Source: Bacillota bacterium | GTDB taxonomy: Bacteria; Bacillota; Sulfobacillia; Sulfobacillales; Sulfobacillaceae | DNA: 54,551 bases | NCBI GenBank assembly: GCA_021841025.1 | Contig: JAKBWA010000051.1 | Location: 1-54,551, forward strand | Direction of reading: 5' to 3' | Shown here: in pieces, positions 1 to 54,551 of the stretch | How positions within the stretch are numbered: the first letter of the stretch is position 1 | Layout: every line of letters starts with the position of its first letter | Program-made: the position numbers and the translations under genes | The notes under the pieces: model-generated | Seen by the model: the letters and a program-made list of their open reading frames with translations, nothing else | What the model was told of the DNA's origin: nothing | The model's database searches: none

Positions 1-66
1 AGCTAGAGTATTGACCATTATGACACCCATAACAACGCTGGTGGTTCTCACGCGTTTGTTCTTCAT
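1..66 (-). CDS. N-terminus of an exported or membrane protein (partial, runs off left edge)
   Basis: On the minus strand an ATG at 66-64 is preceded by AGGAG (complement of 75-79) at 8-nt spacing. The 22 visible codons read MKNKRVRTTSVVMGVIMVNT and on, a lysine/arginine-rich start followed by a hydrophobic run. That pattern fits a signal peptide or first membrane segment. The frame is open to base 1, so the rest of the gene lies outside the window. Function cannot be told from so few residues. The start call rests on SD spacing and the signal-like N-terminus. Confidence 0.55.
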   Translation of the reverse strand, partial: MKNKRVRTTSVVMGVIMVNTLA

Positions 67-708
67 AGTCACATCTCCTGCTTGATAGTCACGAATGAAC
101 TGATGTTATTGCAATGAAAGAAAAATGAATCTTTAATAAACTGATTGGAAGAGGTAATATTTTTAAAGTATACGGTGATCTCAACGTTTACTGCTCGTTT
201 TTGTGCACTAATGTATTGTGATCGCTGTCGATTTCTCGTGACCGCAGACTCGATTTCTTGTCTTTCAAAACTTAGTTGATAATTGCGCATTAGGGCTTGT
301 TTATTCCGGTAGTATCGAGATGGCGTCCAAGACTTTGACCCCTTCATCAGAAAGGCACTCACTACTCTGTCAATTTCATCCCTTTAGCAAGAGAGATTTC
401 GCTCTGGGTATTGCCAGGAATATCATTAAGAGAATATTGGTAATATGTGACTATATCACTCTCTTTATGTTAAAATATGGGAATAATATCAAAATGCTTT
501 GTGTCGGCTAGGAGCTTTGTTGTTTATATGCTTTTAAAGTTCTATTTTCGTTTTCAGGTTCTGCGTGGTTTAGACGCCGAAAAAATGAGATACAGAGATT
601 TTCTTTTGAGAACATATATGAGCGAGTTCGGATCAGTTTGACATTGTCGGAAAGCTAGGACAGTGTTGTTTTTGCCGAATGCAATGCTATTGAAGAGAGA
701 GAGAATGT
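67..708. other. AT-rich intergenic region between divergent genes
   Basis: About 640 bases with no convincing gene between the leftward exported-protein gene and the rightward glycosyltransferase. A 97-codon minus-strand frame (69-362) has no plausible SD and unremarkable composition, and I do not call it. A weak promoter-like pair faces right: TGACTA at 448-453 and TAAAAT at 471-476, 17 bases apart. A consensus TTGACA at 638-643 lacks a good -10 downstream. No structured RNA was recognised. Confidence 0.4.
448..476 (+). promoter_or_regulatory. weak sigma-A-like promoter candidate upstream of the glycosyltransferase
   Basis: TGACTA (448-453) and TAAAAT (471-476) are separated by 17 bases in an AT-rich stretch. 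This would give a leader of about 230 bases before the start at 709. The -35 match is poor, so this is only a candidate. Confidence 0.25.
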
Positions 709-1902
709 ATGCAAGTAATTCTTGTAGGGCCATTGCCACCGCCAGGATTTGGCCCGCAAAGGGTCACCCAAACTTTACTTAAGGCCGGAGCTCCCTGGAT
801 CCATTTCCGGCATGTGGATGTGTCGTCAGATTCCCGATCTATTCAGGGACCAGGGAGTAGTGGTAATCGGCTGCAAATGATAAAACACATGGCCCAAGTG
901 GGTTGGGCTTTGTGGACACAAAGACAGGAATCCAAAATTGTTCATTTGCCGCTGTCTTTGTCCCGCAAGACGATACTGCATGATGTAGTACTTATTCGCC
1001 TGGCGGCACTGCTTCATTACCGCACTGTTGTGCAATTTCATGGAGCAGAGTTTTTAAGATTTTATTGGTCATTGCCTTTTCGCTCCAAGATTTTGCGGGC
1101 TTTGGAGTCCCTCGACGTTTTGTTGATTCCTGACAAAAGCATGATTAAACAATTTCCCTTTGTTAATGAGAGTCGAATCCAGATCGTGGCCTATCCCGTG
1201 CCAGAAAATTGGGTAATGGCATGGCCCTCGTTGCCCCCGCTTGTTCCAGCTAAAGAGAACTCACAACCGTTGGTCATTTTACATGTCAGTTGTTGGTCAA
1301 TGGAAAGGAATATGGAGGAGTTGTTTGAAGCCCTTCGACTGTTGGGAACTGCGAAAAAGTGGGAACTTCACCTCGCCAGGCAAGTTGAGGGTAATGGACA
1401 GCATAATGCAGCATACAGCTGGGATAAGACTCACGAGATTATTCAAAGGTACCAATGGGAAGAACGCGTCTACTGCCATGATGTGCTCACGGACGACGAT
1501 AAAGTTTCTCTCTTTGCTGAGTGCCATGTGCTTGTTTTGCCTTCATATTGGGAAGCCGTGCCCACTATCGTACTGGAAGCGATGTACGCAGGTCTTGCCG
1601 TCATAGCGGGTAAGGGCGAAGGAACGTTGGGATCGTTGATTTCTTCGGAGTTTCTGTATGATCGGGGCAATGGGGAACAATTAGCAGACAGATTAAGGCG
1701 GCTTACTGGCGAAAAAGCACGTGTTGTCGGGCAACGTAACCGCAGAATAATGGAGCGCGGTTACTTGCCGCAACAGGTGATTCCTCTGCTGCTTCGTGTT
1801 TATGAAAGCTTGGAGCCTGGAATCCCCATGTCCCAAAAACTGAGAGTTATTAGACCAGGAAAGAAGACCAAAGCGACAAGAAACAAGAAGGCGAAGTTCT
1901 AA
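709..1902 (+). CDS. glycosyltransferase family 1 / GT4-like (GT-B fold)
   Basis: A 397-residue protein that looks like a nucleotide-sugar-dependent glycosyltransferase. The N-terminal half has the GT-B opening MQVILVGPLPPP and a buried VVQFHGAEF strand. The C-terminal half carries the donor-site pattern LVLPSYWEAVPTIVLEAMYAGLAVIAG (split here as LVLPSYWEA and VPTIVLEAMYAGLAV, about residues 279-302), where the E-x7-E arrangement of GT4 enzymes is visible. The last 25 residues are very basic (RPGKKTKATRNKK), which could bind membrane or be a tail. It stands alone, with no polysaccharide cluster beside it. Acceptor and sugar cannot be inferred. The start has only an AG-rich SD. Confidence 0.85.
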   Translation: MQVILVGPLPPPGFGPQRVTQTLLKAGAPWIHFRHVDVSSDSRSIQGPGSSGNRLQMIKHMAQVGWALWTQRQESKIVHLPLSLSRKTILHDVVLIRLAALLHYRTVVQFHGAEFLRFYWSLPFRSKILRALESLDVLLIPDKSMIKQFPFVNESRIQIVAYPVPENWVMAWPSLPPLVPAKENSQPLVILHVSCWSMERNMEELFEALRLLGTAKKWELHLARQVEGNGQHNAAYSWDKTHEIIQRYQWEERVYCHDVLTDDDKVSLFAECHVLVLPSYWEAVPTIVLEAMYAGLAVIAGKGEGTLGSLISSEFLYDRGNGEQLADRLRRLTGEKARVVGQRNRRIMERGYLPQQVIPLLLRVYESLEPGIPMSQKLRVIRPGKKTKATRNKKAKF

Positions 1903-2030
1903 AATGCGTAGCAATGTAAAGGGGCAAAATTATAACTGGGCCGCGGTTAAACCTGAGCACGGTGCCAGACTGGCTCAAATGGAATAATATTTTTTCGTGA
2001 CTCCCGACCCCCGCCGTGCCCACCCGCTAT

Positions 2031-2060
2031 TTGACAAAAACGCAGAACTGCCAGTAACAT
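2031..2060 (+). promoter_or_regulatory. putative sigma-A promoter for the exported protein at 2177
   Basis: TTGACA (2031-2036) is a perfect -35 and is followed after 18 bases by TAACAT (2055-2060), a partial -10. It sits about 115 bases before the chosen start of the downstream gene. The region shows no other structure. Confidence 0.4.
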
Positions 2061-2176
2061 TATTGTGGATGAATGGAGTACGTGGTTTACTGTAGCGCAG
2101 TAGTTTGCAGGTTGCGGACGGCCTTTACTCCAGTGCTGATGCTAGAGCTTTTTTGAGCAAGGGTGAGAAAGACGAC

Positions 2177-2776
2177 ATGAACACACAAAGTATGGGTTTT
2201 GTCATCGGTGTTGCCGCCTTATTGACAGTGGGCGGATTGTTTATGCCTCAAACCACGTCTTTGGGACAAAACATCACAGAAGCCCACGTGACTGGCTGGC
2301 AAGGGGAATACGAAAGCGATATCCATGCTTTCAAACTGCGCATGGAAACAGAAAACCCTCAGACGACAGTGGTTGTTTCCATGAATCCATTGCCTATGAA
2401 GGATTTTCCCATTCATAAAGGCGCAAACTGGTTTACGCCTTTGGATACGGCTTTGCCAATGCGAGATGCCATGGCGAAAGATCCGCACTTACTTGACCAA
2501 GCTTTAGGAACGCGAAATAATGTCTTTACTCCGTTCACGCCCTTCCCGGGAAGTCCGGTGTCCTATAGTGCGGGCATGCTGAAAAAACTGGCTCAAAATC
2601 ATATTAACCCCGACCAGTTTGGGGGACCTGATATTCCGCCGGGCTCTGTGCCTCTGTCACACCTGCCAGGTGGCGTTCTTCAGATTGATACGTTAACCAA
2701 CGCAAACACATTAAAGCAATGTGAGCCCGGGCAAATGCCGCCCGAACTCACGATGTTACGGCATAAATATGGTTAA
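2177..2776 (+). CDS. exported hypothetical protein
   Basis: The frame is open from a TTG at 2105, but the ATG at 2177 fits better: AAGGGTG lies just upstream and the protein then opens with a short polar stretch and a hydrophobic segment (GFVIGVAALLTVGGLFM, about residues 7-23), like a signal peptide or anchor. The mature part of about 170 residues is rich in Pro, Asn and Thr, with one Cys near the C-terminus. I recognise no domain. It converges with the membrane-protein gene on the other strand, leaving only 8 bases between their ends. Confidence 0.6.
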   Translation: MNTQSMGFVIGVAALLTVGGLFMPQTTSLGQNITEAHVTGWQGEYESDIHAFKLRMETENPQTTVVVSMNPLPMKDFPIHKGANWFTPLDTALPMRDAMAKDPHLLDQALGTRNNVFTPFTPFPGSPVSYSAGMLKKLAQNHINPDQFGGPDIPPGSVPLSHLPGGVLQIDTLTNANTLKQCEPGQMPPELTMLRHKYG

Positions 2777-2784
2777 CCGTGATT

Positions 2785-3165
2785 TTACGACTTTACAGCC
2801 GTGGACGCGCCGATTTCGGCTAAAACCATTGCGACAACCATAATGATGAGATGGGCAATGCCCGAAGCACTACTGGTTGTTGAGAAGAATAGCCCCACAA
2901 CCCCGCCGATAATCATGAGTATGGCTGCAGCCCACAACGATCCAATGCCTTTCGACTTATATCGGCCTAAAGAAATCGCCAGAAACCATATAACAACGGC
3001 TACAATGAGGCCGGCCGCAATGTGAACGTCGAGGGTCACGACTGTGAAATGAAAAATGTGAAGCATATTGCCTAGCCCTAGCAAAAGAGCTATGAGAAAA
3101 GCCACACGCATAATCATGATGTTGAATTTTACTCCGGCCGCTTTTGTGGAAGGTCTGTCCGCCAT
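2785..3165 (-). CDS. small four-helix membrane protein of unknown function
   Basis: A 126-residue protein with about four hydrophobic helices (near residues 18-36, 43-65, 76-94 and 101-121) and a short cytoplasmic-looking N-terminus. AAGGAG lies 7 bases before the ATG. It lies 27 bases after menA in the same direction, so it is probably the last gene of the men operon. Charged residues are few apart from an RYKSKG loop between helices 2 and 3. I cannot assign a family. A role at the membrane alongside MenA or the quinone pool is a guess from position only. Confidence 0.65.
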   Translation of the reverse strand: MADRPSTKAAGVKFNIMIMRVAFLIALLLGLGNMLHIFHFTVVTLDVHIAAGLIVAVVIWFLAISLGRYKSKGIGSLWAAAILMIIGGVVGLFFSTTSSASGIAHLIIMVVAMVLAEIGASTAVKS

Positions 3166-3192
3166 TGTGTACTCCTTTATCAGGGGATTTAT

Positions 3193-4059
3193 TCACAACA
3201 ATAGTCCAATTGTCAGTAAAATGCCAACCAGAACATGAATGCGGCCTGCTATAGGTACCGCTTTAGGCAGCATTTCTGTTTGGCGCAATGAAGCTAGGCT
3301 TTTGACTGCTATGGGTAGAGCAAGCCAGATCAACAGCGCTGTTGTAGGCAGCATTCCCAAAAGTGCCATTGCGCTTACCCAAAGGAAGACGACACCGACC
3401 AGAACATTCAAGGCGATAAAGCCTCTGTGTCTTCCTAGGACTATGGGCAATGTACGTCGGCCATGTTTGAGGTCTTTGGTATAATCTCGCAAGTTGTTGG
3501 CCAGCAAAATGGTGGCCACCGAGAGGCCAACAGGAATCGAAAGCCAGAATCCATTGGCCGTTATCACGTCAGCGGCTGCGAATTGCGTAGACAGAACCTC
3601 AATGGGACCCATAATAATGGCAACCAAAAATTCTCCAAAAGGTGTAGAGGACACAGGATGAGATGTGCCGGTGTAAATGAATCCGGCCATTATGCCTAAT
3701 AAACCCATGGCTAATAGCAGTGGCCCTCGAAAGGCCACCAGAATTAGTCCCAACACCAGGGCCAAACCGTAAATCGCAAGCGCCCACACCCACACGACTC
3801 TCGCTGGGACGGCACCGGAGACGATAATGCCGCCGATGCCTAATGATTGTTCGTCATCGAGACCACGCGTGTAGTCAAAATACTCATTGAGCATATTGGC
3901 ACCAATTTGCATTAAAAAGGCAATGAGCAAGATATCAACCCATGCCCACAACGAGAAATGTCCCGAGATGATGGCCAAGGCACCTCCTATGAACAGCGGT
4001 ACCACTGTAGCCATTAGGGTCGGGGGACGGCTGACTTTAAAAAAACTTGTCCATGTCAT
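3193..4059 (-). CDS. menA: 1,4-dihydroxy-2-naphthoate polyprenyltransferase (MenA)
   Basis: Membrane prenyltransferase of the UbiA family that attaches the polyprenyl chain to 1,4-dihydroxy-2-naphthoate, giving demethylmenaquinone. Both Asp-rich Mg-diphosphate sites are visible: N58-EYF-D62 with D68/D69, and NNLRDYTKD at about 188-196. Eight or nine hydrophobic helices cover the 288 residues, the usual family length. GAGG precedes the ATG. It is sixth in a men operon, 36 bases after menE, and this context separates it from other UbiA-family members. Confidence 0.93.
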   Translation of the reverse strand: MTWTSFFKVSRPPTLMATVVPLFIGGALAIISGHFSLWAWVDILLIAFLMQIGANMLNEYFDYTRGLDDEQSLGIGGIIVSGAVPARVVWVWALAIYGLALVLGLILVAFRGPLLLAMGLLGIMAGFIYTGTSHPVSSTPFGEFLVAIIMGPIEVLSTQFAAADVITANGFWLSIPVGLSVATILLANNLRDYTKDLKHGRRTLPIVLGRHRGFIALNVLVGVVFLWVSAMALLGMLPTTALLIWLALPIAVKSLASLRQTEMLPKAVPIAGRIHVLVGILLTIGLLL

Positions 4060-4095
4060 GGATTTTACCTCGCTTGCTTGATTCGATAATCACTC

Positions 4096-5559
4096 TCATA
4101 ATAATTCATGATAAGCACCATTCTGCCAAAGTCTTAGTAGCTCAACCCGCTTTAATTTACCACTAGCCGTTCTCGGCAAGGAATCAGCGAGATAGTAAGC
4201 AATGGGGCGTTTTATCGCGGACAGATGGTGCTGGGCCCAGTCTAAGCATTGTTGGCGATTCAAATCTGATTCTTTAACTAACATAATGATGGGTACTTGT
4301 CCCCATTCCTCATCATCTACTGGAAGCACTCCGGCATCATGAATTAAGGGATGAGACATAAATACCCGTTCAATTTCAACGGGTGAGATATTTTCTCCGC
4401 CGCGAATAATCAGGTCCTTTTGACGATCCATAACGGTCAGACTGCTATTTTCATTCAGATAGCCAATATCTCCTGTTCTAAGCCATCCTTGCCAGAAAGT
4501 TTCACGGGTACTTTGCGAGTTACGCCAATACCCTCTGAATACGGTTGGCCCCTGAACCAAGATTTCTCCAATTTTTTCGCTCTCTTGAGTAATGTGTCCC
4601 TCTGTTAAGATGGCGATCTGTGTAGGATATATTGGATACCCTGCGCTGCTGTTGTTGTTATTCCCGTGCGGCAATTGCGTTACAATCTGAGAACTCGTTT
4701 CCGTCAAGCCGTAAGTGAGGACCACAGGTAAGTTACAGGAGAGCGCCTGACGGACGATAGAGGGGGAAGGCGGGGCCCCGCCAAGCAATATGAGACGCAA
4801 GGAAGTGGGAAAGCTTTCGCAACTTTGCAACAGCCGATACAACATGGTTGGCACCAGGGACACTAATGAAATGGGATAGCGTGCCCATATCGCCAAAATC
4901 TGTTCAGTATCAAAACGGGGAAGAAGCACAATGCCGCTGCCGGTAATCACACTGCGAAACAGGATAGAGAGCCCGCCAATATGAAATAGGGGCATGACAT
5001 GCAGCCACAAATCTGCTGCGTTAGTTCCATTGTGAATAGCACTATAGACAGCACTAGAGAAGATGTTGCCTGACGATATTAAAGCGCCTTTAGGACGTCC
5101 GGTCGTTCCTGAAGTGTACATCAGGCATTGAATATCATCCAGACTTATGGCTCTGGGCGGATATAACGGCTCTTCTACGAGATTATGCCATAAGGCTTCT
5201 AGGGAAAACGACTGGACAAGAGAGCTGCCCTCTGGTGTTGGTGCGATTAAAACCCAGGGATCCGCGTCTTGTATAAGAGCGGTCCTGTCATCTGGTGATA
5301 ACCGGGGATTGATGGGAACCAAAACCGTTCCCAAGCGGTTGAGTGCATGAATAGTCGCAATCATTTTCATGGTTGATTCGGCCAATACCGCGACACGCTG
5401 ATTCTTTCGGATTCCCCAACGGAATAGCCGGCTGGCGAGTTGGCCCGCGTAGCGGTCCAGCTGACGAAACGACCAAGATTCCTGACCGTCGGTTAAGGCC
5501 AAACGGTCAGGAGAGAGTTGTGCTTGTACTGATAACCAGTCTGGAATACTAGGACTCAT
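4096..5559 (-). CDS. menE: 2-succinylbenzoate-CoA ligase (MenE)
   Basis: ANL-superfamily adenylating enzyme that activates o-succinylbenzoate to its CoA thioester. The P-loop YTSGTTGRPKG is at 148-158. TYGLTETSS is near 310, the hinge motif TGDIGYL near 388, RGGENISPVEIE near 408, and the C-terminal catalytic lysine region SGKLKR near 470. At 487 residues it has normal length. It starts just after menB (6-base gap) with no clear SD, so translation is probably coupled to menB. Operon position favours MenE over other acyl-CoA ligases. No menC, the gene for the enzyme that makes its substrate, is present in the window. Confidence 0.93.
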   Translation of the reverse strand: MSPSIPDWLSVQAQLSPDRLALTDGQESWSFRQLDRYAGQLASRLFRWGIRKNQRVAVLAESTMKMIATIHALNRLGTVLVPINPRLSPDDRTALIQDADPWVLIAPTPEGSSLVQSFSLEALWHNLVEEPLYPPRAISLDDIQCLMYTSGTTGRPKGALISSGNIFSSAVYSAIHNGTNAADLWLHVMPLFHIGGLSILFRSVITGSGIVLLPRFDTEQILAIWARYPISLVSLVPTMLYRLLQSCESFPTSLRLILLGGAPPSPSIVRQALSCNLPVVLTYGLTETSSQIVTQLPHGNNNNSSAGYPIYPTQIAILTEGHITQESEKIGEILVQGPTVFRGYWRNSQSTRETFWQGWLRTGDIGYLNENSSLTVMDRQKDLIIRGGENISPVEIERVFMSHPLIHDAGVLPVDDEEWGQVPIIMLVKESDLNRQQCLDWAQHHLSAIKRPIAYYLADSLPRTASGKLKRVELLRLWQNGAYHELL

Positions 5560-5565
5560 AAGTGA

Positions 5566-6384
5566 CTATGGCAAACGCGGAAATTTAGAAAAGTCCGGGG
5601 TTCGCTTTTCCAAAAACGCGTTTTTTCCTTCCTTAGCCTCCTCTGTCATGTAATAAAGCATCGTGGCATTCCCGGCTAGCTCCTGGAGCCCGGACAAGCC
5701 GTCTGTGTCTGCATTGAATGCCGATTTTAGAAAGCGGATGGCAATAGGACTCTTAGCTAATATTTCCTGGGCCCACTGCACCGTTTCCTCCTCAATGCTG
5801 TCTAATGGAACGACAGTGTTGACCAATCCCATATCCAGGGCTTCTTGAGCCGAGTATTGACGGCATAGATACCAAATTTCCCGCGCCTTCTTATGTCCGA
5901 CGATCCGAGCCAGAAGAGCAGCGCCGTATCCGGCATCAAAGCTGCCCACCTTGGGTCCGGTTTGGCCAAAAATGGCATTATCAGCCGCGATGGTCAAATC
6001 ACAGACGATATGGAGAACATGTCCCCCGCCAATGGCATAACCTTTGACCATGGCAATGACCGGTTTAGGCAACGCACGTATTTGCTTTTGCAAGTCTAAA
6101 ACATTGAGACGGGCAATCCCTTCATTATCTACATACCCGCCTTCGCCGCGGATGCGCTGATCACCCCCCGAACAAAATGCTTTGTCTCCTTGACCGGTTA
6201 GGATCGCGACACCAATGTTGGGATCATCTCTGACGATATTAAACGCGTCCGACAACTCAAATAAGGTCTGGGGGCGGAAAGCATTTCGAACTTCAGGACG
6301 ATTAATCGTGATCTTAGCTATGCCTTCATGTTCTTCCAAGATGACATCTGAGTACTCTTTGCGCAATGTCCACTGAATAGCCAA
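5566..6384 (-). CDS. menB: 1,4-dihydroxy-2-naphthoyl-CoA synthase (MenB)
   Basis: Crotonase-fold enzyme that closes the second naphthoquinone ring. The oxyanion-hole pattern [10 protein letters not shown] (about 71-80) and the family signature [14 protein letters not shown] (141-154) are both present. The serine-Phe-Asp segment is the characteristic MenB catalytic region, and the QTG form matches the bicarbonate-using type known from family studies. The start is TTG at 6384 with AGGTGAGGTGATC upstream, a strong SD. Length 272 residues is typical. It lies between menH (6-base gap) and menE (6-base gap). Confidence 0.95.
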
Positions 6385-6390
6385 GAAAGA

Positions 6391-7236
6391 TCACCTCACC
6401 TTTATAGTGTGTAAAAACGTTGTGACTGCTGCCAAAAATTGTTCTGGTTGCTCTAAGTGCACCGCGTGTCCCGCGTTATTAATGGTCATGAATTCGCTGA
6501 AGGGCAGTTCTTCATGTAATTGGCGTCCAATTCTCACGAACTTTTCATCGTCCTGGCCCGCAATGATGAGTGTGGGAGCCCGGCAATCACGAAGAATAGG
6601 CCATAGGGATGCCTGGCTTCCCGTGCCTGCCGCTCTGAGACTTTGGGCCAGACCATGAGGTGCATGGCTCAAGCGGATTTTCCGTTCACGTTCTATGACG
6701 ACGGAAGGGAGTCGCGATTGTGTGGAAAACAGGGGAATATTGCTCCAATACTCCACAAACCAGGCCAAGCCGCGAGATTCAATCTCGTCAGCCAAGAAGT
6801 TATCTCTTTGCCTTCTGGCCATCTGCTCCTCAAAGTTGGCGATGCCAGCCGTTGAACTTTCCAAGATAAGAAAATCCAGTAGTCCCTCGTTGTATAGCGC
6901 TGTATGCAATGCTAAACGGCCACCCATGGAATAGCCTAATATACCGGCATGATGTATGCCAAGTTCCAGAAGAAGGGCTTTCATGTCTTGTGCCGTTACG
7001 CTCATGGTCATTTCTTCGGGATTTGCCGAGACAAAGCTGTTCCCATGGCCCGGCAAATCGGGGGCGATAAGACGGTAGTTCGGGAGAAAGGCGGGCATAA
7101 GAGGTTCCCAGGATACCCGGCTGCCTGTAAATCCGTGAAGCAGCAATAGAGCTGGATTAGCGGGATCGCCTGCCAGATCAATGTGATAACTTCGGTTATT
7201 GCCAACCATGATCTGCATGGAGTTTATGGCAACCAT
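6391..7236 (-). CDS. menH: SHCHC synthase-type alpha/beta hydrolase (MenH)
   Basis: Alpha/beta-hydrolase-fold lyase that removes pyruvate from SEPHCHC to give SHCHC. It shows the HGFTGS oxyanion region, the nucleophile elbow GYSMGGR, the acidic AGQDDEKF segment and the late GHAVHLEQP histidine. The frame opens at 7260 (TTG), but the ATG at 7236 is preceded by AGGAAGAAGGG at ideal spacing and leaves a 14-base gap after menD, so I start there (281 residues). True MenH proteins are hard to separate from other hydrolases by sequence, and the operon position decides the call. Confidence 0.87.
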   Translation of the reverse strand: MVAINSMQIMVGNNRSYHIDLAGDPANPALLLLHGFTGSRVSWEPLMPAFLPNYRLIAPDLPGHGNSFVSANPEEMTMSVTAQDMKALLLELGIHHAGILGYSMGGRLALHTALYNEGLLDFLILESSTAGIANFEEQMARRQRDNFLADEIESRGLAWFVEYWSNIPLFSTQSRLPSVVIERERKIRLSHAPHGLAQSLRAAGTGSQASLWPILRDCRAPTLIIAGQDDEKFVRIGRQLHEELPFSEFMTINNAGHAVHLEQPEQFLAAVTTFLHTIKVR

Positions 7237-7250
7237 TTTTACCCTTCTTC

Positions 7251-8954
7251 CTAGCTCCAAATCGTACTGTGATGACTAACGTTCTCTTTCCGGCTGGGTG
7301 TCACCCATTCCAAGATCCGCAATCCCTTGATTGTCAGCAATTCGTTCATTGCTTGCCGCAATTCGGCCAAAGAGCTCACTCGTTTGTAGGCTGCTCGATA
7401 CAATAAGGCAGCATGCTCAAAACTTAGCCCGTGCGGGGTGCCAAACAGTGCTTCGAATTCTTGGTTTTCGAGCTGACTCTGGGGCAGAAAAGAGAAGATG
7501 CCGCCGCCATCGTTGTTGATGATAATCACTAAAACGTTGAGATGGTATTTGGCTGCAGCAAATAAACCATTCATGTCATGATAGAAAGCCAGATCACCCG
7601 TGATTAAGATTGTCTGCGCCAAAGGGGTTATGGCAGCAATTCCCATCGCGGTGGAGACAATCCCATCGATGCCGTTAGCCCCCCGATTTCCCCAAAAGCG
7701 AAGGGAAATGTGAGGATTCTGGGTATAACTGTCCAAATCCCTAACGGGCATGCTGTTGCTGACAAATACCTCGGCAGAACCTATATCTTTTAACCAATCA
7801 CTAAGATGATAGTACAGGTAAGGTTCTGATGCGTTATCTGGCTCTTTCAGTTTCGCATCGAAGAGGCGGAGCGTGACTTGATGTTGTTCCTGCCAAAACG
7901 AATACCAGTGGGTATCCGGTTCGATCGAACACCGGCCTAGGCCTTCGGACAAGGCCTTAAGCACGTCCGGAATCCGACCTTCAATAACCCGCCCCATCTG
8001 AAGTTGCGGTTCACGGTAACTGTTTTCGCCGTCAATGGCGTAGATCCAGCAATCCTTAGTATAAAGATTGAGCGCCTTGGAAGTCATCGGGGCTCCCAAA
8101 CGAATCACGCATTCTGCTTGAGGCACGTTCTGTCCATTACCCCTGAGCAATGCATCATAAGTTCCTATGATCCGCTCATCGAGACCCCGAATATTGGACA
8201 ATGGGTCGGCAAAGACAGGCCAACTGAGTCTTTGCGAGATCTCCATGATGGGGTCTACGGCTTGGCGCATGGTCCCGGGGCCGACTAAGATTAAACCTCG
8301 GTGAAATTGAGATAGGGAGTGCACAATTTCCGTGATGTCCTCTTTGTCGACCTGCGGAACAGCTGGAGCCAGGCGTTTTTGTGTCTGAAACCCCCAGGAC
8401 TTCGGAACCGGTTCGATTAACAAGGGTTCTCGAAAGGGAAAATTCAGATGAACGGGTCCTTTGGGTTCTTCGGTGGCATAGTGCACAGAGCGGCCAGCAG
8501 TGATCCAGGCAAATCGGTTGAGCTCCTGGCTACCATTAGTTATGGGCATGTCCTGAAACCATTTTGCATGAGTTCCATAAAGAGCGACTTGATCGATGGT
8601 TTGGCTGGCCCCGGAATCGCGCAGTTCAGGAGGACGATCGGCGGTCAAGACTATGAGAGGGACATGGCCCCAAAAAGATTCGACAACAGCCGGAAGAAAG
8701 TTGGCCGCGGCAGTGCCGGAAGTGGAAAGAAGAATGATTGGCCGGCCACTTGCCTTAGCCATGCCCAGGGCAAAAAATGCAGCAGAACGCTCGTCGACCA
8801 AAACGTAAGTCTCGATTTGTTCATGACGCTGTAATGCCAGTGCAAGCGGTGTTGACCGTGAGCCTGGACAAATGACGGCGCATTTCGCACCGTGATGGTA
8901 CAGCCCATCCACGAAAGAGGACAAATACCATGCCACGTCTTCAGAGTGAGACAT
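7251..8954 (-). CDS. menD: SEPHCHC synthase (MenD)
   Basis: Thiamine-diphosphate enzyme that joins 2-oxoglutarate (as succinic semialdehyde) to isochorismate, the first committed step to menaquinone. The N-terminal CPGSRSTPLALAL motif (about 29-41), the active-site region RGANGIDG and the ThDP/Mg site around GDLAFYHDMNG with NNDGGGIF are all visible. Length 567 residues is normal. Its ATG shares one base with the menF stop (TAATG), indicating coupled translation. Confidence 0.95.
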   Translation of the reverse strand: MSHSEDVAWYLSSFVDGLYHHGAKCAVICPGSRSTPLALALQRHEQIETYVLVDERSAAFFALGMAKASGRPIILLSTSGTAAANFLPAVVESFWGHVPLIVLTADRPPELRDSGASQTIDQVALYGTHAKWFQDMPITNGSQELNRFAWITAGRSVHYATEEPKGPVHLNFPFREPLLIEPVPKSWGFQTQKRLAPAVPQVDKEDITEIVHSLSQFHRGLILVGPGTMRQAVDPIMEISQRLSWPVFADPLSNIRGLDERIIGTYDALLRGNGQNVPQAECVIRLGAPMTSKALNLYTKDCWIYAIDGENSYREPQLQMGRVIEGRIPDVLKALSEGLGRCSIEPDTHWYSFWQEQHQVTLRLFDAKLKEPDNASEPYLYYHLSDWLKDIGSAEVFVSNSMPVRDLDSYTQNPHISLRFWGNRGANGIDGIVSTAMGIAAITPLAQTILITGDLAFYHDMNGLFAAAKYHLNVLVIIINNDGGGIFSFLPQSQLENQEFEALFGTPHGLSFEHAALLYRAAYKRVSSLAELRQAMNELLTIKGLRILEWVTPSRKENVSHHSTIWS

Positions 8955-10315
8955 TAATTATTCACTCCCAGGACCTTCAACATTGCCTGTAATTTCCATT
9001 CAGATTCCGCTAGTTCCTGGTCAGGCACGGAGTCGCGCATAATTCCGCAACCGACATAGCAATGTGCCGTAAACCCGCGCAATAAAGCGGAACGCAATGA
9101 AACCCACATACTCCCGTTTCCCGCTAAATTCATGAAACCAATACCACCGGCATACCATCCGCGGTCGAGACCCTCATGTCTCTTCAACCAATCCAAAGCC
9201 TTATCCCTAGGTTCGCCACCAACGGCCGGAGTCGGATGCAGCAAAGCCGACAAAGATAACAGACTGGCAGAGGATCGTAACGAGCCTTCGATAGGTGTGA
9301 GAAGGTGATGCACATTGGATAAAGACAAAATCTGGGGTGTTGCCGGCACATTTAAGTGTGCGTATGGTGTTAATACCTGGCGAATTCGATCCACAACGGT
9401 GGCATGCTCCCGTCGATCCTTTGGACTCGACAAGAGAGACACGATCTGATTGTGATCGTCATCCTGACTATGACCGCGAGGTGCGGTACCTGCTAACGCC
9501 ATAGTCTGCAATTCTTTACCTTGAAGTTTCAGCAAGCGTTCCGGGGTCGCGCCCAAGAACGTGTGGCCTTGTGATTTGATGGCAAACACCGCAGTGGCGG
9601 GATTATAGGTTCGCAATTGGGTAAGAATATCCGTGACACTCGGTTCTATCGTAAAACGCGCATCCACCCGCCTTGCCAAAACTAATTTTTTTATGCTCCC
9701 CGCATTGATCGCTGCTATAGCCTGCTCGACCCGGCGGGTCCATTCTGCAGATGAGGGCTTGGATGACGATGATACCAATTGAGGTTTGCCTGAGATCATG
9801 TGCGACCGCTGAAGAAATTGCAGCAGTTTGGCATAGTAGTGGGCTTCATCGGTGATGGAGCGGTCATTTTTGAGAAACATGGTCAGGATCACTTTGGTAT
9901 CTTTGGCTGTCTTATGAACAAACAAAGCGGGAAGAAGCCATTGGGAAGGCCCAAACGAGTCCCATAAATGGTCTTTTGTGCCCTGAGGGTCAAAAGCCCA
10001 GCCCCCTGCGATGATACTATCAGGCGATAAGCCTTGTTGTAGCAACTGCTCTCTTTCACGGTCGATAAACTCTGCCGACGATGATAAAGATGATGTGCGC
10101 CACCGTTTGACAATGCCCAAGCCCAGCATTTCTTCCGTGCCCGTATGAATGTACCACCCATTGCGCGCTCCTTCCAATCCCAGAGGCAAATTGTCCAGGT
10201 GGAGCGAAAGGTCTTTTTGACAAAAATACGAACGGCCAGCGGACCGACACTGTCGATTTATGTCTCCTATCAACTGTTCGATGTTAATTTCCCGACTCAC
10301 TGAATGCGTGTTCAT
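8954..10315 (-). CDS. menF: isochorismate synthase (MenF)
   Basis: Chorismate-utilising enzyme that isomerises chorismate to isochorismate. The C-terminal chorismate-binding fold carries KKLVLARR, the GTAPRG motif, the RREH segment and HPTPAVGGEPRDKA, all typical of isochorismate synthases. The 453-residue length fits. It is the first gene of the men operon. No SD is visible ahead of the ATG. Instead a good promoter ends only 6 bases upstream, suggesting a leaderless message (see findings). In this context MenF is preferred over the siderophore paralogue EntC. Confidence 0.93.
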   Translation of the reverse strand: MNTHSVSREINIEQLIGDINRQCRSAGRSYFCQKDLSLHLDNLPLGLEGARNGWYIHTGTEEMLGLGIVKRWRTSSLSSSAEFIDREREQLLQQGLSPDSIIAGGWAFDPQGTKDHLWDSFGPSQWLLPALFVHKTAKDTKVILTMFLKNDRSITDEAHYYAKLLQFLQRSHMISGKPQLVSSSSKPSSAEWTRRVEQAIAAINAGSIKKLVLARRVDARFTIEPSVTDILTQLRTYNPATAVFAIKSQGHTFLGATPERLLKLQGKELQTMALAGTAPRGHSQDDDHNQIVSLLSSPKDRREHATVVDRIRQVLTPYAHLNVPATPQILSLSNVHHLLTPIEGSLRSSASLLSLSALLHPTPAVGGEPRDKALDWLKRHEGLDRGWYAGGIGFMNLAGNGSMWVSLRSALLRGFTAHCYVGCGIMRDSVPDQELAESEWKLQAMLKVLGVNN

Positions 10316-10321
10316 ATTGTC

Positions 10322-10350
10322 ATAATAAGACGGGATAGAAAAGAAATCAA
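10322..10350 (-). promoter_or_regulatory. promoter of the men operon, possibly leaderless
   Basis: Read on the minus strand: TTGATT (10350-10345), 17 bases, then TATTAT (10327-10322). Six more bases (GACAAT) lead directly to the menF ATG at 10315. A transcription start about 7 bases after the -10 would fall on the A of the start codon. No GGAG-like sequence is found in the 60 bases before the ATG. Confidence 0.55.
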
Positions 10351-10399
10351 TGAATGATTATCATGCAACTTAAAAGTTATGGATGTGAGGAGAATTGCT

Positions 10400-11242
10400 G
10401 TGAAGAGGCTGAAGTGGGGAGTACAAAGCGTGTCGATGGTCGACAATTACCTTGGGAAAGTATTTGACAATATTTCCTTCGGTACAATTCATTTTATGGC
10501 GGAAGGATGGGACTACCGTTGCTTTTTGAGCGAAAACAATTATGTGATACGCGCTCCTAAAAATCCGGCCGCTCAAACCCATTTGCAGTACGAGATGGCT
10601 AAACTCAAAACGTTGACACTACCTTTGGCCGTTCCCCAATATATTCAGCCATTTGGAAGGGTGGGAGTCTATCCGGCCATTTTTGGAGAAGCCGTGAAGG
10701 GGAAGGTGCCGAATGATACGATGGTTCAGCAACTCCAGGAATTTTTGGAAGTCCTTCATCAAGATGTGAATTTGCCGCCCCAAGCCCGCTCGATCAAGGG
10801 AGTGCAGAGATGGGTAAAGCGATTCCGCCATCTTCATGATGAAGTGGTCGAAAAAGTGTATCCGCTGCTCAGCATTAAGGAACAGCGGCGCAGTAAGGAA
10901 CGTTTTAACGAATTTTTTCGCGACCTGTCATTGGCTGCTTGGTCTTGTACGCTAATACACGGAGATCTCAGTCTAGAGCACATTCTGGTGAATAAGGACC
11001 GAGTTCAAGGGATCATCGACTTTGGTGACATGTTGGCAGGCGACCCGGCATATGATTTATCAGGCATTTCTCTTCAGTGGGAAAGAGGCCCCCTAAGGGA
11101 ATATGCTTTACGTGTGGACCCCGGCGGACGGAGGTATTTTTACCGCTGGGCATCGCCTCTTGGTGATGTTATCCACGAATTGGATGAAGGGTTGGTTGAG
11201 AGTGTGGAGCAAGCCTTGGAGAAATTTCGGCGGGGCAATTAA
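10400..11242 (+). CDS. APH-family (aminoglycoside/choline kinase fold) phosphotransferase
   Basis: Small kinase-fold protein of about 280 residues. The catalytic loop LIHGDLSLEHIL, in which His replaces the usual Asn in a way common in the APH branch, is followed by the metal site IIDFGDMLAGDPAYDL. These show it to be an APH-type phosphotransferase. The frame is open from an ATG at 10379, but a GTG at 10400 has GAGGAG 7 bases upstream and is preferred. It is divergent from the men operon, with the men promoter between them. The substrate is unknown; family members phosphorylate small alcohols, sugars or antibiotics, and nothing here points to resistance. Confidence 0.8.
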   Translation: MKRLKWGVQSVSMVDNYLGKVFDNISFGTIHFMAEGWDYRCFLSENNYVIRAPKNPAAQTHLQYEMAKLKTLTLPLAVPQYIQPFGRVGVYPAIFGEAVKGKVPNDTMVQQLQEFLEVLHQDVNLPPQARSIKGVQRWVKRFRHLHDEVVEKVYPLLSIKEQRRSKERFNEFFRDLSLAAWSCTLIHGDLSLEHILVNKDRVQGIIDFGDMLAGDPAYDLSGISLQWERGPLREYALRVDPGGRRYFYRWASPLGDVIHELDEGLVESVEQALEKFRRGN

Positions 11243-11356
11243 TCAAGAGATGCAGATTTTGCAGGAAAGGTTTAGAGCGTAAAGGTTAAATGAATGGATT
11301 GACGAATCGCGTCGAATAATAATTGAGGAAAATTGAGCAATTAACACTTGTTATTT

Positions 11357-11386
11357 TTGTCACGAATGGTATAGTACTCCTATAAC
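11357..11386 (+). promoter_or_regulatory. promoter of the ilv-leu operon
   Basis: TTGTCA (11357-11362) and TATAAC (11381-11386) are 18 bases apart, giving a start near 11393. An overlapping alternative is TTGTTA (11348) with TATAGT (11370), spacing 16. Either leads straight into the T-box leader. Confidence 0.55.
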
Positions 11387-11392
11387 TTTTTT

Positions 11393-11800
11393 CGTCGGAG
11401 TGTACCTAGGGATCCGCCCAACAGGGAAGGACCAAGCGGTACAGGTTCCTACAGGGAACTACACCATGGGGATAAAAGACCTGTGGCAGGTTCGGCACAT
11501 GTTGAACTTGCGCTGGGTCTTGTTTTGCATCCAGGCAAGATTTTGGGCAATGAGAGGGAACTGTGTAACCCGTAAACCATTGACAGCGAACCGAGGACGG
11601 TGGAAGCTCGGGCTTTGGTCGGATTATTGTCTCACCCTTGAGCCCGCTTCCCGATCTCTGGGTTTTGCCTAGGGGGTAGATGAAGCCGGAGGAATTCCGT
11701 TATCAATCACACGAGTCCTCTGTCTATGAGGAGAAGTAAGGGTGGTACCACGCGACCGCGTCCCTTTCAGCCGATAGGCGAAAGGGCTTTTTTTATTTGA
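11393..11800 (+). promoter_or_regulatory. T-box riboswitch leader for the branched-chain amino-acid operon
   Basis: A leader of about 400 bases contains the conserved T-box sequence AAGGGTGGTACCACGCG (11738-11754), whose UGGU would pair with the acceptor end of an uncharged tRNA. The segment AAGGG can pair with CCCTT at 11762-11766 to form the antiterminator, excluding the terminator that follows. A strong upstream hairpin is formed by GGAAGC/CGGGCT (11601-11614) with AGCCCG/CTTCC (11641-11651), and CCTCTGTCTATGAGG (11717-11731) makes a short stem before the T-box. I could not fix the specifier codon by eye. UGGU fits an A discriminator, as in tRNA-Leu, Ile or Val. Regulation by one of these is inferred from the genes downstream. 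Confidence 0.88.
11762..11795 (+). terminator. T-box leader intrinsic terminator
   Basis: CCCTTTC (11762-11768) pairs with GAAAGGG (11780-11786), extended inside by GCC/GGC around a GATA loop, and is followed by CTTTTTTTA. This is the attenuator of the T-box: formed when the tRNA is charged, stopping transcription 27 bases before ilvN. Confidence 0.88.
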
Positions 11801-11821
11801 GAGGCAAGGGGGATTGCACTC

Positions 11822-12358
11822 ATGAATCCATTCATTGGCGTGGAATTGCAAGATAAGCCAGGCGCGATTCAACGATTACTCTTGATGCTTGGCCAGAGAA
11901 ATGTGGATATCGAACAAATGACGGTTAAAAAAGACCATGATACGGCGCGTTTGACGGTTATGATTGGAGTTAGCGGCACCCCCGAACGGGCCCAGTGGAT
12001 TCGGCGCCAGATCACGCGGCACAAAGATGTCATCCGATCCTTTATCGTGAAAAACAGCTATCATACCGTTGTTGTAGCCGCGGTCCCCACACAAAAACCG
12101 GTCCATGTGCCCTTGGTATCCGCTACTCCCATTGATTCACATATTGGCTATTACACGGTGGCCGGTCCCAGACATGCCATAGAACAGTGGATTGACGAGA
12201 ATAAAGCACACGTGTTTGCGTTATTTCCGAGTTGTTTAACGTTGAAATTTAACGATTTAACGCCTAAAAAAACCGTTTACCACACTCGAGGAGGATGGAA
12301 CAATGAACGCAAAATTATTTTACGACGACAACGCCGATCTGAGGTGGTTAGCCGGTAA
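11822..12358 (+). CDS. ilvN: acetolactate synthase regulatory (small) subunit
   Basis: Valine-binding regulatory subunit that activates the IlvB catalytic subunit in isoleucine/valine/leucine synthesis. The ACT domain covers about residues 3-75 ([31 protein letters not shown]) and a small C-terminal ALS-type domain follows. AAGGGGG lies 10 bases before the ATG. The last 19 codons (12303-12358) overlap the start of ilvC, whose SD (GAGGAGG) lies inside ilvN. This gives an unusual basic tail ([10 protein letters not shown]) encoded by the ilvC start region. The gene is separated from ilvB by three genes, which is unusual. Confidence 0.9.
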
Positions 12359-13337
12359 AACTGTGGCCATAATGGGCTATGGCAGCCAAGGTCATGCTCA
12401 CGCACTCAATCTCAGGGAATCAGGAGTTCATGTCATTATCGGCATTCGTCCGGGAAATTCCGAGAAGAGGGCCAAAGAACAAGGGTTTCAGACGATGGAC
12501 GTTGGGGCAGCGGCCGAAGCGGCCGACATTGTTCAGATTTTGACACCAGATCACTTGCAGGGTTCGCTATATGAAGAGAGTATCAAGCCGGGGTTGAAGC
12601 CTGGCAATGCACTGGCTTTTGCCCATGGATTTGCCATTCGTTACAAGCAGATTGTTCCGCCAAAGGACGTTGACGTATTTATGGTGGCGCCTAAGGCGCC
12701 AGGGCATTTGGTACGCCGTTTGTATGTAGAGGGTCAGGGAACTCCAGCACTGGTGGCCGTAGATCAAGATGCGACAAATCATGCATTGGACGTCGCTCTG
12801 GCATATGCCAAAGGAATCGGAGCGACCCGTGCCGGAGTTTTGCAAACAACGTTTGCCGAGGAAACTGAAACTGATCTGTTTGGTGAACAAACTGTACTAT
12901 GCGGCGGACTCACTCAGCTCATTCAATCAGGCTTCGAAACCTTAGTCGCAGCGGGATACCAGCCAGAGATTGCCTATTTCGAAACCCTGCATGAAATGAA
13001 GCTTATTGTGGACTTAATCTATGAAGGCGGTATGAGCGCAATGTGGTACTCCGTATCGGATACGGCGGAGTTTGGGGGATTGAGTGTAGGGAAACGGATT
13101 GTGACGGACGAAACGAGACAAGAAATGAAGCGGGTGCTTCGGGAAATTCAAGATGGAACTTTCGCGGAACGATGGATGGCCGAAAATGCTAAAGGGCGTC
13201 CAGAATTTAAGACACTGCGAGACGAGGCTAAGCAGCATCCTGTGGAAGAAATCGGTCGGGAATTACGGTCGATGATGTCGTGGTTGAAACCATCGGTGGA
13301 AGAGGAGGACAGGGTTTCAAAGGAGGAAAAACCGTAA
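12303..13337 (+). CDS. ilvC: ketol-acid reductoisomerase
   Basis: NADPH- and Mg-dependent enzyme that rearranges and reduces acetolactate and acetohydroxybutyrate. The Rossmann motif [13 protein letters not shown] is at 25-37. The pyrophosphate/2'-phosphate loop reads [12 protein letters not shown]. Metal and substrate residues lie in [12 protein letters not shown] and in [13 protein letters not shown]. This is the short class I form (344 residues), with a dispensable charged tail ([12 protein letters not shown]). The SD GAGGAGG is 10 bases upstream. It overlaps ilvN by 56 bases and abuts leuA with no gap. Confidence 0.96.
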
Positions 13338-14864
13338 ATGGATACTGTGCGGATATTTGATACCACACTCCGGGACGGCGAACAATCGCCCGGTGTGGCA
13401 CTGAGTACTCAGGAAAAGCTGGCTATTGCGGAACAATTGGCGCGTCTGGGTGTGGACTATCTGGAGGCCGGTTTTCCTCAGGCTTCCCTGGGGGATTTCG
13501 AAGCGGTGTCGCGCATTGCCCAAAGCATTAAGGGGCCAACGATCACTGCCTTGGCCCGTTGCAGCCGCCAGGATGTGGAACGGGCTGCAATGGCTCTTGA
13601 AAAAGCCGACAAAGCCCGTATTCACGTGTTCATCGCTACATCGCCTATTCATATGAAGGCAAAATTGCGGATGACACCGGATGAAGTCCTCGAAAAAATC
13701 AGTACGACGGTTCGATTGGCCCGGACTTACGTGGACGATGTCGAATTTTCATGCGAGGACGCGACCAGATCCCAACTTAACTTTTTGATTCAAGCAGGAA
13801 AACTGGCAGTGGAAGCGGGGGCCACCACGTTAAATTTTCCGGACACTGTCGGCTATACCACGCCGAGAGAGTACTACCAGTTAATCACTTCATTGCGACA
13901 GAGTATTCCTGATCCGAAAATCACGCTCTCCGTGCATTGCCATGATGATTTGGGACTGGCTGTGGCCAATTCACTCGCGGGGATTGAAGCGGGCTGCAGA
14001 CAAGTGGAAGTGGCGGTCAACGGGATTGGTGAACGGGCTGGCAACGCGTCCTTAGAGGAAGTCGTGATGACCCTTACGGCGCGTGAGGACCAATATCAGG
14101 TACAGCATCACATCAATACGCATGAAATTTACCGTGCCAGTCAGTTAGTGAGCCAATTAAGCGGAATGGTCGTGCAGCCTAACAAGGCTATTGTGGGAAA
14201 AAATGCCTTTCGGCACGAATCGGGCATTCATCAAGACGGGATGTTAAAGGACCGATCCACATACGAAATTTTGACCCCGGAAGATGTGGGTTGGGGCGTC
14301 ACTAAACTGGTGCTGGGTAAACATTCGGGACGCCATGCCTTAAGACAACGGTTAGAGGATTTGGGACTGCACGCGACGGCCGGCCAAATTGACCAAATTC
14401 AGCAGCGAGTCAAAGCATTGGGTGAACTGAAGAATGATATCAATGACCAGGATTTGGAAGCTATTTGGCAAGAAGAGGTTGGTCAAGAGCGCCGTTCGCG
14501 GTCCACGGAGCTAATTCGGTGGCAAGTCAGTACCGGTAGCGATAATCGTCCGGTGGCCTTTGTGTCGGTTAAGGTCGGCCAAGATATAAAAGAAGATTCT
14601 GGCAGCGGTGATGGACCGGTACACGCGCTGTTTCAGGCTTTTACTCGTGCCTTGTCACTCGAACCTGTGGAATTGACGGCTTATCACTTAGCACCGATTT
14701 CACCCGGAGAAGCTGGTCTCGCAGCAGTACGGATTGAAATCCACGGATATGGGTGCGAGACTCGGGGCCAGGCTGCTGATAGTGATGTCATGAAAGCCAC
14801 AGTTGTCGCACTTCATGAGGCACTATCCTATCTTTTCGATCGCGTTCAGAATCACGTCGCATAA
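13338..14864 (+). CDS. leuA: 2-isopropylmalate synthase
   Basis: First committed enzyme of leucine synthesis: condenses acetyl-CoA with 2-oxoisovalerate. The TIM barrel begins with [13 protein letters not shown] and carries the metal site [12 protein letters not shown] and the conserved [24 protein letters not shown] lies in the linker. The C-terminal domain (about 375-500) is the leucine-binding regulatory domain, so the enzyme is probably leucine-inhibited. At 508 residues it is full length. The ATG follows the ilvC stop directly, and AGGAGG in the ilvC tail provides the SD. Confidence 0.96.
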
Positions 14865-14898
14865 GTCATTTGATTACGGCTAAGGCAAGGAGGAAATT

Positions 14899-15981
14899 AT
14901 GGCGACTCACCAATTGTTGGTGTTAGCGGGTGATGGCATTGGACCGGAGGTTACCCAGGCTGCCCTGAGACTTCTAGATGCTGTATCGGAATTTGGGGGA
15001 TGGTCAGTGGAAAAAGAGGAGGCCGACATTGGAGGCCGTGCTATTGACCGATTTGGCGATCCTTTTCCAGCCGAGACCAGGGCCAAGATTGATAAAGCCG
15101 AAGCAGTTTTGCTGGGGGCGGTGGGAGGACCTTCGTGGGACAACGCCCCTAAGAGACCCGAGGCTGGTTTGCTGGCGATGCGTCAGTACATGGGTTTGTG
15201 GGCTAATTTGCGTCCATTTCGCATTTTTCCGGGGTTGGAACATCTTTCGCCATTATCAAATGCCACGGCCCAAGGAGTCGTGTTTCGTGAACTGACTGGC
15301 GGTCTTTATTTTGGCGAACCCCGAGGACGCCGTTTCTTGCCTGGTGACTTAGAAGTTGTGGACACCTTGCGTTATCGGCGCTCAGAAATGGAGCGCATTA
15401 TTCGACTGGCCTTTCAATATGCCAGTGACCATCATTTGAGTTTGACGTCGGTGGACAAGGCAAATGTTCTTGAAAGTTCGCGGGTATGGCGTGAAGTCAC
15501 GAACGAATTAGCACAAAAATTTCCTGATGTGGCCCTTACCCACCGATATGTCGACGCAGCGGCAATGGATCTGGTATTGAACCCTGCTAGATACCAGGTG
15601 ATAGTAACCGAGAATTTGTTTGGGGATATCCTTAGCGATTTAGCGGGAGGCTTAGTTGGGTCTCTTGGATTATTGGGTTCGTCTTCTGTTGCCGGAACTC
15701 CGGGGACGCGCGGATTGTTTGAGCCGGTGCATGGATCGGCACCGGATATCGCAGGCAAGGGCATAGCCAATCCTACTGGTGCTATGTTATCAGTTGCCTA
15801 TCTCGTGGGATGGAGTTGGTCAGAACCGGAAATACAGCGTTTGATTGAAGAGGCTGTTGCGGAAAGTCTGGTAGAAGGCCCCCTGACACCTGACTTGGGT
15901 GGAACGGCTAGCACCGAGGAATTTACGCAGACGGTGATTAACCGTGCCAGAAAGATTGTACAAAGGAGGAAAATCTCATGA
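14899..15981 (+). CDS. leuB: 3-isopropylmalate dehydrogenase
   Basis: NAD-dependent oxidative decarboxylase of the leucine pathway. It shows LAGDGIGPEVT at the start, the substrate loop around LRPFRIFPGLE, TVDKANVLESSRVWR-type catalytic residues (here SVDKANVLESSR) and the cofactor region HGSAPDIAGKGIANPTG. Length 360 residues is usual. AAGGAGG precedes the ATG. leuC and leuD (isopropylmalate isomerase), needed between LeuA and LeuB, are not in this window. It overlaps ilvB by 4 bases. Confidence 0.96.
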   Translation: MATHQLLVLAGDGIGPEVTQAALRLLDAVSEFGGWSVEKEEADIGGRAIDRFGDPFPAETRAKIDKAEAVLLGAVGGPSWDNAPKRPEAGLLAMRQYMGLWANLRPFRIFPGLEHLSPLSNATAQGVVFRELTGGLYFGEPRGRRFLPGDLEVVDTLRYRRSEMERIIRLAFQYASDHHLSLTSVDKANVLESSRVWREVTNELAQKFPDVALTHRYVDAAAMDLVLNPARYQVIVTENLFGDILSDLAGGLVGSLGLLGSSSVAGTPGTRGLFEPVHGSAPDIAGKGIANPTGAMLSVAYLVGWSWSEPEIQRLIEEAVAESLVEGPLTPDLGGTASTEEFTQTVINRARKIVQRRKIS

Positions 15982-17645
15982 CTGGGGCGGAACTGACGTG
16001 GGAAGTTTTGTCACAACTTGGCACGAAAGTTGTTTTTGGGGTTCCGGGGGGAGCCATTTTGCCTCTTGTTGACGCTTTGGCCACACGCGTTGACAACCCC
16101 ATTGACTTCATTGTGTCGCGGCATGAATCCGCTTCCATTCATGCCGGCAATGGATATGCCCGGGTCACTGCAAAGCCGGCCGTGGTTTTAGCAACCTCAG
16201 GTCCTGGCGGCACCAACGTAATTACTGGGCTTGTGACGGCCATGACTGATTCTGTGCCCGTGGTTCTAATTATCGGGCAAGTGCCGACGACGTTGATTGG
16301 CACAGATGCATTTCAAGAGGCTGACTTATTCAACATGACTATGCCGGCGGTCAAGCATAGTTGGCGTATTACTGATCCTGCGGAAGTCGCCGATGTTTTT
16401 CTTCAAGCCTATGAAACTGCCGCGACGGGCCGTCCCGGCCCCGTTGTCGTGGAATTTCCGAAAAATATTCAATTTATGGAATGCCCCCCCTGGGAAGGAT
16501 TGCCTGAAAAGCATCCGGAAGAGGACACGCAAGAAGAAAAGCCAATCGTATGGTCACGGATTAAGTCCTATTTGCGTTCTGCCAAAAAGCCTTTGCTTTA
16601 TGTTGGCGGGGGAGTTGTGTCTAGCAATACCCAAGATTACGTCATGCAATTTGCCGAAATTTATGACTGCCCAGTGGCCCACACCTTGATGGGTATTGGT
16701 GTGTGTCCGTCTTCCCATCCTAGGAGTCTGGGGATGCTGGGGATGCACGGAACCTGGTATGCCAACAATGCGATGCAAAATGCCGATTTAGTTATTGCGC
16801 TAGGGGCGAGGTTCGATGACCGGGTCACAGGAAAATTGGACCAATTTGCCCCCAATGCACGCATTATCCACGTAGATGTCGATGCAGCAGAGTTGAGCAA
16901 GCTGGTGCGGCCCCATGTAGCGATTCATAAAGATTTGCGCCAGGCATTTCCCAAGTTGCTTAAAATGGTGCCGAGAATGAGTCATAAAGAGTGGTGGGCA
17001 ACGATTCATGATTGGCAAGCAAAGCATCCATTAAGAATTCCTGCGGCACCAGAGGGTACCGTGGCGACGGCAGCCGTAATGCGGGTGATTAATAATCATT
17101 TGAACCCTGACGATGTTGTCGTGACGGAAGTGGGGCAGCATCAAATGTGGGCAGCATTGTTTGTGAAGAGGGAAAAACCGCGAACATTCCTGAGTTCTGG
17201 AGGGGCCGGAACGATGGGTTATGGCTTTCCCGCTGCTCTGGGCGCGAGGTTTGGGATAGGCGAACGTCGTGTGGTATTGTTGGCCGGAGACGGCAGTTTC
17301 CAGATGAACCTCCAAGAAATGGGGACGGTGGCGCAATATCAAATTCCTCTTTGGATTATTGTGTTGAACAATGGTGGGCACGGAATGGTAAGACAGTGGC
17401 AGGATTTGTTCCATGGACAGCGGCGCATTGGAGTAGATCTTCTGAACCCTGATTTTGTCCGTCTTGCAGAATCTTTTGGAATTCGGGGATTTAGTGTGAA
17501 TTCGCAAGAGGCCTTAGATGAGGCGCTGCACATTATGGAATCAATTAATGCCCCAGTACTGTTAGAGGTAATGGTTCCTAAGGATGAACACGTATTTCCC
17601 ATGGTTCCTGCCGGTCAGCCCTTGTCGACAGTTCTCGAAGGGTAA
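15978..17645 (+). CDS. ilvB: acetolactate synthase catalytic (large) subunit
   Basis: ThDP- and FAD-dependent enzyme making acetolactate or acetohydroxybutyrate from pyruvate. GVPGGAILP and the catalytic-glutamate segment SRHESASIHAGNGYAR are near residues 20-60, SGPGGTN follows, the FAD-binding middle domain has GARFDDRVTG, and the ThDP/Mg site is GDGSFQMNLQEM with LNNGGHGMVRQWQ. Length 555 is normal. AAAGGAGG precedes the ATG, which overlaps the leuB stop as ATGA. Catabolic AlsS is excluded by the FAD-type motifs and operon context. Confidence 0.95.
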   Translation: MTGAELTWEVLSQLGTKVVFGVPGGAILPLVDALATRVDNPIDFIVSRHESASIHAGNGYARVTAKPAVVLATSGPGGTNVITGLVTAMTDSVPVVLIIGQVPTTLIGTDAFQEADLFNMTMPAVKHSWRITDPAEVADVFLQAYETAATGRPGPVVVEFPKNIQFMECPPWEGLPEKHPEEDTQEEKPIVWSRIKSYLRSAKKPLLYVGGGVVSSNTQDYVMQFAEIYDCPVAHTLMGIGVCPSSHPRSLGMLGMHGTWYANNAMQNADLVIALGARFDDRVTGKLDQFAPNARIIHVDVDAAELSKLVRPHVAIHKDLRQAFPKLLKMVPRMSHKEWWATIHDWQAKHPLRIPAAPEGTVATAAVMRVINNHLNPDDVVVTEVGQHQMWAALFVKREKPRTFLSSGGAGTMGYGFPAALGARFGIGERRVVLLAGDGSFQMNLQEMGTVAQYQIPLWIIVLNNGGHGMVRQWQDLFHGQRRIGVDLLNPDFVRLAESFGIRGFSVNSQEALDEALHIMESINAPVLLEVMVPKDEHVFPMVPAGQPLSTVLEG

Positions 17646-17707
17646 GGGTCTCACGAAAGATACGGTTGAGAGTAGAGAGGAACATGACAGTGGGGAGGAA
17701 CAATGCT

Positions 17708-18613
17708 ATGATTGAGAGTGAACTGAAGATTTTCTTAAATGGGTCTATGGTGCCTGCCAAAGAAGCACGTGTCTCGGTGTTCGACCACGGCTTTCTCTAT
17801 GGAGACGGGATATTTGAAGGGATTAGGGCCTATTCTGGCCGAATATTCAAACTTGACGAGCATTTAGACCGGCTATTTGATTCTGCTAAAAGTATTCTTT
17901 TGGACATTCCCTATTCCCGGGAAGAATTGACGGAAGCCGTGTGCCGGACAGTTCGTGAAAACGAGCTAGTCGACGCCTATATCCGCTTGGTGATATCGCG
18001 TGGTCCTGGTGATTTGGGATTGGACCCGTCCAAATGTTCTAATCCTAGTGTTATTATTATTGCTGATGAAATTGCTTTGTATCCCCCTGAAGTCTACCAA
18101 AGAGGATTGGAATTGGCCGCCGTGTCTACTCGCCGGCCAGCCACTGATGTTTTGAACCCCGCAATCAAATCGCTCAATTATCTCAACAATATTTTGGCCA
18201 AGATTGAGGCCAATCTTCGGGGATTGCCAGAGGTTGTTCTGTTAAATCACCAAGGCTACGTAGTTGAAGGAACAGCGGATAACATCTTCATCGTTCGCCG
18301 GGGCGAACTCGTGACGCCTCCCACTAATGCCGGGATTTTGAACGGGATTACCCGGCAAGTTGTTATAAAACTGGCCCAAGAACTTGGCTTGATCTGTAAG
18401 GAGGAAAACATAACCCTGCATGACTTGTATACAGCTGATGAATGTTTCTTAACGGGTACTGCAGCGGAGGTGATACCAGCCGTTGCCTGTGATGGACGCA
18501 CTATTGGCCACGGGATCGGCGGTCCTATTACCTTGAAGGTTTTACAGGCATTCCGGGACTATTCCCGTTCTTCGGGAGTGTCGGTATACAAATCGGGTGT
18601 TGCCACAGTATGA
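17708..18613 (+). CDS. ilvE: branched-chain amino-acid aminotransferase (class IV)
   Basis: PLP enzyme of fold type IV that transfers the amino group in the last step to Val, Leu and Ile. The PLP lysine is K154 in AIKSLNYLNN. The phosphate-binding and substrate signature EGTADNIFIV is near 196-205, and FDHGFLYGDGIFEGIR at 25-40 is the family opening. The frame opens at 17666, but the ATG at 17708 has GGAGGA at 8-base spacing, giving 301 residues, the usual length. It overlaps pheA by 4 bases (ATGA). Confidence 0.93.
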   Translation: MIESELKIFLNGSMVPAKEARVSVFDHGFLYGDGIFEGIRAYSGRIFKLDEHLDRLFDSAKSILLDIPYSREELTEAVCRTVRENELVDAYIRLVISRGPGDLGLDPSKCSNPSVIIIADEIALYPPEVYQRGLELAAVSTRRPATDVLNPAIKSLNYLNNILAKIEANLRGLPEVVLLNHQGYVVEGTADNIFIVRRGELVTPPTNAGILNGITRQVVIKLAQELGLICKEENITLHDLYTADECFLTGTAAEVIPAVACDGRTIGHGIGGPITLKVLQAFRDYSRSSGVSVYKSGVATV

Positions 18614-19437
18614 ATGACGACGCCGTAATTTACTATCAAGGAGATCCCGGAGCCTTTAGCGAGGCGTGTATTCTGTCACATTGGCCTCATGCTCAACCCC
18701 AAGGATGTGAAACTTTTGCCGAAACTTTTCAGGCTATACTCGAACATTCGGACGGCATAGGCCTTTTACCAATTGAAAATGCGTACCGTGGTCCCGTTTA
18801 TGACGTACTGGATCTTTTGACCGCCTCACCCTTGTCAATTTGGGCAGAGGCGGTTCAACCTGTAGAACTGGCGTTGATGGCTTATGGTCACTCCGATCTG
18901 GACCGGATCAAGAAGGTTCGCTCTCACCCCCAAGCTCTCATGCAAAGCCAGGCATTTTGCCGTCAGCATGGACTCAGTGTGGAGGCTGCTTTGGATACGG
19001 CTGGAAGTGCCCGGGAATTATTGGAATTAAAGCGGGAGGATATTGGGGCAATAGCCAGTCCCCGGGCTGCCGAAATTTATGGTCTGAATATTGTATGCCG
19101 TGGGATTCAGGACCATATGGACAACCGTACCCGTTTTTGGCTATTGAGCCGTCAGCCGATTGCCTTAGTATCTCCGTTGCAACGGACCAAGACAAGTATG
19201 GTATATGACTTGCCTGATCGTCCCGGGGCTTTGGTTGACTATTTGCTATGGTACAAAAAACTGGGACTGAATTTATCTAAAGTTGAATCGCGCCCCAGGC
19301 CCGGGGCACCCTTCGCCTACCGGTTTTGGATTGACGTCGTCGGGGAGCGGGAGAGAGTCGATCAAGCGTGGAATGGCGGCTTGCCGTCCCTCGAGTGGGG
19401 TAGACGCCTTGGAACCTATCCGGTTCTAAGCGAATGA
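18610..19437 (+). CDS. pheA: prephenate dehydratase
   Basis: Converts prephenate to phenylpyruvate in phenylalanine synthesis. YYQGDPGAFSEA opens the periplasmic-binding-like catalytic fold. LPIENAYRGPV replaces the usual IENSxxG motif and NRTRFWLL holds the catalytic Thr-Arg-Phe. A C-terminal ACT domain (about 196-270, DLPDRPGALVDYL, ESRPRPG) should bind phenylalanine for feedback control. At 275 residues it is a stand-alone enzyme without chorismate mutase. Its position at the end of a T-box branched-chain operon, overlapping ilvE by 4 bases, would place Phe synthesis partly under branched-chain control. Confidence 0.93.
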   Translation: MNDDAVIYYQGDPGAFSEACILSHWPHAQPQGCETFAETFQAILEHSDGIGLLPIENAYRGPVYDVLDLLTASPLSIWAEAVQPVELALMAYGHSDLDRIKKVRSHPQALMQSQAFCRQHGLSVEAALDTAGSARELLELKREDIGAIASPRAAEIYGLNIVCRGIQDHMDNRTRFWLLSRQPIALVSPLQRTKTSMVYDLPDRPGALVDYLLWYKKLGLNLSKVESRPRPGAPFAYRFWIDVVGERERVDQAWNGGLPSLEWGRRLGTYPVLSE

Positions 19438-19488
19438 TCAACCTGATTACTCGGGATCGTGATATGATGGCCATGTAAAGATGTCCGG

Positions 19489-19530
19489 ATAAGGCATTCT
19501 GAGAGCGTGTTGAGAGAATGTCTTATTTTG
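19489..19530 (+). terminator. terminator-like hairpin between pheA and the HypE-like gene
   Basis: ATAAGGCATTCT (19489-19500) pairs with AGAATGTCTTAT (19515-19526), 12 pairs with one G-U, around a 14-base loop. A short T run (TTTT) follows. It ends the ilv-leu-pheA operon or lies in the leader of the next one. The T run is weak. CTGAGAG in the loop recalls a thi-box word, but the rest of a TPP riboswitch is absent. Confidence 0.45.
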
Positions 19531-19554
19531 GTGCATTAGGGAGGAATGATGAGA

Positions 19555-20625
19555 ATGCCACAGTCCGAACTACCTTCAATCGGAAAAATCTCTCCGGAGG
19601 TGTTCCGTGATTACATTTATCCTAATTTAGGAGCAAGACGGGAAGAGGTTTTGGTCGGGCCAGAATCCGGTGTCGATATTGCTATAACTCGCGTTGCCCC
19701 AGGTATCGTTATGGCGAGTACGACAGATCCCGTGTTTATCGTTCCGGCATACGGTTGGGATCGCGCCGCATGGTTTGCTGTACATATTTTGGCTTCTGAC
19801 GCTGCCACTTCCGGATTACCCCCATCACTTATGACGGTGGATTTGAATTTGCCGCTCAGTATAACGACCGAGCAGTTCAAAAGTTTGTGGACCGCTTTTT
19901 CGCGAACGTGCCAGCAGTTGGAAATTGCCGTGATCTCGGGACATACGGCTCGGTATGAGGGGTGCGAATTCCCCATGGTGGGCGGGGCGACGGTGATGAG
20001 TATTGGTCCCGAAGATGAGTATATCACCACCTCAATGGCCAAAAAGGGCGACATGATCCTGTGCACTAAAGGCGCGGCCATTGAGGCCACTGGATTGTTT
20101 GCGGCGACATTTCCTGATTACATTGAAAAGCACTTGGGGCATGATATTTTGATGCGCGCGGACGCCTTATTTGACAAAATGTCGGTGGTGGAGGATGCGG
20201 CTGTGGTGTCCCGTCTAGGAGTGCGGGATAAGGGTGTCAGTGCCATGCACGATGCCACGGAATGCGGGGTTGTAGGTGGTGTCTATGAGCTGGCCGAATC
20301 TTCCGGACTTGGTGTCATTTTGCGAGACGATCAAATTCCGGTGAGACCAGAAACACAAGCGATATGTGATTTGACAGGCATTGACCCTCTTATTTCGATC
20401 AGTGAAGGAACCTTGTTGGCGACCATTAAACCCCATGCGGTGGATAAAGTGATGTCAGCATTAAGCGCGCGGGGTATTGACAGTGCAATCATCGGGGAAA
20501 TGGTGGATTCGTCCCAAGGAAGGTGGCGGGAAAATAAGGGAAAGCGCGTGCCTCTTCAGCACCCCCAGGTTGATCCGTTTTGGGCTGCCTTTGGCCGCAC
20601 AGCTGAGGATGGTGGGCCTCAATGA
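19555..20625 (+). CDS. HypE-like AIR synthase-related protein
   Basis: Member of the PurM/HypE/SelD/ThiL ATP-binding superfamily. The N-terminal AIRS domain shows STTDPVFIVPAYGWDRAAWF and GHTARYEG; the C-terminal domain has AMHDATECGVVGGVYELAE and DPLISISEG, closest to HypE. It lacks the C-terminal Cys tail that HypE uses to carry the cyano ligand, and the N-terminal Gly-Asp-Asp-Ala motif of ThiL. So it is neither a standard hydrogenase maturase nor a standard thiamine-phosphate kinase. ATGs at 19546, 19549 and 19555 are possible; AGGGAGG best serves the last. It overlaps thiD by 4 bases (ATGA), implying a thiamine-related or other ATP-dependent role. Confidence 0.75.
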   Translation: MPQSELPSIGKISPEVFRDYIYPNLGARREEVLVGPESGVDIAITRVAPGIVMASTTDPVFIVPAYGWDRAAWFAVHILASDAATSGLPPSLMTVDLNLPLSITTEQFKSLWTAFSRTCQQLEIAVISGHTARYEGCEFPMVGGATVMSIGPEDEYITTSMAKKGDMILCTKGAAIEATGLFAATFPDYIEKHLGHDILMRADALFDKMSVVEDAAVVSRLGVRDKGVSAMHDATECGVVGGVYELAESSGLGVILRDDQIPVRPETQAICDLTGIDPLISISEGTLLATIKPHAVDKVMSALSARGIDSAIIGEMVDSSQGRWRENKGKRVPLQHPQVDPFWAAFGRTAEDGGPQ

Positions 20626-21413
20626 TTCCACGAGCCTTGACGATAGCGGGGTCCGACTCTGGAGGCGGAGCGGGCATCCAGGCAGACTTGAAAACCTTTT
20701 CGGCTTTCAAGGTTTACGGAATGTCTGCTATAACGGCGGTAACTGTGCAAGATACGCAAACCGTTTACAAAATTATGGCCGTGGATGCGGATACGGTTGC
20801 CCAGCAGATTGATGTCGTCATTCAGGATATCGGCGCTGATGTCATAAAAATTGGCATGCTTTTTTCTGAAGATATTATCAATGTTGTAGCAGACCGACTC
20901 CGTCGGTATTCCAATGTCCCTGTGGTATTGGACCCGGTTATGCGTGCCAAAGGAGGGGCTTCGTTACTAAATCGGGGAGCCGAGAGTCAAATGCGGGAAC
21001 AACTTTTGCCATTGGCTACTTTGCTGACTCCAAATCTTCCAGAAGCAGAGGCCTTAGCCCAGATGGTGATTAATACGCCGGAAGATATGCGCCGTGCCGG
21101 GCTAGCCCTCGTACAGAAGGGGATTCCGTATGTCTTGGTAAAAGGAGGACATCTCGAAGACTATCCCGCAGACGACTTCTTATGTTCGGACCAAACGGAG
21201 TTGTGGTTAAGAAGGGAACGGATTCGAAGTGTTCATACTCATGGAACCGGGTGTACTTTGTCTAGTGCGATCGCTGCGGGAATAGCGCAGGGACAAGATA
21301 TGGTGCAAGCTGTCAGAAACGCCAAGGAATATGTATTTCGAGCTATTTTAGAAGCCCCGGGTTTTGGTCATGGTCATGGACCTCTGTGGCACTTTCCGGG
21401 AGATCGATCATGA
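20622..21413 (+). CDS. thiD: hydroxymethylpyrimidine / phosphomethylpyrimidine kinase
   Basis: Ribokinase-fold enzyme that phosphorylates HMP and HMP-P to HMP-PP for thiamine synthesis. It begins with the family signature IAGSDSGGGAGIQADLKTF. PNLPEAEAL and VKGGH are present, and the anion hole/catalytic Asp region is HGTGCTLSSAI near 207-217. The 263-residue length is usual. It is translationally coupled at both ends: ATGA overlap with the HypE-like gene and ATGA overlap with thiE. Confidence 0.94.
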   Translation: MIPRALTIAGSDSGGGAGIQADLKTFSAFKVYGMSAITAVTVQDTQTVYKIMAVDADTVAQQIDVVIQDIGADVIKIGMLFSEDIINVVADRLRRYSNVPVVLDPVMRAKGGASLLNRGAESQMREQLLPLATLLTPNLPEAEALAQMVINTPEDMRRAGLALVQKGIPYVLVKGGHLEDYPADDFLCSDQTELWLRRERIRSVHTHGTGCTLSSAIAAGIAQGQDMVQAVRNAKEYVFRAILEAPGFGHGHGPLWHFPGDRS

Positions 21414-22039
21414 ATTTGCAACTGCACGTGTTAATTGATACAAGAACCATTTCTATTGGCGATCTTCCCCGGGAAATCGAGGGTATGGCTCAAGGCGGAG
21501 CGAGTGTTATTCAGTTGCGGGGAAAGTTGGCTACGACCAAGCAATTGCTGATCTACGGGCGCGTGGTACGGGAATTGTGTTCGCAAAATCATCTGACGTT
21601 TATTGTGAATGACCGTTTAGATGTCGCTTTGGCACTGGAAGCGGACGGAGTCCATGTCGGTCAAGAGGATATGCCGGTGAAGGTCGTGAGAAAACTGGCT
21701 CCATCTTTAGTCGTGGGGCTATCTGCCGGATCTCTTACAGAGATTGAGGATTCAGCCCAATGTCCCCCCGATTACTTTGGTGTAGGGCCGGTTTTTGCGA
21801 CGTTAAGTAAAGGTGATGCGGGATCTCCCTTAGGCATTGAAGCAACTGCCGACCTAGTCAAGAAGGCATCGGCCATGGCTCCGGTGGTGGCAATAGGCGG
21901 CATCAATTCAAAAAATGCGGGGCGTGTATGGAAGACCCGGATACAGGGAATTGCCGTTATTTCTGCTGTCATGAACGTGCCTGATAAGAAAGAGGCATGT
22001 CGGCAGCTTTTAAATGCCAGAGATTGTAACAGCAACTAA
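21410..22039 (+). CDS. thiE: thiamine-phosphate synthase
   Basis: TIM-barrel enzyme that couples HMP-PP to the thiazole phosphate, giving thiamine phosphate. Visible signatures are QLRGK, FIVNDRLDVALALEADGVHVGQ (as FIVNDRLDVA and GVHVGQED), and the phosphate-binding GVGPVFATLSKGDAGSPLG. The frame opens at 21386, but the ATG at 21410 has GGGAG 8 bases upstream and overlaps the thiD stop, giving 209 residues. The motif normally reading TxTK is ATLSKGD here. Thiazole-branch genes are not in the window. Confidence 0.92.
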   Translation: MNLQLHVLIDTRTISIGDLPREIEGMAQGGASVIQLRGKLATTKQLLIYGRVVRELCSQNHLTFIVNDRLDVALALEADGVHVGQEDMPVKVVRKLAPSLVVGLSAGSLTEIEDSAQCPPDYFGVGPVFATLSKGDAGSPLGIEATADLVKKASAMAPVVAIGGINSKNAGRVWKTRIQGIAVISAVMNVPDKKEACRQLLNARDCNSN

Positions 22040-22091
22040 ATATCAACCTAAAGCGATTATGCGTTGCCATAGGCCGTCCTTCAGGCCAGAC

Positions 22092-22110
22092 GTTTTCTCA
22101 ACGAGAGAAC
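22092..22110. terminator. short hairpin between convergent thiE and yigZ-like genes
   Basis: GTTTTCTC and GAGAGAAC form eight pairs (one G-U) around an AAC loop. It lies in the 100-base gap between two converging genes, where a bidirectional stop would be expected, but no T run follows on either strand. Confidence 0.25.
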
Positions 22111-22140
22111 AGTCATTGCACTTCTAACAAGGGGAAATGC

Positions 22141-22767
22141 TTATTGTCTCATGGGGGTGATAGCGGTGACAAGCTGGGATTCTTCCAGATGGGAACCAGG
22201 CGCAATGCTTGTCTTTAATGTTGTCCAAAAACTCTGCCAGTCATCTTCTGATACTTCGCAGTGAAGTTCAACATGCTCCACGAAGACAGGATAATAGGTA
22301 ATATTATCCTGCATGAGAAAATTTTGTGTCCGTCCCCACGTGGAATATGGTAGTTTCACAGTGGCTTTGATGACATTGCGATACCGTCCGAACTGTGCAT
22401 GTGACAATGCATGACTTGCGGCTTGCTGATATGCTCGCGTTAATCCTCCTTTGCCAAGCTTTGTTCCGCCAAAATATCGCACGGTCACGATAGCCGAATA
22501 TAACAAATCACGCTTTTGGATGAGAAGAAGTGTTGGAGATCCGGCTGTGCCCTGAGGTTCACCGTCGTCGGTCAGACGTTCCTGGCCTGGGCCCAAAACA
22601 TAGGCCCACACATAGTGACTCGCTTTAGGCCAGCTATTTCGTGCTTCGTGCAAAATTCCCGAAAATTCTTCGGGATCCTTTAACGGGAAAGCACAACTGA
22701 CAAAGCGGGAGTGATGAATAGTGAATGTGGACCATGTTCCTTGTAAAACAGTAAAAATCGAACTCAT
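22141..22767 (-). CDS. YigZ/IMPACT family protein
   Basis: Two-domain protein of the YigZ/IMPACT (UPF0029) family. The N-terminal domain carries the hallmark RLTDDGEPQGTAGSPTL and TVRYFGGTKLGKGGLTRAY (as TVRYFGG and LGKGGLTRAY). A C-terminal ferredoxin-like domain follows. Eukaryotic IMPACT regulates Gcn2; the bacterial role is unsettled, with ribosome/translation links proposed. The frame opens at 22785, with ATGs at 22785, 22779 and 22767; the last has GGAG and GGAAAG upstream and is taken here. It stands alone. Confidence 0.9.
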   Translation of the reverse strand: MSSIFTVLQGTWSTFTIHHSRFVSCAFPLKDPEEFSGILHEARNSWPKASHYVWAYVLGPGQERLTDDGEPQGTAGSPTLLLIQKRDLLYSAIVTVRYFGGTKLGKGGLTRAYQQAASHALSHAQFGRYRNVIKATVKLPYSTWGRTQNFLMQDNITYYPVFVEHVELHCEVSEDDWQSFWTTLKTSIAPGSHLEESQLVTAITPMRQ

Positions 22768-23145
22768 CAGACTTTCCATCTCCATAGCATAGATGATAAC
22801 GAACTGTTCAATAACCGAATTGTTTCTCTTTGTACTCGGCCTGTGATTGGTTTCTTTAGATTTAGCAATGTGACCGGATTAAATTATAAAACTGATCTAT
22901 TGCCATTATACCGGGGGATGACTAACGACAGAGAGTAGCCGAGAGCCAGGCAAGGAAAAAAAGGAAATGGTGAGTGTGATGAGATTAATGGACAATTACA
23001 GCCAAAGGATGGAATAGAAATACAACATAGCCAGAGAAGGGTTTTATTGACTGCACTAGCCACTTTTTGGCGTCCATGGTATCGTACATTTGAGGTTAGG
23101 GAACGCTAATTTGCCGATCGTAAGGGCAGGCTGGAGGTGGAATAA
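22768..23145. other. intergenic region without a recognised gene
   Basis: About 370 bases between the divergent yigZ-like and diacylglycerol glycosyltransferase genes. It holds an AT-rich stretch (22860-22910), a purine-rich run (22950-22985) and a TTGACT at about 23047 that might be a -35, but no good -10 at proper spacing. I see no ORF with SD and no RNA structure. Confidence 0.4.
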
Positions 23146-24381
23146 TTGGACATGGTGCCTGAATCTGGCACGGATGTTAAACAGTCTGCGGATTGGATTG
23201 ACTGGTTGTCGACCCATCATGAAGCTTGCTTGAGTCTCCGTCCCGAGGTTATGATTCTTGCTGCTCGGTACGGTGACGGCCATTTACGTGCGGCAAAAGC
23301 TATTGCACTGCAATTATTAATTAACAACAATCAATTGAGGCTAGGCATTTTGGATTATTACCGTTTCGTAAACCCCGGACTGGACAATCTCTTCAGGTGG
23401 GGCTATCTAAATAGTGTCAGGCGGGCACCGTCGCTCTGGCGATGGTTTTACACTTCGACACAGAATATCGACCCGCTCTCACGTACTCAGCGCATGATTA
23501 ATCACATTGGTCTGAAACGTTTTTATGGGGCTATCAAGCAAAGTCCTCCAAAATTAATCGTCTCAACATATCCCACCGCGGCCGGAGTGGTTTCGACTCT
23601 TAAACAGCAAGGGAAACTCAATGCGATTAATTTTGTGGTGATGACGGATTATAGTGTTCATACTCAGTGGATTCACCCGGCAGTGAATATGTATTTTGTG
23701 GGCAGCGAGGACATGCGCAACGACCTCATAGATCGTCATATTGATCCGAACAAAGTGATTGTCTCGGGTATTCCTGTGGATGAACGATTTCAAGATCCCG
23801 TTGATGAAGAGGAAGTTAGGCGGCGTTACGGTATTGAAATGAACTCTCCCGTTGTCCTGTTTATGGGAGGAACATACATGCCGATTTCCGAATATGTGCA
23901 AGTATTGAAAATTCTGGACCGTGTTTCCTCTAGGCATACCACGGTCGTTATTGCCGGACATGAAGAATGGCGTTTCAATTTAGCGAATGAGTACAAGGAA
24001 CAAGCCAAAAACCCTATGGTCGTCTTGGGTTATGTTAATAATGTTCATGAATTTATGGCAGTGTCTTCTTTGTTAATTAGCAAAGCTGGCGGGTTAACGA
24101 CCACAGAATCGTTGTGCCGTGGTTTACCGACGGTGATCTACCGACCGATTCCCGGTCAGGAAGACGCCAATGCCGAGTTTTTGGTGCGAAACGGAGCGGG
24201 ACGCCGAGCTCACACGGAAGAAGATTTGGGGGAGATAGTGACGCATTTGTTAGAACATCCTTGGGAATTAAAGGCCATGGCTCATCAAGCCAGAAGTTTA
24301 GGACATCCTGACGCCGTTAAAATAGTGGCCACGAATATCGATCTAGCCTTGCGAACTGAGGAAGCCAATGCGCCTGCGTAG
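23146..24381 (+). CDS. processive diacylglycerol glycosyltransferase-like protein (UgtP/MGDG synthase family)
   Basis: GT28-type lipid glycosyltransferase with an MGDG-synthase N-terminal domain. The GDGHLRAA motif at 43-50 corresponds to the family GxGHxxAA acceptor/membrane site. The C-terminal GT-B domain has FMGGTY, SKAGGLTTTESLCRGLP and a PIPGQEDANAEFL sugar-nucleotide pattern. Family members add glucose or galactose to diacylglycerol to make membrane glycolipids. GGAGGTGG lies before a TTG at 23146 (8-base spacing) and favours it over the ATG at 23152. It overlaps the next gene, an MFS transporter, by 14 bases. Confidence 0.88.
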   Translation: MDMVPESGTDVKQSADWIDWLSTHHEACLSLRPEVMILAARYGDGHLRAAKAIALQLLINNNQLRLGILDYYRFVNPGLDNLFRWGYLNSVRRAPSLWRWFYTSTQNIDPLSRTQRMINHIGLKRFYGAIKQSPPKLIVSTYPTAAGVVSTLKQQGKLNAINFVVMTDYSVHTQWIHPAVNMYFVGSEDMRNDLIDRHIDPNKVIVSGIPVDERFQDPVDEEEVRRRYGIEMNSPVVLFMGGTYMPISEYVQVLKILDRVSSRHTTVVIAGHEEWRFNLANEYKEQAKNPMVVLGYVNNVHEFMAVSSLLISKAGGLTTTESLCRGLPTVIYRPIPGQEDANAEFLVRNGAGRRAHTEEDLGEIVTHLLEHPWELKAMAHQARSLGHPDAVKIVATNIDLALRTEEANAPA

Positions 24382-25537
24382 TGGAATGCCGCTGCCTCAA
24401 GCGCTTCTCTTAATAGCTTTGGGACTGGCTGAATTTGCACGGGGTGCTTTAATCATTACTCTTCTGCCGGCCTATGTGACGGGACCTTTAGGCGCGTCTT
24501 TGACGATTGTAGGGTGGGCATTGTCTAGTCACTATTTTTTAGATACGGTTTTCCGCGGTCCAGCGGGATGGTTGGTTGACCGTATCGGCGTTCCTCGTGT
24601 GCTCACTATGGGGCTTGCGCTGGAGTGTCTATCCTTGATAGGTGCCATGAATACCAGGCATCCCGCTATGATTATCGTCTTTGTGGCCTTGTTAGGGGTG
24701 GGAACGGCGACTCACTGGCCAGCCATCGTCACTGGTACCAATCGCCTCACCGAGCCCGAGCGGCGGGCATCGATGATGGGCCTTGTATTTGCTGCCTGGC
24801 TCACGGGATCCGGTTTAGGGCCGGTATTGATTAACTTCGTTCTAGGGGGTCATGACCGAATTGCATTCTCGCTGTTGATTGCTGCCGATGTGCTGGCATT
24901 TGCGGTAACGATCTGGATTGCCGATCCGAGATTGACACAAGTCCATCCTCCGGAACCTAAGTCACGGCATTTGTGGAGAACTTTGTGGCGTTTTCGTTGG
25001 GTGCTGCCAGGTACATTTGTGCAAAATATGACACTGGGTCTCATGTTGCCAATTTTCCAGCCATTTACTACCCATGTTTTGCATCTAGATCACGTTCAGT
25101 TTGCTGAATTGTTGCTGGGGAGCGGTGGCTTTACAGTGCTTTTGCTGGTACCTATGGGCCGGGTTACAGACCGTTTTGGTCTCCACTTTCCGTTGGTTGG
25201 TGGATTTTTTATAGCGGGCGGGGCGCTCTTGGGCATTGCTTTCTTCCGCCAGTTTTTCGAACTGGTCATATTTGGGGGCATATTGGGGTTATCCTATGCT
25301 ATGATTTTACCTTCATGGAATGCCTTTTTGGCTGGTTTAATACCAAAGGAAATTGAAGGGTGGTTATGGGGTGTGTTTATGACTGTGGAAGGACTGGGAA
25401 TGTCCGTGGGTCCTATTTTGGGAACACGGTTGTTTGCACTCCGGGTATGGCTGCCTTTTGTTGCGTCATCTTTTATTCTGTTGGTCATGGGAGCGTTTTA
25501 TGCGTCGTTTCCATTAAAAGAGAAAATACAAAACTGA
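24368..25537 (+). CDS. MFS transporter
   Basis: A 389-residue membrane protein with about 12 hydrophobic helices. The loop 2-3 signature appears as GPAGWLVDRIGVPRVL (near 65-80), and its second-half counterpart as VPMGRVTDRFGLHFPL. It starts inside the end of the glycosyltransferase gene and is followed 25 bases later by the deacetylase, so the three form an operon. Substrate is unknown. Context suggests a lipid or envelope glycan compound, but that is inference. No extra soluble domain is seen. Confidence 0.88.
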   Translation: MRLRSGMPLPQALLLIALGLAEFARGALIITLLPAYVTGPLGASLTIVGWALSSHYFLDTVFRGPAGWLVDRIGVPRVLTMGLALECLSLIGAMNTRHPAMIIVFVALLGVGTATHWPAIVTGTNRLTEPERRASMMGLVFAAWLTGSGLGPVLINFVLGGHDRIAFSLLIAADVLAFAVTIWIADPRLTQVHPPEPKSRHLWRTLWRFRWVLPGTFVQNMTLGLMLPIFQPFTTHVLHLDHVQFAELLLGSGGFTVLLLVPMGRVTDRFGLHFPLVGGFFIAGGALLGIAFFRQFFELVIFGGILGLSYAMILPSWNAFLAGLIPKEIEGWLWGVFMTVEGLGMSVGPILGTRLFALRVWLPFVASSFILLVMGAFYASFPLKEKIQN

Positions 25538-25562
25538 CATTCAGTGGGTAAAGGAGTTCCCT

Positions 25563-26825
25563 ATGTTGGAAATGGTCATTGTGGTCATAGCCGGATTCAT
25601 TGTGGCATGGATGATTCTCTATCTTATTCCTGATGTGATATGGCATCATCTGCAATGGGGGGCAGTCTTTGGTTCCCGTGAGCATCATCAAATGGCATTG
25701 ACTTTTGATGATGGTCCTGGTCCGGAGACAGCCCCTATTTTAGAAGTTCTCCAAGAACATAATGCGCGCGCAACGTTTTTTGTTGTGGCCGACCGTGCGA
25801 AACATTATCCTGATTTGCTAAAAACCATGGTGGCCGATGGCCACGAAATTGGGTTGCATGGGAATTCTCATCGGTCCATGTATTTGTTTTGGCCTTGGAC
25901 AGTGTTCCAAGAAATTCGGAAGGGACTGGACGAGATTGAAGACATTACAGGCACTAGGCCGACATCCTACCGTCCTCCCTGGGGCCATCACAATATCGTC
26001 ACCGTTTTGGCGGCACGCCGTCTGGGTCTGCGACGTGTGCTTTGGTCCATAGTTCCCGATGACTGGAAGACTGGCAAAACACCCGATATGATTGAACGTT
26101 ATGTTGTGCAGTTGTCTCATCCCGGTGCTATCACCGTATTGCATGATGGAGGCGGGGCGCGGCATAACACCGTTCAAGCTTTAGCGCCTATTATTGATAG
26201 AGTACGGGAATTAGGCCTACACCTTGTGCCTGTGTGCGAAATGGAGAGGGACCACTCTGAATTGCGGCGCTGGTGGACATGGTGGGAATTGCGATTTACG
26301 CGGCGCTGGGACATCGATACGATTCCATCTTCTTTGGGAGGGGATCCGGTTCTTCGCCTGGGGCTTATAAAAGTCCCGTTGAAACAGGTGGACCTTTCCA
26401 CAGGCAAAACTATTGTCCGTGGTCAGCCTATGGGTGAAATCCATTTTGGCAATCCAGCCCTCTCACAGTTGAGTGCCAGCCATGCGGGCGGGCTTAGGGC
26501 TTTTCATGCCGTGTTACGGAGTTTAACTGATCTCGCCGGTTTTGTGGACCAAAGTGACAAGTATCGCAATATAGTTGTGGTTGGGGGGATTACCTTATTG
26601 GATGCTTCCAGTGCCATTGAAAAACTGGGATTTGACAGAATAAAAGTTTCCGGGCTTCGCAAGTGGTCAATGTGGATTTATCTTATGCTGCTTATGGCTA
26701 TCTATCATGCAGACGGGTGGCACACGTTAAGACGGTTTATGCGACTACGCCCCGTTTTGTTGCTGATGGACCGCAATACCTTGATGAAGAGGTATTTGCG
26801 AGCCACTAATCCCCGGCGTGCCTAA
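25563..26825 (+). CDS. membrane-anchored NodB-type polysaccharide deacetylase with C-terminal extra domain
   Basis: Carbohydrate esterase family 4 enzyme. An N-terminal helix (about 3-23) anchors it outside the membrane. The NodB domain carries the catalytic/metal TFDDGPGPET (D49-D50), H99 and H103 in LHGNSHRSM, and the YRPPWGHHN motif. A final LHDGG is near 195. After about residue 225 a second domain of about 190 residues follows, with a late hydrophobic stretch (WSMWIYLMLLMAI). It may be the YkoP-type module found on such proteins, but I hold that loosely. It likely removes acetyl groups from a wall or surface glycan. Operon with the preceding two genes. Confidence 0.88.
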   Translation: MLEMVIVVIAGFIVAWMILYLIPDVIWHHLQWGAVFGSREHHQMALTFDDGPGPETAPILEVLQEHNARATFFVVADRAKHYPDLLKTMVADGHEIGLHGNSHRSMYLFWPWTVFQEIRKGLDEIEDITGTRPTSYRPPWGHHNIVTVLAARRLGLRRVLWSIVPDDWKTGKTPDMIERYVVQLSHPGAITVLHDGGGARHNTVQALAPIIDRVRELGLHLVPVCEMERDHSELRRWWTWWELRFTRRWDIDTIPSSLGGDPVLRLGLIKVPLKQVDLSTGKTIVRGQPMGEIHFGNPALSQLSASHAGGLRAFHAVLRSLTDLAGFVDQSDKYRNIVVVGGITLLDASSAIEKLGFDRIKVSGLRKWSMWIYLMLLMAIYHADGWHTLRRFMRLRPVLLLMDRNTLMKRYLRATNPRRA

Positions 26826-26826
26826 G

Positions 26827-27105
26827 TCAGTCCGAACTCTTAGTAGACATAATAGCCAAGAGCCGCTCGCGAAATCCGGGATTCTCCTTTAAACGACTAA
26901 CCAAATCCAAGACAATAGTTTCAAGATAGTTATCCTCATTTGTGCCAGGGCGCATCCACGATACGATTACATCGGCAAGAATTGTGGAAATGATTGCTTC
27001 TCCGCTAGGGGACTCCAAATACCTGCGAAACCAATGCTCAAGACGCGGTTCCAGGAATGATTCAAAGCGCTGTTCAATAATGTGTTCTAAGGGTTGTAAC
27101 CTCAT
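26827..27105 (-). CDS. small hypothetical protein
   Basis: A 92-residue soluble, mostly helical protein. The ATG at 27105 has AGGAGG 8 bases upstream, which decides the start although the frame continues to 27147. Sequence is rich in Arg, Glu and Leu (HIIEQRFESFLEPRLEHWF, LVSRLKENPGFRERLLAIM). No motif is recognised. It converges with the deacetylase gene, one base apart. Confidence 0.6.
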   Translation of the reverse strand: MRLQPLEHIIEQRFESFLEPRLEHWFRRYLESPSGEAIISTILADVIVSWMRPGTNEDNYLETIVLDLVSRLKENPGFRERLLAIMSTKSSD

Positions 27106-27312
27106 TATCTTAATCCTCCTTGTTCTGGCAGCAATCTGCCATGCCACGGTCTATTCTTTGTTATGCTAACACGCCATTATACTCAAGTGATAGAACCAGG
27201 CACATGTAAAATTTTTTGGGAACTATCGCGACGAAAACGAAATATATATACACGGTCAGCTGTTTCACAAGTTGGGTTGACAAGTGTAATCGAGAGGAGC
27301 TGAAGACAGGTC

Positions 27313-27759
27313 GTGGAAATAGACACACACAAAGCCATTGATGCCCCCAAGGATGTCGTGTTTAAGTTGCTGATGGATCCCAACGTGCTTTTAGAGACAA
27401 TGCCAGGTCTGAAAAGTATGCACCTAAAGAAGGCGGGACTCTACGCAGTGGAAATGGAGCTGGGAATTCCGGGCCTTAGAGGGAAATATCAAGGAGAACT
27501 CCGTGTCGATAACATAGTGCCCCCAGAACAATATCATCTGTCGTTGGAGGGGAAGGGTCCCAATGGACTATTCTTTATGTCCCTGGATGTGAGGTTAACT
27601 AGTAGTAATGATGCACAAACAGATTTACACTATAAAGGGGAGGGAGGGTTTGGTGACCAGTCCAATGCTCTCGGCCAAAAAGTTTTATCTGGAGCGGGGA
27701 ATGTTCTTATCGGCCAGTTCTTTGGAGCTATTTCCAAGAGAGCTCGCCGACGACTGTGA
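27313..27759 (+). CDS. CoxG-like protein (SRPBCC fold)
   Basis: A 148-residue protein of the CoxG family. These START-fold proteins assist assembly or membrane attachment of molybdenum-containing CO-dehydrogenase-type hydroxylases. The opening AIDAPKDVVFKLLMDPNVLLETMPGLKSM (as DAPKDVVFKLLMDP and LLETMPGLK) and the late GxGNVLIGQFF region are typical. Many CoxG proteins end in a membrane helix; this one ends in a basic RARRRL tail. GTG start with GAGGAG at somewhat long spacing. It is followed by a MocA-like gene, supporting a Mo-enzyme maturation role, but no structural hydroxylase genes are present. Confidence 0.82.
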   Translation: MEIDTHKAIDAPKDVVFKLLMDPNVLLETMPGLKSMHLKKAGLYAVEMELGIPGLRGKYQGELRVDNIVPPEQYHLSLEGKGPNGLFFMSLDVRLTSSNDAQTDLHYKGEGGFGDQSNALGQKVLSGAGNVLIGQFFGAISKRARRRL

Positions 27760-27782
27760 CAAGATAGTAAGGGGAGGTCAAG

Positions 27783-28487
27783 GTGCTGAGGAGGATCTGT
27801 TCTGCCACCCAATTCATGGCATCAAAAATGCCGAGTGAAAAAGGCCGGCATGATGATTTCTCTGATTTAGTCGTAATGCTAATACTGGCCTCTGGATTGT
27901 CCAGTCGGTTGGGGCAGCCAAAAATGCTTTTGCCCTGGACGTCAGGAACAATATTGGATACCTTGATAAGCCGCATTTTACAAGAAACCGTTCAACCGCT
28001 CGTGGTGGTATCTCATCCAGATCTTCCTCTTACAGTTCGTGACAGTCGAGTGAATTACGTTCTGAATGACAGTCCTCATAGCGGCATATCGCATTCGATC
28101 AGGTTGGCGGTGGCTTTTGTGCAACAGAAGTGGCCTAAGGCCTCGGTGGCTGTATTACTGGGCGATGAACCTTTTGTTTTAGGACAGGATATCCATAACA
28201 TGATGTTCTTGTTTCAACAACGACCTATTAGCTGTCACTGCTTGAGGCCACGGTATAATCAGATTCCTGGCCACCCGGTAATGTTTGACCAGGAGGCGTT
28301 AAGCTGGACAGAAGAATTGACAGGAGACCGGGGATTTGGGGCACTGTGGGCACAACACGCCAATGCGGCGTGTTGTGTTGATTTGAACGTGAGAGATCGT
28401 CCTAATCCCGCAATTGACATTGATACACCAACTGATTATCGGATGGCGTACAATTTAGCTGTAAAAATGGAAGGGCACATTTCATAA
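27783..28487 (+). CDS. MobA/MocA-like nucleotidyltransferase
   Basis: NTP-transferase fold protein. The nucleotide-binding signature LILASGLSSRLGQPK is at about 33-47, and the metal-binding LLGDEPF follows near 120. MocA-type enzymes attach CMP to molybdopterin for xanthine-oxidase-family enzymes, and the CoxG neighbour favours this over GMP-adding MobA. A GTG at 27783 with GGGGAGG just upstream is the start; about 30 residues precede the catalytic fold, slightly long for the family. It is followed 15 bases later by a hydrolase gene. Confidence 0.82.
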   Translation: MLRRICSATQFMASKMPSEKGRHDDFSDLVVMLILASGLSSRLGQPKMLLPWTSGTILDTLISRILQETVQPLVVVSHPDLPLTVRDSRVNYVLNDSPHSGISHSIRLAVAFVQQKWPKASVAVLLGDEPFVLGQDIHNMMFLFQQRPISCHCLRPRYNQIPGHPVMFDQEALSWTEELTGDRGFGALWAQHANAACCVDLNVRDRPNPAIDIDTPTDYRMAYNLAVKMEGHIS

Positions 28488-28502
28488 AGAGGATGATGGG
28501 AA

Positions 28503-29282
28503 GTGGAAATGCAAACGGCCCGAGGTGTTACCTATCATGTTTTCGGAGATGGGAACGTAGCGGTTTTGGCGCATCCTAGTCTTGGTTTAGGACAATTTTT
28601 GTTTCATCGGATTCGTCCTCAGCTTTCCCGCAATTATCGTGTGATTCTGTGGGATCCCCGCGGAATTGGGGATAACGAGCATTTTTATCCGACGTTGGAC
28701 GACTGGGTTGGAGATACTATCGAGATTTTAGGTGAGATTAAAAAACCGGCGCACTTGTTGGGAGTGTCACTGGGGAGTTGGGTGATGAGTCGTGTTGCAG
28801 CTCTGAATCCCGAAAGTCTGGTCCGTTCTCTAACTTTGATGGGAGCTACTGTGGGTTTTGACAACGCGGAAGAGGATATACAATCCAGGCACCGTCAGTT
28901 AGAAAGCATGACTATGCAAGAGTTTGCGCACATTTATGCCAAGACAACTCTTACGAAGTATGTGCTGCCGGAAGTGAAAGAAAACTTGGTTTTAGAATTA
29001 GGACAAGTTGATAAAGAAAAATATTTGCAATCAATGGAGGCGTTTTATGCTGTCCGCAATGAAGAAGTGTTTCGTGAAATCAATGTGCCGACTCTCATCA
29101 TGGTGGGAGTCGAAGATACACGCACACCCCCTCAAGCAGCGGACGAGGTTCAACAGCTTATTCGAAGCAGTGAAGTGAAAGTGGTCCCTCGGGCAGGACA
29201 TTTGGGGGTTCTTGACCAACCCCAGCGCGTAATTCACGAATGCGAGTATTTTTGGAAGCATGGGCGTATGGCAGATGACTAA
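28503..29282 (+). CDS. alpha/beta hydrolase
   Basis: A 259-residue hydrolase-fold protein. The oxyanion strand VLAHPSLGLGQ, DPRGIGDNE, nucleophile elbow LLGVSLGSWV (S89), acidic VGVEDTRTP and final RAGHLGVLDQP histidine complete a catalytic triad. It resembles the 3-oxoadipate enol-lactonase/haloperoxidase group, though the substrate cannot be deduced. GTG start, with an ATG two codons in. It lies 15 bases after the MocA-like gene, so it is probably co-transcribed. Confidence 0.83.
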   Translation: MEMQTARGVTYHVFGDGNVAVLAHPSLGLGQFLFHRIRPQLSRNYRVILWDPRGIGDNEHFYPTLDDWVGDTIEILGEIKKPAHLLGVSLGSWVMSRVAALNPESLVRSLTLMGATVGFDNAEEDIQSRHRQLESMTMQEFAHIYAKTTLTKYVLPEVKENLVLELGQVDKEKYLQSMEAFYAVRNEEVFREINVPTLIMVGVEDTRTPPQAADEVQQLIRSSEVKVVPRAGHLGVLDQPQRVIHECEYFWKHGRMADD

Positions 29283-29330
29283 AGATAACTGGAAAGATGT
29301 GTTCTGATTGTTGGGGAGAACACTTGCGTC

Positions 29331-29360
29331 TTTACCCTATTTGGAACGGGCAGGTACAAT
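29331..29360 (+). promoter_or_regulatory. putative promoter of the two-component operon
   Basis: TTTACC (29331-29336), 18 bases, TACAAT (29355-29360). A start 7 bases on falls at 29367, which is itself an ATG in the kinase frame. A very similar GGTACAATAAG block occurs ahead of the small ORF at 49463. Confidence 0.35.
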
Positions 29361-29366
29361 AAGTAT

Positions 29367-30320
29367 ATGAAGAGTTGGTTCCGTTATAAGCGGCCAGAAG
29401 GGGACAAGATGGAGTATGATGACCGCCGGCGGTATCGCCGGTTAAAGTTGTTGACAACCATTGGTCCCACTCTTTTTGTCGCAGTGGCTGAAACGGTACG
29501 ATTTTATTATTTGCGAAGTATGTTGCCTCCGGCGAGTGTTAGCCTAGTGGCCATTGCGGTAACATTGGTTGGGGCAGCAGGGTTTTCATCTTATGTCTTT
29601 GATGTCGTCGAAAAAATGGAAAATGAGCGCCGCACCTATCAAGACGCGATGCTGGCTCTTCAGGAACGGGAACGGCTCGCCCGCGAAATGCACGATGGAC
29701 TGGCACAAACTCTGGCGGTGATTAATCTCAAAGTCTACCAAGCCAAAACTTTGTTAGAGGGGCAACGGTTAGATGAATTGCGGCGTGAGCTGGACGACAT
29801 CCGGACCGCCGTCAACAAGTCTTACTCGGAAGTGCGTCAGTCTTTATATGATTTGCGGGCAGGCAAACGTTTAGAAGAAGGGTTTTGGACAGCGGTCAGA
29901 ACTTTGGCCAAAGATTTTCAAGAAGGCACGAAGGTGGATGTAGAAGTGACCTCGCTGCCCAATGACTCGGTTCCTTGGAACGATATGGCATCCGTTCAGA
30001 TTTTACGGATTATCCAGGAGTCGTTGGCCAATGTGAGGAAGCATGCAGAAGCAAAACACGTTCAAATTTCGGCTCGATTTCGGGATGATGTCGTAGAATT
30101 AAAGGTGACAGACGATGGTAAAGGGTTCACGATGGGGCCAGAGCCTCTCAACCACCATTTCGGTTTGGGTATAATGCAAGAGCGAGCCCAGACCTTTGGG
30201 GGCAGGGTGTCGATTAAATCCGAGCCAGGGGTGGGAACTGTCGTGACGATCACCTGTCAAATTGATGGGGATAAAGGGGGAGAAGTTATTGGAAAAAGCA
30301 AGAATTATGTTAGTGGATGA
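29367..30320 (+). CDS. NarL-type sensor histidine kinase
   Basis: Membrane histidine kinase of the HisKA_3/NarX-like class. Two hydrophobic helices (about 28-48 and 56-78) are joined by a very short loop, so there is no large extracellular sensor. The dimerisation helix holds the phosphorylated H109 in AREMHDGLAQTL. The ATPase domain shows the N box (QESLANVRKHAEA), DDGKGF and GLGIMQERAQTFGG. An ATG at 29409 with AAGGGGAC upstream is an equally good start (303 residues). The response-regulator gene begins within its 3' end, so the two form a pair. The signal is unknown; intramembrane sensing is possible. Confidence 0.9.
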   Translation: MKSWFRYKRPEGDKMEYDDRRRYRRLKLLTTIGPTLFVAVAETVRFYYLRSMLPPASVSLVAIAVTLVGAAGFSSYVFDVVEKMENERRTYQDAMLALQERERLAREMHDGLAQTLAVINLKVYQAKTLLEGQRLDELRRELDDIRTAVNKSYSEVRQSLYDLRAGKRLEEGFWTAVRTLAKDFQEGTKVDVEVTSLPNDSVPWNDMASVQILRIIQESLANVRKHAEAKHVQISARFRDDVVELKVTDDGKGFTMGPEPLNHHFGLGIMQERAQTFGGRVSIKSEPGVGTVVTITCQIDGDKGGEVIGKSKNYVSG

Positions 30321-30939
30321 TCATGCGTTGTTTCGATCCGGAATGGCTTCATTACTAGCTGGCAGGCCAGATATGGAAGTGGTGGGAGAAGCCGAAACAG
30401 GCGAAGAAGCTGTGCGGCTGGCAGAAGAACTGATGCCCGATTTGATTTTGATGGATATTAATATGCCGGGCGGAGGCGGAATGGAAGCAACGCGGATCAT
30501 CAAAGAGCAGATGCCTTACGTGAAGATTGTGGTATTGACCGCGAGCGATGAAAACGATCTGTTGTTTGAAGCCGTGAAAGCAGGTGCCCAAGGCTACCTC
30601 CTCAAGCATCTAGACCCTGAACAGTTTTTGGAAGAGCTGACAGCGCAAATTCGCGGTGAGGCCTCTATCTCGGGAGATGTGGCTTTGAAGATTATACGGG
30701 CATTTTCCACACAAGATGTGGAACGCCAGCAGACTCAGCTGACGGGAAGAGAGCTCGAAGTTTTGAAACTCGTCGGTGAAGGATATTCCAACCGTGATAT
30801 TGCGAGTCGGTTGTTCATATCTGAAAATACCGTAAAAAACCACCTACGCAATATTTTGCAGAAACTTCACTTTGAAAATCGCGTTCAGGCGGCAGCCTAT
30901 GCGATTCGCAGGGGGCTCGTGGATCCGCACAAAGGTTGA
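30289..30939 (+). CDS. NarL/LuxR-family response regulator
   Basis: Partner of the upstream kinase. The receiver domain has the acidic pair D10-D11, phosphoacceptor D56 in LILMDINMPG, T84 and K106. A C-terminal LuxR-type helix-turn-helix follows (LTGRELEVLKLVGEGYSNRDI, as LTGRELEVL and GYSNRDIASRL, then ENTVKNHL). The frame begins at 30262, but a TTG at 30289 preceded by AAAGGGGGAG fits better and gives 216 residues, the normal size. It overlaps the kinase gene by 32 bases. Targets cannot be inferred; tatC follows 24 bases later and may be in the same transcript. Confidence 0.92.
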   Translation: MEKARIMLVDDHALFRSGMASLLAGRPDMEVVGEAETGEEAVRLAEELMPDLILMDINMPGGGGMEATRIIKEQMPYVKIVVLTASDENDLLFEAVKAGAQGYLLKHLDPEQFLEELTAQIRGEASISGDVALKIIRAFSTQDVERQQTQLTGRELEVLKLVGEGYSNRDIASRLFISENTVKNHLRNILQKLHFENRVQAAAYAIRRGLVDPHKG

Positions 30940-30963
30940 TAGTGTTGTCTTAGGGGAGTGGCT

Positions 30964-31716
30964 ATGAACGATAAGCGAATGACTGTGACCGAACATCTAA
31001 CGGAGTTGCGCAACCGTCTGTTTGTTATGTTGGGTACGGTGGCCATAATCTTTTTGGTCGGTTTTTTTTACACAAGGCCCGTTTTACACTGGATAATTAC
31101 TCACACGCCCGTGCACCACGTTATTGTGACCGGTGTGACTGAGGCATTTTTTGCTCTTATCCAATTGGATCTGGCAATGTCTTTAATTCTGGCTTCTCCC
31201 TTGCTTCTTTATGAGATTGCTGCATTTATTTTACCTGGACTAACAGCAACGGAACGCCGGGTGGTGGGCGTTATCACGGGCCCGGGTCTCATTTTATTTA
31301 TCATTGGCGTGGCAGTGGGTTATTTTGTGTTTATTCCAATTGTCTTGCGTGTGATGCTCTCTTTTACCGGCAATGGTATCGAACCGTTGTGGAGGCTGGG
31401 AAGTCTTTTAAGTTTCATTATTGATTTATCGGTCCCCTTTGGTATTGTAGCCGAGCTGCCATTAATTTCTGGAGTTTTATCACATTTGGGGTTGGTTCAT
31501 CCCACGACGTTTTCCCGTTATCGGCGCTATGCTCTCCTACTATCCTTTTTTATCGCGGCTATTTTGGCCCCGCCTGACGCCCTATCTATGACGCTGATGG
31601 CTGTACCCATTTATCTTGTCTATGAAGTTTCAGCTTTGGTGGCTCGTTTTACCTACAAGGCTCCCGAATCCACAGATGGCCCAAATATCACAACAGGTCC
31701 TGACGATATTGGATAG
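30964..31716 (+). CDS. tatC: Sec-independent (twin-arginine) translocase subunit TatC
   Basis: Core receptor of the Tat pathway that exports folded, often cofactor-bearing proteins. The N-terminus has the signal-peptide-binding EHLTELRNRL motif. Six membrane helices follow over about 250 residues, with the conserved FAL region in helix 2 (FFALIQLDL) and the P-rich third loop. ATG at 30964 with AGGGGAG. No tatA is adjacent. A FeoA-like gene starts 14 bases after it. Confidence 0.93.
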   Translation: MNDKRMTVTEHLTELRNRLFVMLGTVAIIFLVGFFYTRPVLHWIITHTPVHHVIVTGVTEAFFALIQLDLAMSLILASPLLLYEIAAFILPGLTATERRVVGVITGPGLILFIIGVAVGYFVFIPIVLRVMLSFTGNGIEPLWRLGSLLSFIIDLSVPFGIVAELPLISGVLSHLGLVHPTTFSRYRRYALLLSFFIAAILAPPDALSMTLMAVPIYLVYEVSALVARFTYKAPESTDGPNITTGPDDIG

Positions 31717-31730
31717 GTGGAGGGACTAGG

Positions 31731-31952
31731 GTGACACTACTAGATGCCGAAATCTCCAGCACTGTATCGATTGAACAGATTTCTCTCCCTCAAAGCCGAC
31801 TGCAAGCAATTTGTCTGGGTTTCGGTCCTGGAACGACGGTCCAAGTCGTGCAAAAATTACCACATGGACCGGTTGTCGTTAGGCAACGAGGTCGTAACGT
31901 AGCTATTGGTTACGAATTAGCACGATGCATCGTTGTGACAGTGCTTTCTTAA
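31731..31952 (+). CDS. FeoA-like small SH3-fold protein
   Basis: A 73-residue protein with the FeoA pattern: LGFGPGTTVQVVQKLPHGP (as LGFGPGTTVQVV) and the closing VRQRGRNVAIGYELARCIVV. FeoA proteins bind FeoB and help ferrous iron uptake. Here feoB is 4 kb downstream in the same direction, with an oxidoreductase and a peptidase between. GTG start with GGTGGAGG upstream, 14 bases after tatC. Confidence 0.8.
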   Translation: MTLLDAEISSTVSIEQISLPQSRLQAICLGFGPGTTVQVVQKLPHGPVVVRQRGRNVAIGYELARCIVVTVLS

Positions 31953-32030
31953 TTAAAATAGTTGTATTAAACAATATTTGATATCATGTTAGAATACCCT
32001 AAGAATGGGCAGGCGATAGGGGGCTTTGTT

Positions 32031-34043
32031 GTGTCTTTAAACTACCTGGCTTTTGTTGTTGTGGTCGTTTTGGCAGTTTTATGGTTTGGTCTTTTGGTGA
32101 TGGAAAAATGGGAGCTGGTAAGCCTAGGGCATCCTGCTAAACGTTTGGACAACCCGTCTCTCAGATGGCAGGGTGTGTGGCGGGATGTTTTTGGCCAGCG
32201 CCGTGTACTTGCGGAGCGGTTTTCGGGTGTCATGCACGTGATGATGTTTTGGGGATTTTTTGTCGTTTCCATACAAACAATAATCTTCTTCTTGCGGGGG
32301 CTTATCCCTGTTGTACCCAATCCCACTGGCCTTTTCGGGAGCGTAATCGATACCGCGTTTGATGTAACGGCAGTGTTCGTAATAATTGCTGTTTTGATGG
32401 CGGCATACAAACGCTATATCGCTAAAACGCCTCGTCTTGTGCGAAACTGGGATGCTGGCTTGATTCTTTTGTTGATTACTTTGATTGTGGTAGCCCAGTT
32501 AAGTATAGAAGGTTTTCAGCTAGCCCTTACGCCTGGGGTGGTATTCGCTCCCTTAGGCAATTTGTTAGGATCATGGCTCCATCATTTCGGATCTGCAGTC
32601 GATCATACGGGACTGGTCGTGTCTAATTGGATCAATGCTCTTGGCTTACTCACGTTTTTGGTCTATTTACCCTATTCCAAACATTTTCACTTGTTGGTAG
32701 CGCCTTTTAATGTGTATTTACGCAACTTGGAGAGTACAGGCCATCTTCCTGCCCTGGATTTTGAAGATGAAACGGCCGAGAGTTACGGAATCGGCCAAGT
32801 GTCAGATTTAACATGGAAAGACCTCGTCGATGCTTATGCTTGTGTGCAATGCGGCAGGTGTACAGCTGTGTGTCCGGCCAATCAAACAGGAAAAAGTCTG
32901 GATCCTAAAGGGATTATTGTATCAATACGTCATAACCTGGAAGAGGTAGGACCGGCTCTCGGAGAAACGGCGGCAACTAGAACTCCCCGCCTGCAGGAAT
33001 TGATTGACACTCCTTTGGCTGGCGGTGTTATTGCCCAAGAGGATTTGTGGTCTTGCACCACATGTGGAGCTTGCGTGCAGGTTTGCCCTGTATTTGACGA
33101 ACACGTGGTAAAGATTGTGGGAATGCGCCGCCATTTAGTGTTAACTCAGGGAGAAATGCCAGCAGAGGCGCAGACCACATTTCGAAACATCGAAAATCAA
33201 AGCAATCCCTGGGGATTAGGAGGAGATGCCCGCCAACATATGGCTCAGGAATATGGTATCAAAGATGTGAGCCAGGGAGATCACCCCAAGGTTTTGTACT
33301 GGATGGGATGTGCGGCAACCTATGATGATCGGGCTCGAAAGGTAGCGGACGCCACGATCCGCTTGCTAACACAAGCAGGTGTGGATGTGGGGGTTTTGGG
33401 ATCGTGGGAACAGTGCACCGGGGATCCGGCTAGACGCATGGGAAACGAATACCTGTACCAAAGTCTAGCCACGGAAAATGTCAAGAGACTAAATGACGCG
33501 GACCCAGAACTGATTTTGACAACCTGCCCCCACTGTTTTAACACGATAAAGAATGAATATCCTGATTTTGGTGGGAATTATCAAGTTAAACATCACTCTG
33601 AGTTTTTGGCGGAACTGGTTGAAGAGGGCCGCTTGACTCCCGCAAACGGATTGAATGAAACTCTCACTTATCACGATTCCTGCTATTTGGGACGGCATAA
33701 CGGAATTTATGATGCTCCGCGAAATGTGTTGCAGTCTATTCCCGGGGTCGAGTTAAAAGAAATGGAACGTTCACGAGAAAAGGGTTTTTGCTGTGGGGCG
33801 GGAGGAGGAAGAATGTGGCTGGAAGAGCGACAAGGGCAACGTATTAACCAAAATCGCAGTCAACAGGCGATGGCTACCGGGGCAACAACTATTGCCACAG
33901 CGTGCCCGTTTTGCTTGACGATGTTGAAAGATGGAATCCAGTCTTTGGGACAAGAAGACCATATACAAATTCGGGACTTTTCCGAGGTTCTCGCTGAATC
34001 GGCGTTGCCGGCCAAATCCTCTGCTTCGCCCCCTGAACTCTGA
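32031..34043 (+). CDS. membrane haem-b / Fe-S oxidoreductase, candidate ETF:menaquinone oxidoreductase
   Basis: A 670-residue fusion. The N-terminal part (about 1-225) has five or six helices with NarI-like histidines ([22 protein letters not shown]), expected to bind haem b. The middle has two [4Fe-4S] motifs, [12 protein letters not shown] (about 271-282) and [12 protein letters not shown] (about 342-353). The C-terminal part has two CCG domains (GCAATYDD to [12 protein letters not shown] to FCCGAGGG), as in HdrD/GlpC. This architecture is that of membrane Fe-S proteins linking EtfAB to menaquinone in syntrophic and other bacteria. etfBA and the men operon are in this window. The frame opens at 31986; a GTG at 32031 with AGGGGG is preferred. 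Confidence 0.85.
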
Positions 34044-34122
34044 TTAGCGGAAGGTTAAGTTGTGAAGAAACGGCGGATTCGAAATAGGGCACCCAAGAGT
34101 CCTCAGAAATGAGGGGCCAATT

Positions 34123-35748
34123 ATGTTTGACACATTCACCCATGAGTCTTTTCACCCCGCCTTTGATTATCCTAATTGCTCAAGGCGAACGGTCGTTTAT
34201 GGTCGACACGGGATGGTTTCTACGACTCAGCCTTTGGCGGCACAAGCTGGTCTTCGTGTGCTTCAGGAAGGCGGCAACGCCATCGATGCGGCGGTGGCCA
34301 CGGCGGCCGCGCTTACGGTCGTAGAACCCACATCTAACGGTTTGGGCAGTGATGCCTTTGCCATCGTCTGGTCCCAAGGCCGTTTGTGGGGCCTAAATGC
34401 CAGTGGGCCGGCGCCGGCCAAATTGACCCCAGAGTGGGTCCAATCACTCGGACATCGGGAAGAGATGCCTTCTTACGGATGGGGTGCGGTGACGATTCCG
34501 GGGGCTCCGGCGGCGTGGGCGGCTTTGTCTCAGCGTTTTGGCTCTTTGACCCTTAAAGATACCTTAAAGCCGGCCATTCAACTAGCTCAAGAAGGATTTC
34601 CAGTTTCCCCTGTCGTTGCCTATTTCTGGGCGCGGGCTTATGAAAGGTTCAGTGAACAACTCTCGGGTCCGGAGTTTCGGGAGTGGTTTCGAATATTTGC
34701 GCCTATGGGCCGTGCACCTTACCCAGGGGAAATATGGGCCTCCCCTGATCATGCCCGGACTCTCGAGGAAATCGGACAAAGGCCTGATTCCTATTATCAC
34801 GGACAACTGGCCGATCAAATCGTGCAGTTTTCACAAAGAACCGGAGGTGTACTCACTAAAGATGATCTTGAAACCTTTCAACCGGAGTGGGTTTCACCTA
34901 TTGCAGTCAATTTTCAAGGCTATGATATATGGGAACTTCCCCCCAACGGCCAAGGGCTGGTTGCCCTCATGGCTCTTAAGATGCTCGCGAAACTTAATCC
35001 CCAGGAAGACGAAGAATGGGTTCATGACCAAATTGAAGCCATCAAGTTGGGATTTTCAGATGCTTATGAGTACTTGGCCGATCCGCGGTACATGAACTGG
35101 TCCGCAGAAGCGTTTTTAGATGACGAGTATTTGGACAAGAGACGACAATTAATCGGACCTCAGGCCATGATACCTAAAGCCGGCAAACCCATGTCTGGCG
35201 GTACCGTTTATTTGGCTGCCGCAGATCACGACGGGAACATGGTATCCTATATTCAAAGTAATTTTGCCGGATTTGGATCGGGACTAGTCGTGCCCGGCAC
35301 GGGCATTTCCCTGCAAAATCGCGGCCGGCTATTTTCGCTGCAAGAAAACCATCCCAATTACCTTTTGCCGGGCAAGCGCCCCTATCACACCATTATTCCG
35401 GGATTTCTGACTTACGGGGGTCAGCCTATTGGTCCTTTCGGGGTCATGGGCGGGTTCATGCAACCCCAAGGACATGTGCAAGTTTTAGCCAACCTTCTGC
35501 GCAGTCAATTAAACCCACAAGCTGCACTTGATGCACCGCGATTCTATTGGGAATCTGGACGCCGAGTTGTGATTGAGCATACTATGCCGCAAAAGATTGT
35601 AGAATCCTTGCGGCAACGTGGGCATGACGTTGAACTGACTGCCAAAGTGGAGCTTTTTGGGCGTGGACAGATAATTTGGCGGAATGACGATGGTGTTTTA
35701 ATGGGGGGCAGCGAGCCCCGTGCGGATGGGCATATTGCGGTGTTCTGA
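34123..35748 (+). CDS. gamma-glutamyltransferase family protein
   Basis: Ntn-hydrolase of the gamma-glutamyltranspeptidase family, 541 residues. MVSTTQPLAAQAG opens the fold. The predicted autoprocessing/nucleophile threonine is T361 in MSGGTVYLAAADHDGNM, and the downstream FGVMGGFMQPQGH is conserved. The usual TTH at the cleavage site is replaced by GGT. No signal peptide is visible, unlike the periplasmic glutathione-degrading enzymes, so it may be cytoplasmic and act on another gamma-glutamyl or amide substrate. GAGGGG is 7 bases before the ATG. Its position between the Fe-S oxidoreductase and feoB gives no functional hint. Confidence 0.87.
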   Translation: MFDTFTHESFHPAFDYPNCSRRTVVYGRHGMVSTTQPLAAQAGLRVLQEGGNAIDAAVATAAALTVVEPTSNGLGSDAFAIVWSQGRLWGLNASGPAPAKLTPEWVQSLGHREEMPSYGWGAVTIPGAPAAWAALSQRFGSLTLKDTLKPAIQLAQEGFPVSPVVAYFWARAYERFSEQLSGPEFREWFRIFAPMGRAPYPGEIWASPDHARTLEEIGQRPDSYYHGQLADQIVQFSQRTGGVLTKDDLETFQPEWVSPIAVNFQGYDIWELPPNGQGLVALMALKMLAKLNPQEDEEWVHDQIEAIKLGFSDAYEYLADPRYMNWSAEAFLDDEYLDKRRQLIGPQAMIPKAGKPMSGGTVYLAAADHDGNMVSYIQSNFAGFGSGLVVPGTGISLQNRGRLFSLQENHPNYLLPGKRPYHTIIPGFLTYGGQPIGPFGVMGGFMQPQGHVQVLANLLRSQLNPQAALDAPRFYWESGRRVVIEHTMPQKIVESLRQRGHDVELTAKVELFGRGQIIWRNDDGVLMGGSEPRADGHIAVF

Positions 35749-35995
35749 GAAGACAATGCTTGTCGCTATTTTTCTACATGGCTGATGACAGACAACTGGT
35801 CATTGTGATGCAAGGAAATGTAAGCTCAGTGGAAACAATGTAGAAGGCAAACAAGTTAACAACTGAATCTGAAGAGGAGAAGGGAAGCCTGCTTTTCGCT
35901 GCGATCTAGTCGCTGAGAGTTGTTGGCCGCATGAGACACATTATGGTTCTGAATGACGGATTCAGCGCATAGCTTGTCCCTGGGGGGATAACGCT
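35749..35995 (+). other. long 5' leader region of feoB
   Basis: About 250 bases with no ORF. It holds a hairpin CTGAAT (35949-35954)/ATTCAG (35960-35965) about 30 bases before feoB and the feoB SD GGGGGGAT. A promoter was not clear. Regulation by iron is expected from function, but no Fur-like palindrome was recognised. Confidence 0.3.
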
Positions 35996-37795
35996 ATGGC
36001 AGGCAGGCGGATTGTATTGGTCGGGAATCCTAATGTCGGGAAATCCTTTGTGTTTCAACGGCTAACCGGACACTACGTTGAGGTTTCCAATTTTCCTGGC
36101 ACTACGGTGCAGCTCGTGGAAGGAGACTATCGAGACGATCGAATTGTGGACACGCCTGGGGTTTATGGCTTAAGCCGTCTGACGGATGAAGAGAAGATAA
36201 CCGTAGACGCCTTAGCGAATGCGGACTTGACCGTTAATGTGGTGGACGGAACACGGCTGTCTCGCGATTTGTTTATGACATTACAATTGCTGGACGCTGG
36301 TCTGCCAGTAATCCTCGTAATAAACATGATGGACGAGGTCGAAAAACAGGGATTTACGATTGATACTGCCCTTCTCGAGGACCTTCTCAATGTTCCGGTA
36401 GTGGGGATATCTGCTGTAACAGGACAAAATCTTAGCGTGTTGCGGTCCTTAATTGATAGCAAAACGCGCCTCACTACTCCGGGAATAGAATGGGAAACTC
36501 CTGAATCATGGCACTTGACGGGCCTGCAATCCGTCTTGTGGCATGAAGAAGATGAAATCATAAGCCGCCAAGTAGCTCAGAGAACCTCAAAAGGTATGCG
36601 CGAGATTCACTATATTAACCGCCGGATTCGAGCCGACGATATTGCCACAAAGGTTTGGCGGGAGCCTTCCGTATCGTATGAGTGGCGAGAACGCATGGAC
36701 CGGTGGCTTTTGAGTCCAGTAGGGGGAATGATAGCCGCTGTGGGGGTTCTTGGCGCTATTTATTACTTTCTGGGGAGGGTTGTGGCAGGAACCGTGGTAG
36801 GCTGGATGGAGCAGTTCCTCACCCGCTTTGTGTTGCCAGTGGCTGTCAAGTTCATTTCTTCTATCATTTTCCCTCATACATGGCTCTATGAACTGTTGGT
36901 AGGACCTTACGGAATTATCTCGGCTGGTCTCCTTTACATTGTTGCGTTGCTTCTGCCCTTGGTGACCGCGTTTTACTTGCTTTTGGCTGTGCTCGAAGAT
37001 ACGGGCTATTTACCGCGCTTGGCCACATGGCTTGATCGCTGGTTTCTTCGTCTGGGATTGAATGGACGTGCGGTGATACCTCTTGTTCTAGGATTTGGGT
37101 GTGTGACGATGGCTACCTTAACAACCAGAGCTTTGGAAACCCAACGGGAACAGACTATTGCGACAATATTGCTGGCGTGGACCATTCCTTGTTCGGCGCA
37201 GATGGGAATTATTGTGGGATTATTATCAGGTTTGGGAATCCAGTTCGCGCTGGTTTATATGTTGACGATCCTGGGGTTGTTTATCGGGATTGGTACCATT
37301 TTAGACAAAACCCTTCCTGGACAGCCTGTGCCGTTATTGTTGGATTTGCCCAACCTGCGTTATCCCAATTGGTCGAACGTCTTGTGGAAAACACGGGCAA
37401 AAATTTGGGAGTTTCTTCGCGAGGCCTGGCCATTGTTTGTCGTTGGGGCAGGGCTGATCCAGCTTGGAGAGATGTCCGGCATATTAGAGGCTATGGACCG
37501 CATAGTGGGACCATTTTTGCAATATTGGCTGGGACTGCCTCCTAGCTCAGCGCAGTCCTTTCTTCTCGGTTTTATTCGGCGCGATTTTGGGGCTGCCGGG
37601 TTTTACACAATGGGATTAACCCCTCACCAGATTGTGACAGGCGCCATTACCCTAACACTCTTTGTTCCTTGTGTCGCTTCAACGCTCGTGATTTTAAAGG
37701 AACGAGGTTGGCGCGACGGGTTTTTAATTTGGGCAGGATCCATTGTGTTGGCCCTTTTAGTGGGGGGATTCATGGCCCGTCTGGGTCCTGTTTAA
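35996..37795 (+). CDS. feoB: ferrous iron transport protein B
   Basis: Membrane Fe(II) transporter with an N-terminal G-protein domain. G1 is GNPNVGKS at 10-17, G3 is DTPG, and G4 is NMMDE. The switch region NFPGTTVQL is typical of FeoB. The membrane part has two Gate-type regions (GCVTMATLTTRAL; CSAQMGIIVGLL) and about eight helices. At 599 residues it is shorter than the 700-770 usual in enteric bacteria, mainly through a compact spacer after the G domain, and no C-terminal cytoplasmic extension is present. The SD GGGGGGAT is 9 bases before the ATG. Confidence 0.94.
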   Translation: MAGRRIVLVGNPNVGKSFVFQRLTGHYVEVSNFPGTTVQLVEGDYRDDRIVDTPGVYGLSRLTDEEKITVDALANADLTVNVVDGTRLSRDLFMTLQLLDAGLPVILVINMMDEVEKQGFTIDTALLEDLLNVPVVGISAVTGQNLSVLRSLIDSKTRLTTPGIEWETPESWHLTGLQSVLWHEEDEIISRQVAQRTSKGMREIHYINRRIRADDIATKVWREPSVSYEWRERMDRWLLSPVGGMIAAVGVLGAIYYFLGRVVAGTVVGWMEQFLTRFVLPVAVKFISSIIFPHTWLYELLVGPYGIISAGLLYIVALLLPLVTAFYLLLAVLEDTGYLPRLATWLDRWFLRLGLNGRAVIPLVLGFGCVTMATLTTRALETQREQTIATILLAWTIPCSAQMGIIVGLLSGLGIQFALVYMLTILGLFIGIGTILDKTLPGQPVPLLLDLPNLRYPNWSNVLWKTRAKIWEFLREAWPLFVVGAGLIQLGEMSGILEAMDRIVGPFLQYWLGLPPSSAQSFLLGFIRRDFGAAGFYTMGLTPHQIVTGAITLTLFVPCVASTLVILKERGWRDGFLIWAGSIVLALLVGGFMARLGPV

Positions 37796-37935
37796 GACTT
37801 AGCAGGTCTCCCGAATAATTAGAATGGCCATTTTCATGAATCCACAGACAAAGCCTCAAACGGACCAGGGTTGGGCAAATGAATGGTACTTAAAACGTTT
37901 AGTGCCATAGACTATCCGCAAAGAGGTGATGCACA

Positions 37936-38136
37936 GTGAACAAATTCTGCCCATTTTGCCGTTTGCCTCTTTCAGGGTTATTGGGGCGGTGCCCGAGATG
38001 CGGAGCGAATTTAACCGAGTTGTTGATGAGTGAATTTTGCACACGGTGCCAACAACAAAATGAGTGTACGCTTGCGTCGCAAGGAAACACGAATAATGTC
38101 CGCGGAAAACCCAGTAAAACACAACACCTCAACTAA
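37936..38136 (+). CDS. small double zinc-ribbon protein
   Basis: A 66-residue protein with four CxxC knuckles: FCPFC, RCPRC, then FCTRC, and a single Cys later. The first two form a classic zinc ribbon and the third may pair with C45. GTG start with AGAGGTGAT upstream. The stop codon TAA sits exactly in the loop of a perfect 15-bp hairpin (38119-38154), so the last five codons form one arm. Zinc-ribbon proteins this small often bind nucleic acid or protein partners. No function is assigned. Confidence 0.6.
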   Translation: MNKFCPFCRLPLSGLLGRCPRCGANLTELLMSEFCTRCQQQNECTLASQGNTNNVRGKPSKTQHLN

Positions 38137-38154
38137 TAGGTTGAGGTGTTGTGT
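38119..38154. repeat. perfect 15-bp inverted repeat, hairpin over the stop codon of the zinc-ribbon gene
   Basis: ACACAACACCTCAAC (38119-38133) and GTTGAGGTGTTGTGT (38140-38154) are exact complements around TAATAG. On the plus strand no T run follows. On the minus strand TTTTACTGGG follows, so a weak terminator for leftward transcription is possible. Confidence 0.75.
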
Positions 38155-38265
38155 GGCAAATCTAAAAAGTGCCATTTATAAAATATATTATACGATCCTT
38201 GAGAGGTCGCTCAATATTGTGCCATCATGGAAATGCATTCAAGCAGGAAAGTGAGGCTCGGTGTC

Positions 38266-39480
38266 ATGGAGGGTCATAAGATTACCTATCAAAACGGGAA
38301 AATTGCTGTTCCCGTGGATCCTATTATCCCGTTCATTGAGGGGGATGGCATAGGTCCGGATATTTGGCGGGCGACCCAGCGCGTAATAAACGCGGCTGTT
38401 AAAAACGCCTACGAGGGAAAGCGGCGAATCAACTGGGTTGAAGTATTGGCTGGAGAAAAAGCTCATAACTTGACTGGTGAGTGGCTGCCTCAACGGACTC
38501 TAGATTCTTTTCGGGAATACAAGGTAGGTATTAAAGGACCATTGACGACTCCCGTAGGTGGCGGAATTCGAAGTCTCAATGTGACTTTGCGTCAAGAATT
38601 AGATTTGTTTGCGTGTGTGCGCCCTGTACGTTATATTCCCGGAGTGCCATCTCCTATGGTGCATCCGGAATTTGTCGATATGGTTATCTTTAGAGAAAAT
38701 ACAGAAGATGTTTATGCAGGTATTGAATGGCCGGCAAATTCCCCCGAAGCAAAAAAGCTCATCGAATTCATCAATCGCGAAACCCAGAAACATGTCGATG
38801 TGTCAGCGGGAATAGGTATTAAACCGATTACCCGTTTCGGTAGCGAGCGGCTGATCCGCAGCGCCATTCAATATGCTATTGAGCATAAAAGACGCTCGGT
38901 CACGATGATGCATAAAGGGAATATCATGAAATTTACGGAAGGTGCGTTTCGTGACTACGGCTATCAGTTGGCCGAAGGGGAATTCCCGCAGCAAGTTATT
39001 TCTGAAACGGTTCTATGGGAAAAATACGACGGCCGTCAACCAGAAGACGTCATTGTGCTGAAAGATCGTATTGCGGATATCACGTTTCAGCAAGTTCTTT
39101 TGCGACCCAAGGAATACGACGTGATAGCGACGCCCAATTTAAACGGAGATTATTTATCGGATGCTTTGGCTGCCCAAGTCGGGGGCGTGGGTATGGCGCC
39201 GGGCAATAACATGTCCACTGAGATTGCGGTATTTGAAGCAACTCATGGCACGGCACCCAAATATGCCAACCTTGATAAAGTCAACCCGGGTTCCCTAATT
39301 TTGTCTGCAATTATGATGTTGGAACATATCGGATGGAACGAAGCTGCTAACCAGATGCTCAGCGCTTTGGAACAAACAATTCACGCGAAGATTGTGACGT
39401 ATGATTTGGCCCGTCAACTAACTGGAGCCAAAGAAGTTAAAACCTCGGAGTTCGCAGACGCAATTATTAGCCGACTGTGA
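38266..39480 (+). CDS. icd: isocitrate dehydrogenase (NADP type)
   Basis: TCA-cycle enzyme converting isocitrate to 2-oxoglutarate. [17 protein letters not shown] opens the fold. The substrate-binding serine is S103 in [21 protein letters not shown] (as [12 protein letters not shown]), [14 protein letters not shown] carries the catalytic lysine, and the cofactor region is [12 protein letters not shown]. The frame is open from 38227, but the ATG at 38266 gives [12 protein letters not shown], which matches the usual N-terminus of Bacillus-type Icd (404 residues). mdh follows 31 bases later. Confidence 0.95.
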
Positions 39481-39511
39481 TTCCAAGCACTTATAAAAGG
39501 GGTGATAGAGG

Positions 39512-40441
39512 ATGTTTAAACGAAACAAGATTACCATTATCGGTGCCGGGGCAACTGGGGCCACGACTGCCCATGTTATGGCGTTGAAGCAAATGGGAGA
39601 TATTGTGCTTTTGGATGTAGTGCCCGACGTTCCCAATGGCAAGGCTTTAGATATCTGGGAAGCGGGTCCCATTGAGCGGTTTAGCCTGAAGGTTACGGGC
39701 ACCACCGACTATGAATTGACGCGCGATTCCGATGTGATTGTCGTCACAGCGGGTATGCCCAGAAAGCCCGGAATGAGCCGGGATGATCTCTTAAAGATTA
39801 ATGCGGACATTGTACGCCAGTCAGTGTCCCAAGCCAGCAAACTGTCCCCGAACGCTATTTTGGTTATCCTCAGCAATCCAGCGGATGTCATGGCGTATGT
39901 CGCACAAAAAGCGAGCGGGTTTCCTTATCACCGAGTAATTGGACAAGCCGGTGTGCTTGACTCCGCACGCTTTCGAACTTTCCTTGCTGATGCGCTCCAA
40001 GTGTCTCCAAAAGATGTAACGGCTTTTGTCATGGGCGGACATGGAGACAACATGGTTCCCTTGGTGCGCTATTCGTCTGTAGGAGGAATTCCAGTCGAAA
40101 AACTGTTGACTCAGGACACCTTGGATGAAATTGTGCAAAGGACGCGCACGGGCGGTGGTGAGGTGCTTAATTTAATGAAAGTATCGGCGTATTATGCGCC
40201 GGCATCGTCACTGGCTGAGATGGTGGAGGCGATTCTGAAAGATGAGCGCCGTGTAATTCCCGTGATAAGTTACCTCAACGGAGAATACGGTGAGTTTGAC
40301 ATCTTTGTGGGTGTCCCGGCCATAGTCGGTGGCAATGGAATCGAAAAAGTACTGGAAGTAGAATTTACGAACGAGGAACAGGAGGCTTTTGCCAAGTCTG
40401 TGGAATCTGTCAGAAAGCCTTTGTCTCTGCTCAATTACTAA
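39512..40441 (+). CDS. mdh: malate dehydrogenase (LDH-like)
   Basis: NAD-dependent malate/oxaloacetate dehydrogenase. IIGAGATGATTAHVMA is the nucleotide-binding turn and LLDVVPDVP places an acidic residue for the NAD ribose. TAGMPRKPGMSRDDLL has the substrate arginines typical of MDH rather than LDH. Catalytic His is in MGGHGDNMVPL. Length 309 is usual. GGGGTGATAGAGG precedes the ATG. It is co-directional with icd upstream and followed by a terminator-like hairpin. Confidence 0.95.
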   Translation: MFKRNKITIIGAGATGATTAHVMALKQMGDIVLLDVVPDVPNGKALDIWEAGPIERFSLKVTGTTDYELTRDSDVIVVTAGMPRKPGMSRDDLLKINADIVRQSVSQASKLSPNAILVILSNPADVMAYVAQKASGFPYHRVIGQAGVLDSARFRTFLADALQVSPKDVTAFVMGGHGDNMVPLVRYSSVGGIPVEKLLTQDTLDEIVQRTRTGGGEVLNLMKVSAYYAPASSLAEMVEAILKDERRVIPVISYLNGEYGEFDIFVGVPAIVGGNGIEKVLEVEFTNEEQEAFAKSVESVRKPLSLLNY

Positions 40442-40449
40442 TTGAGGTA

Positions 40450-40506
40450 GAGGGAGTGTGTGATTCGGAGCTATGAGTGCTGGACCACGTTCTCTCTCCT
40501 TTTTTT
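40450..40506 (+). terminator. putative terminator of the icd-mdh operon
   Basis: GAGGGAG (40450-40456) pairs with CTCTCTC (40492-40498), with one G-U, across a long loop, and is followed by CTTTTTTT. The T run is good but the stem is short and the loop long. It lies directly after the mdh stop, as expected. Confidence 0.5.
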
Positions 40507-40682
40507 GGCTCACGGTGTTTTTCGGGATGTTTTTGTGACGTGCAAGATAGCCTGGCGCTCATATCTTTAGACCTAAAGAGTGCATATCCAGAGACAAGTC
40601 AGGACTTAAGCAGAGATTCGAATGACCCGTGACGAAGGTGCGGGTCCAGGGATTAGAAAGATTTCGGAAGGAGACGATGCGC

Positions 40683-41795
40683 ATGAAGCAATATGAATAT
40701 ATGGCCAAAGGAGTTTTGGCTGAACACGGTATCCCCATAGCACCAGGCAGATTAGTAGATTCTCCCGAGAGTGCATCCCAAGCCGTTACCGAACTTGGCC
40801 CAGTGGCCTTAAAGGCTCAGGTGCTAGTGGGAGGACGGGGAAAGGCGGGAGGAATCCGCTTTGCTGCCACTCCTGAAGAAGGCGCTAAAGTTGCTGGAGA
40901 TATGCTGGGTATGACCTTAAAAGGGTACCGAGTCGAGAAATTGTATGCGGAACAGAAATTGCCTATTGAAAACGAACTATATGTTTCTATAACCACCGAT
41001 CGTAACACTAAAAAGCCCTTAGTCATGGCGTCAGCCTTCGGTGGAGTGGAAATCGAAGACGTTGCGAACGACAAAATTGTCAAGCGTTATGTTGATCCGC
41101 TAGTAGGAGTCATGCCGTATTTTGGTCGCGAAATGGCGCAGTCCCTGGGATTGCGGGATTCCCTCTTCAAAGAGTTTTCTGATTTAGTCGTGCGGCTGTA
41201 TCAGATTTACCGCGAAAAAGATGCGGAATTGGTGGAAATTAACCCTCTGGCAGTTGTCAGTGGGCATCTGGTGGCTGCCGACGCTCGGTTAAATATTGAT
41301 GATAGCGCATTGTACCGTCACTCGGAATTGTCGTGCGTGGAAGAAGGGTCATTGCTGGAACAGCGCGTACACGAAATCGGTTTGGCCTACGTTGAGCTGG
41401 ACGGGGATATTGCTATTATGGCAAATGGTGCTGGCATGGCTATGGCCACAATTGATGCTATTGAGTATTTTGGTGGAAAGCCTGCCAACTTTTTGGATGC
41501 CGGCGGTGGCGCGTCAGTAAAACCCACGGCGGAAGCGTTGGGGGTTCTGGTATCCATGAAGCCTAAAGCCATTTTGGTGAATATTTTTGGTGGAATTACG
41601 CGCTGTGATGATGTGGCTAAAGCCATTGTACAAGTGAAAAATACGGTCGGCATTCCCGTGCCGTTAGTGGTGCGGCTGGTGGGAACCAATGAACGGGAAG
41701 GCGTGGAATTGTTAAATCGAGAAGGCATCCAAGCCTATTCGGTTATGGCCGATGCCGCTGAACAAGCTGTGCACATGGCAAAGGAGGCTCGATGA
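40683..41795 (+). CDS. sucC: succinyl-CoA ligase (ADP-forming) beta subunit
   Basis: ATP-grasp subunit of the TCA enzyme making ATP from succinyl-CoA. The N-terminal KQYEYMAKGVLAEHGIPI, QVLVGGRGKAGGI, EINPLAVV and GGITRCDDVAKAI are family signatures. The frame opens at 40629; the ATG at 40683 has AAGGAG 9 bases upstream and matches the usual N-terminus (370 residues). A closer ATG at 40677 has too short a spacing. It overlaps sucD by 4 bases. Confidence 0.95.
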   Translation: MKQYEYMAKGVLAEHGIPIAPGRLVDSPESASQAVTELGPVALKAQVLVGGRGKAGGIRFAATPEEGAKVAGDMLGMTLKGYRVEKLYAEQKLPIENELYVSITTDRNTKKPLVMASAFGGVEIEDVANDKIVKRYVDPLVGVMPYFGREMAQSLGLRDSLFKEFSDLVVRLYQIYREKDAELVEINPLAVVSGHLVAADARLNIDDSALYRHSELSCVEEGSLLEQRVHEIGLAYVELDGDIAIMANGAGMAMATIDAIEYFGGKPANFLDAGGGASVKPTAEALGVLVSMKPKAILVNIFGGITRCDDVAKAIVQVKNTVGIPVPLVVRLVGTNEREGVELLNREGIQAYSVMADAAEQAVHMAKEAR

Positions 41796-42667
41796 TGGCT
41801 ATTTTGTTGACACATCAAGACAGGGTGATCGTCCAAGGGATTACAGGCAATCAGGGCCGTTTTCATACGCGGCAAATGTTGGGCTATGGAACACCGGTCG
41901 TTGGGGGAGTCTCTCCGGCTAAAGGCGGAACCGAGGTTGAAGATATTCCGGTATTTGACACGGTCAAAGAGGCTGTGTCCGCGGTTCAGCCAACCGCATC
42001 AATAGTATTTGTCCCTGCACCTTTTGCCAAAGATGCGGCTTTTGAAGCGATGGAAAATGGTATTCGGCTAATTGTCATGATTCCCGAACACATCCCGGTA
42101 CAGGATTCTATTGATATTGTTAACCGGGCCAGGGCGTTGGATGTGACAGTAATAGGACCTAATACCTTCGGCATTATTTCACCCCAGGAACATACTAAGA
42201 TGGGGATCATGCCCAATCATATTTATAAGCCGGGCCCAGTAGGCGTTGTTGCACGTTCTGGGACTTTAAGCTATGAAATAGCCTATAGCCTGACTCAGAG
42301 TGATTTGGGGCAAACGACAGTGATTGGCATGGGGGGAGATCCCGTAGTTGGGCAAACCTTTATCACCGTATTGGAACAATTTCGGCGAGACCCGGAAACC
42401 CGGTGTGTCGTCATGGTCGGCGAAATCGGGGGCAGTGCGGAGGAAGAGGCCGCCGAATACTTATCCACACTAGGGAAACCGGTTGTTGCGTATTTGGCCG
42501 GGCGTGCTGCACCTCCAGGAAAACGGATGGGCCATGCGGGGGCAATTATTGAACGAGGCAAAGGTACGCTAGACAGTAAAGAACAAGCTCTAAAATCGCA
42601 TGGAGCCCAAGTTGTTACGATGCCTTGGCAGGTTGCCCAAGCTGTACGCGAAGCATTATCCCGTTGA
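41792..42667 (+). CDS. sucD: succinyl-CoA ligase (ADP-forming) alpha subunit
   Basis: CoA-binding subunit and carrier of the phosphohistidine. QGITGNQGRFHTRQMLGYGT is the CoA-binding Rossmann segment (given here as GITGNQGRFHTRQML), and the phosphorylated histidine is H248 in MGHAGAIIERGKGT. Starts as ATGATG overlapping the sucC stop; either ATG may be used, with AAAGGAGG upstream. Length 291 residues is normal. A strong terminator follows 20 bases after the stop. Confidence 0.96.
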   Translation: MMAILLTHQDRVIVQGITGNQGRFHTRQMLGYGTPVVGGVSPAKGGTEVEDIPVFDTVKEAVSAVQPTASIVFVPAPFAKDAAFEAMENGIRLIVMIPEHIPVQDSIDIVNRARALDVTVIGPNTFGIISPQEHTKMGIMPNHIYKPGPVGVVARSGTLSYEIAYSLTQSDLGQTTVIGMGGDPVVGQTFITVLEQFRRDPETRCVVMVGEIGGSAEEEAAEYLSTLGKPVVAYLAGRAAPPGKRMGHAGAIIERGKGTLDSKEQALKSHGAQVVTMPWQVAQAVREALSR

Positions 42668-42684
42668 ACTTGATTCACATGAAT

Positions 42685-43041
42685 TCAGTGGCCCTGTTTT
42701 CGCCGGGCCACTTTATTTTGAATTAGGGCCCAAATGTCTGTCCAGTCTTCCTCCGATAAAGCTGACATGGCTTCTTGCCATTGTTGATGATTTATACCTC
42801 CATAGGAAATAGGTTCTTCATGGAGGGTAGTGTTGAGATATCCTGCTTGTGTCATGAGTTGTTCATAAGGAATTTCTAGCGCCTGTGCTAAGCGTCGCAA
42901 AACGGCGGGACTTGGAGGATTTCTTAGTCCGCGTTCGATTCGAGACAGATAAGATGAACTGGTGGCAGTTCGTTCCGCGAGGACGATGAGAGACAGGTGT
43001 TTTGCCTGGCGCTGTTCGCGGAGAAATTGACCAAATTGCAA
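42685..43041 (-). CDS. XRE-family transcriptional regulator
   Basis: A 118-residue DNA-binding protein. The N-terminal helix-turn-helix (about 5-62: FLREQRQAKHLSLIVLAERT, as LREQRQAKHLSLIVLAE, then SSSYLSRIERGLRNPPSPAVLRRLA as SSYLSRIERGLRNPP) is a clear Cro/CI-type domain. The C-terminal 50 residues are polar and could be a dimerisation or sensing part. It converges with sucD; its stop codon overlaps the sucD terminator. A perfect 16-bp palindrome lies 56 bases upstream of its start and may be its operator. Confidence 0.88.
   Translation of the reverse strand: MQFGQFLREQRQAKHLSLIVLAERTATSSSYLSRIERGLRNPPSPAVLRRLAQALEIPYEQLMTQAGYLNTTLHEEPISYGGINHQQWQEAMSALSEEDWTDIWALIQNKVARRKQGH
42687..42720 (+). 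terminator. intrinsic terminator of sucCD
   Basis: AGTGGCCC (42687-42694) pairs perfectly with GGGCCACT (42705-42712) around a 10-base loop, and TTATTTTG follows. It overlaps the last codons of the convergent XRE gene and may also serve that strand less well. Confidence 0.8.
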
Positions 43042-43096
43042 GACCTTGCGCCTCCTAAAACATTCTTAAGATTTCTTTCATAATCCTATCGAATCT

Positions 43097-43112
43097 GTTG
43101 CCTATAGGCAAC
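43097..43112. promoter_or_regulatory. 16-bp perfect palindrome, possible operator of the XRE regulator
   Basis: GTTGCCTATAGGCAAC is an exact palindrome 56 bases upstream of the minus-strand XRE gene, where an autoregulatory operator would sit. The core TTGCC is shared with the repeats ahead of the second HTH gene. Confidence 0.45.
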
Positions 43113-43481
43113 TTCTGCTGATGGATAACGACATTCCAATTCTGATGCAAACTGAGCCATTCTTGGACTGGGGCGGGAGAAAACGGGCTTTTACCTGCCG
43201 CCCGTGCGGGCGGTAGGAGTAAAATCTGGTGGTACGTTGTGCCCTTTTCACGGTATTGCGCGGACCTGACGCAAATAGAAGGCCCGGGACGGCTGATGGC
43301 TGGGAACACAAAAGGAAAGCGTGATTCTCCGCGTTTGAAAGGCGTTGCTACTTAGGTTGATTTTCGAGGGTCTCTTCTGCGACGTTCGTCGAAGGAAATG
43401 GAATCATCACCCCATCCTGCTGAAATCATCCCCAGGGCATTGTGGCGTGGGTTGGGGAACGTTAATGATGAATTAATGTGA

Positions 43482-43549
43482 TTGTATCCCTTGGGAGTGA
43501 ACGTCTATAATTGCCAAAATAGCAAATATAGGCTATGATTTTGCCAAAA
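43482..43549 (+). promoter_or_regulatory. promoter with putative operator repeats for the small HTH gene
   Basis: TTGTAT (43482-43487), 18 bases, TATAAT (43506-43511). TTGCCAAAATAGCAA (43511-43525), with TTGC/GCAA ends, overlaps the start-site region, and TTGCCAAAAA recurs at 43541. A repressor bound there would block transcription. Confidence 0.55.
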
Positions 43550-43567
43550 AGGTAATGAGGGATTTGG

Positions 43568-43777
43568 TTGGCCACTCTGGGAGTTAATGTTGCGGTAATG
43601 AGACGAGTTATGGAACAACACGGTTGGTCGGAACGAGAATTGGCTATGCATATGGACTTGGCGTATTCTTATGTGAACCGGGTCTTGGGCGGAAAAAGAA
43701 GGCCGGGGGCTAAATTTGTCGCCGGAACTTTATTGCTCGGGCTCGATATTGAAGAAGTGTTCATCATAGAAAAATAA
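43568..43777 (+). CDS. small Cro-like HTH protein
   Basis: A 69-residue single-domain DNA-binding protein: MRRVMEQHGWSERELAMHMDL and SYVNRVLGGKRRPGAKFVAGTL form the helix-turn-helix, with VLGGKRRPG resembling the phage-type recognition turn. TTG start with GAGGG upstream. There is no room for an effector domain, so it should act as a dimeric repressor or activator. Its own promoter carries repeated TTGCCAAAA sites. Target genes are unknown; hemA is next in the same direction, 207 bases on. Confidence 0.75.
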   Translation: MATLGVNVAVMRRVMEQHGWSERELAMHMDLAYSYVNRVLGGKRRPGAKFVAGTLLLGLDIEEVFIIEK

Positions 43778-43984
43778 ATTTTCAACGAGTGCAGGTATGA
43801 TACTGTGCCGCTACAGGTTAAATTTTATCTTAAAAAGGTATCTGGCAATTTAACTTTTATTCAGAAATCGAATACGGGGGGAAGATCTAGACAATAAGGT
43901 CATGTTATTATAAGAACAACAGAAGAGTGACTGACACATAACCAACATGCGAGACGGTCACCCTAGAGCTCAAGAGGTGGCGCT

Positions 43985-45304
43985 ATGTTAATTCAGGTTG
44001 TGGGCATCAACTATAAAACAGCATCCCTGAAGATTAGAACACAGGTGGGATTGACGCCGGATTTAATCGCTAAGGCCTATCAGCGGGTGAACGAACTCAA
44101 GGGCCAACAGGGCATCGTAATATTGTCTACGTGCAACCGCACCGAAATATATGTAGCGGGCAATGTGGGGTACTCAGCCATCGTTAATTGGTGGGGAGGT
44201 ATCACGGGTGTGGGACGTAGAGAATTTTCCGATGGGCTTTTTTGGTACTCAGATACCAAAGCTTTTGAACATTTATTCCGGGTGGCTTCGGGATTAGACT
44301 CGATGATTTTGGGAGAAACCCAAATTTTAGGCCAAGTCAAGGATGCTTATGAGTTATCGCAAAAATGGGGTGCTACCGGCGCGCTCCATCGGTTGTTTCT
44401 AGCTGCTTTAAGGGCTGGCAAGCGTGCGCATGCTGAGACGGATATCAGTCACAACGCGTTATCGATGGGATACGCGGTTGTGGAACTAAGTCGCAAGGTA
44501 TTTGGCGATTTGTCACACACCCATGCTGTGATAATAGGTGCTGGAGAAATGGGAACGTTGGTGGCACGGCATCTATCGTCTGCTCAGGTAGGGCATGTGA
44601 CTATTGTCAATCGGACCAGGTCTCGCGGAGAACTTTTGGCTGAGGAGATTCATGGGTCTTATGTTCCCTTGGATCAATTGTCCCAAGTGCTGCCGGCAGC
44701 TAATCTCGTTGTGGCGGCTACACACGCACCTCATTTACTCGTGACGAAACAAGTGATGAAAGCCGCGATAAAGGGGAAGACAGAGCGTTTGCGCTTTCTC
44801 TTCGATTTATCTGTGCCCAGGAATTTCGATCCCGAAATTGTCCGATTGGGGAGTGGCATTTTCTTGTATGATATTGATGATGTGAAGGATGTTGTGAACG
44901 CCAATTTGCATCAACGACAAAAAGAAGCAGGCAAGGTGGTTAAGATCATCCAAGAAGAAAGCGGAGCATTGCAGAACGATTTGGCGATATCAGAAGTGGG
45001 ACCCGTAATTCGGCAACTGAGGGAAAAAGCCGAGACCATTCGTCAAGCGGAATTGAATAGAGCCTTGATTCGTTTATCCCATTTGTCTGAGGGCGACAAA
45101 CAAATCGTGGCTGAAACTACCCGTTTGATCCTTAACAAATTTCTTAATGATGCAATGATAGGTATGCGTACGTGGGCCAGCGATAAAGACAAAGAAGAAT
45201 ACATTCAAGCCGTGCGAGAACTCTTTCGTTTAAATGAAAAAGTAGCTGAAACTAAGGATCACACCACTACAACTGCTACTGTACAGGTAGTACAATCTGA
45301 GTAG
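43985..45304 (+). CDS. hemA: glutamyl-tRNA reductase
   Basis: First enzyme of the C5 haem pathway: reduces glutamyl-tRNA to glutamate-1-semialdehyde. VVGINYKTASLKIR opens the catalytic domain and the nucleophile is C50 in LSTCNRTEIY. GETQILGQVKDAY follows, then the NADPH domain with VIGAGEMGTLVARHL. A C-terminal helical dimerisation domain extends from about 320. Length 439 is usual. AAGAGGTGG precedes the ATG. It leads the hem operon; hemL is not in the window. Confidence 0.96.
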   Translation: MLIQVVGINYKTASLKIRTQVGLTPDLIAKAYQRVNELKGQQGIVILSTCNRTEIYVAGNVGYSAIVNWWGGITGVGRREFSDGLFWYSDTKAFEHLFRVASGLDSMILGETQILGQVKDAYELSQKWGATGALHRLFLAALRAGKRAHAETDISHNALSMGYAVVELSRKVFGDLSHTHAVIIGAGEMGTLVARHLSSAQVGHVTIVNRTRSRGELLAEEIHGSYVPLDQLSQVLPAANLVVAATHAPHLLVTKQVMKAAIKGKTERLRFLFDLSVPRNFDPEIVRLGSGIFLYDIDDVKDVVNANLHQRQKEAGKVVKIIQEESGALQNDLAISEVGPVIRQLREKAETIRQAELNRALIRLSHLSEGDKQIVAETTRLILNKFLNDAMIGMRTWASDKDKEEYIQAVRELFRLNEKVAETKDHTTTTATVQVVQSE

Positions 45305-45316
45305 TGAACTGAGGCG

Positions 45317-46126
45317 ATGGTGGGAGCAGTACTCATAGCATTAACTTTTCTGGGATATTTTTCAGCTTCCGTTGCGTACGTTGCTGCTTTGTATGAAAAG
45401 CGGTGGCGAAAATGGGGCTTAGTGAGTGCCCTTTTGGGACTCGTCGCCCAAAGTAGCTGGTTGGTTCAAAAGACGGCGCTGCTGGGAAGCTTTCCGGACG
45501 GGACGCTATATGATTGGATAGCGACTTTTACGTGGTTTTCCGTGATTATTTTTATTATCATTCAGCTGGTTCGTCCGCAACTGCCACTAGGCGGTTTTCT
45601 TTTGCCAATCACAACGATGATTTGGTTAGGCAGTCAGGCTCTGTCTCGACGTCTTGTGGTTCCGCCGCATTTTCATGGAGAGTTGTTAAGAATTCACATT
45701 GGCACTGCCGTTTTTGCGTATGTGGCTTTTTTATTGGCTGCCGTCTTTAGTATTATGTATACAGAAAAGGAACGCGAATTAAAAAGGAAACGAGTTCGGC
45801 TGTTTTACTACGAGTTGCCCTCGTTAGAAATCATGGATGCCATGAGCACTCGCTTGATTGTGGCTGGGGTGGTATTTTATGCCATCACATTGGTAAGCGG
45901 GATGGTGCGGGCGAAACAACTGTTTAACGTTTACTGGTCATGGTCAGCTCAAGAAGTGTGGAGCACCCTTGTGTGGCTGGCTTACGTTTGTTATCTTGTT
46001 TTGCGCCTTAGAGGATGGAGGGGGCATAAAGCCGCAATTTATTCAATGTCCGTGTTTTTGCTGGTTATTGTTAATTTGTTCGTGGTCGGAGTATTTTTTC
46101 ATGGCTTTCATTTTTACAACGTGTAA
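45317..46126 (+). CDS. hemX: CcsA/HemX-type cytochrome c assembly membrane protein
   Basis: A 269-residue membrane protein with about eight helices of the cytochrome-c-assembly family. Conserved histidines (PPHFHGELLRIHIGTAVFAY, as LRIHIGTAVFAY) and the Trp-rich segment YWSWSAQEVWSTLVW are present; the latter corresponds to the WWD-like loop but with SAQE replacing the DPKE of haem-handling CcsA. In Bacillus the hemA-adjacent member is HemX, which negatively affects HemA level, and the position between hemA and hemC suggests the same here. It starts 12 bases after hemA. Confidence 0.85.
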   Translation: MVGAVLIALTFLGYFSASVAYVAALYEKRWRKWGLVSALLGLVAQSSWLVQKTALLGSFPDGTLYDWIATFTWFSVIIFIIIQLVRPQLPLGGFLLPITTMIWLGSQALSRRLVVPPHFHGELLRIHIGTAVFAYVAFLLAAVFSIMYTEKERELKRKRVRLFYYELPSLEIMDAMSTRLIVAGVVFYAITLVSGMVRAKQLFNVYWSWSAQEVWSTLVWLAYVCYLVLRLRGWRGHKAAIYSMSVFLLVIVNLFVVGVFFHGFHFYNV

Positions 46127-46146
46127 AACAGGCAGGAGGAGACACA

Positions 46147-47061
46147 ACGGAAAACCGGAAAGGAACACTCAAAATCGGGACCAGATCCAGTGAATTGGCA
46201 CAGATACAAGCCAAGGCGGTCAGTGACCTCTTGCAGTCCCAGGGCATTGACAATGAATTGATTTTATTTGAAACCAAAGGGGATAAAATTCTCGATCGAG
46301 CCTTAGATGCTATTGAAGATAAAGGGCTATTTACCACAGAATTGGAGCGTGCGTTAGTGGACGGTACCATTGATATGGCTGTTCATTCACTAAAAGACTT
46401 ACCCACGACTCTCGCATCCCATTTAATGATTGGCGCATACGTTTTGCCCGAAGATCCCCGGGACGTTCTCATTGCCAAACAGAACATAAAATGGGATACG
46501 TTGCCGCAAAATGCTCGTGTGGCGACATCAAGTCTTAGACGCAAGGCGTTTCTGAAAGCGCTGCGTCCAGACTTGGAAATTATTCCAGTGCGTGGAAATC
46601 TTCAGACCCGTCTCAGAAAGTGGGAGGAAAACGGGTGGGATGCTCTGGTCCTAGCGGCCGCTGGAGTTCACCGATTGGGTTGGCAGCATCTCGTGTCCAG
46701 CTATCTTGATCCGTGGCTCTGTGTGCCAAGCCCCGGGCAGGGAGTTCTTGCTGTCCAAATACGGGATGATCGCGAGTCGCTAGCGACTCTTTTGAAGCAG
46801 CTAAATGACTACCGGGCGACTCAAGCGGCGAAGGCAGAGCGTTTTGTTTTGGCAGAATTAGGCGGAGGATGCCAGATTCCTTTTGGTGCTTATGCTGAGT
46901 GGATTACTCCACAAAAGATTCGTATGCGGGCCAAGGTTGCCGATATAAATGGCCAACGTGTGATTACCCGCGACGTTGAAGGAATGGGAAACGAGTTTGA
47001 GACTTTGAGCCGAAAGTTGGCCGAAGAATTGATTTTGCTTGGGGCACTACAGTTGTTATGA
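46147..47061 (+). CDS. hemC: porphobilinogen deaminase (hydroxymethylbilane synthase), start codon apparently ACG
   Basis: Polymerises four porphobilinogens to hydroxymethylbilane. Family motifs are LKIGTRSSELAQIQA at the start, HSLKDLPT, VATSSLRRKA, VRGNLQTRL and the cofactor cysteine in ELGGGCQIPFGAY. The only canonical start in frame (TTG, 46195) lies after the essential IGTRSSE strand and has no SD. Between the stop at 46072 and 46195 there is no ATG, GTG or TTG. A perfect AGGAGGA (46134-46140) stands 6 bases before ACG at 46147, giving a normal N-terminus (ENRKGTLKIGTRSS after the initiator) and about 304 residues. ATC (46174) and ATT (46093) are less well placed. It starts 20 bases after hemX. 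Confidence 0.9.
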   Translation, partial: TENRKGTLKIGTRSSELAQIQAKAVSDLLQSQGIDNELILFETKGDKILDRALDAIEDKGLFTTELERALVDGTIDMAVHSLKDLPTTLASHLMIGAYVLPEDPRDVLIAKQNIKWDTLPQNARVATSSLRRKAFLKALRPDLEIIPVRGNLQTRLRKWEENGWDALVLAAAGVHRLGWQHLVSSYLDPWLCVPSPGQGVLAVQIRDDRESLATLLKQLNDYRATQAAKAERFVLAELGGGCQIPFGAYAEWITPQKIRMRAKVADINGQRVITRDVEGMGNEFETLSRKLAEELILLGALQLL

Positions 47062-47077
47062 GGGTGAGGGTGGTCAG

Positions 47078-48409
47078 ATGCCGTCAAGTATCTATTTTGT
47101 TGGAACTGGGCCGACTATGCGGCCTGAATGGTTAGTCAAAGAAGCATGGGATGTCTTGAAGCAGGCGGATAACGTTCTCGTTGTTGATGATGCTTGGGCA
47201 CCTGATGCGATCTGGCCATGGCATGCGCAAAAAGAATATGTGTCGAGCGAGGAAGTGCTTGATCATTTAACGAATCTATCTTCACAGGAACGAAAAATTG
47301 CAGTCATGCTGGCACAATCTCCATCTCACCATGCTCATATGTCCTTGTGGGTCAATTGGGCAATCAGCCACAATGTGATGGGAACCATCGTTCCGGGACT
47401 GTGGGATATGATGGTGGCTTTAGACACCAATGGGTTCTATGTTATGGAGTCCTTGGAGGTTATCCATGCGACGCGTCCTGTGCGCATTAAGGGAGGGAAG
47501 GGGGACTTTACCCCCACCCATACATGGCACTTATTGCCTTCTGGTCAATGGCACTTAGATGATGGCAACGACAATGCGAAAACCATGCCGACTCTTACCA
47601 TAAAAACACGGGAAATTGTTCCTCATTTTTGGTCGACCCGCTTGCCGCTGTATTCCCGAAAAATTCTCCTGCTGCATGCTGGAAATGCGACGCTGAAGGC
47701 TAGTTCTCGTCTACAAGAGTTGGGAGCAACGGTTTTTATGTCCCCAGTAAATAAAATTGCGGGTCCTTCGGACCCGGCTTATGTTGAACAAACACTCAGT
47801 CACATTGAACGCTACGACTGGGTCATCTTTACAAGTCAGGAAGCCGTGGCACGATTTTTTCAGAACTTAAAGAGGTTAAATTTGGATATTCGCCGGATGC
47901 GCGCTCAAATTGCCGTCGTGGGCCCTCAAACAGCGGCAGTCTTACAAGACTACGGCATATTTCCGGCACTTATGCCGAAACGCCAATTTACCCAGGAAGG
48001 TTTGGCCCAGGCGCTGTCATCGTATACACTTTTGGGGACCAATGTCTTAATGCCTCAAGGAAATCTTAATCGGAGCTATCTTCAAGATTACCTCATGCAA
48101 CAGGGCGCATTAATTACATGTCTTACGCTGTACCAAAATATACCAGTTCCGATATCTCCAAGGATGAGGGATATGGTGGAACGTCATATCGTTGATGCGA
48201 TTTTTTACACCGCTTCATCGTCCGTTGAGCATTTGATTGAGCAGCATCCTCATTTGATACCCAGTTTGCAAAGAATTCCGGCGATTAGTATAGGTCCGTT
48301 GACAAGTCGGACTTTACAACATTATGGCATTCCGGTAATACGACAACCGGAACATTCGTCGCTTGATGCCATGATCGACCGGGTAATTGACTACTTTACC
48401 GAGGAGTGA
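47078..48409 (+). CDS. hemD: uroporphyrinogen-III synthase (HemD) fused to a degenerate methyltransferase-like N-domain
   Basis: Two-part protein of 443 residues. The C-terminal part (about 190-440) is HemD-like: ILLLHAGNA, WVIFTSQEAVARFF, IAVVGPQTAAVL, FYTASSSVEHLI and ISIGPLTSRTL are the expected strands. The N-terminal part begins SIYFVGTGPTMRPEWLVKEA and continues to LVVDDAW, resembling the opening of tetrapyrrole methylases such as CobA, but it lacks their GGDP glycine-rich site and is too short to be complete. It cyclises hydroxymethylbilane to uroporphyrinogen III. The N-domain is probably structural or vestigial. The frame opens at 47039; the ATG at 47078 with GAGGGTGAGGGTGG is preferred. 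Confidence 0.82.
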   Translation: MPSSIYFVGTGPTMRPEWLVKEAWDVLKQADNVLVVDDAWAPDAIWPWHAQKEYVSSEEVLDHLTNLSSQERKIAVMLAQSPSHHAHMSLWVNWAISHNVMGTIVPGLWDMMVALDTNGFYVMESLEVIHATRPVRIKGGKGDFTPTHTWHLLPSGQWHLDDGNDNAKTMPTLTIKTREIVPHFWSTRLPLYSRKILLLHAGNATLKASSRLQELGATVFMSPVNKIAGPSDPAYVEQTLSHIERYDWVIFTSQEAVARFFQNLKRLNLDIRRMRAQIAVVGPQTAAVLQDYGIFPALMPKRQFTQEGLAQALSSYTLLGTNVLMPQGNLNRSYLQDYLMQQGALITCLTLYQNIPVPISPRMRDMVERHIVDAIFYTASSSVEHLIEQHPHLIPSLQRIPAISIGPLTSRTLQHYGIPVIRQPEHSSLDAMIDRVIDYFTEE

Positions 48410-48415
48410 AAACCC

Positions 48416-49390
48416 ATGTTTCCTATTGAACGTCCCCGTCGTTTGCGACAAAATGAAACCTTGCGTGCTCTGGTTCGCGAGACTCACATTTCTGTGGATC
48501 AACTCATTTATCCCGTATTTGTCCGCTCAGGTGAAGGAGTCAAAGAGCCGATCAGTTCTATGCCAGGAATCTTCCAATGGTCTGTTGACACCTTAACTGA
48601 CCATTTAACAAAGGTGTTTTCTCTGGGGGTACGCAGTTTTCTTTTTTTTGGCATCCCCTCTCACAAGGATTCCCAGGGCTCCCATGCCTATAACCCCGAC
48701 GGCATCGTCCAAATTGCCTTGCAATCCGTGAAAGATCGATTGCCTCAAGCTGTCCTTATTGCCGACTTATGCTTGTGCGAATATACTGACCACGGCCATT
48801 GTGGAATCTTGCGCGGCAACACTGTCGACAACGACTTGACTATTGATGTGTTGGCGCGAACAGCCGTAGTGCAAGCTAGGGCAGGTGCAACCATTGTTGC
48901 GCCATCGGATATGATGGACGGCCGTGTCAAACGGATTCGGCAAGCCTTAGATCAGTCCGGATTTGACGAGGTACCTATCATGTCTTACGCGGCAAAATAC
49001 GCTTCGGGGTTTTATGGGCCGTTTCGAGATGCTGCGGAAAACACGCCTGCCTTTGGCGACCGAAGAGCCTATCAAATGGATCCCGCTAATCGCAACGAAG
49101 CTATGAAGGAAGTTTTTCTCGACCTTGAAGAGGGTAGTGATATGCTAATCGTAAAACCGGCAATGCCATATTTGGACATATTGTCGGATGTGAAAAAATC
49201 GGTGCGCGTTCCCGTTGCCGCGTACCAAGTTTCTGGCGAATATTCTATGATTAAGGCAGCCGGACTACAAGGATGGATCGAAGAAGAGCGAGTGATAGAG
49301 GAATCATTAACGAGTATTAAGCGTGCAGGGGCCGACATGATAATTACGTACTTTGCCCCCGAATATGCAAGATGGCACTCGGAGCAATAG
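48416..49390 (+). CDS. hemB: porphobilinogen synthase (delta-aminolevulinate dehydratase)
   Basis: Condenses two aminolevulinates to porphobilinogen. The three-cysteine zinc site is visible as C119, C121 and C129 in LCLCEYTDHGHCG. The two Schiff-base lysines are K194 (SYAAKYASGFYGPFRD) and K247 (LIVKPAMPYLD). YQVSGEYSM is conserved. Length 324 is usual. GAGGAG lies before the ATG, 6 bases after hemD. Last gene of the hem cluster; hemE, hemH/Y and hemL are not seen. Confidence 0.96.
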   Translation: MFPIERPRRLRQNETLRALVRETHISVDQLIYPVFVRSGEGVKEPISSMPGIFQWSVDTLTDHLTKVFSLGVRSFLFFGIPSHKDSQGSHAYNPDGIVQIALQSVKDRLPQAVLIADLCLCEYTDHGHCGILRGNTVDNDLTIDVLARTAVVQARAGATIVAPSDMMDGRVKRIRQALDQSGFDEVPIMSYAAKYASGFYGPFRDAAENTPAFGDRRAYQMDPANRNEAMKEVFLDLEEGSDMLIVKPAMPYLDILSDVKKSVRVPVAAYQVSGEYSMIKAAGLQGWIEEERVIEESLTSIKRAGADMIITYFAPEYARWHSEQ

Positions 49391-49462
49391 AGGCAATATT
49401 GCGGATCTCGGGTACAATAAGCATAAGACCAGAGCAAGAGAAGCCATAAGGAGGAGGTCTTC

Positions 49463-49660
49463 ATGGAAGAAGTAGCGCGAGGTTTTAAGTCTAAACGAGT
49501 GCGAAATGAAGCCGTCTTTCTCTATGAAATGAATGCTGATGAGGTCTTTCAAAATATGGGTTATATTGTTATCGACTCATCTCTCGGGCTTATTGGTCCC
49601 TCAATGGGCACTCCCGGGGCTAATGCTAGAGGGAAGCCATCAGCCAAAGATGTACATTGA
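49463..49660 (+). CDS. small hypothetical protein ahead of selA
   Basis: A 65-residue protein with a very strong SD (AAGGAGGAGG) 8 bases before the ATG, which is the main support for it being real. It is charged at the start (EEVARGFKSKRVRNEAVF) and ends in a Gly/Pro/Ser-rich stretch (GLIGPSMGTPGANARGK). No domain is recognised. A GGTACAATAAG block (49410-49420) upstream matches the one before the sensor-kinase gene and may be its -10. A perfect 28-bp palindrome begins 18 bases after its stop. Confidence 0.6.
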   Translation: MEEVARGFKSKRVRNEAVFLYEMNADEVFQNMGYIVIDSSLGLIGPSMGTPGANARGKPSAKDVH

Positions 49661-49677
49661 TGGTTTGCATAAACTCT

Positions 49678-49705
49678 ATGGCCACGCGGATATCCGCGTG
49701 GCCAT
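49678..49705. repeat. perfect 28-bp palindrome upstream of selA
   Basis: ATGGCCACGCGGAT (49678-49691) is followed directly by its exact reverse complement (49692-49705). There is no T run, so it is not a standard terminator. The selA SD (GGGAG, 49711-49715) starts 5 bases beyond it. It could be an operator or an mRNA cruciform/hairpin affecting selA translation. Confidence 0.85.
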
Positions 49706-49723
49706 TGCTTGGGAGCGTGTGTG

Positions 49724-51121
49724 GTGAAAGAGAAGAATCGGGATAAGCGCAGAAAGCTGCCTGCAGTACAAACGATTTGGCGATCTCTTCCTGATCCTTT
49801 GCCTGTCGCTGATTTCTGGATCACTGGTGCTATCGAACGGATATTAAGCCGACTGAGGGATCAAGCCAAAATGGGTGTGGAGCCACCTGAACTGAATCAG
49901 ATATGCCTTCAAGTTTTGGCGGAGGCCAAACGAGAATCGGTACCTCATTTGCGGCCGGTCTTGAATGCCACAGGCGTCATGATTCATACCAATTTGGGAC
50001 GCTCTCCTTTGCCGGGTGAAATCATGGATGCCGTGAAAGAGGTTGCCATGGGCTATTCAACATTAGAGTATGATTTGGAGGGTGGCCAAAGGGGATCGCG
50101 GCATGATCACGTATCGCGCGTTTTAGCGGAAATCGTCGAGGCACAAGAGGCTATGGTGGTAAACAATAACGCCGCAGCCGTGTTGCTGGCGTTGTCAGCT
50201 ATAGCCCATGAAAAGGAAGTGATTGTTTCCCGCGGTGAATTAGTTGAAATTGGTGGTTCCTTCCGTATTCCCGAGGTTATGGCCTTGTCCGGAGCTTTGT
50301 TGCGCGAAGTTGGGGCAACCAACAAAACACACATTCGGGATTATATTTCAGCCATTAATGATAATACCGGGATGCTATTAAAAGTACATCAATCCAATTT
50401 TCGGGTGATTGGCTTTGCCCAAGCCATCTCAACAAGTGAGCTTGTGGAAATAGGACGCCGTTACGGCATTCCTGTAATGGAGGATTTAGGAAGCGGAGTC
50501 ATTAATTCCTTAACTATTGACGACGTCGCGGAACCCAGTGTTAAAGAAGTTGTAAAAGCGGGAGTGGACATTGTTACCTTCAGCGGGGATAAATTGTTGG
50601 GAGGACCTCAAGCGGGGATTATAGCGGGAAAAAAGGACATTATTGAGCAACTGAAGAAGTACCCTCTGGCTCGTGCCGTTCGCGTGGACAAAATGACTTT
50701 AACGGCCTTGGAACATACAATTCGATGGTACTTAGAGGGTCGGGCCGGTGAATTGCCTTTATGGCAAATGATGAATCAAACGGCCGAACAAGTGTCGAAA
50801 CGGGCGGCTCTTTTTATGGATGCTCTGATACCCAGAGTGCCGTCATCACTCACGGTCGACAGGGAAAAAGACTATTCCCAAATTGGAGGAGGGTCGATGC
50901 CCGGCACTCGGATCCCAACCACAGTTATTCGGCTCACGCCAAACCAGGCCCATGAGGCAAGGCTAATCGATGAACAGTTGCGAAGCGGAGACCCTCCCGT
51001 TATTGCGAGAATTAGTCACGGATCGGTAATTTTTGATTTGCGCACTATTTTCCCTAGTCAAGAATCATTGTTGCTTGATACTATAGTGATGGCTCTTAAC
51101 CAACTTGAAGGCCGAGACTAG
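49724..51121 (+). CDS. selA: L-seryl-tRNA(Sec) selenium transferase
   Basis: PLP enzyme converting Ser-tRNA(Sec) to Sec-tRNA(Sec) using selenophosphate. LNATGVMIHTNLGRSPL, GSRHDHVSRVL, the PLP lysine K290 in TFSGDKLLGGPQAGII and a C-terminal domain are typical; length is about 465. The frame opens at TTG 49709, but GTG at 49724 has GGGAG at 8 bases. SelB, SelD and tRNA-Sec are not in the window, and I saw no evident in-frame TGA selenoprotein here. Distant SelA-like proteins with other roles exist, but the motifs favour true SelA. Confidence 0.9.
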   Translation: MKEKNRDKRRKLPAVQTIWRSLPDPLPVADFWITGAIERILSRLRDQAKMGVEPPELNQICLQVLAEAKRESVPHLRPVLNATGVMIHTNLGRSPLPGEIMDAVKEVAMGYSTLEYDLEGGQRGSRHDHVSRVLAEIVEAQEAMVVNNNAAAVLLALSAIAHEKEVIVSRGELVEIGGSFRIPEVMALSGALLREVGATNKTHIRDYISAINDNTGMLLKVHQSNFRVIGFAQAISTSELVEIGRRYGIPVMEDLGSGVINSLTIDDVAEPSVKEVVKAGVDIVTFSGDKLLGGPQAGIIAGKKDIIEQLKKYPLARAVRVDKMTLTALEHTIRWYLEGRAGELPLWQMMNQTAEQVSKRAALFMDALIPRVPSSLTVDREKDYSQIGGGSMPGTRIPTTVIRLTPNQAHEARLIDEQLRSGDPPVIARISHGSVIFDLRTIFPSQESLLLDTIVMALNQLEGRD

Positions 51122-51158
51122 ACCAGGACTTTCTTAGACCAGGAAGGAGAAGACAGAG

Positions 51159-51926
51159 ATGAAAGTCTTAGTGCTGATGAAGCAGGTGCCGGACACGGAA
51201 ACCCGGATAAAAATCAGGCCAGATGCGCAGGGGATTGTCGAAGACGGAATTAAATGGGTTATCAATCCGTATGACGAATTTGCCATTGAAGAGGCGTTGC
51301 GTATACGCGAAAAATTTAGCGGAGAGGTGGTTATTGTTTCTTTAGGGCCCAAGCGCGTGGAAGAGGCGGTGCGCCAGTCTTTGGCTATGGGAGCCGACAG
51401 AGCGGTCATTGTGGAGAGTGAGCAAATGCTTGAACCCTATCTTGTCGTCCAGGCACTTGCCAAGGTCGTACAAGATGAAGGTTATGATTTAATTCTCACG
51501 GGAAAACAGGCTGTCGACGATGATTCAGCCCAGGTGGGCCCGATGCTTGCCGCACGTCTAGAGCTACCGCAAGCGAGCATTGTGATCAAGTTAGATATTG
51601 ATGAAGGTGCAAAAAAGCTCCGTGTGGAACGGGAACTGGAAGGTGCTACCGAAGTAGTGGAACTCCCGTTTCCAGCCGTAATCACAGCTCAACGCGGATT
51701 AAACGAACCTCGGTATCCGACCTTGCCTAATATAATGAAGGCTAAGAAAAAAGAAGTGAAGCGAATTCCTTTGGCCTCGCTGAACTTGAATTTGCCCCCA
51801 CGCGTTCGGCTGATTCAGTTAACCCCTCCGCCTGAAAGACCGGAACCGACTGTGTTAACTGGGGACTCCGCGGAAACGGCTAAGAAACTCGCTGAATTAT
51901 TACACGAACAGGCCAAAGTTATTTAA
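51159..51926 (+). CDS. etfB: electron transfer flavoprotein beta subunit
   Basis: Small subunit of the ETF heterodimer that accepts electrons from flavin dehydrogenases such as acyl-CoA dehydrogenases. LVLMKQVPDTETRIKI opens the fold, INPYDEFAIEEALRI is the recognition-loop region, and GKQAVDDDSAQVGPMLA holds the AMP/FAD-domain signature. Length 255 is usual. AAGGAGAAG precedes the ATG. etfA follows 18 bases later. The gene order matches an operon; selA ends 37 bases upstream. Confidence 0.95.
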   Translation: MKVLVLMKQVPDTETRIKIRPDAQGIVEDGIKWVINPYDEFAIEEALRIREKFSGEVVIVSLGPKRVEEAVRQSLAMGADRAVIVESEQMLEPYLVVQALAKVVQDEGYDLILTGKQAVDDDSAQVGPMLAARLELPQASIVIKLDIDEGAKKLRVERELEGATEVVELPFPAVITAQRGLNEPRYPTLPNIMKAKKKEVKRIPLASLNLNLPPRVRLIQLTPPPERPEPTVLTGDSAETAKKLAELLHEQAKVI

Positions 51927-51944
51927 GTGACAGGGGGGTAAATA

Positions 51945-52922
51945 ATGTCTAATGGTGTGCTGGTGATCTTTGATCAAAATCAGGGTCAGGTGCGGCATGT
52001 AGTCCCTGAAATTTTGACGGTGGCCCGTGAGCTGGGAGTCGGAGCCGTTACCGCGCTGACGTTTGGAGTCAGGGCATCTGAAACCCTCGAAACTTTAGGT
52101 GAATACGGTGCCGCTCAGGCTGTAATTTGGGAACACGAGCCGTTCACGCGTTACAGTTCCGATGGCTTTGCCGATGCCATAGTGGAGTTGGTCCCGCAAG
52201 TAGACCCTTCAGTGATTTTGTTTCCGGCGTCTGCTTGGGGCAAAGACCTTTCCCCTCGGGTTGCTGAACTATTGGGGGCCGGATTGGTTACTGATTGTTT
52301 ATCCTTGCGTACCGATGCCAATCAGCGCGTAATTGCCACTCGGCCTATATATGCAGGTAAAGCACTGGCTGAGGTGGCCGTGGAAACACCTATACAAATG
52401 TTTTCAATGCGTCCTAATATTAATAAGGCGATATCCCATCCCGTAAAGCCCCAAGTGCTGGACTGGACACCTTCTATTGGAGAGAACTCTTTTCGCTCTG
52501 TGGTTGTCGAGGTAAGACAAGCCGAGAGTGGGACCAAGGAAGTGACTGAAGCCGATATTGTTGTGTCCGGAGGCCGTGGGCTAAAGGCCCCAGAAAATTT
52601 TGCTCTGCTAGATCAATTAGCCGAAGTTTTGGGTGCGGCGGTGGGATCGTCCAGACCGGTTGCGGATGATGGTTGGGTACCTCACTCCTATCACATCGGC
52701 CAAACAGGGAAAGTGGTCAGTCCAACCGTCTATTTTGCTATAGGGATTTCCGGAGCGATTCAGCATTTAGCAGGAATTTCGGGGTCGAAGTATATTGTGG
52801 CTATTAATAGCGATCCGGAGGCTCCTATTTTTAAGGTGGCGAATTATGGGGTTGTGGGCGACTTATTTCAAGTCGTTCCAGCTTTGACAGAAGAAATCCG
52901 AAAGATTAAAGCCAATAGTTGA
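51945..52922 (+). CDS. etfA: electron transfer flavoprotein alpha subunit
   Basis: Large ETF subunit carrying the redox FAD. The C-terminal FAD domain shows SRPVADDGWVPHSYHIGQTGKVV (as SRPVADDGW and IGQTGKVVSPTVYFAIGISG), then GISGAIQHLAG and NSDPEAPIF. Length 325 is normal. AGGGGGG precedes the ATG. No dehydrogenase gene is adjacent, so its electron donors lie elsewhere. The Fe-S/haem protein at 32031-34043 is a candidate electron acceptor leading to menaquinone. Confidence 0.95.
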   Translation: MSNGVLVIFDQNQGQVRHVVPEILTVARELGVGAVTALTFGVRASETLETLGEYGAAQAVIWEHEPFTRYSSDGFADAIVELVPQVDPSVILFPASAWGKDLSPRVAELLGAGLVTDCLSLRTDANQRVIATRPIYAGKALAEVAVETPIQMFSMRPNINKAISHPVKPQVLDWTPSIGENSFRSVVVEVRQAESGTKEVTEADIVVSGGRGLKAPENFALLDQLAEVLGAAVGSSRPVADDGWVPHSYHIGQTGKVVSPTVYFAIGISGAIQHLAGISGSKYIVAINSDPEAPIFKVANYGVVGDLFQVVPALTEEIRKIKANS

Positions 52923-52954
52923 TTCTCGCCACATCATGAATTGGCCAGGACCGG

Positions 52955-52997
52955 CATAGGGATATGGATAACCATGGTAAGGAGGCATATCCCTATG
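52955..52997 (+). promoter_or_regulatory. 12-bp perfect inverted repeat enclosing the SD and start codon of the next gene
   Basis: CATAGGGATATG (52955-52966) pairs exactly with CATATCCCTATG (52986-52997). The last three bases of the second arm are the ATG start codon, and the 19-base loop ends with the SD AAGGAGG (52979-52985). Folding in mRNA would hide the start codon, so it is a candidate translational switch or RNA thermometer. As DNA it could also be an operator. Confidence 0.65.
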
Positions 52998-54020
52998 AAA
53001 CGTCCAGTTTCTTTGGTTTTGCTATTGTCTTTTCTTGTAGCACAGCTGTATGTGTCCAAAGTTCCCCAAGCTCATCAAGTGCAAACTAGCAGTTGGCTGG
53101 CAGTAACCAGTCAGCCCGGCGGTTTAGTTTACCGTAATGAAAATTATTACCTCGTTACAGGCCATGGAGCTTTGCTACTGGAGTCAACGGGGATCAGTAT
53201 TAAAAGTCATCAGCGAGGATTGAATTGGGTTGAGGTTCCCGAACCATCTGGAGCCGGGGCGTGGCAAATGGCATTGGCCAATGGCGAGATTCCTTTGTTG
53301 GGAATTGGCGCGCCCGTGTATCCGGCACCTAACGGGAGTAGCGCTATGTGGATCGATCCAGGCAACCATCAACTATACTATTCGCGGCCTCCTTTGTCCG
53401 ACAGACGACTGGTGAATACAAATTTGAGAAAAGTCAAAAAAGTGGTATGGGCCCAAGATGCCGAGAGTGCGGCTATTTTAGGCGAGGGTCCACAAGGAGC
53501 CGGAGTATATCTCTGGACTCGTGCTAATCGTATTTACCCTGCTATCATTCCTTCATCAGGACAGCAGATTAGTAATTTTGGTATTAGCCGCAATCAAATT
53601 GTGACGGCTGCCTTGAACAACCGGCAACTATTTGTTCAGGGACACGGGAAAATAAATCTTCCGTCTATGCGTCAGCTTCGTGTTTCTTCTCACTATTTTG
53701 CCGCGCTAGGGAGAACTTCTTCCCAGGTATTTTTTTGGATTAATGGCAAAATACATCACTATCCTGTTTCTTCCCGATTAAAATGGGCAGGTATTCCGCG
53801 ATTTGCCAAGGGTGGAACAACCTCTGCTGTCTTAGATCAAAATCCGCATGGAACGTGGCAACTTTCCTTATATAGTCATCGGCAGTTCCTTGCTGTGCGT
53901 ATGCCGTTTTCTCATGTCAGTGAATATCATTTGCTCGGTTTCATGGGGCAGCACTGGGTTTTAGTCACGATTCCCCATGGAAATCACCGCGGAACTTATG
54001 CATGGTGGGTCAATATTTAA
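52995..54020 (+). CDS. exported or membrane-anchored hypothetical protein, beta-rich
   Basis: A 341-residue protein. The frame opens at 52941, but the ATG at 52995 follows AAGGAGG at 9 bases and yields a signal-like N-terminus (MKRPVSLVLLLSFLVAQLYV). The rest is rich in Ser, Gly, His and aromatic residues with repeated strand-turn patterns (GLVYRNENYYLVTG, HQLYYSRPPL, QVFFWINGKIHHY), suggesting a beta-propeller-like extracellular domain, though no repeat is exact. No family is recognised. Its start lies in a hairpin, so translation may be controlled. It stands alone at the edge of the IS remnants. Confidence 0.7.
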   Translation: MKRPVSLVLLLSFLVAQLYVSKVPQAHQVQTSSWLAVTSQPGGLVYRNENYYLVTGHGALLLESTGISIKSHQRGLNWVEVPEPSGAGAWQMALANGEIPLLGIGAPVYPAPNGSSAMWIDPGNHQLYYSRPPLSDRRLVNTNLRKVKKVVWAQDAESAAILGEGPQGAGVYLWTRANRIYPAIIPSSGQQISNFGISRNQIVTAALNNRQLFVQGHGKINLPSMRQLRVSSHYFAALGRTSSQVFFWINGKIHHYPVSSRLKWAGIPRFAKGGTTSAVLDQNPHGTWQLSLYSHRQFLAVRMPFSHVSEYHLLGFMGQHWVLVTIPHGNHRGTYAWWVNI

Positions 54021-54049
54021 AGAGGGTAGCGTTTGTAGGTTTGTAGGTT

Positions 54050-54246
54050 ATGGTTCCGATTTGACTCATAAAAAAAGTACTCCAAACCCTTTCGTTGCCT
54101 CATTAAAAAATGTACTCAAAAAAGGTGTGCTACGATGGCAACGCGAAATTCTCGGCATCACATTCAGGAGGATTCCTCGATGCCGCTGTCTTTACGAGAA
54201 CGTCAAGCCGTCGTGCGTGAGTTGGCTCCCTGGTACCGGCGGTCTA
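54050..54246 (+). mobile_element. left-end remnant of an insertion sequence
   Basis: Two similar AT-rich blocks, CTCATAAAAAAAGTACTC (54064-54081) and CTCATTAAAAAATGTACTC (54100-54118), precede a short transposase start. Such subterminal repeats are typical of IS ends. The left boundary is approximate. A tandem GTTTGTAG pair lies at 54031-54046. The element is broken at about 54246, where unrelated sequence begins. Confidence 0.5.
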
Positions 54247-54281
54247 ACCCCATATGCGCTAAATTAAGCCCCTCGAGTTGA
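54135..54281 (+). pseudogene. truncated transposase N-terminus (integrase/DDE type)
   Basis: A 48-codon frame begins MATRNSRHHIQEDSS and reaches MPLSLRERQAVVRELAPWYRR near codons 16-36 (shown as LRERQAVVRELAPWYRR). That segment recalls the N-terminus of DDE transposases in which a K-x-x-K-G-x-I-L-D-E stretch should follow. Instead the sequence switches to unrelated residues and stops. I take it as a gene interrupted by another insertion at about 54246. The IS family is uncertain. Confidence 0.55.
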
Positions 54282-54551
54282 ATTGGAGTCTCCGCTTGCG
54301 TGGTCGCTCATGGAGTGTCTTGGTCCACGCGCGGGAGGTCAGGCACCCATCCGTCAGCTCCACAAACCTCTGAACGATCACTCGGAGATCTGGCCAAATC
54401 ATTGGGGAAATACGCTACACGGCGGGGGATATCGCTGCGAACTGGAAATCCATAGGGGGAAAAATCCGGCCCCTGGGTTCGGATGGCATCCACGAGGACC
54501 GCGCCCAACAGCTTGAAGAGATAGGTTTGGGCCAAATTCGGATCGAACGCC
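54247..54551 (-). mobile_element. end of a second insertion sequence, reading leftward (runs off right edge)
   Basis: From about 54247 the sequence differs from the first IS. On the minus strand a frame from the right edge to 54308 reads FDPNLAQTYLFKLLGAVLV and on. A second minus frame (about 54380-54258) reads LRVIVQRFVELTDGCLTSR then ERPRKRRLQF, the basic tail expected of a transposase C-terminus. The two would join by a frameshift, so the copy may be decayed. The family was not identified and the other end lies outside. Confidence 0.4.

Follow-up and report, generated by a model that had tools for sequence, protein, structure and literature searches.

A probable ACG start codon in hemC and conserved putative ACG starts in other genes of Sulfobacillus

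Among the closest described counterparts of the start analysed here is that of infC, the classical case of IF3 autoregulation, in which an AUU, AUC or AUA (AUH) codon stands behind a strong Shine-Dalgarno (SD) sequence and is conserved across species. ACG is regarded in textbooks as a near-useless start and is ignored by gene finders. Conserved non-canonical starts with extended SD motifs and lowered expression have been described for cvfC1 (AUU) and ccpN (AUA) of Staphylococcus aureus; these cases are AUH only, and ACG appears nowhere in the text of that report (PMC13009471). As cited there, E. coli pcnB is a single chromosomal gene held low by a poor start codon, AUU. Among ~69,000 reconstructed ancestral prokaryotic starts, a handful switched beyond AUG/GUG/UUG, to CUG or AUU, with ACG unmentioned (PMC5622118). 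Against ACG stands a report that IF3 admits no pairing other than Watson-Crick at the first two positions of the codon (PMC10158994), and ACG gave 0.1–1.5% of the ATG output in one E. coli reporter, a value that is strongly context dependent, ACG versions of other genes having done better (PMC6925171). The IF3 rule and the low reporter output together imply that ACG initiation should be inefficient. Our search of the open-access literature returned ACG starts from plastids, plant mitochondria and viruses and from no bacterial genus, an earlier single-gene report in the subscription literature being possible, and nothing on the start codons of Sulfobacillus.

Sulfobacillus species are acid-loving, bioleaching bacteria. 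The window, the whole 54,551-nt stretch analysed here, comes from a genome (G000) that falls within this genus and carries a hem operon on the forward strand. hemA (glutamyl-tRNA reductase; 43985–45304; PF05201, PF01488, PF00745) is followed by hemX (CcsA-like, Cytochrom_C_asm; 45317–46126; PF01578), hemC (46147–47061, 304 codons from ACG plus the stop), a fused cobA-like/hemD gene with an ATG start (47078–48409) and hemB (porphobilinogen synthase; 48416–49390; NF006762, 500 bits). The HemD half of the fusion matches uroporphyrinogen-III synthase models over residues 209–456, below their curated cutoffs. Immediately 3' of the operon lies selA (L-seryl-tRNA(Sec) selenium transferase, TIGR00474; 49673–51121). 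HemC is identified as hydroxymethylbilane synthase by the equivalog model TIGR00212 (313.6 bits against a cutoff of 164), by PF01379 and PF03900, and by the PBGD structures of B. megaterium and E. coli; its gene is present in a single copy in the genome.

An earlier note on this DNA had found no canonical start ahead of the conserved HemC N-terminus and had favored ACG, and direct reading of the frame bears out each of its observations. The frame is closed upstream by TAA (46072–46074), and the first canonical codon after it is the TTG at 46195–46197; from the hemX stop (46124–46126) to 46189, no ATG, GTG or TTG occurs in any frame. The SD sequence AGGAGGA (46134–46140) precedes the ACG (46147–46149) at a normal distance, 7 nt separating AGGAGG from the codon, and the hemX stop lies 20 nt before the ACG. 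HemC started at this ACG has an N-terminus of about the same length as the E. coli and B. megaterium enzymes: its TIGR00212 alignment begins at residue 8, and its residue 7 pairs with E. coli residue 5 in the structure alignment. RNA folding around the start revealed nothing unusual (z 0.55 and -0.45).

The TTG at 46195 is the only canonical codon nearby and is probably the one picked by automatic annotation. A shortened HemC beginning there is nevertheless highly improbable. The TTG lies 3' of the conserved LKIGTRSSE stretch, has no SD (its best match is GTGA) and would cost nine positions of the profile. The earlier note had argued that this start would delete a substrate/cofactor-binding part of the enzyme. 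Two residues of the lost LKIGTRSSE, an Arg and a Ser, are the counterparts of E. coli Arg11 and Ser13 in the alignment. The stretch is under purifying selection: between species, the LKIGTRSS codons change almost only synonymously, and the codons 5' of the TTG are thus shown to be translated.

We compared the hemX-hemC junction, as the earlier note had proposed, among relatives within the family, where 32 genomes have a hemC match. Among the N-termini inspected, the conserved start is ATG, GTG or TTG in all but the window and the sister species G015, whose HemC is 80% identical. In G017, G018, G016 and S. thermotolerans Kr1 (G019), hemC has a GTG or ATG nine bases 5' of the codon that opens the (I/V)GTR motif. 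G015 likewise lacks a canonical start, and its leader, GGAGGA GTAGCC ACG GAA, keeps the elements of that in the window, GGAGGA GACACA ACG GAA. The same elements recur in S. benefaciens AMDSBA1 (G013), with GGAGGA AATCGCG ACG GAA; this genome also has an in-frame GTG, preceded by AGAAGGA, which could be an alternative hemC start there. In a tree of hemA, hemX, hemC, cobA-hemD and hemB, the window and G015 are sisters with 99–100% bootstrap support and G013 is next; the canonical hemC start, GTG or ATG in the outgroups, was thus lost once, in the ancestor of the two.

A base-call error or a very recent ATG-to-ACG mutation, both raised by the earlier note, would need to change only one base, and the assembly is a 118-contig draft. 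These explanations have a negligible probability, as the independent G015 genome shows the same SD and ACG and also lacks a canonical start. Fourfold-degenerate sites of hemC are only ~0.3–0.45 identical among the window, G015 and G013, and ~45% identical between the window and G015; thus, the ACG common to the latter two is old. For hemC alone the codon-identity control is weak, since the three genomes have the same codon in 16/73 of the conserved fourfold columns and in 3/10 of the Thr columns. The main support for the hemC start comes from the lack of canonical starts and the conservation of the SD.

In the window, G015 and G013, the hemC frame extends without a stop into the hemX gene, as it would if ribosomes finishing hemX shifted into the -1 frame and produced a HemX-HemC fusion for which no start codon is necessary. 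We consider this scarcely credible: inspection of the window sequence revealed no correctly framed X_XXY_YYZ site, G017 and G018 carry in-frame stops between the two genes, and a frameshift would make the hemC SD pointless. Among ~42 window genes compared with relatives, only hemC was found to lack a canonical start at a conserved N-terminus. thiE and the genes for a prephenate dehydratase and a histidine kinase were also suspected and resolved to canonical starts. A lax test for conserved upstream sequence flagged many window genes through overlapping reading frames, and the large ones have canonical starts.

The earlier note took initiation at ACG to be very rare among bacteria, which is not true of Sulfobacillus. 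In eight of eight genomes of the genus, an ACG occupies the SD-spaced start position of at least three further genes, namely purR, ispE and a gene for a small membrane protein; these genomes include the complete chromosome of S. thermotolerans Kr1, a further argument against sequencing error or recent mutation in hemC. All three genes lie on contig C8 of the source genome. purR (PuR_N, PF09182; L101:4903–5763) begins, for example, with AAAGGAGGTTGACGCC ACG GAT ATT, and the codon preceding the ACG is variable (GCC, ATC, ACC, ACA, ACG). ispE (GHMP kinase with the AYAKxNLG motif; L101, about 2974–3906) reads CAGGAGGGATTTTA ACG CAA in G017, again after a variable codon (AGT, GGT, GAT, GGA, TTA, TTC, ATC, GCC). 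In the ispE genes of the window genome and G015, a TTG follows seven codons after the ACG. The membrane protein (~138 residues; L102:9785–10198) had no match in Pfam; its ACG follows CTC, ATT, GTC, ATA, AAA, AAC, GAT or CAT, and in other genera of the family the start of this gene, like that of hemC, is ATG, GTG or TTG. Judged by sequence comparison, the conserved ACG starts are natural and inherited in Sulfobacillus, not a product of sequencing error.

Two surveys bear on how common such starts are. An intrinsic scan of 938 kb (~28% of the source genome) sought genes whose SD has no canonical start close to it; ruvC, tyrS, the hydroxypyruvate isomerase gene and others that it returned had canonical starts on inspection. 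A pair survey covered 250 homologous genes of the source genome and G017 (0.86 Mb of the latter), and its candidates were then looked up across the genus. Both genomes had a canonical start and an SD in 154 of the 250 genes. In the remainder, ACG/ACG columns with an SD in both genomes were those of purR, the membrane protein gene and hslO, in which the ACG is the second codon. The same Thr codon ACA, ACC or ACT in both genomes at SD spacing was found in none of these remaining genes, and ACG makes up ~29% of the Thr codons of the source genome (1115/3903). Synonymous sites across the eight Sulfobacillus genomes are nearly randomised: the same codon in all eight occurs in 1/64 fully conserved Ala/Thr/Pro/Gly/Val columns of purR, 1/32 of ispE and 0/27 of the membrane protein gene. 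Non-canonical starts are apparent in ~9 of ~250 compared genes (3–4%), a rough figure from a survey that was partial and partly candidate-driven.

The genus also uses AUU, AUC and AUA starts, in infC, cyanophycinase (cphB), csaA and a DUF202 gene. infC, which served as a positive control and was recovered by the same surveys, starts with ATT in the source genome (L043, about 1250, contig C102; SD ~10 nt away) and with ATT, ATC or ATA in relatives. The cyanophycinase gene (L077:18969–19829, contig C8) has no canonical start and reads AGGAGGCCATAGCC ATA GGA CCG; in five species the codon at this one position is ATA, ATA, ATC, ATT and ATT, and the ATG present in G017 and G018 is just 2 nt from AGGAGG, with an ATC at 8 nt. 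csaA (L121:9908–10255) has ATC in five genomes, and the DUF202 gene (L111:5365–5715) has an ATT or ATC conserved with relatives. hslO (Hsp33; L080:4675–5544, minus strand, contig C15) has ATT or ATC where other genomes carry ATG or GTG, and this start slot is followed by ACG GAY TAT in 7/7 genomes. The ACG of hslO could itself be a start; as the codon before it in relatives is ATG, GTG, ATC or ATT, we did not count hslO among the ACG starts but as AUH/ambiguous.

Given these AUH starts, hemC might begin, akin to infC and csaA, at the in-frame ATC at 46174–46176, which a second SD-like site, GAAAGGA (46158–46164), would serve at an aligned spacing of 7. This reading is improbable. The corresponding SD is missing in G015, the start would remove the Leu-Lys of the first strand, whose codons vary only synonymously among most relatives, and the conserved GGAGGA-ACG would be left without explanation. 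A plastid-like C-to-U editing of the mRNA would turn ACG into AUG, and conserved plastid ACG starts are often edited, just as ACG is conserved in several Sulfobacillus genes. However, the AUH starts of Sulfobacillus are not convertible to AUG by C-to-U changes, and we know of no mRNA editing of this kind in bacteria, which makes this explanation very unlikely.

Thus, we consider it very probable, from comparative sequence evidence, that hemC starts at the ACG at 46147 by SD-driven initiation with the ordinary CAU initiator tRNA, at a low, IF3-sensitive output, and that this is an inherited practice at the level of the genus. The strong AGGAGGA would position the ACG in the P site, possibly with coupling to ribosomes that end hemX 20 nt upstream. 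An ordinary initiator tRNA would read ACG despite the mismatch at the middle base, and fMet would be the first HemC residue. All initiator-like CAT/CGT loops that ARAGORN calls tRNAs have the anticodon CAT, with three G-C pairs, and a CGU-anticodon initiator tRNA was not found among the ARAGORN calls. The full length of IF3 can be aligned with solved IF3 structures, and no lesion is obvious. It is possible but doubtful that the initiation machinery of Sulfobacillus has changed, be it in 16S rRNA or its modification, in IF1/IF2/IF3 or in modification of the initiator tRNA, so as to make ACG a regular alternative start; if this were true, ACG would start one to a few percent of all genes in the genome, most of them mis-annotated today. 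Initiation at the hemC ACG would be weak and IF3-sensitive, and it may limit HemC, as the earlier note had proposed. Our working hypothesis is that weak starts set the dosage of an enzyme or repressor, keeping HemC, IspE and PurR low and linked to IF3.

IF3 is supposed to reject codons such as ACG, whose middle base does not pair with the initiator anticodon. A genus that keeps ACG starts, those of hemC and ispE among them, would be a natural system for testing the limits of start-codon selection. In these bioleaching bacteria, the annotated versions of hemC, purR, ispE and probably more genes would be too short or absent altogether.

Compared with known systems, hemC shares three features of the non-canonical-start class: a canonical codon is missing at its conserved N-terminus, a strong SD is normally spaced (AGGAGG, 7 nt), and the codon is kept among relatives (in three genomes for hemC and in 8/8 for purR, ispE and the membrane protein gene). 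In plastid genes, ACG likewise stands in the genome at the conserved start position, but there mRNA editing commonly converts it to AUG (ACG-to-AUG editing is mentioned in PMC9845219), which is very unlikely in Sulfobacillus. Like purR in Sulfobacillus, ccpN of S. aureus encodes a transcriptional repressor (PMC13009471). The infC start, ATT in this genome, is likewise non-canonical behind a strong SD, but in AUH starts only the third base fails to pair with the initiator anticodon, whereas ACG mismatches CAU at the second. The middle-base mismatch makes hemC a variant, not a standard member, of the infC/pcnB/ccpN type. The infC type is known in many bacteria, whereas the ACG starts of hemC, purR and ispE have been found only in Sulfobacillus, and ACG is best read as adding one more codon to the attenuated non-AUG starts already known.
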